A stretch of DNA of 64,000 bases from Monarcha castaneiventris obscurior (Eukaryota > Chordata > Aves > Passeriformes > Monarchidae). A program made the position numbers and the translations under genes. Position 1 is the stretch's first letter. Every line of letters starts with the position of its first letter. Where the stretch lies: the NCBI GenBank assembly GCA_026261815.1, contig JAMPIT010000890.1:13360001-13424000 (forward strand), read 5' to 3'. The notes below the pieces were generated by a model that was given only the letters and a program-made list of their open reading frames with translations, had not been told where the DNA came from and ran no database searches. Below are positions 1 through 64,000 of this stretch, piece after piece.

Positions 1-2404
1 CATACAGTGCAGTCATCCCCACCAGCAGCTACAGCACCCACAGTGTGACTGGCAGCCCAAGGGAACAGCAGCCTTGCAGAGAGGAGCAGAGAGGAGCAGA
101 GAAGTGAGCGAGCTATTCCAGTGTCATCCAGAAGAATACAAAAAGGGAATCAATTTGCCAGCTTAGTTTAATTGTATTTTCACAACTAAATAGCATGCCA
201 TACATTGCCTAAGTTAATTCAATACTGCAGATTACTTTGAGGGTAGAAGGTGGCTTTAGCACATAACAGCAAAATAATCAGATACAAAAGTCAAACTTTC
301 TTTCTTTGAAACTTGACTCATGACTTTGATAAATTACAAGAATCTGACTGGAACAGCAGTCCCCAGTCTCTCCTATAACTGCTGCGAAATATTAGGATCA
401 GATATGCTGAATCATAGGAGGTTATACAGAGCGTTATGAAACACCGCTGTGTTTCATAACTATTTCAAAGCTCCTCCACTCATTTCAGTCTTGTGTCCAC
501 TATGCAAGCCCTGAACTACTGAGCAGTGTGGTTTTGGCATCTGCTGAGCTTGGCCATGTTTTCAGCCAGTGTTTACATATGCTAGTTTACAATGCCAACG
601 TTCCACCTTGCATCAATTCTGCAAGCACTCAAAAGAATTTTCAATGAATCTGAACAGTTTCTATTGCTGAAGTCCTTTTTTTTTCCCCATGTTTTATTCT
701 TCCCCTGCAATATGACTGATTTATGATGAAAACTTCAACCAACCACCTCTCAAAAGACTCTTACTAATATTTCATTTCCTCCCCTTATAGTCTAAAATTT
801 TTGTTAAAATATCCTAAGGCAGAGAAAAAGAAACCTGAATTTTTGACACAGTAATGGTGACTGACTTAAAAAACATTATGTAAATGATTTAAGCTGAGAA
901 ATATAAAACTGATTTATATAGCAATCTAGATAAACAGCTCAGTTAACATTCACAACATGCAAATTATAAATGACTCCTGCTGTAAATCCATACAACTGTA
1001 TTCAGAAATCAGTGATTTATAGCAATATATAAATCAGACGAGTTTATAAACTGCAGGCAGGAGAACACAGTCTACCCAAAATGTGTCAAGAAACCATTTA
1101 GACCGTAATTTAGACATTCATTTCTTATGCAGTGCTCTTGCTGAAGTTGGGATGGGGTGCTTTTTTTGTAATTTATAATGCTGCTCACAAAAACCATCAG
1201 CTGACATTTGAAGCTGCAGAAGGGTCACTGGTGACAGTCTAATCCAGTACCCAGGAAGAAGCACAAGGCCCAGTGTCCCAAGCAAGAACCTGCTGAAGGG
1301 GATCTCCTCTTCCTTACTCTGACATTCGTTCTTTCTTTGATTAATCACTAAGACTGTCATCTTCTCCTCCCCTTTCCCTTCCTTCTACAGACAAACATAA
1401 TGTTTTTTCTTTGAAAACTTACAAAACAACACAAACAGTCCTACAAAGATTCTATGGTACAGAGAGTATGTGACTGTGTACCCATAGTCTGAGCACGAAA
1501 AAACAAGGATCAGCTTTTTTACTATTTCCACAAATTAATTTAAGTAAACATTATGATTCGAATTTGCTAAGTTTCTTGTGAGTCAAGTAGCTGCTGCATG
1601 TGCCAGTAAGACCAATTTTACAGTGGCAGAAAAAACTGGCACATTCTTAAAGAAAAGAAAATGGGTCCTGGTAAAGTCAGAAGCCTTCTGACTTTCACTT
1701 ACTGCTCAGTGCACTGCAACACATGTATTTCCTGAATCTTGGCCCTCGTTACCTTGTCCCCAGTACACCTTCCTATTCTCCTACTTGTTAGATAAGCAGA
1801 AGTGTACTGATGATGTTAGAGATTTGATGAAATGCTGTTTAAAAAAACCCAAAAAACACCACAAGGAAATTCCACTCTTGTAAGCTGGTAAAAGAGGACA
1901 TACAAACACAGAGGAGAAAACCTAATACTTCTGTATCTCTCATGTTGTAAGAAAACAACCAGAGTTTCTGATTTTAATAACAGGAAGGAAGGAAGACCGC
2001 AAGGAAGACACAACCTTGGTTACTGCAAAAACACAGAAATACACAAATTTTTGGCTGGCACTCAGAACTGCAGGAAGACATAATAAAACACATCTGATGT
2101 GGGCCCTACAGAATCAAAATTCAGAAAGCAGACTGAACAGTTAGCTTTTTTTACTAAACTGCTATATTTGCTATTTCCGCTGCAGTCTCAGGATTTTTTG
2201 GATTTCAATATACGATTTTTAACAATATTTTTAATGACAACATAGTATCATCTTCAGTGTTCAATATTTGGTTTATAAAACATCTCAAAAATGATACATC
2301 TTTCATACAGACTGGTTGAGGCTTCTCACTCTTTCACCCGTCCTCCAGCAGATCCCTGTCTCATTAGATGTCCACCTGAGACCTGAAAAAGCATCACATG
2401 CTAT

Positions 2405-2706
2405 CTTAGAATCACCAAAGAGTTTGGGTCGGAAGGATTTAAAGGCCATTTAGCCCATCCCCCCTGCAATGAGCAGGAACATTTTCAGCTTGAACAGGTT
2501 GCTGGTCAACAAGTTGCCTATCCAGCCTGACCTTGAGTGTTTCCAGGGATGAGGCATCCCCCATCTGTCTGGGCAACCTGTGCCAGTGTTTTGCCATTCT
2601 CACTGTAAAACATTTCTTCTCTATGTATCTAGTCTCAATCTACTCTCTTTTTGTCAAGAGCCAGTAACCCTTGAACTATCATAACAGGCCCTGCTAAAAA
2701 GTATAG
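2405..2706 (-). mobile_element. CR1 LINE fragment (3' region), minus orientation
   Basis: This is a diverged, 5'-truncated CR1 non-LTR retrotransposon copy. Its end near 2405 reads ttagaatcaccaaagagttt, the reverse complement of the CR1 3' terminus. Recognisable blocks follow: aaaggccatttagcccatcc, caacctgtgccagtgtttt, cactgtaaaacatttcttct and acaggccctgctaaaaagta by the far end. No coding capacity is left. It looks older than the copy at 47.5 kb because it matches the family pattern less closely. Confidence 0.85.
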
Positions 2707-5700
2707 TATGAATAAGATTAACTCCTCATCCACCAGTAGCTCAGGTAGCCTGTTCTGCACTCCTTTACCCTCACAGAGCCTCCCCACTTCTTCCTCCTCT
2801 TCTCTTTTTCCCACTTGATCCTGTACGAGATGACTATACAGCAGAATTTTTTTTATCCCCTCTCCATCAGGTATATCCACACTTTTGTGTGTGTGTCCAT
2901 GTGTGTGTGAGAGCATGCTGGTGGTGGGATTTAAAAAAACAATACTGCATTTCTATGTCAGCACTCACTCAATAGTTGAGTGGTTATTTCACAAGGGACA
3001 GAAAAGTGAATATATAGCATGGTAGCTATGGAATAGACAAAAATGAGTCTGCTGTCCATAGAAGAAAACATTTATTTTAAGTCATGGGATTCTTGATAAG
3101 ATTCAATAGCTTGTAAGATTCAATAATAAAAGAATGTGTAGTTGATTTAAAGTCATGTACCATTTTTAATAAGTATTCACTATATTCAAAAGCAATGATG
3201 CCACAGGAATTCAATGAATTTAAAACCTATAAAAAATAATGCTTGGTAAACAGGAAGACAAAAAAGAATTAGAGGCTGCTTTCAAATGTTACAACAAGAA
3301 GAACTAGAGTGCAAAGATTTTTCAACACTGATTGATACACCTTCTTTAGAACTGCATTATTTTTGTGTCAAACTATTGAAGCAGGAAAAATTTTATAGCT
3401 CTAAACTTTTACTTTGCATTGAACATTGAAAGGGATATGAAACAAATGGGAAAAAGTAACTAGCACTCCTTAACCTCCTGATTATCTCCATTAATTAAGA
3501 TAACAGTGGCATAGTACCACTGCAGAGGAGTTTTCTGCACTAGCCAGTGAAACTACACCTGTAAGCAGCCAATAAGCAGAATGTACAAATTCAGAGCTAT
3601 TTTGCTCAAAAATACTCATATACTTCTGGCACCCTGGTCTAAAGAGATACTTTGGGCATTGATGCCTTGAACCCAATCAAAACATTCTACTTTATGGAAG
3701 CAATTAGTATCCCCTAAAATTAAATAACAATTTGAGGAAAAGAAAATTAAAAACAGCAACAAAAAAGAAATCATAAAAGAAAGACCAATATAGTCCAGTG
3801 AAATTTAGGGCTTATAAAACTGCACTGGGATTATGAAATTACATTCTGGCTTTCTCTTCTAACACAATAGAAATTGAAAAGAAAAAAAACCCCATATTTT
3901 GCCAGTCAAACTCATGAAATCCTTGTTCCAGTTTTTTGAGATAAAAAATTCACCATTAAGTACTTTTTATACCTCCTTTGGTAGATTTTTATCTATAGGC
4001 CAGCTCTCTCATTTATTCCTAAAAGCATAGTAAGGAAAAAGTTCTGCAGTGGGCACAGAGTTCATATTCCAATGTTTCAGCTATTTTTTTAACCTTAAAC
4101 CTGAACAGTGGCTTCTGTAATTCCAACACCTCTGGTGCTTCCCTGATTGTTTACTAGCCTGGTAGATAATTCAGCTGAAATTAATCATTTAATCTTTTCT
4201 TGTTTGACTTTAAAGAACCTTTTTGATGAGGATGGCAGGCTGAACTTCAAACATTTTGAAGAAAATAGACAAAGGATGAAAGCAAGGGGAAGGGGGAGTT
4301 TCAGAGCAGTGGAGATTCACCACTGCCACTCACTACCTATAGGAGAAGTACCTATGGTCATTGAAATACATCTTCCAAGCTCCCTGGCCGTCTGGATATT
4401 TCAGCTTTGCTGTCTGCATTACTACTGTGTGATGAAATGGCATCCAAATCTCTATCAGGCAGATCCTCCTTTGACCAGCAGCTGAGTCTAGGAGATTTAT
4501 GCACTTCATTAACAGATGCTGCACAGGGTCCAGAGCTAGAAAAAAAGCAATAACTACACAGAAACAGATGACTGAAATTCCAAACCAAAACCCCTCTCTG
4601 TTCATGTATTTGAAATAAGGGGCAGTTTCAAAACAAGGCTGTTTTTTGAAGAATTTTGGCCTGTACCTGCTATCATGGCAAGGCACATTTACTTTAAAGT
4701 AACAAAGGCTGAATTTGTGTAAACAAGCAAACCTGCATACCTCTCATGCAAACAAGGTTTTGCAGCTAACATGTATTTGCTGTATTTTAACACTAAACCT
4801 ATTTTCAGCAAGAGGATTTTTAATACAGAAGGCCAATTCCATTCTTCCATTTACTGTGGTGAATCCACACTGGTTTCAGTAGCAGTACTCTGAGTTTCAC
4901 TCAGTATTTCAAAGGCATGGCACACTGTCCATACACTGTTTTTTCTTTTCCAAATTTTTCTACTCAGTACAGGAGACATTTTCTCATTCAAGGTAGTAGA
5001 ATGTCAAAGAAAGATTTAGATATTCCTTTAGTGTTGTCTGCAAATGCTACTATAAAATGCTGCTGTGAAAGATGTGTGTTAGATCACTTAAATCATGAAT
5101 GGTTCAAAGAAAATGGTGGTAAAATAGTAGTATAAAGCCATAGCCATGTAAAAAATAGCATAAAGGTTAGAAAGGCTTCTGAGACATCCACAGATTAAGA
5201 ACAATGAAATTATTTCAGAAACCAGGTAACTTTTTAAACTTCAGGGTATGTTAATGCTTGGGAAAAAAGTTATTTCAGCAAAATAGCGTACATTTCTCTG
5301 AGGATCTTATTCTTATTTCTTTCTTATGCTCCCCTTGCAAGTTCTGTAGTCCCTTAAATCGTTCCTGTGCACAGGCTCCGCTGGTACCCAAAAAAGCCTT
5401 TTTACAAGAACTGTCTGACAAATGTCGTGATAGAGGCTACACTGCACAAACCCACCTGAGGTGACCTGCAAGGGTTAGGCTACTGCAAACGCTTCTGAAC
5501 TATCACAGCTACAAGTCATTGCTTAAAAGAGGCGAAGACTTGACACTCTAAGTCATAACTCTAGTCTTGATGGGGATGTGTCTACCCTAAATCACAGATT
5601 AATTTATTTGACGTCATATAGTATACAGAAAGAAAAGCACAAAATGTAGCATATAAAATAGTATGTTACAATAAGGCAAACAAATGTCACTACAAGAACT

Positions 5701-8700
5701 AAATCTTTCCTTTATCTTCATTGATTCCCTTATCTACAAAGGGGAAAACTACAATGGCGTGTTTCAAAGAGTTATTTTGAGAACTGCTCAGCTTTGTGAA
5801 GTTTGAGATGAAACACCAGATAAATGCAAAAGAGTTTTTGTATCAACTACAAACATGCACATACTTTTATATGCAGACATATTTAAAAGCGAGATGACTG
5901 AATGTATTTTTGTAACCTATAAGGCTGGAAACATCTTTATGCAGGAAGCGATTTAAGACAACATAAAGTTTATTAAAAGCAAAACTGTTTTCTGCTCAAG
6001 ACTAATAGTATGGTCTACAAAATTCAGAACATCTTCAGGGGAAATTAAACACATATGTATATTTATACTTAAATGGATATTCATTCATTTTGGCAAATGA
6101 TCACTAGCAGACATACTGGGCAATATAGCTGGATTGTATTTCTGAAAATACGTGATTCTCTTACATGTTTCTCAGCAGCTCACAGCTCTTGAATATTACT
6201 GATGGATCTCAGTAAAAAACTATATTAGGAAACCCTATGGTATTGCAGGGACAGACAAAGCATTTTTGAAATTGGCAATCTGGATGAAAGCTCACAAACA
6301 GAAGACACTTCCATGCCATGCTCATTAGTAACATTACTGGCAGTACACAAAACACTCCAATGAAAGTAACTGCTGCATTTTCTGGTTTTTTCCTCCTCTC
6401 CTCGAAACTTGACTCATACTTTAAGGAAAGGATAACATATCGGCACAGCTCTTCATGCCAGCATCAATTCAATATAAAAAACCAAAAGCTTTTCTACTAC
6501 AATATAAATTTGCTTAAAGTAAAATTTCAGTTCACAGGAGTGTCACTTTGTAACGGGAAATACAAATTTTGAAGGTTTTCTCTACCAGCCTCAGATCTAA
6601 TCTCCCAGGTCTGCTCAAGTTTACAGAACTTTCAAGCATCTAGCACAAGACATCACCAGTCTGAACTGATAATGGCTTTCAAAGAATCGCAGATATTTTG
6701 AAAACCTTGCGAAAGACTAATGTCTTAGACATCACAGCATTATCTTCAAGTCACAATAAGCTTGATGAAACACACATTTTTATAACTCTCAATTTTTTTT
6801 ATTATTAAAGCTAGTGAAACTACTGGGACCTGCAACAAATTGAACTGGAATTCAAAGCTGAAAAACAGCATGAACATCACTGAAAACAATAAGCCAGCAT
6901 GAGTTTAATATCAAATTAAAAACATGTGCAGCAGGATAGTAAAATACTATATAATATTCCCAAACACAATGCAATATGTTGCTTTGACATAATCCCTAAT
7001 AGAACACAGAACACACTAGTGTATTCCTGCCATATGTGGAATAAGAGGAAGAAAATACAAAGGTCATTTGATAAAGAAATGATTTAGGAATTCAAGAACT
7101 GTTTTAGAGTCCTTAATTATATTTTGACAACCCTTTGTAATATCATAATGGAACCACAGTACTAAGTTTGCAATTGCTTTTTTGTACTCATGTACTCTGT
7201 TGAGCTAAGCAATACTTTACCAAATTAAGGCTTGCAAGTAATTTTTGCTTCACAGTTTCTCACTTGCTGTTAGAAGATCTACTATGCCCTGGTGACAGCT
7301 GGAACTTCTAGATGAATTGATGGAATGCTAATGTGTGATTCTCCATCACATTTATACTAGCATATGTAACTAGTGAATCAGACCTTCATGTTTATTTTAT
7401 TAAAACAAACCCTACTCTTTTCAAAAATTAATGATGCCACCATGAAGAAAAGTTGGTAATATCCTAGAAATAGAAAGCTCTCGTGCATATTTTCTTTTGG
7501 TGTTTTAAATATTAGTTTTATGTATTGTCTTATTTTAGGGCTTGTTTTTTCAGACAAACAGTATCATAAATTGTTGCTATGTGAACTATGAAATGATGAG
7601 ATAAACTTCTAAAAGTTTTGGGTCAAACTAACTGTTCTCAAACCCCGTTTTCCAAGTTTTCTTTATCCATTGCATACAGCTACTCCCAAAGGAGACCTTC
7701 AGATTCAGTAAAAGAAGCCAGCTTCATAAGACCAGAATTTATTTTACAAGGACATCCAGAGCTGATAATTAAGTGGCATGAAGAGCCGTTTTCATAGAAT
7801 TCTGTACAATGAATATTCTTATTTTTCTGTTTGTAGAAAATCAAAATGTAGACTGAATCGGTAATTGTGAAATTAACGGAGTTCAAGTCTGATACTTTCT
7901 GAATCAAGCAAGAAAATCAGAAATAAATTATCTGTTCCAGGAAATGCTGTGGAACATCTGAACATCTTGCTATTTCAGCAACAGATAGGTACTGAAATGG
8001 TAACTCAAAAGCATGCCTACCAGAGTAAGTAAAAGAACACAGTAGCACAGTTGGGGTGGGAGTCTGGCCTCCTCTTGGTGTCTGAAAGAGCCTGATGAGC
8101 AGAGCTCTGAAAAGGCTAATTATCCCCAACCAAGTTCACTTAGCAGGGTACTGAGGGAAGTCATTAGAGGCTCCTTTGCAATTCCTGACAAAAGGGTGGG
8201 AAAATACAAGTGAAAAACATGTCAGAAGCAAAGCACAGTATCAAATGGTACAATAATTTTGTTTGTTGATGCCTGGAACTTTTACTCGCCTCCATCTTTT
8301 TAAATTATGTGTGGTGCTTCCTTAGTATTGGTAAAACTGATAGTTCAGAACAATTTGCCCCTAAATCTCTAATTCTGTGCTCTCTTCTTTACAGAGCAAA
8401 GAATCCTCTTACTTGCACTAATACTATTTGCTTAGCCAAGAAAACCGTTTAATATTCACAGCTCTTCTGGTTTACACATGTGCATAAATCTACCAGTGTT
8501 TTATATTTTGAAAACGCTCATTGTTGTCAATGCCTTTTAACAAAATTAACTTCCATTTTACTACATATGAAGCTGAGAAAGCATCATACTTAAAAACAAT
8601 TAAATGCATTATCTCATTCTGAGAAGACACATTTTTGGCATCTTTTGTGTCATAAACACTTATGTATACATTAAATGAAATTTTGAGCATGACTTCTCCT

Positions 8701-11600
8701 CTTACATTCTCTGATGTGGCTCATTTGAGCAACTAACATAAAATGAAAAGCCAAGAAAATGGCATTTGCTTCTCCGTGTTCACAAATCAGCATGGGCTGT
8801 TTCCTAAACAGATTTCACAATTTCAATAGTGTTCACAAATGCTATTACCATTTAAGAAAGGAGAATGGCAAGAAAACTAAAATTCTGCCTTCTAAATACA
8901 TATGAAATTTAGCACAGGCTTGTTTATTTATGATGGCCTCAGATTAATTCCTGTTCTCATAATTTATAGCAGATTGTTATTAGCAGCAAAATGATCAAGG
9001 ATTTATCTCTGTATAAAGAAAGTAAGAAACACACTTTTACAAGTCTGCTACCTAATGTTAATAAACTAATTGTCAAAGTTTGACAGCGAAATGTAACTCA
9101 AAAGCAGGTTAGAATTTGCATATTCAGACGGAATCATACAATCCTTCAGCTGGATCAGAAGTTTACAAAGGAGCACAGGGTTTCTTGGAGAAACACCCCA
9201 CAAGATCATTCTCTACAGTGAGAACAGATGATGGCCTGGGTACAACTGCTGGGATTCTCCCAGGGGCAGTAACTTTTCTGCACTGTGTATCTGAAAGTGA
9301 GGAACTATTTCTTCAGTGTTAGGCTGATTTTGTCCCTCAAAAGTGTATTTCTTGCCTCCTTCCCCACTCTGCATGCAAGTGAAGAGTCTTCAGGCATTCC
9401 TGAAAGCAAACTGCCAGAAAAAAGGAATGTGGAGCTTACACCTCAATTTATGGAGATAGGAACAAAAGAAACATATTTGGCCCTAAAGATCTGACAGGGA
9501 GAGACCACCTTGCAGCACTGGTCAATATGTACCTTGCCCATAGCTTAAAAACCATAAAAACACATATATGACCACTTGATGCTATCAACTGCCCTACTAC
9601 TGAATGGCATGCACTGAGAGGAATATTTAACAAGTTGTGGAATGCAGGTGGCTATGCAAACTATCAAAACGGAAAGGGAAACTCAGCAGAAATTAAAACA
9701 CATTTTCTTTATACACCCCTTTCCCATCCTTCCAACCATCAATTACTCTTTTCTAAGATCTAGTTCTCCCTACCATCACAGTATTCTCTAGGAAGTGATA
9801 AATACCTTCCCAAGACTAAAAAAACCTTCCAAAAATCACTCAAAACTAGGGCCTGTGGCCTGCTGTGTTTCTCTGTCCTTCGACAAAAACCAGAAAACTA
9901 AAAGTTAAAATGGTTCCCACCAGCTCTGTTGACAGCACAAGCCAGCAATAATCAGTTTAACCATGAATCAGAATCTCTGTCATCAGAAATTAAAAATACT
10001 CCAGTTACATACCCTGGTGCTTGATGGTGAAAAAAGAGACACACACACATATTTCACCAGAATCGCTATGGAAACCCTTTATCATGCACAGAGCACTGGA
10101 AAATTTCAGGCTGTTGTAACACCACGTCCGTGGACGTGTCACATAAAGGAAAACAAGAATCTCATGAAAACAAATATCAATCATTAATGTTTTGTCCATT
10201 TCTAATGCAGATTTGGACAGATGCCAAAGAGAAAGGAGAAGCATCTGTGAGGCTGCTGTATCTCAAAGTCCCACACAGAGAGGGCTCATGTATGCTGACA
10301 TGAGAGGCAAAGTATGTTGTGCTAGAGATAGGCCAGGGAGGGGATATGGCCTCGAAGAAGAAAACAGTTGGCTGGCTGAGACAAAGTCACACCAAAACAC
10401 CACCCTGTCCCACACTTAGAGTTGTTCATAGTTTTAGTTCAGCAAGACTTTTTAAAGGATTTTTTTGTCTTCCTTCACCATAGTACTAAAAGCATGGCTT
10501 CTAGTGTTTGGATGAAATTTACCTCTAAACAAGAAATGAAGTTTAAAATAGCAAGTCTTCTCTCTTTACCCATTTGTTATGGAATTAATGTTGGACTAGA
10601 AGCCAAACCTTGTTCTCTGAGAAGCAGGAATACTTCCATTATTTTAAAGAGAGAAAGTAGAAAGTCTAGGCAGAATTTGGTTGCATAGATTTACTGGGAG
10701 AAGAACCCTTTTTGGTTCAAGCTAATCTAAATACATATTTACATTCCAGATTAAAAGAAAAACATAACAGATTTTTTTGGGTTCACTCAAAAGCCAGAAT
10801 TTAATTTCAGCAAAAATATTACATATTTTATTACTTGCTCTTCTACAAAGAAGCACAGTTTTCACGGTATTTAAAATGGCTTTCTTTTTAAGAAAACCAA
10901 AATCATAAGAAGGAACTTTATTTTTTTTAAGATTAGGCCTAGAAATTGTTTAGATTTTTTTATTGTGGTCTTTACTTTTGAGAGATACACTAGAACCATA
11001 AGCTTTTTCTGGGGAAAACAAAATAAAGGGGGGGAAAAAAAAGCCTGTGGGTTGTAATAAAGCTTCTTACTACTTAAGATAGGAAAATGTGAGGCAAAAT
11101 TGTATTTTGTTGTACATTTTTGAAGAAAATAAGCAGTAAAAAATTTAAAGTTAAAATGATAGGAGGTGTAACTGATCTGTTATGCCCAGTAATTAGGTGT
11201 GTGTTGGGTGAATTTAGCGTGTACTTTATAAAACCACAGCAAAAAAAAATAGGTGTTAGTAAAGCACTGAGGATCAGAATTTATTCCTGGCATCTTAGCA
11301 TGGACTTGAATGGCTAGGACATCAGAAACTTTCTAAGTGCTCCTCCAGCCAGCATAACAATTTTGTTCTTTGAAGCCAGGCAGCCTTTACTTACTAACCA
11401 AAGTGATCAATATTTTTAATTTTGAATTTCTCATGGACAGAGTTAAGACCTGCGAAATTGCTGACAATCATAACTGGCTGGAATTGCTGCATTATTTTAA
11501 TGACATGTTTAGGGGTTTTGAGTTATTTTATTTGTATGAGAACGGATTCTGTTTTCCGTGGATACTTTAATATTTAAAAGTCTTGAGATTTTCAACCACA

Positions 11601-11643
11601 GCTTTCAATATTTAAAAAATGCGCTTTCAATACTTAAAAAATG
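11601..11643. repeat. Imperfect 21-bp direct repeat
   Basis: The word gctttcaatatttaaaaaat plus g at 11601-11621 is repeated at 11623-11643 with one T-to-C difference, separated by a single base. No function can be assigned. Confidence 0.92.
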
Positions 11644-13918
11644 TTGCCTCACAAAGTTATCTGGATCTGAGTTTCAGTTTAAGGGGAAAGGCTTCTAAAT
11701 GTACAACCTCCATGTAGTTGCCTGAGACACGCAGATGTCAACACTGGCTGCAGAATGGTTATCTGATTCAGTAGCTGCCTACAGTCAGAATCTGGAATTA
11801 GGAGGCACGAATGTGTGCAGCTTGTGTCATGTGAGAGACTCCCTAGGTATCCAAGACAGCTGCCCATGACTGACAGCTACAACCACGGTCCAACACAGAC
11901 TCCAGCCCGGGTACATAAAACAGCCAGGGGCTAAGGCCGGAGACACTGGATCAACTCACACAGCAACAAATAAATGCCTGCATGCAGACAATGTAATTGA
12001 GCCCGAGGAGTTTACCATGAGCTGAACAGGTTCCTAGGTGCACTGAGTATTGACCTAACCTTCACTGGCTTCAAGGAGTGCTTAGACACCTCATAGGTCA
12101 GCACCGACACAGAAGCTTCTGGGTTTAGGCATCTTGATCTGAAGCTGAACACGACTCTGCCTCATGCCATTATGGCCTCCCCACCAGTGCTCTCAAAAGC
12201 ATTATTCCTGGACTCAATCAGCCAGAAGAAATGACTGAGTACACACATATCCTCCTGACACAATAAGAGCATCTTGAGCTGAAAAGGAGGAAAAGGCATT
12301 ATTAAGAATAATGACCTGTGTTGCTGAGGACAATGGTGATGACCCAGAGGTGAGCACTTCCACTGGGACGAATTATTGAAGATGTAAGAATTCTCTCTTA
12401 AAACAATTTGGGGGTCATTTTTAGATGGTTTTTCCTATGGTTTGCACCTCACTTCTCTTACACCCATGACAAGATTTCTCTGCCTTTCTGCCTTTGAAAC
12501 AGCACTGGTTTCAAGAACCATGGTGGTTCCTTGCCAACAGCTATCCCAGGGCATTTCATGAAGAGATACAGGCTCCAAAGCCTGAGCAGCTGTTTACAAA
12601 CATTAGGCAAGAGACACTCTCAAAGCAACTGAAATGGGGGAGGTGGGGTCCAAACCCAGAAGGAAAGGACAAGGGTGGCAGCACAAGTTAACATCAACTG
12701 CAGGGCAGCCCACGGGCTCGAGTATCAGCCTCAGGTCCTCAACAGAGCTTGTTCAGAGCTACAGTGCCACACAGAATTACAATCTCTCTCTTCATTGACC
12801 CCCAGCAGCACAGAGGATGAAGATAACTGTCTGTGTAGCCCACACATCAAGAGCCTACTGTGAAACATAAGTGCCATGAGCAGTGGTCATCTCCAGTATC
12901 ATATGGACTTCTTATACAATTCTATTAAATGGAACCTGGCACTGCAAGGATATTGCACATTCAGGCCAAGTGGTTTGAGGGTTTGTAAATCAGTCTGTCT
13001 TTCAACAGAAAATGTTTTTTAAAAACTGAAGAATCTAAAAGAAATGCTTGCTTCTCATAATGAAAATCTCAACTTTAAAAAATTACTGTACGATAAGGTG
13101 GTAAAGCTTTAACTTTCAATTATGATTCTGAAATACAAAAGGCCATGACAGAAATCCTGGTTTGGGCAACTAAATTCTGCTAAGACAGTTCCACAGACCA
13201 AAGCTTACTTCCCGCAAAGCATATGGAGCATACAAAAAGGCTGAGTTTCTCAACTGATTTCACTAAGTAATTGGTACTGACTTCCCCCCCATTTCAGGCT
13301 CTTCCATATTTTTATAGCACTCAAATAATTCACGTTTAATTTTTGCTATGTGTAATGCTTCCTTTCTGCTGGTCTACTTCTCCCTTAGAAGGGACAAATA
13401 GGTCCCTAGATTTCCACGTCTTCAATTACAGCTCACAAGACAAAGTTCTACTATTCTTAAATAAAGCAGAACTAATTCAAAGCAGTGTATGTAATTAATC
13501 AAAATAGCTAGCAGTGCAATACTTAAAATAACTGAGGGCTGCCTGGATTATAGCAACATTATTAGCATGTGATTAATAAGCAGTTGAAGTATCACATTTG
13601 CTACATATTTGCTAAGTTATTTTATCTTGCTTTAAAGTTTGGTGGCAAAGTTTCAAGCCATAGTTAGGAGATTTGCTTTATTCAGTATTATGGTGTTAAC
13701 CCCACCATCTGGTCAGACAGCTGAGGGAACTTAACCATATGTGGGGGGCATATTTCTCTCTTGGGAAATATTTGTCTTACAGAATTATGCAATGGTTACC
13801 AGTTTCTATCTTATTACGGTAGGATCAAAAATTATACTCAAATACTTTGTAGACAACCTGAGCTTGGTGGGCCCTGTATTTAGCTATTACTCATGTAAGA
13901 AAATAAGATGGCACTTAC

Positions 13919-13936
13919 TTGAGGACCAGGCTGACC
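13919..13936 (-). CDS. COL25A1: COL25A1 18-bp exon (GQPGPQ)
   Basis: Minus-strand reading gives a long T-rich acceptor (cttattttttttcag), then GGTCAGCCTGGTCCTCAA, then the donor gtaagt. The 18-nt exon is phase 0 at both ends and encodes GQPGPQ, two collagen triplets. This hexapeptide follows GPP in the human collagen XXV COL1 domain as I remember it (GPPGQPGPQGPP), which supports the gene identification and suggests this exon is constitutive. The next exon, expected to continue with a GPPGPKGDKG-like sequence, was not found between 1 and 13918 and presumably lies beyond the window. Short exons in multiples of nine bases are characteristic of collagen genes. Confidence 0.8.
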
Positions 13937-15093
13937 CTGAAAAAAAATAAGAAAACAAAAGATTATGGAAAGTAATGACAAGGATTAACTCCTTAAATAG
14001 TAGAAAATAGTTACAGTACTCTCTAATAAGGAACTAATGAAATATACAGTAACTGCATTGAAGTCAGATTTTGGACTCTAAGTTGATGTAGAATTTGAGT
14101 GTTTTAATTCAAACTGATGAACTTTCTTGCAATTAAGTGACTCTAGAAGTAAATTACAATAACATATCGAAACTACATTTGAGAAACTTCCTATTTTAGA
14201 TAGTCATAACAATTTGGAAATGATAGGAACACCTAACTGACAGTTCTCAAGTAAGAAAGAAGCCAGAGGTGCTGAGCTGATTCAGAAGCAGGTATTACGG
14301 GTTTTTTCACTTTCATTTCTCTGTTAAGGCTCACCTCCATGTTTCAAGGAGATGCTAATTATATACTCTCAGTGCTCATTGAATGAACAAAGTCTCAAAA
14401 CTGGAGGAACACACTGCTGGACAAACAGTCTTTTTGCAATTGCTGCAGGCACCACAGTTTTAAGCAAGTATAAATCAGTATTTAAACCAGCAATTGTGAA
14501 AAGTTTGAGCTGAACCTTTGTCAGTCAGCCCAAGAAGACAGCTGACACATTTCCTCTCTCTTATTTATCAACATCCCCTTTATATCACCCCTGGACAAGT
14601 GGAGAGGCACCCTTTGCATGCTGAGGAACTGTATCTGTTGCTGCTGCAAGCCCTTACACAGCAGACTTTCTATCCCTAATTTGCCTAACCCAAAAAAGCC
14701 ACTACACGTCAGGAGTTATTTTAGACCCTCTAATAGAAATTATTTGCATGAAGCAGAATTATTTTAGCAAACGATACAGTAGCTGTGACAATAAACAATG
14801 TGACCCAGACAATCAGCTCCCACTGCAAGGGAAAAATAATTGCATATTTCTCCCTGGAAAAAGAGAATTCCTTTAAACGCCTAGGGCTAGCTTAGCTTCT
14901 GGTGTTTTATGACAATTAAAATAATACTTCAGTTAAACTGAAACTATGTTTCCTTTTGTTGACAGAAACCGAGCATGAAGCCTTCTTTTAAATCTTATAA
15001 AACCTCTTCATCTAGGAGGTACTTCTACGGAAAGTTGAAACTTTTCTGTCTGAACATCAGTAAACACTTTTTTTTTTTTTATTAACCAAGCAG

Positions 15094-15254
15094 AGGAACG
15101 TGGGAGGTTGTGGAGTTTCCATTCTAGAAGATATTCAAAAACCATCTGGACATGATGCTGGGCAAGCTGCTCGAGATAGCTCTGCTTGAGCAGAGAGGTT
15201 ACACCAGATGACCTCCAGAGGCCCCTTCCAACTTCAACTGTCCTGTGATTCTGT
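15094..15254 (+). mobile_element. CR1 LINE 3'-end fragment, plus orientation
   Basis: This short CR1 3' end reads gaggttgtggag-like sequence, then a ttctagaagatattcaaaa block, gcttgagcagagaggttaca, gatgacctccagaggcccct and finally the typical tgtgattctgtg terminus. Heavy 5' truncation is normal for CR1. It is transcribed antisense to its own orientation as part of the collagen pre-mRNA. Confidence 0.88.
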
Positions 15255-15413
15255 GCAATTTTAGAGGAGGTGGGGGGCAAAAGCATTTCAATTGGGAACA
15301 ATTATCAACAAGAAAAGCAGATGAACAAATGCTTTTTATAGGAACTAATAGAACTTTTTGTGCTGATTAAAAACCAGGAAAAAAAGGTATTTAAATTCAC
15401 AGGAAGGTTTTAA

Positions 15414-15428
15414 TTTTTTTTTTTTTTT
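15414..15428. repeat. Poly(T) run, 15 nt
   Basis: Fifteen T residues about 160 bp after the CR1 3' end at 15254; no relation between them could be shown. Confidence 0.88.
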
Positions 15429-18400
15429 AATTACAAGGAATTAAGTTACAGAGGAATAATGGTAAAATACAGAATTATTGTGGCTATCTAATCTTTACAC
15501 TTTTACACATGCAGCCTAAAGCATTCCTTGTTGTGGATGCTGCAGTTTTCTATTCATTCCTTAGAACAAAACTGTATCATAGAGTTTATAAAAAAAATAA
15601 ATTACTGGCTGAGGTTTGTCAGTTCAAATATCAAGTAAAACTTTCTGAGTTGGTGAGCTCTATGAAGTTACACATCACACTGGGTTACTGAATGTGACTG
15701 GGACTCCTCAGCCTCAGATTTTACCTCAATCTTCCCCTCACAGCAGGTTTTAAGCTATTATATGCTATACCTGATCTCAAAATCATCAGGAATTGCTTAC
15801 TGATGCAGTACTGGGCAGTCGGTGCAATAAAATTGTACAAAATATCTAAACTGAGGCCTATGCCTGCAAGCTTTATACATAGAATTCACAATACATTTGG
15901 TCACAAGAATATCTAAAGTTGCAATACATGTTCACCATATCATTAAAGACCATCTCCAAATATACATATATTCAAAAAGCCAAAACTTAAATGAAGGTCT
16001 GAAACTACCAAAATGTTTCAACAAAGAGTTGATTTAAAGCAATAGAAAGGAAGTAAACAGAATATATGCATATATATTTTAACAATGAGATTTGAAAACT
16101 GACTTCTTTCCTTCATCTAAGACATACAGGCTGCTAAGGGACCCCATGGTACATGTTATATGTACAATACAAGAGACATAACACAAACATATCCTGAATT
16201 GAATGTGAGGATGAGAATCATGCTCCCATGAAAGTGTTTTGTACTCTCAATCACAACAGCATCACTACTTTTCCCTTCTATTATTGAGCATTTATAATTA
16301 CCCTTCTTTCATGTCTGCAATACAGAAAAAAGCTGGAAAATTAATTTTTATAGGACAATAGTTTTTCATGTAGACAGAAAACTCTAAGAGATATTGGGGA
16401 ATATAACAGCTGCATTACTCTTTGTTCATACATGCTGCCAATATTACAATTATCGTGCATTTAGCTATAAATGCAGATGCTGAATAAAAAAATACTCATA
16501 GCAGGATTGTTTTACCCCTTGGCTATTAGCTTCTTTCACATGGAAGGAAATTTGTATTAGCGAAGTTAATTATTTTCTGATTTTTACAATGGTTCCCAAT
16601 CTTTCAATTTTTTTTTTTTTAATCTAACCCTTGCTCTACTATCCACTGCAGTTACAGTAGAATTTTCCCTTCTCACAAGTGATCCAGTAAGTGACACTAC
16701 CCAGAGGATGCAGCAAGCACTGAATTATGGAACTCATCAGCTGTTCTTACAAAGTTGTGCAGAAAAGCATCACAACACTGGCATTTTTAATTGTAGGGGG
16801 TTATTGTCACACAACAGCAATTCAATGTGTGGGACACAAAAAAGGGCTGTAAATTTTTCCCTCTCTCATTTTTGCATGTTGTGAAAGGGTCAGGAATAAA
16901 GCTCCTTGAGTTACTTTGGTGCTCATTAAAAAACCCTCTAACATGAATTCAATCTGATACTGTAACTCATTTGAGCAAGCTCAATCTCAGTTTCTCTGCT
17001 TGTGTTCCCAAAATGGCCCCAGGCTGCTGAAATCAGTCTGGTTCATTGCTGAATAAATCACCCCCAGTTCATGTTACTTGTGGATTAAAATGTTTTAGCT
17101 GTAAGTCTTTCTCTAAATTTTAGATAACCAACAGGGAGAAAATACTGTTCAAGAGTGAAAAGTCAGCATTACTCTGACTTTTGTCGAATGAACATCTCTT
17201 TATTCAAATCTGGTATATACTCTAAAACCAATTCACTGATTCTAGCTACCAACTAATTGCTATCTTTGCACACATTTAGGGATCAGTCCCATACCACTGG
17301 GTGCATTTTGGTGGCTGCTGCATTGAACCTCTGGGTCATTGCTCATGTACTTGATTATCCAAACTGAATGCTGCTTTTTATTTTATTATTTTTAAATCTA
17401 AATTACTATAGTAGGTATAGCTGCATAACATGCTGTGGTTTCAGTAAAATCTCCAGAACAATTTTCCCTTCTGTATTCCTATTTACTAGCTTAGTACACT
17501 ATTTTGAGGTAAACAAAGGGGTTTGGCAACCTATTCTAATTGCCATGATGAAAAGTCTTGTACTGTTGTTAGTTAATCCCTTCCTAGCAATTGAACCTAA
17601 TATTAGCTGCCAATATGTAATTGATATTAAAACAAACAAAAAAATATCCATGGTGTAAATGAAGACAACAGGTAAGCTATCAACCCCCTAAAAGAGATTC
17701 AAGAAAAAGCCTATTGACTGCATGCTGCAAACTTCACAGACAAGTTACTTAACAGTAGAAAGAAACTTCAAGGAGCACAGGAAAGAAAGAGAAGGAAATG
17801 CAAGTTGACACTGCAAGTTAACAAGTTGAGCTTGCAAAGGAAATGGGGCTTGTAGTAAGTAAAAGGATAGAAAAGAAAATAGGTATCCAGGGTATCAGTG
17901 AAAAGGAGTGCCATGGGAAGGGAGACAAGAGAGGGAGCAAAAGGAGTAAAAGGAACATAAGAAAGTGCCAAAACTGGATTTTCACACCTTTGCCATGGTG
18001 TTAATCTTTAAAGAGCTGGGAACATAAAATCCCAGGCTCATACAGCCAAACATAAATCTATATAAATATACACACAAGTACAAATGCATTAACAAATGCA
18101 TTGTATAAAATTAAAGGTTATTTCTAAACTTAATTCAAGCAGCATATCCCTAAAGAGTATCTGGAATATCATAAAAATGCATTTATTGTGAGACATGAGG
18201 CTGTTCAGATTTAATCAGCCAACAAAATCCAGGCACAGAAATTAAAACACAAAAATTAAGAATTTGTGGAGGAAGGAAAGCAGCAAGAGTCACAGAAATG
18301 TAGCCAGAAGTGATATCCTGCTGTTTGAAAGGCACCACAAACAAAATCCTTGGACAGAGCATCCAAGGAAGAACATGTCTTCCAGTCTAATTCAGATAGC

Positions 18401-18630
18401 AAATGATAAGGAAACAGGAGGAGCAGAGCTGACCTCCATTTCCTTGCGTAGGCACAAAAGACCGAAGTGGCTTTTCAGCAAGCTGTCAAAAATCCATGCT
18501 ACTGGAGTTGAACTAGGTTATGCTGAAGGAAGCCAGTCTTTGATTATATGTCAGCATAAGTAATTTAAAAAAGCAAAGAGGGTAATATGTGAAAGACCTA
18601 AATTACACTGGTTTTGAACAAATCACCTAC

Positions 18631-18657
18631 CAGCTTTCCATCCATACCAATCGGACC
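18631..18657 (-). CDS. COL25A1: COL25A1 27-bp exon (GPIGMDGKL), possible cassette
   Basis: Minus-strand reading gives the acceptor gattatcccag, then nine codons encoding GPIGMDGKL, then the donor gtaggt after CTG. Borders are phase 0 on both sides and glycine occupies every third position. The exon is isolated: the next exon upstream is about 18.8 kb away and the next downstream about 4.7 kb away. Its donor is close to but weaker than consensus. Like the 37.5-kb exon, it encodes residues absent from the canonical human COL25A1 protein as I remember it, and it can be included or skipped without disturbing the frame. The ends join cleanly: GYP, GPI, GMD, GKL and then GQP keep the triplet pattern. 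The alternative reading, a chance match of a 27-bp open stretch with splice-like borders and strict Gly-X-Y, is unlikely. Confidence 0.78.
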
Positions 18658-18720
18658 CTGGGATAATCAAAAGTCAAAACAAAACGAAACAGTTAAATCA
18701 GAGGAACACTGAAGATGAGC

Positions 18721-18734
18721 AAAAAAAAAAAAAA
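18721..18734. repeat. Poly(A) run, 14 nt
   Basis: Fourteen A residues followed by more A with isolated CC, only about 60 bp from the acceptor of the GPIGMDGKL exon. On the transcribed strand it is a T run lying upstream of that acceptor. Confidence 0.88.
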
Positions 18735-21700
18735 CCAAAAAAACCAGACTTGGGGAATACTGTGGACTCCAGAAGATGTGTAACTCTATGTCAGCAGCTA
18801 AATGCAATACCTTAAAGATAGTTTGGGAATGAAGGCAGAGAAAAGAAACAACAAAAGAAGCAGACCTAAGACAGAATTAATAAAAACAGCATGGTGGGAA
18901 GTAGCCAAGCAATAGCTGGTGTTTAACAAAAGACAGGCTCAACATGCAATGAAGGCGTTGTTAGTCTGGCAAATCACAGTGGTCCAACATAACCAAACAT
19001 ATGAAATAATGCATCTTGCTTGTGTATTTTTCTTTAAATAACAGAAAACAGCTACTAACTTAGCCTATTTATTTATGCGGTTGCAACATAAAATCTTGTA
19101 ACTATTCTGTATTTAAATTAACATAATAGAAATGATTGTCAATAAGAAACTTTAGCTCACGCAGTTCACAGTGGTACTAAAGATTTCCACCTATATTTTG
19201 TCTAAGAACTCCTGTGCCTTACTCTCCTCTTTTTTTCCCTTGGGAAACATGGAATATTCCTCACTTTGCAAGTTACTTATTTTCTTCAGAGTGCAGAAGT
19301 TGGTTGCAGTTACATGAATTCATATTATACAAAGGATTTATAGTGGATGTAGACTGTTGTAACTGAGTGATTGGTCTTGTATGAACTGCCTGTTTAGGTG
19401 TTTAGAGGAGAGAGAAGATATCTAAAGAAAGTTGGATTAATTTTAAATGTCATGTTTATTTGCTATGTCTTCTGACAATGAGCAGTCAGATTAACTTTCA
19501 TTGAAAATGGAGTAAGAGCAGGCAGAGTAGTTTCTCCCTGCCATTAAATTAATGTTTTAGGCTGAAATTGTGAGCTCTCAGGTATTTGCCCTATGCAAAC
19601 GGGACACTGCTTTGCTTCTGCTGAAGAGAAGCTTTCTCTTAAATGCATTCAGACTTTCCCCCTGGAGCTTCACAGGCACCCCTCTCCAGTCTGCCTCTCC
19701 AAAGTACATGGGCCCCTCGGGCTGACTGCTCACACTGCTACATTTGGATCACTGCTGCTGAGAAGACAGCACATATTTGCTGGTTTTATGTTCACCTATT
19801 TTATCCTTGCTGCATTTAGCCCCCTTCCTAAGCACTACTTTGGCTTGTGAGTTAACAATCAGTGTAAAAGTTTCGTCTGAATCAGGTCTGCAGGGGTTCT
19901 GGTGACTCCTTCATCCAGGAGTGTATATTCATACCTTCTGCACTATTACTGATATGTACTACATATAGGTAGACATATATTGAGCTAGTTCAACAGGCTG
20001 TTGAGAAAATAATAAACACTATGAAAAACTGCTGCCACATCATCTAGTGAGTTCTCTAAGTATCTATCTTCTCCCACCCTAGATCCTGGACTATGCCAAA
20101 AATTCCAGACATACTTAACATGAACAAGGGCATCAGTTGGATGCACACATTGTCAAACTCATTATTTTTGGCACAGTATTGGCTTTGTAAGAAGCCTGTG
20201 CACTAACCTACTTGTCAGATCCAATAACAAGTTACTGTGTCTGGGAAGCCCTGTGGGAATAAAATGCCTTACCTCACTTTCCCTCCAGCCCTTACTGTGG
20301 TTTCCTGTCACATCATGAGTAGGTGACATGCTGGGAGTGTAAAACGGGTCATCAGGATCCTGGCTGTCTGCATGACCACCACCTTATTTATGTGCTGACA
20401 TCCTAGGAAAGTTTGTGACTGTTGGGATGACCTACAGAATCCTTCAAATGTTATCTCTGAACAGTCCTTCCCTGGTAGCAAGGAAGAAGAAAGTAACACT
20501 TGCCAATGCATTAAAACGGTACAGCTTTTATTATTATGTTTCCTCTGCGCCTCTTGACTCCACACATGCAGCACACCTAAAGCACTTAGTATTTTTCTCC
20601 TAATTATTTCACAAAATTCTAAATGTGGTTCTATACACCCCAAAAATTAAGGCATTTCCAAGTTATTAATTATCCCAGATTTTTTCTAGCACTGGGTACT
20701 ACAGGTTATTTACCTAGTAATATTTACACACACAGTCTGCTGCAGGTACAAAAATGAAGGCTGAGCTGAGCTCTGGTTATGAGTAACTTTGCTCCTCGAA
20801 ACCAAGCTAGAGATATTACCAGTTAAAACACTCAACAGTGAGGTCATGGTAAGTATATAAAGTTCCCCACAGGGCCTTGTGGAACAGCAGCTAAGTTTAA
20901 CTATTAGGTCCACTGCAAGCTTAGCCCAAAAGATTTAATTATTCCTATGATGAACGAGTACAGAAAATAATCATGCAAGCATTTGTAGAAGGAAGATGAT
21001 GGGGTTAAACTGACTTAGAGGCACCAATCAACAGCTCTTGCACCTGTATCAGTGCTTGTATTGTGAATATAAGCACTGTTTTTCGGGAATGATTTTTTAT
21101 CATAGGAAAAAAATGTTGTTTGTGCTCCCTTACAATGCTAGGCGTTTTAAAACTACTATTGAATTTTTGCTGCTGTTTATCCATGCTGCGTAGCTCCTGT
21201 ACTTGAATGAAAGGACTATATGTAGCATCTTGAAGAGTCTCTGAAAGAAGAGTCAGAAAATCCCAGCAGGCTGTGGTGAAACATCTGCTTCTGTACAGGA
21301 GTGGAAAATAATAGGGATTTCTCCCATGACTCCCTTTGTATCAGGGCTATTTGGTCTGAAGTCTCAAAATGTCTTCTGGGATTTGCTTTGTGGAATACAG
21401 GAAAAAAGCAAAACTGGCTTGAGACACACTGCCTTCCAGAAAAAAAAATACTGTGAAACAGAATACTATTCCTTCATTATAAAAATACTGACTCTTTAAC
21501 AGCCACACATGGCAATTTCCTTCATTCCTCAATTATAAGTGTTAGAGAGAGAAAGCACTTTGTAAAAATGGAAAAGATTAGAATCTCCGCAAGAAATACA
21601 GGCCGGATGAGAAAGATGGGCTGAAATAATAAGAGGTTGCTTCAGGATGCACTGAGAAAAGTCCTATATATGACAATATTTATTGAAATTCATCACATGA

Positions 21701-22748
21701 TTGCACTGGAAGCCTCATGGAATACTGTAATTTTCTTTTGAGATAAGGACAGTTTAATTTTTTCATTCATTTTTAGAGCAAGAATTCAAGTAATAGTCTT
21801 AAATTTGAATGTCTTCAGAGCTGTGCTATGTAGATCAATGCATGTTCTGCTCTGTTCTATAAAGTAATGGGCACTACATATTAGCAAGTAATTTTTGACA
21901 AGAAATACCGAATACATGGTCTTCCCTAGCACAATCCCTGTAATGCAGTTTAGAAAACTAGGCAAGACAATGAATCATGAAGAAGAACTGGATGAGTAGG
22001 TTTAGAGAACACATGTACACTAAATATTTATCCACTTACTGTAGCTACTACAGATGATATTGAAAGTGTTTTTCTGGACTGTGCATTTCCTCTTTAGGTT
22101 TTCACTATCACTTTGAAATGTGTGCTATGGCTGAATGTAACAGGTTTGCCTGGAACAGAGTTAAATTCCTTTGAAGTAGCTCGTGTGGGAATGTGTTTTA
22201 TATTTCTGCTGAAAACAGTGTTGATAATTTAGAAATGTTTCAGTGGCTGCTGAGCAGTGCTTACACAGTGTCAGGGCCTTTTCTGCCTCTCACACCACCC
22301 CACCAGTGAGGAAACTGAGTGTGCACAAACTGGGAGGGGACACAGCTGAGACAGCTGATCCCAACTCACCCAAGGGATATTCCATACCATAGTGCATCAT
22401 GCTCAGCATGTAGATCTGGAGGAAGAAAAAGGAAGGAAGCTTAAATTCATAGTGATGGCCTTTGTCTTCCCAGACAACCATTAGGTGTGCTGAAGCTGTG
22501 CCCTCCTGGAGGTGGCAGAACACCTGCCTGCCCATGGGAAGCAGTGAGTTAATTCCTTGCTTTGCTTGGCTTGTGTGCACAGCTCTAACTCTTCAACTGT
22601 CCTTACCTCAACCTATGGGTTTTCTAACTTTCAGCCTTCCAACTCTCTCCCCCATCCCACCAGGGGAGTGTGAGTGAGCAGCTGTGTGGGGCTGAGTTGC
22701 CATCTGGGTTTAAACTATGACACGGGATATTACAATATTACATACACC

Positions 22749-22765
22749 TTTTTTTTTTTTTTTTT
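22749..22765. repeat. Poly(T) run, 17 nt
   Basis: Seventeen consecutive T residues. No adjoining retrotransposon or processed-pseudogene body was recognised on either side. Confidence 0.9.
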
Positions 22766-25700
22766 GCTTCCCCAGAGTCCTCAAAAGTTGTTTGTATAGT
22801 AGATTTCTTTTTTTCCAAATAGTACCCAACTGTTTGCTTAGCACTTAACTACCTGTCTAACAACCCTATACTGGACAGAGGCAACACAGGAGAGGTAGAA
22901 GAGTGTAAGTGCCACTTCAGTCTGGTTTTGCACAAAGTAGCTTCCACTCCTCTAGAATGGTGTAAATAGAATATCCCTCAAAGAAAAGTATTTTTAATTA
23001 GATTTTCAATGCTTCACAGAATCAGTTGCTTTCCAATTTAAGCAATATCTCTGTATATATGTGGTACTCTGCAGGGAATTATTTTAAGGATTTTAGGGGT
23101 TATTCTTAGAAAGTGACTACATAAGCAAGTGCACCTTTGGAGAGTTTCTGTCTAATAGATGGTAAATATTATTACTTCAGGCAGCTTTAACATGATAATA
23201 ATTTCTTCAGAAATTTCTGACTGAAAAGCAAAGATGAGAAAAGATAACGTGCGTTGAAATTTACTGTGTGATAAAAGAATCTTCCAAAGAAAGAAAAAGA
23301 AGAAGGTATAGATTATCTTCTTACTCTTAACTTCTCCACTCATACGTTAGTGATCTTTTTCAATTAAGGAATATTCATCAGAACACTGAGTTGTGAACCA
23401 GGCCATATAATAAACAGAAACGAGATATTATTCCTCCTTTGTAAGGTGAAAAACCACAGCCTGTGTAAAGGAAGAGGTTTTACTGTTTGATTTTTTCTTT
23501 GGTTTTATTTGTTTCTTTCAGAAAGCAGAAAATCTTATCCTGACAAAATTATGTGGCTAAATTATTCCACATTTATAAACAATCTACCATAAATTTGATT
23601 GTTAGATTGTTACTTGCAGCTGCCTGAAAATCTCTTATGTTAATACACATACAACTGGACATTCAGGAGAAAGCACAAATCAGCTTCACAGCAGCTTTAT
23701 CAGCTGCATGCCAGTTACCATGTCAGACTGAGCTTAAAAATTCCTATCTGGAGGGGGAAGAAAAAAGAAGAAAGAAAATCTTTCTCAAACTGCAGGTTTG
23801 CACGTCATCCCCACTAAGTTCTGGTGAGGTGAAAGATGACACATTGCCTTTTCAAAACACCTATTTTAGTTTTAGATTGATGGAAGTCAGAAAACCCACC
23901 ACTGTCAGGTTTCCTCACCATGATACCATTAAAATAATGGATTTCTTTCTTTCATTAAATGATGGACTTATTTTTCTCCCCTTTGTTTAATTACAGGTTT
24001 ATCAAGTCTGACTTAATTAGATAATATAGTATTCTTAGCAAGTCTGATGAGATTTCTTTTTAATGAAGTTTTGCTTTAGAGCTTATGTGAAAAATAAGCA
24101 TAAGATCAACAAGCTAAATTTCTCCTACTGATGAAACATTATTGGTTCTTTTTCAATGACTGAAAATGATTGCTGTTACGATCACTGGGAGACAAGAGCC
24201 CAGGTACAGAAGTCATTTGTTCCACGTCTGAGAGAAGAAAAGTGCACTAAATCAACCTGCAACAAGGCTCTCTGGCCAGCAATCAGAATATTACTGAAAA
24301 AAAAATCCCCAAGCAAACCAAAAACAAATAATCCAGATTGTTTGGGCAGGAGAAAAATTTACTGTAAAAATAAAAGACTAAAAGAGTACAAGAAAGATGA
24401 GCTGAACCTCTCTAAAGCCCCTTTACTGCAAAAAGCAAAATTACTGACAATGACAAATGAAGCACTACAAGGCTCTTTCAAAAAAGTCAATTTCAGAGTT
24501 TCCGCAATTCTTCCCTCAAGCAATTTGTATCAGTTACTACCAGAGACATAAACTTCGGCTAGATGGATAATCACCTGGAGATTGCAAGGAATAAGTGTTC
24601 TGAGGTAGAGATGTAGAGGTTTAAATGAAGTGGGTTTCTTTAAAAACAAAATTGACAGTGCTGTTAGACTGCTTAATTTTCTTGACCAGAAACTTACGTA
24701 TCCCTTCTTAACTCCTAGAGACTTTATCACCTTCAACCTTCAGAAACATCTTGCTTTTCCTAGACTTATTCAAACCACTGGTGCAAAATTAATAATTCAA
24801 GATCTGAACTACAACCCCTCCCCAAAACACCTCACTGATTTCATTTTCATGGAATGACTGTCTTAAAACCTTGATAGAATTATCCTACAATCCCAGCCAT
24901 CTCTGACTTGTTTGCAAGCCATGTATTAACTCTCTCATAAACAAATCTTACAAGATTATCAAACCAACAAGTTTCTCAAAGCATACCGTGGAAGCAGAGA
25001 AGGGTCTTAAAAAAGACCCTGATAAAACCTGGAGAGTGATGAATTGCAGCACCATGATTAAGGCTCCATCAACCAGAAAAGTTACCCCTACCCCACACCT
25101 AAACTAGATTTTCAGTATTGAGACCAGTTCCAGAACATAAAGGTAATCAAAAGTTATTCAAATTTATATTTTAATCCACCTGTCAAGTGCAGTGCCTTCA
25201 GTACAGAGAAATATGCAGCAGGCACATGTAAAGCAATAAGCCATTGTTAATAGTTATCTGCTGAGCAAAAGTGGCAGCAGTCTTACACGTATTTTGTTGG
25301 TTTTGTTTCAGAAAAGAAAATGTTTGTGTTTTTCCATACTTTTTCATTACTTTGAATTTCAAGAAACTAAGAGACACATGACCTGAAGCTATGAATTTCA
25401 TGAAGTGGCTCCAGTGGCCATATTAACCTAAATTAGATGATGAAAATTATTAATAATGGAAGAAAATGGAAGATGAGGACCAGTTTTAAATATTCCAAAA
25501 CAAACAAGAAGTGCCAGGCACAGTTTCCAAAACTTTTTCTTGGAACAACATCACTCTACATTGCAAGACTCTTAGCTGGGAGCCCTACTTGCAGTCTGAA
25601 TACTCTTAATAGCTCCTTTACATTATAAGATGGACTGGTAATGTCTAGAAGTAAACAATTTAAGGAAGAAGAAAATTGTTCAGAGTTTGGCTATTCAGGG

Positions 25701-28700
25701 AGTGGCTGAACAACAAAAAAGCTCTGCATATGGTAACAATAAGGAAGTACAAAGAGTTCTGTGCAAGAAAAATTATAGTCACAACTCCACAAAAGCATAT
25801 TTCACAGCTGAAAAATAATTGCCAAGATACTTTTTACTTTTATAGTTTATGCAGGAGATCTGAAAGGCAATTTCTTGTGGTACAGATGCATTTTTTTAAG
25901 TATCTGAGCACTACAATTGCTCTTGCTGCTGAAATATGTATGTAAAAAAACCATGAGAAAGAGCTGGACAGATCCAAGTTGGAAAGAACTTTCTCTTCTC
26001 AAAGACTGTGGGTGGACATCCTTCTGTTTATCATAGCCAACACTGCACACATTGCAAACACATATATTAAAAAGGGCCCTGTATGATTGTGAATCCCAAA
26101 CTGTGGAGTACCTCTGCTGTCTTCATACATCAGACTAGCAAGAAGGTTATTCCTAGACAGTTTTCCTCGTTGTAGCTTATGCCTCTTACCAGCATCTACT
26201 ACATTTGTACAGTAATATCTGTATGACAAATTACTGCAGAGGGAAACTACCATTGACCCCAGAAAGTGTAAGAGCAATATAGTTCAAGTTATGGTAAAGA
26301 ATGGAGCAAAAATGCTTCACCCATCCATAACCCATTAAAACAGTCAGTCTTGTGAAGTTTTGCAGAACTATGTGTTTCTGTAAAAATACTTGGTTATGCT
26401 ACTGAATTCCAGCATAGCTTAACAAGTACTTGAACATGGAAAACATACACACAGACCAGAGAGAATACTCCTACATTCTACCTAAAACTTCTCTTTTCAC
26501 CCAAAGAAATTGAAACTCCTGTATCTGTAAATAGAAAGCACATGGCTAATTCATCAATGCCAACATCACTGGGTGATTATATTTGATGTGGTTGGTGCCA
26601 TGTTGATGAGAAAACAATAAACTGTGAAAAATGTCACTTCTTAAAAATTAGCTGGCTAGCATTCAGTAGGAGATAGATTGTTGTAACAGCTGCGGCATGA
26701 TGACTTTGATGAATTTGATTTTTGTTCTTCTGGGATAATTCTGAAGAATCTGTCTCCTCACACCACTATGGAAGCAAATCCATTTGCTCACTGAGACCCT
26801 GTTAAAGAACAATCTTTCTTAATATCTGTGTTTTGATGGCTTTACAGAATGCGAAAAAAAAGAATCCATTTCACTTCTTTCTGTCAACCTGAGTTTTGGC
26901 TTCTATTGATCTTTTCTTTTTAGGGGAAGTAAGGTCTATTAAGGAAAAATAAAAATACAGTGGGTACATAACACAGTATCATATGGATGTAACCTTCAGA
27001 GACCAATTTTTTCACCTTCCCTCAGGGGAAACATCAGCTTTGGAAGATTGACAAAGTCAGGAGCAGGAACATAAAATGATTTTTGCTCCATTAGGATAAA
27101 AGAATCCTACCATCATGCTCCTTTTATCTGCCTATAGAGGCAAATATTCTGAATGAGTCTCTCAGGGAATTAAGAAAAAATACAGCTGCCACAGAGATAC
27201 TTCTCTTTTGAGTTGCAATGAAGAACATCAGCCAGAGTGGATACATCTCCATAAAAGAGAACGGTTACAACAAAGGGCTTAAAAGAGAACAAAACTAAGA
27301 GCCAAGGTACTGAAGCATTTATAAATAAACACACCAAAGATAAAACCCCAATCTCTTTCAACTATCATGAGGTTGAAAAAAGCTTAGTTTGAAGAATTCC
27401 AGGATAAGGAAAAAAGCTTGTGCAGACACTACATTAAACTCCAAAGCAGGTGCTTTCAGCTGTGGGCTGCCATATGCGGTCAGATAGTGGAACATAAAAT
27501 TCTGCACATGCATGTCCATTCAGATACTTCTGTCATGTACCTATGAGATTTAAAGGGCAAAAATATGCATGCAGTTAATGTAAAGACACTCCTGTTGTTC
27601 TAAACACACTGTAGCCTAAATAACCTCTTAGTGGATGGTGCTGCACATAACTATGCCGCCTCCAGTGTAACTAGAACCAGTAAATTTCCAAAAAGCACAA
27701 AGCATCATGAAAAAAAACATAGGAAGCACACTTACAGAGATTATTTCAATCACAGAAATAAAGCAGAATTCAGGGATGCAATACAACTTTTTTCACTCCT
27801 TCTTCCTGAAATATTTCCCTATTCATTTTTTAATGATGCACCACTTGGTCTATTTCCCCAATTTAACAAGGAAAGAGGGATGTAGCAATGAAAAGAATTT
27901 GTATTTCAAGAAAAGGTTATGTCTGGTTCTTGAAAAAAAAAATTCACACAAATCATGATCAGTTTCCATAAGGAACTTCTATTACTGTGACTTCGAAAAC
28001 AAAATCATTAACCTGTGAAGTGCTCATCCAGGCATACAGCAGCTTTATTTCCAAGTCTATGCTTTTATAAGATATATTAACTGGGGAGCTGCAGAGTACT
28101 TCACTTTCCATCTCAATACCCTGTCCCATCAATCTAAGACCTCAGTCCTAATGGGCTGTCACACAAAACACTGGACTACTTCGATTCTAAATTCCCTTTA
28201 AACTCCAAGTACAACCAGCGCCTCCTTACACAAAGAGAAATCCTTTTTTTCTTCCCTGACAGCTGCTGCACAGAAACAAGTAAATTCAACCAACAAAACT
28301 AATCAAGGAAGCAAAAGTCACTGAAATCTGACCTACAAAAGAACATGGGCTACCCCTCCAGAAAGGACAACTTGAAAATCCAAATATGTTATATCTCTGT
28401 CTTTTGGAGCCACACTCCAGCAAATCATGCACTCCTCTTGGCTACTTCCTAATTTCAGTCAAATTATACAAATTAAATTGAAGTCCACCAGAGCTGAACA
28501 CATTAAGTCAAGGGTAGAACATAGTTCAGTGTAACAACTTAAAATCTCCAAGCATTTACCAAACTCATTAGTTCATTTAATCTCAAACTCTCTAGACTGT
28601 TCTTTTAAATTTTTTGGATCCACACATGAATCCCTTCAAATAAAACATTTTCATTACTTTCTTCTGACATAACTGGTTTTCAAGATTACAAAAGGATTTT

Positions 28701-29784
28701 TGCAGAAGCTGGTGACAGCATGAAGAAATAAAAAAAGTGGTTCTTTGCATTCCCATCTAGGGAGAAAGAATTTGGATGTGATGGCAATACCAGATTACAT
28801 ACCCTAAGGGCAGAGACCTAAAATGAGAGGTCTCCTATCGTATTCAGAGTGGATTAGAAAAATTCAGGATAATTGATCCACACAGCTGGAAGTGGAAATG
28901 TTGAGGTCATTTTCTCCTTGGAGACTGGCTAATCAGCCAGAGTACCTGAATGAAAACCACAGGCCTGACTCGTGTCTTTTTCCTATTGAAAAAAGGAAGC
29001 TACAATTGCACTTTCTCAATGACTACAAATGCAAATACTACATTATGCGTAACAAAAGTTACTGAACTGCTGTATGCTACTCTTGTTTCTTTTGGAGCAC
29101 TTTCTTTCAGTGTTCACTCTCACCATTGTAGTGGAGTGGAAATGTAGAGTTTACCATTCTACCAAAGGTAGTGGAAAACTCTACCCTCTGAAACTAACTG
29201 CAAGTGGCAAACTAAGATCATTCCAAATGCTGGAATCCACAGCCTCAGTGTACATATCTAATATGACTGAACTAAAATATGAAATTGAATGTAAGCTTAA
29301 GTCCAATATAGTGGTACAACTCCTGTTTCACAAAAATCTGTGCACTGAGGAGTAGAAGAATCTACCCTTAAAACTTGGCTTATCTAAGTTGCACTTGATC
29401 TGTAAAATGAAGAACTGTTACAGAAAAAATAGTGTAACTTTTGAAAACTTTCAAATTTTTCCTATGTTTATTCACTTGCTAGAATTTCAGCCTCCACGAG
29501 CAGTCTATTTTCATTAGAATATCATGGAAAGAAACTGATTTCTACATCAAAAACTCTTGAGTGCTCATGCACATGGATGGTTTTTCATAAGTCAAAGCAG
29601 CAAAGAATAAAATTCTTCTTATTTATACTGGGAAAAGCTACCATGAACATGTACAAAATAATCCAAAAAGAATTTTTAACTCAATGGTTCTCTTGTTAGA
29701 TTATCAGTACTTTGTAGATCTCAATACTAGCAAAAATAATAAATGTTAAGTGCTTTATCTTAAACTGGGCAGGCAGGGAGAGGG

Positions 29785-29905
29785 AACCAACAACAACAAA
29801 AAAACCCCAAACCAAACAAACAAATAAAACCCTAAACAAAACCAAAAATACCAACCACCCCCCCGCAAAATAAAAAAGAAAACACAAAAGAAAAAGCCCC
29901 AAAAA
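29785..29905. repeat. A/C-rich low-complexity tract
   Basis: An irregular run built from caa, aaac and cccc words with scarcely any T or G, for example aaaccaaacaaacaaataaa. Similar shorter tracts recur at about 39035-39100, 45625-45690 and 58370-58430, and in complementary G/T form at 38376-38427. No coding or structural role can be assigned. Confidence 0.75.
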
Positions 29906-30851
29906 AATTTTCAAAACAATTTTCTGAGGATGATTTATAATCTGTATCCTACACAGTCACGGAAAAACCTTCCAACTGACATTCCACACTGCTTGTGTGC
30001 ATCTTTCCTTCCAGACAACTATGTCTGTTTTCAGAAATGTCTTTAATCTTGATTTCGATATGCACAGGTAGAAAGGTGAAAAAACTAAAATAAGAACAGT
30101 CCAAGAAACAGCCTAGAATTTTCCCCGTGGTTCAAGAGGCAAAGATGCACACTAAATGTGCCCATCTCAAGATCCCCATAATGGAGGAAAAAGTACCTAG
30201 AGTCTGTGATCTACCAGCTAACTCCTGACACTAAAAAAGCAATCAAAAACCATAGAGCTGAGAACCTAAACTTGACAAGCTCTAGCCAAATCATCGTCGT
30301 GTAATTACTGAATGATGCTAACCAGTGTGGGGCCCAGTACAGGCGTATCAAAAAACATTTTGATCCCTAGTTAGGAAAAATTCCTCATTCAACTCTGTAA
30401 AGAAGAGCCAGCTCAGGTGACTGCCTGCTTCAGATGTTCCTCTCCTCAAATCGCCTCTCTCCTAAATGGAATCTGAACACTGACTGTGGGGGGAAGCAGA
30501 AATGCTTCTAGGAAGCACTTTCACTCTGCACTTTCTGGAAATCACAGAATCCAACCACCTCGTCTAGCAATTTAGGAACAGGTTTCTTCAACAAAATTTT
30601 ACACCCCTTGACCTCAACTAGGATTAACAATGCACTTAAACTCTCACGTAGGATTAGTCATCTGGGAACTGTATGAGTAGTGCTGTTTTACAGATCATTC
30701 AGAGCATCAGAAATCAAAATTAAAAATCCAGCATGAAAGGAAATCTCAGAATCATGTTTGTAACCCCCGTTCCAGGGGAAGGAACTGATGACTTAAGAAT
30801 ACTTACAGGGTATCTTAGGATTTGCCTTCGCATTTGTGACAGATATAAACT

Positions 30852-30910
30852 GAATCATAGCACCACTTGTGCTGGAAAATACCTTTAAGTTCATCAAGTC
30901 CAACCATTAA
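30852..30910 (-). mobile_element. CR1 LINE remnant, minus orientation
   Basis: About 60 bp resemble the last bases of CR1 in reverse complement: gaatcatagcaccacttgt, then ggaaaatacctttaagttca and tcaagtccaaccatta. Similarity stops after that. It is a small old fragment, so extent and subfamily are uncertain. Confidence 0.7.
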
Positions 30911-33900
30911 GTAATTAAACACAGGATTTCTACTGTAATTGATTTAACCTTGTCTTTGAATTTCAAAGGTTCTTGTGAGAAAGTGATGGTTCAGGCAAAT
31001 TCCAAGAGGCATTTTCAACCACCACTGGTTAATCACTCTACATCCACCCGCAACTGTCAAACACAAATTGAAAAATGAGACCCAGAATTAAAAATCTTTT
31101 GGAACAGAAAATTTTGCTCCAAGGTAGTTTATTTCATAAATAAAGCTTGTTCTGTTATACCAGAGAGCTACATCGTGCATTGGGAGGAAATGACTGGAAA
31201 ATTTCAAGTGGCAGGCCTGACGAAAAGCAAGTATGAATGATCTTAGGTACAGTTCAAGCATTAATTAAGCCTGTCAAAGCATAAATGTGAAGATGTTAAC
31301 CACAGCCTTCTGCATGGCACCTGCTAAGCTGCCAAGCTGAACTCAGTGGAGTAGCCCAGAGAGACCAGAAATGTATGTATGCTGTCAAAAAAATGACAAA
31401 CCAGCTTAATTCCTTTCTCTACCTACACATGCTGTACTATGAAAGAGAAGAGGGCAATTTCCAAGTCTGCAGAGGAAAGTACTGAAAAAATACATTTAAT
31501 TCTAAAATTACACCTACCCCCTATCTACCATCAGCCATAAATCTTTATTTCTCTGATAGATATATGGCTTTGTGTCATTTTGAATTGACGTCAGCTGTGA
31601 ATCAAAACTGTACTGACTCACTCATAGCCTTCAGTATCCTAGCATTTCGTGCTCAGTTTTTAATCACACACTGACATCTAGAAAGGCCCATGCAGAGATG
31701 TGGATTTTACAATACCAGCGTCCGTGCATCCGAGATGGAAAATGCTAGTTCAAAGAGGGTCTTGGTGGATCCAGCATATGGTGACAATTGTCTGTATTAT
31801 TAATCATACACTGAGGTTATTCATTAGAATATTGTTTTATTTTTCTATTGGTGTTCTACATCCTTATTTGTAATGATATGTATGAAATGGACTCAAATAA
31901 TTTAGAAAGTTTAATGAGTTTAAACCAGGACATACTATATAGGCAGGCTTTTACTGGAGCACAAGTAATTTTCTTAAATCACTATGTGGACTTTGTCCTT
32001 CAGCTTATCTATGACAATTTATTTTTATAATTTACACTGAGGAAAAGGGTGGAGATATCCTTTTATATTGCTGGCTTTTGCAGATGAGGCAGTTTCTCCT
32101 TTACTGTCACAGTCGCAGAAAAAGGAATAGCTTGGGGATCTCTGAGTTTCCTCCAGGGAGCTGCAGAAATAAACGCTGCCTTCTCTTATTTATGCAGCCA
32201 GCATTACACAAATGTAACAAATGAGAGGATTTAGCCCATAGCTCATTCAAAATGGCAACTGCCTTGTAAGAGGCTAATAAATATGTTGATGTGTAGCTTC
32301 ATTTCTATGACACAGAATTAATAGCAACTTTAATAATGGTAATTTTAAGAGGTCTCAAAATTTTCTGTTAGAATCATCTTTCATAATTACCTTCAATCAC
32401 TGTGAAAATATTGCCATACAAAAAAATTAAAAACTAAATTGGAAATTAAACTCATGAATTGTATTACATATTATTTATAGAACGAAAGGTCATAAAACCC
32501 CATAATTTTATGAACGTGACTGATGTGATTACAAAGGCCACAGTCAGTACTTAGCAATGCAGATTTAGAGATCCCACAATTTGTAGGAAAAACTGGAAGT
32601 TTATTTGCTGAATATTATCAGTGTGTCCTCAGCTACAGTATGTTTACAAAAATTATCACATTTTTAAAACCTTCTCATGGCACAGAAATATTACAAACTT
32701 AACCTGCATGGCAGCAAGATTAACATTGCACTTGTTTAACCTGAAGCATCTATTTGGGAACAGTGTTGAGGTTTGTTGAGGATAATGTTATTGTATATGG
32801 TTCCAAACAAAGACATCTGTAAACCCAGGAATCTTTTAAGATGGACAGCTGACCAATTGTATCTCCTTCCACTCCCTGAGAAGAAGCAAGGAGTTTGAGG
32901 CAAATGGATCAATTGAAAACCTCATGTCTCCTAAGCCAATCCCCTCTGATGTGACTGAATAAAAGGATAAAGCAAATAAACTGAGAAAACACATACTAAA
33001 ATCACAGTACAAAGAAGCTATTGAGATTCCATATGTTTTGAATTTTCTGTTCATTTAAAAGGGAAAAAAAAAATCAAAACCCGAAATAGTTATCACTGTT
33101 TCACTATCAAACCTGAAATTTATTGCAAAAGTTTTGCTGCTATATGCCTAAGAATTATGTTGGGCAAATACCAAAAATAAAAGGTGGTCTGTGAAGACAC
33201 CTGTTGAGGAAAAAAAATGCTGTAAACTGGGAAATTTCTATAGGATCAGCAAGCCAAATCCTCAGGGTAAGGTCGGGAATTGAGATAGCTGCTCCTTGAG
33301 CTTAGACATTTATATTTTTGTATGACTCTGAAAAGGAGGAGATCTGACCAGCTTCTAGAAATACAACAGCTGTTGCAAAAATGCTTAATATTGCCATAGG
33401 CTGTTTAATTATAGATGAAAAACGCATGATCTTTGTTCACTTCTTCTCTTTTGATTATTCCTATTCTATTTGTTTTACAGTAACTGAGTTGCCATTGTAT
33501 CTGAGGTTGAAAAACTTGCACTTGGATGGGATTAATTTTATGTACATAAAATCCAGAGACACTGCTACTTATTACACATTGGCCTAGGCAACCCCAATCT
33601 CTAACTGGAGACACAGAAGAAAATGAAATATGAAGAACCATCAAAGACAAAGTAACACTGCAGGATAAAAAAAGGCCTTTTACCAATTCCTCACAAGGGC
33701 AGTTTTCATGTTCTTCCCCACCAGGCCTATTTCTTCTAACACGAATGCCTCACAGCCTTCCGCTGTTCTACCTGGAATTCTCTTTGCCTTTTGCAATATA
33801 AGAACAGAAGATTAGGTGAGGAGAAACCAGGGACTTATAATAGCAACCTGAAATTCCTTACAGATCAGGACAACAGCTTTTCTGATGGTATATTGGGACA

Positions 33901-35585
33901 AGTTTTCATGGGTGCAAGAATCAGAAGCATGATGACAAAGACATATTGTAATCTAGAAGGAATTATATCAGGCTAAAGAATAATTGAAAGTCTCTTCCTG
34001 CACCCCTAAGCTTTGCCCCTTTTTTATCTTGAGGTAAGTCTTTTGAGAGCTAGGAAAATTTTAAATTAATTGACAGGTGAGATTTCAAAGATCTACATTT
34101 CAGGTTTTATCAAGTGATGATATTTGACACTTATAGAAGAACAATCTACAATTTAGACACTTCTTTTTTTCAAGAGAGGAATCTGTCTACATTCTTGGAG
34201 ATGAAACAAGGATGTTAGAAGAAATGGGATTTAATACAAGGCACATGGTCACCTGGAGCAGCCATGACCCTCCACAGCTCCTGGAAGTCCTGTAAATGCA
34301 CAAAGTGCTCTGCAGACTGACTGGCATGGAGAGACATAGGAGAAATTTCCCCATTTCTCTGTTTATGAAGAAATGCTCTATGGGTATTTCCATATTCTGA
34401 AACTTAATTCTGAAGAAGTGCAACATTTTCACCACACATGCGGCAACTTCCAAGATGATTCACTTGGATGTTGAACTTGATCTCCTCCCTAGCTTGGGAA
34501 AACCGGTAAGGAGAAAAATTCTGTTTGCTTCAGTTTTTCAAGGGGAAACAGTAAAAAACTGCTACCCATTTAACCTACAGAGGTTTACAAAACCCCATTA
34601 TTTGTGTGTTTGGCCTCCTCACTGCATTCACAACATGCTAGTTTTTTTAGTGTTTGGGTAATTTTGGGGAGAGGGTTTGGTGTGGGTTTTCTTTAAGGGT
34701 GTGTATGTGTGTACTTTTTCCAAGTTCTAGCACTTTTTCCAAAGTAACACTGTCACACAAAAACCCTGGAACAAATGCCTGTCATCTCATTCTCTAATGT
34801 TTGTTTCACTCTTTTTTCTCTTTTCTTTGAGTAGATGTGATAGTCTATTTCAATTTTAAACTCAAGCTGAAAGAGTCACAATTCTGAATTTGGTCACTGT
34901 CTGTTATAAAAAGCTTGTCATGATGAAAAAGAAGTTGTACCAATGTACCTTTTTTTTAGTATTCATGGTGCCTTAAATAATAATCAGTTAATCATGGTTT
35001 TATAAACTCCTTAATAACTGTGCTACTCGTTAGCAGTAAGCCCCTCTCATTTTATTGATTTTTGGTGATTTATCTTCCTGGGAATTTATATTTCTCACCA
35101 TAATTCCTTTTACTTTTGCTAATTAAGTTGTAATTACTTATTTTTTACAGTACCTTTAAAAACTAGAATAAACACAGGCAAAGAAAACTTAAGTCTTGGA
35201 GAAAACAGCCACTTGCTTTTGTGAGAGAGATACATTAGGTTTAGGTTATATGTGGCAGATATACATCACTATGCTCACAGAATATCCCATAAAATCCAAT
35301 ACAGATTTAAGCAAAAAGGCTTCTACAGGAGTTAAATAAGACTCTGGAGAAATAAGAAGTCTAATAGCATTCTCATAGGGCTCTACAGGGCTGTACAAGT
35401 ACTTCTACAGTACATTGCACTTGCACTTACATATTTCCCATTCAAAGCAGGAGAGTATGACTGAAAAGATTGGAACATTCAGCCGGGTGACAACTTTCAA
35501 GAAGCAAAGCCAAATTTTATTCCCAGTCATTTTCAAGCAGGAAGAAGCAGTGCTCAGTCAAATGCTAAGCACTGCTGAAGGCTCA

Positions 35586-35613
35586 CATCTGCCTGTGCAC
35601 GCACAGGCAGATG
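35586..35613. repeat. 13-bp perfect inverted repeat, 2-nt spacer
   Basis: The arm catctgcctgtgc (35586-35598) is followed by ac and then its exact reverse complement gcacaggcagatg (35601-35613). It could form a cruciform or an RNA hairpin. No run of T follows that would suggest a pol III terminator, and no flanking mobile element was recognised. Confidence 0.93.
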
Positions 35614-35989
35614 CCCACGTGAGGAGAAAGGAACTCAGACTAAAGTTTGCCCACAACAACACCACTATTAGACCCAGCAATTTCAATACAGCACCATGGC
35701 TCTGGAGTACCTTCACTGTTTTCAGATCCCGCAACAAATCTCTTCAAGGAAACAAGCTTGTACTCACCTACACAGATAAATCACTAAAAGAGAAATTGGA
35801 ATGTGCACTCAGAAACCTGATAATGGTTTCAGTACATCCAAGCAGGTTTCTTGACACTGATGAACACCAGCTGACTTTCAACTACTTGTAATTGTAAAGG
35901 TGAACATTGGATGATGATCCATTGGTGACATCACTCTGCAGTTACAGAACCTGCCCAGGTAAAGGCACTGAAATAGGCTGCATCCAATG

Positions 35990-36588
35990 AAGTGCTGCCA
36001 GCAAGTCAAGGGAGGTGATTCTCCCTCTCTGCTCCACCCTTGTGAGACCCCATCTGGAGCATTGTGTCCACCTCTGGGGCCTACAATGTAAGAAAACACG
36101 TGGACCTCTTGGAGCAAGTTCAGAGGACCACAGAGGTGACCAGAGGGATGGAGCAGCTCTTCTGTGCAGACAGGCTGAGGGAGTTGGTGTTGTTCAGCTC
36201 CAGGGAAATTTTACTGCAACCTTTCAACACTAAAAGGGGGCGTATAAAAAAAGGTGTGGAGAAATATAGTTTTTTTTTACCAAGGCCTGTAGTGACAGAA
36301 GAAGGGATAATGATTTTAAACTAAAAGAAAGTAAGTTTTTAGTGGCTATAAAAAAGAATTTTTTAATTATGAGAGTTTTGAAATACTGGAACAGATTGTC
36401 CAGAGAAGCTATGGATGACCCATCCCTAGAAGTGTTCTCGACCCCTAGAAGTTTTCAAGGCCAGGTTAGATGGGGCTTTGAGCAACCTGGTCTAGTGGAA
36501 AGCGTCCCTGCCCATGGCAGAGGGATTGGAACTAAATGATCCATAATTTCCTTTCTCACCCAAACCATTTTGAAAGCCTTTGATTCCA
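35990..36588 (+). mobile_element. CR1 LINE, 3' about 600 bp, plus orientation
   Basis: This is a 5'-truncated CR1 copy covering the end of ORF2 and the 3' untranslated region. Diagnostic blocks in order are gaccccatctggagcattgt, ctctggggcctacaatgtaa, gtgaccagagggatggagca, cagacaggctgagggagttg, ctggaacagattgtccagag, ggatggggctttgagcaacc-like sequence and a tail with ccaaaccatttt and tgattcc. An internal duplication of the cctagaagt motif is present around 36426-36455. Several A/T runs have expanded inside it. Short ORFs here are only remnants. Confidence 0.92.
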
Positions 36589-37496
36589 CAAAGTTGTCCT
36601 CCAACTGGAGGTGCTACTCAATTTATATTTTACCAATGGAAATATTTTTAAAACTCACTGAAAACTTAAATATCTTTTGTCTGAAATACATTGGCAAATC
36701 AATATGGAAGGTCCTTTAAACTACATTATCACGTGCTATAAGTAATATCATTACTCTACTTCAACACTCACTATGCTGTGCACATATATAATCACATTTA
36801 GTCACTTGGTTTCTAATACCCATGTGACAGCAGGCATATACTTCTTTCATGAATGGGACACTGCAGATGGTTTGCCTGACTACTAGAAAGAAATGTATTA
36901 TTTGTAGATATCAGAAAGATGCATTATTTCATATATTATTATTTTCCAGGCAATAAATCCTAAAGATATGAATTAAACTGACAGAAAAATGCATTGCATC
37001 CATTATCAAAAATTACTCTGTGATAGCCATTGCAGCCAATTGCTAGGACCTCTGTCAACACTTTAGTTTGCTCAAAATGCATCGAATGATGCAGTCAAGT
37101 GAAACAGGACAGAATCAAAAGATAGGACTCAGAGGGTCTATATGGCAACACTACAGTTTTCTAACATGGAAAATTGAGATGCAGTATCTTAATAAGTTTT
37201 AAAATCAATTAATTATGAATTTTATATGCAAGAATGAAGAAACTCAACACAAAATATGTACAGCATCAAACAATTAGTGCATCTCATTTATGCATTGTAA
37301 GTAGTCTGGTTCTTTTCAGAAACTTGTCAAAGGCTTTTTATTAGCTTTGTTTCTAAAGGAAAATCCTGCATTTTCTAGGCATCTGAGAAACCAAAAAAAA
37401 AAAGGGTCTTTTTGACAGTGATAAAGAAAAACCAAAATACACCAACAGGATTTTAGAGTAATCGTAAATCGCTATCATAAATATATGATGAATTAC

Positions 37497-37523
37497 CGGA
37501 TAGCCATTTCGCCCTGGTAGACC
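37497..37523 (-). CDS. COL25A1: COL25A1 27-bp exon (GLPGRNGYP), possible cassette
   Basis: Minus-strand reading gives the acceptor cattcaaccag, then nine codons encoding GLPGRNGYP, then the donor gtaatt after CCG. Both borders are phase 0 and the Gly-X-Y register is exact, so the exon adds three collagen triplets whether included or skipped. The donor departs from the gtaagt seen at the constitutive-looking neighbours, and the acceptor has a poor pyrimidine tract interrupted by purines. Both are typical of an alternatively spliced exon. These residues are not in the canonical human collagen XXV sequence that I remember, where GESGPPG runs straight into QPGPQ. In the paralogue COL13A1 several exons of this region are known to be alternatively spliced. 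I infer a cassette exon; transcripts would be needed to prove use. Confidence 0.78.
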
Positions 37524-39656
37524 CTGGTTGAATGAGATGAAATGGTACGACACATTAACAACACAGTCATGACATATGACATAACAAACATGCAGAGTAC
37601 ATCACTAGGAAATTATAATTTGTGTATTGCTTAATTGTATTGTATGTGATGACATTTCAGACCAATGAATATGAGATAGGTACTACACAGTGAAGAAACG
37701 AGACTTTGGAAATGGAAATTATGTGTTTTAAGTTAAATAAACACTTCAATTAAAAGGCAACTGGCTACTTCTGATGCCTAGTGAAATTCTGTTTTCATGA
37801 AGAGAATTATCCATGTAAACTGACAGGCAATATGTAGTTATTTAAAAAAAAAAAAACAACAGTTTAGTGTTTAGGCAGTAAAGTATTAGATTCCACTAGA
37901 ACATAAGTGCCAGAGAAGAAATCTGAGATTGCTATAAATGATCATAAAAAAAATTCTAATTCCCCAGACTTTTGTTGCTATTACATGTGCCACTCAGTAG
38001 TCATGTACAAAAAAAATAAGTAGAGCACTGCAGAAGCCTTTGAAATTACAACATACACCTAATTCCATGCAGTTTCATGTGCGATATACAAATATTTGAT
38101 ATTTTAAATTAATACTATTACCACAGTCTCCCGGGTGAAAACAATACTTAAGATCACTACAGTTGCCCCTAGCCAGTGTCTACGTAAATACAGAAGTGAA
38201 TTAGGAAGAGAAATTAACTTTTTAATACCTTGTAACAATCTAAACCATTGCTGCCTGTCAGCAAGATGAAGTCTTGTTGGTTTCAAGTTTGAAACTTGAA
38301 TTTAAAGTCAGATACTTCAAATGATTCAATTTTGGAATCTATTTCAGGTTTGTGCTAAAAATGCCAAGGTTAAGGCTTATATGGGGGGATGGGGCGGTGT
38401 TTGTTTGTTTGATTGTTTGGGTTTTTTTAATGTACCTATACTGAAACAGTGGGGAGCTGATGTCAAAGACATTCTTAATGAGGCATATAGTGAACTCTTG
38501 CCACGTTGCCTTGGTACAGGAAAATAGCCTGTATCATGATTTATGTTTGCTCTTTGTGTTTCATTGGAGGGCTGCAAAAGAAATTGGGGAAAACAGTGTT
38601 TCTTTCAAGTAAACAGCACCTTTATGCATTAAGCCTGGCTTTCCATTGATTGCTTGTTAAATGAATTTGTCACTATGAATTGCTGAGCACATGGTCAAAA
38701 TCTTACAAGGATAAGTTATAGCAAGACTCAGTATATGCAGTTTACAGTAAAATCTTTAGGTCACAGCAGAAATTCAACATATAAACTAAATATTCTTAAA
38801 CATGCATGTAGCATTGAATAGAGAGATGATAGGGTCTTGAAAATATTGCGGAAATACTGCATCTATTAAAGAAAAAACACAGAAGTCTGCAAACTGTAAA
38901 AGAAATAATGCTTTAACAGTCACAATCCTACACCATATGATACACACGGATGGCATGACAGATACAAATGAATGAGACATATGAGCTTAGTCCTGTCCTT
39001 CAAGTCAGACTTTTGAGCTACTCTGGGAATATACAAAAAAGCAAACAAAAGACATACAAAAAAACCCAAGCGAAAAACAAAACAACCTCAAAACATCAGA
39101 AAAGAGAAAATGTTTTCTCACAAGAAGAATTAGCACAAGATTCAATTGACTTACTAAATTGAATAGTACTATTTAATAATAATTTTACGCGAGCACTTAC
39201 TGGCTTCAGTAGCAATTACAGTGAAATGAGCTGGACAGTCCGTATTCCTCCAAAGAACAGGGAGCTTGTACCCCAAGATTTTGTGATAAATGCAGAGGAA
39301 GTTACTACCCAGCAAAAGTGGCCAGGTCTGGGCTTAAGAGAGAATACTCACATGTTTTTATACTGCAGTAAAATATGTGTTATGAAGTCACAGGCAAAAT
39401 GAATGTAATATACTTACGCAGAATTGTGAATCCAAATGGCAATCTGGAGCGCTGAACATAAAGCTTTATTGATTTAGAGACTTTTTTCTTAAGGAACTTT
39501 CTGATTAAATTATTCAGCTCCAAGATACTCTGTATGTATAAATATCAAAATTCCCTCTTGAGTGTACATGATCATTTTATCACGCTGATAACTTAACAGG
39601 ATCTAACAGATTTCTCCCTGATTCTGGAAGAACCAACAATGTATCACTGTACTTAC
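37524..39656 (-). other. COL25A1: COL25A1 intron between micro-exon and GLPGRNGYP exon
   Basis: This 2.1-kb intron starts gtaagt directly after the 8-bp exon and ends caaccag. It includes a 13-A run near 37844-37856, a G/T-rich stretch at 38376-38427 and an A/C-rich stretch at about 39035-39100. No further exon was seen. Confidence 0.72.
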
Positions 39657-39664
39657 AGGAGGTC
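39657..39664 (-). CDS. COL25A1: COL25A1 8-bp micro-exon (Gly-Pro-Pro)
   Basis: On the minus strand the sequence reads ccccacag, then GACCTCCT, then gtaagt, giving an 8-nt exon with perfect AG and GT borders. The preceding 45-bp exon ends with a lone G (phase 1). That G plus GA makes a glycine codon, followed by CCT CCT, so the exon yields Gly-Pro-Pro and ends in phase 0. All downstream exons start in phase 0, so skipping it would shift the frame. It is preceded by a pyrimidine run of about 50 nt. An exon of about this size is, as I recall, also reported in the related COL13A1 gene, so this may be an inherited feature of the family. Eight bases alone could occur by chance; the frame logic, the strong splice sites and its position between two clear exons are what support it. 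Confidence 0.78.
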
Positions 39665-39714
39665 CTGTGGGGTGGGGGAGAGGGGAAAAAAGGGTAAAAA
39701 AAGAGAAAAAAAGA
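39665..39714 (-). promoter_or_regulatory. Extended polypyrimidine tract before the micro-exon
   Basis: On the minus strand about 50 nt immediately upstream of the 8-bp exon are almost entirely C and T, interrupted by four A residues and one initial G, ending ccacag. It is far longer than the tracts at the other four acceptors here. A strong tract is expected to help U2AF binding where the exon is too short for normal exon definition. No TGC motif of the SRRM4 type lies inside the tract. Confidence 0.6.
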
Positions 39715-41756
39715 ACACGTAAGCTTACGAAGTTACCGAAGAAAGACACACATGTACAGTCAAGCACAAGGCCTTGGGATTGTCAGTGAGCAGCATTGCT
39801 AATACACAGCACACATTTTCCCACTCAAGTAATCTTGAGCTTTGGTAGTGCTCTGAAACTTGCAAATATGACTGCTGCCTAAATGCATGCACTTACCTTA
39901 ACAAATCTTCAATTACAGTCATGCAATCTTAGGAAAATTGCTTCTCCATTCATTTCCATGCAATTTCATGCCAGTCCAAAAATACCAGCCATGGACTACA
40001 ATTCATTTTGTCAGACTCCACATAAAACATATGTAACCACATCACCAGTTTCAGTCAACCACACAGTGAGCATTTGATCAGAGCTTGGCTGAGGAATTGC
40101 ACAAAGTACCCTTGGCATTTAACCTGGGCATCTTGTCAAGAATATGTGTACCAGCATCTTCCAGAATTCCAACTTCGCCTGTGAGGGGAGGTTTCAGTGG
40201 CCACCTGACAGTGCTGAACTTTCTTTTCATCGCCTTCCTCTCTCAAGGCACACATATAAAATGCTCCCCATTAAAATGTCACACTTCGTGAAGTGATATT
40301 TGCACATTTTTTCAATTATTTAGACTTTAAAGACTTTTGTGTAGCAGTTCTTGGAAACATTATCAAAGGGCCACAAATCAAATCTACTATTTCAGTCTTA
40401 TTAAGTTGAGCAGCTGCAGCTCCCAAATCAATGGCATTTCATTAAGCTTTTATGCCTCTCTCTAATTTCTGAATAAAGTGAAGTGCAAAAGGAGTATAAA
40501 ACAGCAGCAGCTGTACTTTGAGATTGCTTTTAATATTGACAGCCTTTTGGTTTTAACAATGCAATTTTTATTGTCCAGCAACTAAGGTAATTTCTTTATT
40601 CTGGTAAACATTCTTAAACAGCATTTTAAGGTGCAGGCCTGTTTTTAAATGAGAGCTCCATTTCCTTTATTAATAGTTTAACATGTGTTTATTTGAGATG
40701 TAAAATGAATCAATGAGCATCCCACAAATTAATTTCCAGGATCATTTGTAACTTAATCTTCAACCACAGAATTTCTCTCTCTATCACAGCCTCTTTCTCT
40801 GAAGTAAATACTAGGACAACAGTGAATGGAAACACCAAGGCGATTTGTGTCAACCTTTGTCAGGGCTTGGTTTTAGTTTTGTGGTTCAGGAAGATAAGGA
40901 AATAGTTTTCAAGAGCCAGATGAATTATTCTTTACATAGATAAGAAAGGCTACAGAAGATTTACAGAGATCAAGTTGATTGGAAGACTTTCCTAGTTGGC
41001 AGATTAGACAAGACAGCCAAGGAGAATAGAAATGCTCATTTTCTACTGCATTGCCTCCACAAAGTTCACCTTGATGAAAAACTCAATCCCACAAGGTAAT
41101 TGATTCAATTCCTGTGAATGTCAACAGCAAGAGGTGCCCAGCATCTCACAGCTTTGCCTCAAATGAAATTTCAAGCTACACACCACCAGCAGGTTTCTAT
41201 CAACAGCAACCTCCCTGGTATAGAGTAACGATCCAACAAATGTTTTTCTTGTTTCTGTTAGAACTTAACTGCTCATTTCTATAAAACAACTTCTGTCATG
41301 CAGAGTAGTCTACTTATCACATTATGCCCCTGATTACCAACATTCTTGACATAAGGAATTTTATTTCCTTATTTATTTCCTTATAAAATTGTTCTCCTCG
41401 AGCCAAAGGGGCCTGTTGTAACACTGACACAGTATTCCAACTACTGACTTACATGGAGTTATTCTAACTTGTGCAAGTGTGAGAAGACCCTAAAGGGTTT
41501 GACAGTCACAGATGTGTTTCCAAAGGCGCCGCGTCAAGCTTTATGAAGTGTGCCTACAAATTAAGGATGGCCAAGACTAGAAAAATATCTGGAAGGCCAC
41601 CAGATATATGCCAAAGGTTACAATATTTTACCAGAGAAGTTTCAGAATTCTTTTTCAGAGCACACATGCAATATAACTAAAAATCAAGGCATGCTGGGTA
41701 TGCATCCTCACAAAAACAGACATCAAATGACAAATCTTATGAAATTCAAAACTTAC
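39665..41756 (-). other. COL25A1: COL25A1 intron before the micro-exon
   Basis: This 2.1-kb intron starts gtaagt and ends in a pyrimidine tract of about 50 nt plus ccacag. A small imperfect repeat of atttccttat units occurs near 41360-41385. No interspersed repeat or exon was recognised elsewhere in it. Confidence 0.75.
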
Positions 41757-41801
41757 CAGTCTCTCCTCTTCTTCCCCGCTTACCTCTTTTCCCTGGAGGA
41801 C
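41757..41801 (-). CDS. COL25A1: COL25A1 exon, start of first collagenous domain (45 bp)
   Basis: This internal exon encodes collagen XXV, a type II transmembrane collagen whose shed ectodomain (CLAC) associates with amyloid plaques and which is needed for motor innervation of muscle. Read on the minus strand, the acceptor is a T-rich run ending in ttttag at 41802-41803. The exon begins GTCCTCC and ends GAGACTG, followed by the donor gtaagt. With the G of the preceding exon it reads as Gly then PPGKRGKRGRRGETG, and the final G starts the next glycine codon, so both ends are phase 1. The very basic KRGKRGRR stretch followed by a Gly-Glu-Ser/Thr triplet matches the beginning of the COL1 domain of human collagen XXV as I remember it, differing by a Ser-to-Thr change. 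The upstream exon, expected to hold the Cys-rich junction and the furin-site region, was not found in the window. Collagen XIII is the closest alternative; COL25A1 fits better. Confidence 0.88.
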
Positions 41802-42009
41802 CTAAAAAGAAGATGATAGATTGTAACTTTTTCCCTTGAAATTACATGTAGAGTATTATTTGTTTGGATGTAAGGACATTAGACTGATGTGCCACATGAA
41901 GTTCAGAGACTTTGGCTGAGCAGAGGTAAAAGATAACCCAAATAAGATTTAGGAAGTTGGGGATAAATTTTACAGCTATGGTACCCACTATACGCTCTCT
42001 GAAAAAAGG

Positions 42010-42047
42010 CTGGGATAATCTTTAAAGGTCATCCAGTTCATCCCTCT
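42010..42047 (-). mobile_element. Possible CR1 3'-end scrap
   Basis: Some 38 bases reading ctgggataatctttaaaggt then catccagttcatccct resemble the reverse complement of the CR1 tail (ccttaaaggtcatccagttccaac). The match is too short to be sure, and no CR1 sequence continues on either side. Confidence 0.35.
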
Positions 42048-42637
42048 TTTTCAAGGAGAATGTTAACCACATCTAAATTATTATTGCAACTTCCACGGGA
42101 GGTTCCAGCCCCCAATATTTCACTGTTCTGACAAGTGGAACATTTTTCTTTGTGTCCAACTCACTGCATTGAAGCCCATCAATTCTTGTGCTCTCCATCA
42201 CAAGCCCTAGAGAATAAATTTCCCCTTTTCCTATCTCAAAAATATCTTTGTATTCCTCAGAATTGCTGCACCACTCCTTCAATCATCCTAAACCAAATAT
42301 ATCATGGGACATTAAGTTTTATTCACTTATTCCTGTATTAACTCAGAAAATTAGTATTTATTTATAAGAGTAAATCCTCAGGAATTTGCTTCCAGCCTCT
42401 ATCTGAAAATACGCAAGAGATGAAGAAATCCCCACCTGGCTTGCCATCCCCCAAACACTTAGCAACAATGCATGTGTTGCCAGACACAGTGTAATGTGCT
42501 TTGCCTCCAGTTTATATTTGTTAGACGTAATGCAATGGCTTAATCACTGTATGATTTTTGCTGAGAAGGGTTTACTTCTCATTGTCCCTTCTCCAAAAAT
42601 ATTTACGTAATACAACCAGCATCTGCTCTCACCTCTG

Positions 42638-42653
42638 AAAAAAAAAAAAAAAA
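42638..42653. repeat. Poly(A) run, 16 nt
   Basis: Sixteen consecutive A residues, lying beside the coding-like block at 42722-42869 but with no clear retrocopy structure. Confidence 0.9.
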
Positions 42654-43216
42654 GGAAAAATCATTTTTGTCCCTCATTTCTGCCTTCAGTACCCTCTTCT
42701 AAATACTGCAGATCTCAGATATCAGACTCCAGACTTTCCCCACTCTTCTTGGTGGCCTTGACATACTGTTCCTGAAAATGCCAGGAAAGCACACTTGCAC
42801 TTCTCCATGTACAGCTTGGAGGAGAAGCGGCAGCTGTGGGGGTGACACAAGTACTGAAACTTGGCTGCTCTGAAAAGAGAACCACAGGTGGGACTCTGAA
42901 AGCCGCTGAAGAGAGGCGAGCGCAGGGGTGGAATTTCCAAAAGCAGCGACGCGTGCAGGAGCACAAGTACCTCTGCTGTGGCTGTATCTCACCGTTTGTA
43001 ATAGATACGAGATGCACAGGTGGTTTTGTGCAAATAGTCTGCCACTTTAAACTTTGCAAATCATCTGAAGTATCATGCCACAGCTTTTAAATAGCTTTGC
43101 ATTATGTATTTGCAGCAATCTGGCTTAAAGTGCTAAGATGCTGGAAAGCAACATTAGTGAAACAATTTCAAGATACATATGAAACAGCATTAGTTTTCCA
43201 GGTGAATAAAATACTA

Positions 43217-43378
43217 TTGATTTAAAAAGAAAGGAAGAAGGGAGAAGATGAAAAAAGAAAAGAGAAAGGGGAAGGGAGGAAAGAAGGGAAAGGAGGAGAA
43301 AGGAGGAGAAAGGAGGAGAAAGGAGGAGAAAGGAGGAGAAAGGTAACAGGAAAAATGAAAAGAAAGAAAATAGGAAAG
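43217..43378. repeat. Polypurine tract with 10-bp tandem repeat
   Basis: About 160 bases are almost purely A and G on the plus strand. The core at 43291-43343 is five exact copies of the 10-mer AGGAGGAGAA plus a partial sixth. On the minus strand this is a pyrimidine tract that creates a spurious Ser/Leu/Phe-rich open frame. It lies about 1.5 kb upstream of the 45-bp exon. Confidence 0.92.
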
Positions 43379-46300
43379 CAGATCTTGTCTTGAACATGGA
43401 GAGGCTTACTCCTATCAGAGCATTATAAATTTGACTAAAATCCTTCTTGCCTATTCTAATAATTACTGTAGTGGCATAATACAGCACAAATTTAAGACAA
43501 CAATATTATACAAGGCAAGAATGGCATGGGATATTCATAATCAATTAGCACCAATATTTTGGTATCATGAAAAATAGCAAAAAAGTCACTTAAGTATGGG
43601 AGAATCTTGCAACTTCCTCCTGAAACACTACAGCCTCTGCAAGGGGCATCTATGGAAACTTCTTACACAGGAATGTGTTACAGACATAATAAGTTTCTAT
43701 ACGCACCTCTTCTTTTCCCCCCACAACTGAAATTTCTTAGAGTCCCCCTGCCTGCACACAGCCCTGCAGAGGCTCTCTGTGGAGATTTCCTGGGCTGTAC
43801 CCAAGCTCACAACACAGCTGTAGAGCAGTTTGGCCTTATCATGGACATGGATGTGCAGGAGAGACTTAAAAGGCTCTTCTCCAGGTAATGACATGCCATC
43901 ATCCATATAGCAGTAATATTCTGCTAAACAGGGTAGTAATATTTTATTTTATTAAACTTTAACTGCACTGTAGGTGTGCACACACGCAAATCTACTACCA
44001 GGTTTGCTCTTGAGAAAGAAACAGCACTTTGAAACTAAAAATTTTGGCTACAGACCAGCAAAACACAGTAAAGTCACTAACAGAAAACCTTGAAGGTCAC
44101 TTCAAGCTATGAATTTTAGGAAGGAATGAAATCTGTCCAGAAAATCAGACTTCCACAGAGCACTAAGTTGCTAGTTTAGCTGTGTGCAACAACAGCAAAA
44201 AATGGGCTCCAGTTAGCTCACTCCTCTGAAATCAATTGCTGATCCCTTCTAACATGTTATTCTAGGATTATTAGATTCAAATGTGTGAATCGCCAGAAAA
44301 ATTACTGTAATTACTATGTTTCCAAAGTAACCACACCACTGAGCTTAGGAAAATTACTCTGGACTTAGACCAATATTAATGAAACCATACTACTGCCCTT
44401 TACCATTAGACCAGCAGTATTTACAGGCCACTGAGTGACATGTATCTCTTCTCCCTCTCATTAAAAATTTTTTGATTTGTGCACTGTTTAACTCTGTCAA
44501 GGTGGTGGCATTTGCAAAACTCTAAACAACTGTGAGATGAGAGATGGACCTTGCAAACTTCTACTAGATTTTGGTGACCATTTGAGGAAATAGTTTCTAT
44601 ATATTTATCTGTTTACTTACTTTTTACCAATACAAACTAATTCATTTTGAACAGTTTACCACAGATGGTTTCAATTCACAGAAAACTAACGTTGAAATTT
44701 ATGGTCATCACTCTATGATCTGCTGCTTCAGAAAGTACACAGGCTTTCATGTTTTCCTGAACAGGCAGTTTCTCTGAATCTCAACTGCTAACATATCATC
44801 TGTAGCTCCAAGAGTTTCAAGATATCAAAACCTTGGGCATTTTTCTATAAATATTAATTTTCCATCTGTCTATAATATTATAACTTTACACTAATTGGTG
44901 GATTTGGTGGAGACTCATCACAGCAGAAGGAGCAGTGAATAAAGTTATATTACGGATAATGTCAGCTTACATGAAGTCCATGGATTTTTACAGCTTGCAC
45001 AAAACACTCAACATGACACGACTAATCTGAACTTTCCTGCCTAGGGCAAAAAAAAAAGTCTCTTCAACAGGATCAGAAACATCCATGCTGAACCAAATTT
45101 ATTGCAGAGTATTTTAAGAGCATTTTGTTTTAAAATATATTTTCATATTAAAAATATAAATATGAGGAAGAAAAATCAGAGTTTGAATCTCAGTGGAGTG
45201 AGTTGGGTTAATAAACATTAATAAGAACAAGCAATAAGCAAAAGCTTGTTTCTAGTCGCCAACTTTGCTAAAATATTGTTTTTCCAGGATGACTAAGTTT
45301 ACCCACAGGTAGGGAGTAAAATGCTGGATCACCTGGTTTCCATTTTTAACTTAATTTAGTTTGAAAATATTTGAAATAATTTTATTCTTCCAAAACCATT
45401 TATGAATTTAATTCTAATCAACAGAAAATTTAGAAGTTTTTTTTTCCATTCAATTGTTAAAAAAAAAAATAATGCCACTGCTCTTCCATATTTATGAAGG
45501 GAATTTTGGAATGGAAAGAAACTAAAAGCTAATTGAAACTAAAAGTCGATTATTTATCTTCTCAAGCACAAAGTGTCAGCCACTCAAAAAGTTTTGTCTT
45601 TTTTACCTACCATGAGTGTCTGTCAAACAAACAAAAAACCACCACAAATAAACAAAAAAAACCCCTCTCACCCCACACAAAATGGACAAACCCACCCATA
45701 AAGTTTAAATGTATTGATATATTTACAGCAAATAAATTCTATATTTCAGAAACAGCAGAATGAAGAAAAACAGAAACACCCACCCCATTCAGTGAGTGAG
45801 ACCTAGAGTACCCCTATAAGCACCTGCCAGGAACATAACATGCTCTGCCATTTGGCCAGCAGCTGATGTAGAAAGTCAAGTTTGTCCTAATTTTGGAAAG
45901 AATTACAGTGGCATTATCAAGTCAAAATAAAAGAATTTACCCATCTTTGGTTATGAGTATCTACAAAAGCTATTAATCGTCACTGCAAGTAAGAACTCCT
46001 ACATCAAACTGTGCACCAACCTAAGAATGACACAAGAGTTCAGAATCCTGTTCCCTCTTTTACTGGTGCCCAGGATATTGCTCACATAGTGCTTCACACA
46101 CAAACACAGCTATTGTTAAAGGGAACGAGTACTCCACATGTACATGAGAAGAAGAATATTTTCCTGGCTATTTCAAAGGACATCCCATTTCACATGAAGT
46201 TCACAGCAACAGAAGGTTTTTACCTGTCAAGTCAGAAAAATGAATTAACCCAATTACATTCTCAGAGTAAATCCTGAGCAACTTTGTTGAAGGTGGTAGA

Positions 46301-47495
46301 ATTACTTCAGTATCATCAGGCATAAAACTGTCAGCCTTGCTGAAATCGTGATTAAAATATCCAGAAGTCAGCTGAACTATACCAACCAAACCATCCTTTC
46401 TGATTCAACTCCTACACTGGTAAAATAACTGCTATTGGTTGCATTTCAAGCTCCATCACTCCAGTCTGTAAATGGATACAACTCTTTCCTTTCCGCTTCC
46501 AAAGTACAACCCAGCTGTCATCATTTTATCCCACTTCACATTTCTCCCTGTCAAACTGACGCAGGAAGGAGTAGGGCACTGAAGACAGCCAACCCCTCAC
46601 TGCTCAGAGGGAGAGGAGAGCCTCCCCAGAAAACTGGCACCTCTGCCTCACAGCTGGAGGAGCACCAGGCCAACAGGCCAGCACTGCAGGCAGGCAGTGA
46701 GCCTAACACCTCCTCCTGAGAAATACACTTGCCACAAACAGTGTGGTGACTCCAGGCAATGCTGTGTGAGTGAGTGAGTGCCCCATCCTGCCAGCCTCCA
46801 CCTGCCAGGATGGTCCCCCCCTCCAGCAAAGAACACCGAAACATCCCAGTGGGCTGAGCACTCACCCAGTGATGTCTATCTAGGCAACACAAGATTCAAC
46901 AGACACATCCGGGGTCCCTACCCACAGTATTGCCATCAATGGGAAGATTTCTATCTCCAAAGCTGAGCATGTTCTTATAAACTCTGCATGAATCTATTCC
47001 AGGCTACTTCATCAGCCTTTTCTGCTCTCCCCTCTTTTCTCAGCTTTTTTATCCCATCTAACACTTGGACTCTTCATTACCATCCCACCTGATGCATCAG
47101 TGTTCTCTGTACCTCAGTCTGTCTGTCACAGCCTGCCTGAACTTCCTACCTCCTAAAATTATCTACCTCATTTCGAGCCTCAGCTGGATAAATAACATTC
47201 ATTGTTTCTCACACAGTACATCATCTATTTGGCTCACCGTGAAGTATCATTGCATTGCAGGGCTTGGATATATGTCAGAAGCTATTATGCAACTTGGCTG
47301 AGGAATGTCAAAAATTAGTCTGTCTGATCCCCACAGCAAAGCAACCTGACTGCCCTTAGTCAGATTTGTACCATTTCTGTACATGGTAAATACCACCTGA
47401 CTAGAGACATCTAGCATGAACTTGAGTCATTAGTACCACATGCCACTGAGGAAGAATCCCATTATTGTCACCTGTAAAATAGCCAGACCTGCATG

Positions 47496-47532
47496 CACAC
47501 ACACACACACACTCATATATATATATATATAT
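47496..47532. repeat. CA/TA compound microsatellite
   Basis: About eight CA units (47496-47512) are followed after a TC by about nine AT units (47515-47532) and more AT-rich sequence leading directly into the CR1 3' end. It is likely length-polymorphic and may have been seeded at the CR1 3' junction. Confidence 0.9.
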
Positions 47533-47545
47533 AAATATATTTATA

Positions 47546-48048
47546 GAATCACAGAAAGGCCAGGCTTGAAAGGGACCTTAAAGATCATCTGGTTCCAACC
47601 CCCTTGCCATGGGCAGGAATGCCACCCACTAAATCAGGTGCTCAGGGCCCCATCCAACCTGGCCTTGAACACTTCAAGAGAAGCAGCATACATAGCTTCT
47701 CTGGGTAGCCTGTTCCACCACCCTCCCAGTGAAGAAATTTTTCCTAACATCTAATCTAAATCTCTTGTCTTTGACTTTAAAACTGGTGCCCTTTGTCCTA
47801 GCACTGTCTGCCTGTGTAAAAAGTTGTTCTCCCTCTTTCTTGTAAGCCCCCTTTAGGTACTGAAAGGCTACAATATGGTTTCCACAGTTTTCTCTTCTCC
47901 AGGCTAGACAGCCTCAACTTTCTCAGCCTGTCCTCTAAGAAGAGAGTTTCCAGCCCTCTGATCATCTTGGTGGCCTCTTCTGGACTCACTCCCACAGATC
48001 CATATCCTTATGCTGGGGATCTCAGAGCTGGACATGGCACTCCAGGTC
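47546..48048 (-). mobile_element. CR1 LINE, 3' about 500 bp, minus orientation
   Basis: This is the best preserved CR1 copy in the window. In reverse orientation it starts at the 3' terminus (agaatcacagaaaggccagg), then runs through cttaaagatcatctggttcc, cccttgccatgggcaggaat, the ccatccaacctggccttgaa block, gtagcctgttccaccaccct, tgcctgtgtaaaaagttgtt and cttctccaggctagacagcc, ending near gagctggacatggcactcca. The wording around the tgcctgtgtaaaaag block resembles CR1-J-like elements of neoavian birds as I remember them. It abuts the CA/TA microsatellite, which sits exactly at its 3' end. Confidence 0.93.
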
Positions 48049-51000
48049 CCTCACTCTGTTTTCCATCTTACCTCTAAGTCCAAAGATGTTTTCCTTCTGT
48101 AAGTTACAGTAAAGGGTTCACAGTAATCCTGGGTTTTGAGCCTTCCCTAAACACCACAAAACTTCCACTTGTCTCCCTCCAGCTGCACTCCTCACAGATA
48201 GTTTTCTGGCATGAAAGTATTACACCTGTTTGGTTCTATTCAGATCCAGGCACCTGAGTATCTGAAGTCAGGATTTCCCTGCCAAGCCCTCAGATAGTTC
48301 TTTGGGTTGAAGCTGCCTGAGAACTTTGTGAATGATTCTGGTGCTGCTCCCTGGGGCTAGATACTTGAGTTCTTAATGGATTTTCCCTTTTTAGGTGCTC
48401 TGCCGGCTACCAGCTCCCATCCCAACCTGAAGCCTGGATTCATTGAACACTACATGAAATATCAGGCGCATGTGTCTTCTTTTAAAGCCACAATATAAGG
48501 TGGGATATCGTCTTTCTGCAGACATCACACGACCTTATTAACACAGGTAAAAGGCGTGAGAGCAAGTTGTTCTGCCTACAAATCGTCCTCCCAGCATTTT
48601 TTTTCCTCTGCACTTTTATGTTATTGTTTTCATGTTCTGTAGGAGTGAGAAATGTTCCAGGAAAAGTGGAACCACTGGTTTATCTAACAGAGCTACAGCA
48701 TATTTTGCATTATACTTTATCCCTGTGTATGCCAACACTTCGGCCATGTCCTTGGCCACAGCTGTAATTTTAGGAGTGCCTTCACTGGCATAATCATACA
48801 TACACCAAAACTTTCCTGCATCACAGAAGTCTCACAATGCATTACAGGCCCAAAATTCAATCATAATGGCATTTTCTCTCTTTCTTTTTTGTCCAGTAGT
48901 AGAAGGACCAGGGTAAGAAACACTGCTGCTTACATGAGCTCATTTTAGGAAGACTTAACAGTGCAGAAAGAACAGGTTCTTGAACTTTGCATTTTTTTTA
49001 CAGATTACTGCATCACCACAGAGCTGTGGCAGAACACAAGTAACTGATTATAGTCAAAATACTGTCAGAGGTGAAGATTCACATTTATAAGGCAACCAAT
49101 GAAATAATGCACGTCAGATCCCAGAATTTGTATCCAGATATAATTATGATTTATTCTGCTTAAGTAGTCTGAAATAGATCCCAGTAGCCTGAGCTGGAAC
49201 AGTCTGATGGTTCTTACAGACTAAATTTTATTGGTAAGGCTGTGAAACTATTTTAATGAACATATAACACTCCAAGCACACATGGTCATCTTGCAAACAC
49301 AGAAATAGCTGCTATCACCTGGCTGACAAATATTGCTGAGGGACAGCTGAAGCATGTAGGGATAGCTATTCTATACTAGCAAGGCATGAAAGTATTATCA
49401 TTTCAGCTGGCCATTCCATTGTATTATTACCATGCCATATCAATAGTTGGCCCTATGATGCAAAAAGCATATGTCATATTGAGAAAAATTATTTAAGCTT
49501 CATTTAATTTTTTTCAGATAATAACGTGGATGAAATAAGAAATAAGGTACCAGAATTAAATTATTCTTCAGCCTCAAGAGAATTTAAATTAACTTTAGAA
49601 AGAAATTTAGACACTTTTTGAGGACATGCAGTCAGCCAGATGGTAAAGTAATTATATGGTACAATTGCAGTTGTATAAAAGCAAAATCCTCAGAATCAGA
49701 AGTCCTTAAAAGCTCATCCTCCATCCACCTTTAGGAAGTTGTGTTATAGCTCAGTATCAAAGTTCTGTCATCAGGAAAATGACAAATAATTAGAACAAAA
49801 CAGCAGTGTAAAGCATACTATCCTTCTCAAATGCAGTGCTTTGGATGCAATAGGTGTCAAGCATCATCTCCAAGAATGAGTCATTCCTTCCCTACTATTT
49901 ACAGAGCAACACCAGCTACAGGTCAGGAGTCAGGACAGAGAAGGACTGCACCATTCCGGGCCATGTAGTTGAGAAATGGGGGCTTCTCCACCTTCCTCAA
50001 CCCCAGTGAAGGGCAGGTACCCTTCCATGCAGTAGCACAAAGCAGATATCCATCCTGGCTGTGCCTTTCATGCTTCTTGTGTGTGAGTCATTTTTCATCT
50101 AAGCTTTTCATGACCTTCCATGTGCATGGGAGACTTTGGTCATTCCCCCCTCTGAAGGTTCACTCTGACCTGAGGAAACCCATGGCCTCAAATCTTCCTC
50201 AAGCAACTAAAGGAGTACATCTCTCCTCAAGACAAAAAGACATCTCTCCCATGTCACAGTGGTGTGATCATAGGCATAGATGTGTTGGCCACACCATGGC
50301 TGAAATCCCCACATCATGGTAGACTTAAAAAGGCTTTTTCTATTTCCTCAAAAGTCCTACATAAATTTATTCCTTCTGCTGTAACTTCCCACCACATTCC
50401 TCATGTGCTTTTCCCTTCACATTTCATCAATCTGATTTTGTTTTCTTGTTTTGCTCTTTTTTTGCATTCTTTATTCTTGCTGGCCATATGGCTCTCAGCT
50501 GCCAGGCCCAGCACAGAAGCAGCTAGGTGCAACAGCTGGAAAAAAGTCCTGCTCAAGCACCCACATCAGGATTAGACACACTCTCAGTACTCCAGGTAGA
50601 TGAAACACAGGCTGCTAGTTTTGCTTCAGAACAGTTGGGATAGCTCACCTCATTGCAAACATGGGATATGTTTAGCACGTGAAAAGAAAGATTTTTTCCA
50701 AGGCTTATAACTTTGTGAAAGTTGGGTTGTCATCTTTTAACCACACATGACAATGGCAGAAGGTCCCATAGACCTGATATCAGCCAGGGTTAAATCTCAG
50801 TCTTTCATTCCAAATTAAGACTATGTGAGACTTAATTCATCAAGAAGAGGTAAAGTCAGAATATGTTTCCCTCAGCTTTCATTCTTAAACATCTGGTCCT
50901 GCTTGCAAAGAAAAAAGCAACACACTGCAGTTGCTTTTTGGCAAAAAGGTAAGCCACTGAAAACCCAGTCTCACAATGACAAGGGAAAGGCAATGCTAAC

Positions 51001-54000
51001 AACAACATGTCAGGTCTTCACAACCCTGATCACAGTTGGTGATGTTATTTTCACTGGCAGTAATGAAAAGAAAATTACCTAATGATCACAATTCAGATTA
51101 CTCTGAATGCTCATCATAGAATGGGAATTTTGCTACAATTTTCAACAAGCACAGGTTTTAGGTAGTAGAAGTACTTTTAAGTGACTACAGTCTCATTCAG
51201 TTTTAGTGCCATTTGTAAACCTTAGCATATTTTTATAAGGTACTCAACTTTCCCGCATACTCTGATTTTTCTTCTCAGCTCAAGAGCAAACCTAAAATCC
51301 AAAGTATTGCCATGAACAAGTAAAATTCCCATCAGTTTCATTTTATTCTAAAAAGTCAAAAAACTAAAAAGTTTTCTTCTGAAAAATTTTCTTCTGAAAA
51401 GTCACTTAGTAAACTTTCCAGATTTTTTAAAGACGAGGAACAACATCAACACCATATTCAGTTAAAATTGTACAACACAAATGAAACAAGTTTTTAGCAT
51501 CCTCGACTATCTCCACTTACTTTGTGGAGTCCAGGTGTCTCCTCTTACTGCAGATTTGATCCGCATGCTTAACTTTTAAGCCATGATTGACAAGAGTTCG
51601 TGATTATGATGACAGATTAAAGTGTTCATTGAATTCAGAGGGTTTTTATTTCAGTTGTGACAGTAGTGTACTGGGAGACAATGAAACACAATATCACAGG
51701 ATTAAAGGCAGCACATAACTAGTCAGGCACTGGTACTGCAATCATCTTGGTCTCACACACATGCTGATCACCCATTTAAACATAAAACCCTACCCTGAGC
51801 AGTGCATATTCCTTTCAAAGTCTTACTCACGTGCCTCCTCTCATTTCTAACATAATAAATATATCATCTGACGAGGAGCTTAGTGACAGCTGCACAAGTT
51901 AGTTTTAATTACAAAAAATAATAAGTGGTTTTAAAAGGTTCAATAAGTCTCTATTGCATAACAGCAGCAAAGCAGCACAATTATTGCTTACAAACAAAAG
52001 TAAACACATTAATAAAAATTGAACTAGGATTGCCTTACGCCTGAACTACAAATGTCAGTTTCTCCTGGGTAATCTAAAACAACCTTATCTTTCTTGATAC
52101 ACCATTCACCTACAGAAGGGGAAAACAACAAACTGTAGACAAATGCTTCAAAGTATTTTTCCTGAATTAACGCAAGAGGTACACAACTGCAAAAGACCAA
52201 AAATGATAAAGAGGAAGCAACATATTCACTTTGGTTTACATCTTACAGCTGCCTGTGAACTTTAGCAGTGATACAGGCTCTGGTTCCTAAGGAGACACGT
52301 ATTCAACATGACAGACACTAGTAAAATATTTTTATTATCCTAGGCTACATCCCACTCCTTAGTCTCAATTATTTCCAATAGCAAACTTTCCCCCCAATAC
52401 AAGCTTCAAAGAAAGGGCAATATCCCATGCTTTAAACACTCTCATGAGACTACACTCATGAAATATAGCACCTTGTCTTTCATCCACTGGACATTACTTC
52501 AGGTTGAGATGTGAGTGTAGCGCATAATGACAATAAAAAAAGACTCCAGCAGATGCCAAAACAACCAGAACTTGGATTACTCCTGCTGTGCTGGTCTCTC
52601 TCACAGTTTAAGAGGATAACCAAGGGAAGTTGAACTAGGTCGGGCTCAGAGTAAGGTTAAGGATTTAATAGATAAAAGTTTCTTATACTACTGTAGTGAC
52701 TTGTTTTGTTATATTATTTCAATTATTTTTAAATTTCAAAAATTGTCTGATATAAATGTAAATCTTAGAGCACATCCCACATATGGAGAGCTTGAAGAAA
52801 GGAGCATGAGAGAATGGATGCTCTCAGCTGCTTCTCTGTGACCAGCTGTATCTACGGTAGCTTGGAAACCATCCAGTGCTGTAACTTTGTCAGCCAACTG
52901 TAACCCCATGTTGAACCTAAAGAGCTTAATCCACTCTATTATTGCCTTTTCACAGGTGGAACCTGTGCCCTTTGCTTTTATCAAGATCTTTCTCGTGACA
53001 TAATAAGAGACTCCAAAAATCGAATGACTGTTCATATTAATTTATATAGCTCATCCTTTACCCATACAAAGAAAATTAAATAGCAGCATAAATAAGTAAA
53101 AAAATTCCATCTCAAGCAAAGCACATGAAGTTGATCTGTCATTTTAGACTGCCAGACACACAAATATACACTCAGAGTCAAGTACACACACAGCAGAGCT
53201 TTCTACTTTAAGGCAATTCCAGAGGGCCTTATCAGCTTTGACTGAGGCAAATCTTCCCCTGAAGCTGTGGGGGCTTTTACTTGGACAAGTGCTGAATTTA
53301 AAAGAAGCCTCTTGAGATTTGGCACTGTTTCAAAGAAAAAGCAATGTCACGGATACTCTTCATAATATATTACAAAACTAACTGTCCTCTAACATATAAT
53401 ATTTTACTTATGCCGCTCTGTAAATAAGACAATAAATAACACACTAATTACAAATAACCTATTAGTATTTATGCATGAAGATTAGGTGCAAAATTTACTC
53501 ACAGTATTTTTAGAAATTAAAATAAAGGCATTAATGAAGTTTTTGCAGACCTACCACTAGCACGGAGTAAAAGCTGGGACTTAAGTCAATCAAGCTAATC
53601 AAATTCATAAATAGCAGCACACTTTTCTAATTGTGCCCATGCATGAGTGGGTATGAGTGTAAGCCAGCTGCAAAAGCAACACACCTCACTGCAAACAGGG
53701 CAATCTTTTGGTCTTCTACCTGCAAAACACAACTGCAGCTTTCCACAACCAATACGTAGCAGTTACATTAGGAGTGAAATAACAATAATGCATAACAAAC
53801 TTGAAAACAATGAGATCTTGGCTTTTTACCTACAAGCCAAGCTGCAAGAAGACTGACATGTGCAGAACTATTGAAAATCTGGCTCTCAGCATCACAACTG
53901 AACCTTCAGGGAGCTGACCATAAGGGAGGGCTGTTCCTTGTACAGATGTTTGAGCAAGAGTTACATTTTTAACCTGTCCAGATGTGGCATATGCTATGTG

Positions 54001-54470
54001 TCACAAAAGGAATAAACCACTTTTTACAAACATCTTTCTTAGTGAAACTGGACAGCATAAAAAGCTGTCAGCCCTAAAAGAAGGGGATGTTGAAAAGCAC
54101 TAGGCTCTGCATTGCATCTAAAATGCTGTCCAGAGTTAATAAATTTATATGGTGCTATACCTAAATATCCTGAGAGCAGAACTTACAAGAAGTTAAACAT
54201 TAGCACTTTGCTATGACTAAGTGTTGCATTTTACTAGAGGCAGAGAAATGCTATATTCATCATATAATGGGAAGCTATATTTGTAATGCCTGTCAAGGTT
54301 AAGCAGTAATCAAAGAATCTTCTTTCAAAGTTTAAGCTTCAAGGATTGTCCGAGTCAGGAAGTGACTCATACTCTCTTACAGTTACAGCTATGTCCTAGT
54401 AAGGGCCACAGACCTGCTAAAAGTGTCCTGTATTTTCTTGTGAAAACATCTGTGCAGAGCTCTCAGGCAG

Positions 54471-54485
54471 AAAAAAAAAAAAAAA
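54471..54485. repeat. Poly(A) run, 15 nt
   Basis: Fifteen consecutive A residues inside a chance open frame. No associated element was seen. Confidence 0.9.
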
Positions 54486-55938
54486 CGCTAAAGCTTTACT
54501 TAGATCCCAAAATCAGTGACATGAACTCATATGTTCCTGAACAAAATACTAACTTGGCAATGATGTCTGGAACATGTTATAGTTTGCATATAAACCTACT
54601 TGGCAAGCCAGACAGCAATTGGAATAATTTCTCTTGGATAAAGGCACAGACTAACTCCTCAATGCCACTCACGAGCAAGCATGCTAGGGGGTCTGGCAAT
54701 ATTTCTGAGATGTTACTACAAGGTCATGACCATCTGCCGAATATCAAAGCCCAAACATCACCGCTGTATTAAGATGAAAATATCTACCCTAGTTAAAGTG
54801 TTAGTGAATGTAACCAGCAAAAGCCTATCCAAACTGAAGAGACACTGGGAAGCCACCAGTTTGCTGTGGCCTTTCAAGTACAGCCACAAAGCAAACAGTG
54901 CTAAGTGCACACAAACACACAGCAGAGGAAGCAAGGTTTGGCAGACCCAGGGGAGGGAGGCAGCCCCTTCCTGTGGTCCACACAACGCCAAGTCTGAAAG
55001 TCTACCAGGTCTTCAGGTAAGTCACACACAAGTAAAAGAGAGCCGATATTAACCATATTATTACAGGATTTAGCAATTTCACTATAACACAGAAGAAACT
55101 CAGAGAAGCAAAGAAGTTTTACTGCTGTTATTTGCAACTCTTCACTTATGTACATTCACAAGCTGTTGGTGAGAGCGAGCAATTCATGTTTCCCAAGTTA
55201 ACAATTAAAAACAATCAGAAAATACAAACTCCACAAATTTCATTATTAGTGAATATAAGTCTCTAGTCCAAACAAGGTTATTTGAATTAGGTAATAGACA
55301 CATTCAGAAACTGTCATGAGAAAACTTAAAGACAACAAATGTATGAACAATTTAAAATTAGGGCAACACTCAATAGATAAAGACAGACCTTTAACTATTG
55401 ATCTATCCTTTTGGAAGATTGTAATAATTCCTGTGAAAAATAACATCACTCACATCACTCACTATCATCAATAATATCACTGGTGTGATGTCAGACATGA
55501 ACCATTAAAGTTGCTTTCGGATGAGGAGAGATGAGAAGACACAAATCTGCAACAGGGTCACCTAGAGGCTCAATAGGAGTTCAATAGGGTGGCCTATTCT
55601 TTCTCAAGCTCTTGAAACTCTTGCTGAATTCACCATGAAGAGTACTTAGACACCCAGATACTGAGTCATGTGGCTATTACCTATTAAAACCAAACATTTG
55701 GTGGGCAAAGGGAGGAGAGAGAGAAGCTTTCTGCCTTTTGGAATCTCATTATCACAATAGCCAACAAAACAGACTGTTTCTTCACTTATGGAACAATCAG
55801 CAAATGCAACTAGCACCCAATGATCAAACCCTGATTTTGGTTATTCAGGCCTTCAATACGATGTGACTCTTCTACCTTTTCTAAGGAATAACAAACTTCT
55901 ATAAGCAAACTTTCCTCTAAAAATAAAACCCAACAGAG

Positions 55939-55972
55939 ACAAAAACCTGTTTAGTACAAAAACCTGTTTAGT
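55939..55972. repeat. Perfect 17-bp tandem duplication
   Basis: The unit acaaaaacctgtttagt occurs twice without spacing or mismatch. It is a small, apparently recent duplication inside the intron. Confidence 0.95.
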
Positions 55973-58900
55973 ACACAGGCTATTACAATTTCCTCTATAA
56001 ATCTTTTGAGATCTAGAGATCAAAATGCTTAAGTAAAACCCAGTTGCTGTTATAGCACCATTACAAGCAGTGCCACTGGTACACTGTCCATCTTAAACAG
56101 GACTGAGTTCATGTTCTGAAGTGCAGTAACATAACTTTCATCACTCAATACATGAAATAGTTAATGTAAGGTAAAAATAGATACCTTTGATGTAAAAAAG
56201 AAACACTGAGACAACAAATTCATAAGTTGTTGCCTCATTTATCAAACTGCTACGCATAGCAAAAACTTACTTCCTCTGAAGCATTTTGCTATAGATGTTA
56301 AGGCTATTAAGTCATTATTTCTTCTTCATAATCAGGAAGTGTGCATACCAAATTTTTTATGTTAAAGTATGCAAGTGTATGCAATCTATGTAAATACTGG
56401 AGGAAAAACAGCTTGGAGTGGTAAAGCTATTTGAAATCAGGTTATTAATTCTGCTTCAAGAAACAGATTAAATATGGAAAACAGTTTCCTAGCACTAGTG
56501 AAATTGCAGGTACATGGAGATTTTGGAAATCTTCATGTATTTATATTCTCTGGCTAATACAGATTTTTCAGAGCAGGATCAGCAGGGGATTATTGAAATT
56601 ACCTTCCAAAGTCTTCTAAATTGCACAAGCAACTCTAAAAGTTTGTTCAATGCCGTTGTGCAGTTCTCCCACACAGTGAATCTATCACACAGAAAATCAA
56701 GATATACTGAATTAGCACTGGTACCCAAGTAATTTGCTCAGCATGCAATGTAAAATCTTCATCACTATGTTTTTCATACATCACAGAGAGCTGAAAACTT
56801 CAGTCAGGACTAGGAAAGTATCATTGCTCCACTGGGATGTTTTGCACCATATAGACAGAACAGGGTAGAAACTAGTATACAGGAATAAAAAGTGCTCTTT
56901 CATTACAAGTAAAGGTATAAGTATTTTTCTTTTCCACCCTCTTCCTGAAATCCAAACAGTCATCACAGCCTCCTACATCCAGTACCTACTCATATTAAGG
57001 ATCAGTCTCAGTTTTCTTAACTACTTAATTTTTGTATGCTACTCAGTGTAGAGCCGTCTTCGAGATGCTTCTTTGCCTTCCATGACACCTGAGGGCACCT
57101 GTCTGCATCTGGAAACTCTTCATTGCATACTTGCACAATAAAAATGCCAGCCAGTTGTCCAAAGTCATCTCAACACTTTTTCCTTGCATGAGATTGTCAA
57201 GACATCCCATAGCAGTAAAGTGCATAGGTACCAAACCTTCTTTAAATAATTAATTTTTGAATCTCAAGATGATGTCACGTATGCAAATTACCAAAAATGT
57301 CAGATTGAGAGTTGCAATCTTCTTAACCCAAGTTCACATTCCATAGAACATCACAAGCAGCTATCAATTTGCCTTCTCATCGCCATACCATATGTTGAAA
57401 ACTTCCTTCAGTTAACACCTGCCTGAAGAATGGGAATTTTTGATTAAAGGACACACAATGTGTAGTGTTAGAAATTAGTAGCTGTTCATTGGGGTTTTTT
57501 TTCAAAGTAATTAAAATCTGACAAGCACACAACCATTACTTTGTTACCTTTGCATCAACACTGTGACAAAGCATTCTGAGGATTATACCAAATCTTAAAA
57601 AATTTCAAACTGCTTTCTCAGTCAACATAAAAACCCAGTTTCAAAGCCTAAAGAAATTGTGACTGAAAATGGCATCTAATTTAGAGTCCTGCTGCGTATG
57701 TGAATATTCTGAAACTTTTCAGTACCCCTAACATCTTTGCAGTAATTTGCTATCTTCCTTCTATCAGGAGTCAGTCATTTTGGCTCTCAAAATCACTTCA
57801 TCAACACATGAACCGGAAAAATATAGAAGCTAAAAGCCCAAATTAGAATGTGCATCACTTAGTATTTACAATTCTTTTGCTTTGCATGTGAAGATATGAG
57901 ATTTACTATCAGTTCTTAGATCAGCCACCTACTGCAAAGTCTTAGTCAAGTAACATTGAAAGCATCTAACCTACTTTCTGTTTTCCAATACGGATTGTCT
58001 CTACATCCTCTAATATCCAAACTATTACATTAGGGAAGAGATTAAGTGTTTTGTATTCACAAATCATAATGAGCTGAATCTGGAATATTTATTTAATAGG
58101 ATTATCATGTATTAGAATAATATTACATTACTACATTTATTACTGTTTCTGTCAGTGGAAGGCCAGCACCTATGTATCCAGAATGCTCATATTATTAATA
58201 CACTCCTCCATATTTCAAGCCTGCAAATACTTAATCTCGTTGCAGCATTGTGGGTGCTTCTGAAATTAAAATGTACAGTTTCTACTCTATCGCAGCAGTC
58301 TCTAGGATGGATTTCAAGTCTAACCTTACAACAACAGGATTAAGAAATATATACTGGTATTTAATGAATCAAAACAAAACCCTCAAAGTTAACAAAAACC
58401 AGCCAATCAAACAAACAAAAAAACAACCAGTATGTGCAAGTTTTCTTTTTCAACCTTAAAATCTTTTTAAAGACATTTTTCAAATATTTCAAGGTCAAGA
58501 TCTACATCTCAAAATTCACTAGTGCTAATAAGAGGGATCATTTACCAAACAGTGCAAGAGCTTTAAAGGGCCACATCTAAACATCACCTGCTCCAGAGCA
58601 GCAGTTTGTACCAGCCGAGAGAGCTATACTTGTTTTCACATCAGTGACTTCACATTATCGCTACAGGAGGCATAACTGCTTTCTTAATAGCCAGCTCTCT
58701 TCTTCAGGAGTTCATGCCAACTCCACAACAGCCACGTGCAAAGGTGCAGACTGGGATTTTATTCCTGTCTAAAGCAATGAACTCTAAAGACATCTGCAGC
58801 TGTGCACAATGCCCACACTGGTACAATTACAATGCTATGTCAGCTTCTCATTGTTTAAGGTGATGGATTTCATATCTGGGCACATTATCTTGCCAGAGTC

Positions 58901-59586
58901 AATGGTATTTTTTTCTTGGAAGCAATCTGGAATGGCACAGGACTGTGCCAATTTCAAAGCACTGTAATGTGTTTCTACAGCCTTTTCCATAGGTCACATT
59001 ATAAAGCAATTTCTATTGTGCACCCTGCCAGCACTTTATCCTGAACAGGTGCTAAACAAACTTACAGACTGTTACAGTGCAATATATTTGAGAAAATCAA
59101 GATATGAACAGCCAGCCCTCTTGACAAAACAGCCACAGTAGCATGCAAGTAGAAAGGCACATTAACTTTAACAGGCCCCTCAAGAGGATCCCACTTCATT
59201 TGTTAGAACAAAGATCACCTATTACATCAGCTAGGGCAAAAGACCTTCAAAATTTGAAATGGTAGACGAAAGTCATTCACAGCAATAATTCCCAGTTGTA
59301 CTCACAACTAGAAAGAAGTCTTTTGGCTTCCAAATATCCTCTTGTTACTCAGCCACCACAGAATGCAGTGTGATCCAAGATTTTTTCCAAAGCTTACTCT
59401 TATTAACGCAGCGCTTATAAAATACAGTACCTGTGGTACCACAAACGAAATACAACTGCCTGTTTACATACTTGAACCTACAGACTCTAAATAAGGTTTG
59501 TAATGCTCTGTACAATGGACAAAATGACTGTGAACATCAAGTAGCTGGTTGCAATGTCTTCATCAGTAACAGACAGTGGAATTGAG

Positions 59587-59775
59587 GTGCCTGAGGCACT
59601 GGATGCCATTCAGAGGGTCCTGGACCAACTTGTGAAGAGGGTCATTGGGAACCTCACGAGGTTCATAAGGGCCAAGTGCAAGGTCCCTTGCTCTTGCAAG
59701 ATGTCCCTGCACATGGCAGGGGTGCTCGACTAGGTGACCTTTAAAGCTCCTTTTCAACCAAAATGATTCTATGAG
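59587..59775 (+). mobile_element. Internally deleted CR1 LINE, plus orientation
   Basis: The left half matches the end of the CR1 reverse-transcriptase ORF region (ggatgccattcagagggtcc, then acctcacgaggttcataagg and gccaagtgcaaggtccc). It then jumps at about 59695-59701 to the CR1 3' tail (gtccctgcacatggcagggg, gacctttaaagctcc, atgattctatgag). The intervening body, normally more than a kilobase, is missing. This could be a deletion after insertion or a template jump during reverse transcription. Confidence 0.85.
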
Positions 59776-62700
59776 TCCATGAAATATAGAGCATCTTGTC
59801 TGGTTCACAAAATGGGGAAAACAACCAATACAGAGTAGTCTAGAAAACAGTCCTGGATAAAGAGCAAGAAAGAATCAACTCTGTGCCTCCCACCCCAACC
59901 AAAATCCACTGTTTAAATATGATTCGCTATGGAAAAATTCATAAATATCGAGGCCATACCAGATGCACATTTTATAGGAAAAAATTATGTGCAGCCATAT
60001 AAAAAAATCCACCAAAATTACTTTACATAAATCTATTTTTAGAAATAAATATACATGCTTCTACAAATAGAACTAACTATGAACAGCTATCCGAAAGGTA
60101 AGCACATATATAAGCCACCAATATTTTAACGTCATAAAGAGATAACTTTCCACTACAGATCGTGTGCAGAGGGGTACACTATCAGGCATTAAAATCACCT
60201 GAGAGATGTCCACAATGAGACAAGAGCTGCTTCCTCTGTCTTTGCACAGATCTGCGGAGTGCAGCACCAAAAAGCCCCAAAAATTTCTAAGTGGGCTACC
60301 TTTATGAAGTCTTCATAGCAGACCATCCATGTAATGTGCTGTTAGCACACACTGAGGCCAGAATATCACGGAAGGAGACAATTGCAGATTCTTAATTGAT
60401 TTGTTCTTTGTGATTCTTTGCTTGTAAAACCTCTCCAGGCCCCAGGCATAACCATCCCAGACTGTGGATGACGTTGGTCAATGTGATGTGTTCAAAACAG
60501 CTCAAGATACTTGAGCAACATACTGAAAGAGAACAAACTAGGACTAGTTCATCATCAGCTGCTGCTGCATGCTCAGGAATCCAGTTTTAGCAAAACAGTA
60601 CAGAAAATCACAACACCTTCATGGATCTTTCAAGGAGCTGGTAAAAAGCCCTACAGGCATTTTTCAGGCACCTAGAGAGCATTATCTGAGTGCCACAAAC
60701 GGGCTCAATCAGAGGTCCAGTGGAATGGTATTTTGCATTGTGCTGGTCAGCAGGGGTTGAGGCAAGAAAAGGGTTATCAGACAGTGAGTAATGGAACACC
60801 TGCTGTCACCTATAGCCAGCTCTGAGTCCGTGCTATACAGTTTCACCACTGACAGCACCAGAGTGTAAGTAATGCTGCAGGCCAAACGTGGACCTGTCTG
60901 TCAACCTCCTGGCGTTTGGACAAAATGTCCTGAGGAGCTGATGCAGTAGCGACATTCAAGAAATGCAGGAATCATGGCTGGATCCCAGCAACTCAGCAAT
61001 GGCATTAATGATTCATGCTGTGGGTATTATTCCTGAATTCTGTGAAACCTTTCAGTGTATGAGTCCCATACATGGAGTCAATATGGTCCCTCAGGACTAC
61101 TCAAAACTTTCATCACTTTTAAAGCTTTTCAGCACTGAAAGAATTTGCACTGATAGCTCTAAATCTAACCATCAGTGCAAGCAAAAGTGTTGCAAAATAT
61201 CCAGACATGCTGCCTCAGTAATACCAGCCTGATCCACTGCCACGTGCTGACCCAGTGCATTACTCCAGATCCACCTCCCAAGCAATCATTTGCACAGAGG
61301 CAGGACAGGACTCCAAGCTAAATGGAAATAACCTAAGTGCTCGTTTGTTATGTATAGGATGTGTGGTTAAGACCTAGAGGCCCTCTTCTGCACTTTGCTT
61401 CCTCAGCATCTCAAAGGAAGTAAAGGAAAACATTTATACAGGCCTACGGACAAGGATTACAGGAGCTGGGTACAGAGCCCCACTAAAATCAAAAGTTTGA
61501 ATTTTCTCTCTTCCCTTAACATATTACTGTACAGGAGAAAAAAAAAAATCTAATAATGATTTTGAGAGTTCCCCTCTGAATCTGAATCAGCATTTCTGTC
61601 CCTAAAAAAAGTGTCAGCCCTATTCTAGGAAAGTTTCCACCAGTTTTAAAGGTATGTTTTCTTGAATATGGTCTGCAAGATTTCTGGTACCTATTGCATT
61701 GGTCCGTCCTGCAAAAATGGTCAATCAACTCTACACCTCTTTCCTAAATCATCTTAAATCTCAAAAACCTGAGAATTAGTAGAAATACACCCAAATGTTT
61801 CTTTACCATAGAATCATACTGTTCAATATTTATACAGGAACTATACATTATATGTTTATATTGGGTTAGGAAAAAGGCATACTGTAGTGTTCAGATCATT
61901 ACTATACACTTGGAAGGAATTAAGTATCTGCCTACAAGCAAGAAGGTCCCTGAGAAAGTGACTTTATAAGCTGACAGTACAGAGGTAGTCAGCACTGAAA
62001 GATACTGTCTTGCTTTCTAGAAAGGATTTCAGCCAAGTGCCACTGAATTAGTACCTACTTCTCTAATGTTCTGTAGGTTCTTCAGCCAATTTACTGTTGC
62101 TGCCTATCTAGAAAGAATAAACTTAAAATCACTAAAATATTTATCCAAGTCAATGAAAAACACAAAACCAGCTTTCAGTGTCAGTCTTAAAATAAAAGAA
62201 TATTGTTTTGGGCACCCTTTCATCTTGCCAACACTCAGTTACTGGGGAAGTACTGTATTTCAGGCAAAGACATTTGAGCAGAAAAAAGCTTCTACAAAAC
62301 ACCTCTGAAAATCCCATTTATAACCACTCAACTACTTGTACTGTGTGGCTCCTTTCCATGTGAGAACACAGAGGTTGGCATGAATGGGATGGGGAGATCA
62401 GAACCACAGATGGGTAATGCAGAATACTGCCTTTATTACAATATTCATAACTACAGGGCACCTGAACCACCTTACTGCGGGGCTGCCATTAGCCTCTCTA
62501 GTTAATATTCTGCCCAGAATTCTCATTTACACAATACACAACACCTGGTGTTAACACACCCAAGGCACCACCTAAATAAATGAGACTTAACTAAACCTGT
62601 CCAGCTCAAATTGACTAGATGAATCCAGCATGTGCTGGATGACAAAGGCAACGTTTCTCATATCACATATAGGCAGGCAGCCAGAGGGTGATAGAAACCA

Positions 62701-64000
62701 CAGCAGCAACCACTAATTAGCCTCAAGGAAGGAGGAAGTCAGAGAGATTGGCCTGGGGCCAGTGAGCTCATGTAGAGAGCAATAAAAAATTAAGACAATA
62801 GTCCCAGGGCCTGCAGAGTGGTCAGAGGGGAGAAATGTGATGCCTGGAATTCAGATACCTCGTAGGATCTGCAGTCTGATGAGAACAACTGCTACATGTA
62901 GTAGCTGAGCTGTGATCCACGCACCGTGCGTGTCTCCTGGCTGAGTGAGTATCCCATTCCCCCAGCACAGGACAGGTCTGAAGTGTAGGACTGAAGCTCC
63001 AATTTGTGATACATGCCTATTTGTGGAACAGGAATCGCTGTACCTACTGTATCTGTCCTGACAAATAAATACATTATAGATTGTATGTCAACACAGGGTG
63101 TGGTTCTCTCCCAGTGGCCACCTCACTGATCTCCCATGACTACTTCAGTGTCTAACAACTCAGTACATTACTAACTATAATAATATAAAGACTCAGAACC
63201 ACTTCATAAATGTTCTTAGAAGAATTAAAAAAAACAGGAGATAGGAAAAAATACCAAAAAGGAAATAAAAGAAAAAACATTGTATTTAAATTACCTCATA
63301 AAAACCCAAGCAGACGAATTCTGCAATGTAACACACAAACATCTCATTCTCTTTTGGAAAGGCTAACAACAAAAAGTCTTAAAAGAAAATGCAGAACCCT
63401 GTGCCTCACGTCTGAAAACTTGCCAGGTGTATGCTCTTACAAGCAGAAATTTCCTTTAAATGACAGAAATCACTTGTGGAGAAAGTCAGAATGTTTTCAA
63501 ACTAAATAATTTCTCTTGAACAAGAAAGTCTCTTTGCAGTTATATAAAGCAAGCATTCTAGACAAACAAGAAAAACAGACATAGAAGTGTTGTTAAGCTT
63601 TTTCCAAGGTTTAGCCATTTGATAAAGCCTTTGATAATTTATTCATGAATGTTTAATCTGCAGCTTTAATCTACAAACATCTTCCTAACTTTATTTTATC
63701 ACTTATTTCTGTTCCATATTCTACCCCACGTAATTACTTTTTAGTTTTGCAAGTGATTCTATGCACTGATTAGCCCAGCAAGTAACAAGTCCATCATTCA
63801 AACTTAACCATGCTCGTCAGAAATTAGTGAAAAGTGGTGGTGAAAAAAAATCCCACTCATCTGTGTTTACTTAAGAATAAATTAAAAGGCACATTTCTGG
63901 CATATGAGGCAACCACTAAAATACCGTCCTTCCAACTACTGAAATGTAAATAAACACTTTCCTTCATTGCTAGTTTGTTTTGTTACCATCGTGTTAATGT

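Follow-up and report, generated by a model that had tools for sequence, protein, structure and literature searches.

A probable eight-base coding microexon in a passerine COL25A1 gene and its counterpart in COL23A1

We analysed a window of 64,000 nucleotides (the whole stretch of DNA under study, C679:13360001-13424000) from the genome of Monarcha castaneiventris obscurior. On its minus strand, eight bases, GACCTCCT, very probably form a genuine coding microexon of COL25A1, the collagen XXV gene, that would be spliced normally, probably constitutively, and be essential for the reading frame. Microexons of this kind are already known; the present case is strengthened by a counterpart in the paralogous gene COL23A1. 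Among the literature titles and abstract openings surveyed, a set that lies outside the older subscription papers, none described an 8-base exon of COL13A1, COL23A1 or COL25A1.

Table 1. Features of the COL25A1 window and of the COL23A1 locus. Positions without a contig name are those of the window.
Feature	Position	Strand	Details
Predicted 8-base microexon GACCTCCT	39657..39664	-	phase 1 to phase 0; finishes a Gly codon and encodes Pro-Pro; paralogous exon in COL23A1
51-base pyrimidine-rich stretch including the CACAG acceptor of the microexon	39665..39715	-	read from the sequence; acceptor rank 22/4409
Microexon donor GTAAGT	39651..39656	-	highest possible intronic donor score
45-base exon, peptide GPPGKRGKRGRRGETG	41757..41801	-	phase 1 to phase 1; between ctttttag and gtaagt; next after the counterpart of human COL25A1 exon 3
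27-base exon GLPGRNGYP	37497..37523	-	phase 0 to phase 0; between aaccag and gtaatt; COL23A1 counterpart GQSGRDGYP
27-base exon GPIGMDGKL	18631..18657	-	phase 0 to phase 0; between tcccag and gtaggt; COL23A1 counterpart GPLGLDGKP
COL23A1 exon-3 counterpart KLGEGLGKLRTAREAPSDCVCPP+G	C270	-	ends in phase 1; translated by eye
COL23A1 45-base exon GPPGRRGKPGRRGEPG	C270:5184786-5184742	-	
COL23A1 8-base exon GACCTGCA	C270:5177019-5177012	-	tgttttccag/GACCTGCA/gtaagtatcg; Gly-Pro-Ala; acceptor 11.9, top donor 5.2
COL23A1 first 27-base exon GQSGRDGYP	C270:5173848-5173822	-	
COL23A1 second 27-base exon GPLGLDGKP	C270:5160600-5160574	-	

The position, splice sites, phases and reading frame of the microexon were established directly. 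The eight bases are present exactly as placed in the window (minus strand, 39664-39657), in the context ...TTTTTTCCCCTCTCCCCCACCCCACAG/GACCTCCT/GTAAGTACAG, and are flanked by introns of 2.1 and 2.1 kb. Upstream, the 45-base exon (41801-41757) reads (G)GT CCT CCA GGG AAA AGA GGT AAG CGG GGA AGA AGA GGA GAG ACT G, with a phase-1 exit (...GAG ACT G/gtaagt), while the downstream 27-base exon (37523-37497), GGT CTA CCA GGG CGA AAT GGC TAT CCG, starts in phase 0 after aaccag. With the 8-mer included, translation of the joined exons gave GPPGKRGKRGRRGETG-PP-GLPGRNGYP-GPIGMDGKL (written joined, GPPGKRGKRGRRGETGPPGLPGRNGYPGPIGMDGKL) with Gly-X-Y intact; with the 8-mer omitted, the frame read GETGSTRAKWLSGSDWYGWKA and Gly-X-Y was lost. 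Splicing of the 45-base exon straight to the 27-base exon was thus ruled out, since it breaks Gly-X-Y. These translations bear out the sequence-only reading, which had held that direct splicing would break the frame between a phase-1 and a phase-0 exon and that the 8-mer converts phase 1 to phase 0 while supplying Gly-Pro-Pro. Because eight is not a multiple of three, inclusion of the microexon is needed to lead from the phase-1 upstream exons to the phase-0 downstream exons. The expected spliced junction would read GAGACTG-GACCTCCT-GGTCTACC with the microexon, and GAGACTG-GGTCTACC without it.

We then scanned the 4.2-kb interval for exons of 2-35 nt that lead from phase 1 to phase 0, carry Gly at every third residue and have at least modest splice sites, as judged by a simple ad hoc scoring devised for the present analysis. 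As a result, the 8-mer was the sole candidate at loose site cut-offs, and no second microexon was detected in the interval at the cut-offs used. In simulated introns (first-order Markov, modelled on the same 4.2-kb interval), loose candidates arose at 0.043 per intron, and candidates with the donor score of the microexon and an acceptor within 1 unit arose at 1 in 3000 introns. Among all sites on the minus strand of the window, the acceptor of the microexon (score 10.1) ranked 22/4409 AGs and its donor 21/3825 GTs, in agreement with the earlier description of a strong acceptor and a perfect gtaagt around the eight bases. When coding content was ignored, AG-8nt-GTAAGT with an acceptor score of at least 10, a cut-off chosen post hoc in the knowledge that the window exon scores 10.1, occurred just twice among the 614,228 strand-bases available for COL25A1 and COL23A1, namely at the two microexons themselves.

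The transmembrane collagen that the sequence-only reading had left open resolves to COL25A1: judged by its sequence and gene context, the gene bearing the microexon is COL25A1, and on the same grounds COL13A1 was ruled out as its identity. About 151.5 kb upstream, on the same contig and strand, a transmembrane-segment exon showed 47.5% identity to the NC1 domain of human COL25A1, and at about the same distance, likewise on the same contig and strand, the exon-3 equivalent, KSYEHLAKIRVAREAAPECNCPP+G, showed 80% identity to human COL25A1. As in COL25A1, NC1 contains a transmembrane segment followed by CNCP(P/A)GPPGKRGKRGRRG, and the COL1 exon GDQGQAGPPGPPGPPGPRGPPGDTGKDGPRGMPG lies downstream on the same strand (C679:13342767-13342868, minus); this COL1 sequence, GDQGQAGPPGPPGPPGPRG..., is read in phase 0. 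The residues of the 45-base exon matched human COL25A1 at 15/16 positions, as against 12/16 for COL23A1. The microexon belongs to the first collagen domain, close to its beginning and immediately external to the membrane, and we take GACCTCCT to be the expected exon 5 in the human COL25A1 numbering. Both 27-base exons, GLPGRNGYP and GPIGMDGKL, are not known from human COL25A1 isoform 1, and may be optional exons that mammals have lost or that lack annotation there.

In human COL25A1 the last base of exon 3, c.367, is the first base of codon Gly123 (PMC12669723), so that the following exon is entered in the same phase as here, where the exon-3 equivalent ends in phase 1 (CCACCAG/gtaaca). The exon-3 equivalent in this bird measures 70 bases, matching the 70 bp by which transcripts without exon 3 are shorter according to a figure legend of that paper, which elsewhere writes the loss as r.300_367del, that is, 68 bases as against the 70 bp of its legend (PMC12669723).

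Conservation, which had been set beforehand as a test, is seen in one paralog from the same genome: COL23A1 carries an exon of 8 bases at this junction. The KLGEGLGKLRTAREAPSDCVCPP exon of COL23A1 gave an initial weak match (E 1.1) and was then matched by a COL23A1 query at E 3.5e-4 (79% over 24 residues), and the COL23A1 COL1 exon was found on the same contig, C270 (E 7.9e-11, 87%). The exon ladder was sought in 40 kb from between these two exons, where the order 45-8-27-27 and all phases proved identical to those of COL25A1, with 26/36 ladder residues identical and with GACCTGCA agreeing with GACCTCCT at 6/8 bases. The two microexons are thus equal in junction, length and phases, whereas that of COL23A1 encodes Gly-Pro-Ala instead of Gly-Pro-Pro and is flanked by introns of 7.7 and 3.2 kb, longer than those of COL25A1. 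The intron preceding the 45-base exon of COL25A1 spans about 151.5 kb (window 41801 to the extended coordinate 193352, C679:13553352); since its COL23A1 counterpart is about 124 kb, a very long intron is common to both genes.

The window scan, applied with unchanged cut-offs to the 10.9-kb interval between the 45-base and 27-base exons of COL23A1, returned one candidate, GACCTGCA. When site scores were almost ignored, 11 different 8-nt Gly-X-Y candidates appeared in this interval, of which the runner-up (acceptor 4.4, donor 0.1) lay far under GACCTGCA. Simulation of the COL23A1 interval yielded 0.24 loose Gly-X-Y candidates of any length per intron by chance, and no 8-nt GPP exon in 1000 simulated introns, GPA being outside this count.

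The exon might be real and yet act as a regulated switch, in which skipping in some tissues breaks Gly-X-Y and lowers COL25A1 via unproductive transcripts. This overlaps with the explanation we favour, as both take the exon as real, but we consider it unlikely. The skipped form indeed loses the Gly-X-Y frame, but no stop was encountered after skipping in three joined downstream exons, any exons lying between the last two having escaped detection, and the splice sites are near optimal, as in constitutive exons. Human fibroblast COL25A1 is heavily alternatively spliced, although the alternative exons named in the available text are in-frame ones (PMC12669723). Furthermore, TGCATG occurs three times in the 300 bases before the microexon, at a distance of 227-298 bases, a density reached in 0.36% of the 300-base stretches on the minus strand of the window; however, this cluster was picked out post hoc, as one among seven motifs counted, and COL23A1 has one TGCATG only in the equivalent 300 bases. 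A regulated role of the microexon thus carries low weight. The three motifs start at 39962, 39925 and 39891 (minus strand), all within 77 bases (window 39886-39962), and would be bound by RBFOX.

We regard it as highly improbable that GACCTCCT is a decoy, that is, a chance intronic AG-8-GT, and that the true transcript uses another exon between 41757 and 37523: the microexon is read here from genomic sequence, but no other 2-35 nt Gly-X-Y candidate passed even loose cut-offs in that interval, and a unit of 8 bases occupies the corresponding junction of COL23A1. It is just as hard to believe that the 45-base or the 27-base exon was misbounded and that the frame would fit without the microexon, for although a 36-base form of the former from an alternative acceptor at 41792 slightly outscores the 45-base acceptor (10.1 vs 9.0) and the first 27-base exon (37523-37497), detected at relaxed cut-offs only, has a weak donor (gtaatt, score 2.0), the 36-base form keeps the phases and so does not mend the frame, in COL23A1 the two neighbours likewise measure exactly 45 and 27 bases and agree in their phases, and the end of human exon 3 falls in phase 1 (PMC12669723).

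Taking the eight bases as a coding microexon of COL25A1, we infer from its sequence that it is included in the mRNA by constitutive splicing, and how the spliceosome may recognize it. The exon has the make-up of a spliceosomal microexon (at most 30 bases, an AG acceptor with a pyrimidine tract, a GT donor and a fit to the frame). As only eight bases would be available for exon-bound factors, recognition would probably proceed via the very long pyrimidine-rich tract and the consensus donor, which could let U2AF and U1 bind without aid from within the exon. Removal of one intron first would leave a larger composite exon for the second splicing step. PRP-40/PRPF40A is reported to be required for microexon splicing (PMC8378409, PMC11463390).

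Neuronal microexons of the SRRM3/SRRM4 type are also very small internal exons, but they are switch-like, whereas that of COL25A1 has 8 bases and is frame-essential. Microexons of the SRRM3/4 type have a UGC motif directly upstream of the acceptor, and no TGC was found in the 51 bases preceding the COL25A1 microexon. Nor does its length of 8 bases follow the multiple of three typical of the SRRM3/4 type; animal microexons mostly have lengths divisible by three and keep the frame (PMC8831610). The 4-base microexon of MPC1 shares a non-triplet length and is reported to be constitutively included in mRNA (PMC9929638), but belongs to an unrelated gene, is shorter, and comes from a minigene study.

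That two loci share an exon of 8 bases at one junction is most simply explained by inheritance from before their split, and the microexon is thus, on this sequence comparison, most likely older than the split of COL23A1 and COL25A1; that each gene separately acquired an exon of this length at this point is conceivable but improbable. Since the COL23A1 counterpart lies at the same place, the microexon looks like old, genuine and fairly ordinary gene anatomy. COL13A1 belongs to the same subfamily of transmembrane collagens, and its exons are reportedly as small as 8 bp (Tikka et al. 1991). The loci of COL13A1, COL23A1 and COL25A1 are given as products of early-vertebrate genome duplication (PMC4678570).

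A search of this genome failed to locate the COL13A1 5' exons: its 3 hits were weak (E 5.9 to 8.6), and none of them reads as COL13A1. The genome search is weak for short collagen exons, as a 27-residue window-exon query went unmatched at E 0.001, the window itself included; the absence of the COL13A1 5' part therefore says little, because such exons are beyond the reach of that search. A possible COL13A1 exon at G000:C675:32357211-32357315 (+) showed 80% identity over 35 residues to the human protein, with one TAG within the match, and the COL13A1 5' query had nothing listed on C675 near it. The broader proposal is that all vertebrate transmembrane collagens received the 8-base exon from a common ancestor as a fixed frame lock, retained since the early vertebrate genome duplications because its non-triplet length makes skipping fatal, and that in COL25A1 an upstream RBFOX-type cluster has turned it into a tissue-regulated switch; as a whole, this appears very unlikely.

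An annotation that misses the eight bases leaves the frame of collagen XXV broken right after the membrane. The earlier remark that exons this small are often missed by annotation is reasonable, and finds support from plants (PMC8831610). Biallelic human COL25A1 variants are associated with cranial dysinnervation and arthrogryposis (PMC12669723), and variants at so small an exon would easily be overlooked. The COL25A1/COL23A1 exon pair offers a natural setting in which to ask how an exon of eight bases on which the frame depends is maintained by the spliceosome across very long periods. In the protein database, none of the matches listed (120 of 325, and a further set of n=8) was named collagen XXV. 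Six proteins were inspected, two of which were COL25A1-like and are gene models rather than proof of splicing: in the monkey model (P0001) collagen sequence gives way to other sequence directly behind CNCPA, while the vole model (P0033) is without the peptide of the 45-base exon, so that the microexon junction is in neither. Together, these two models provide an example of mis-modelling in a region of short exons.
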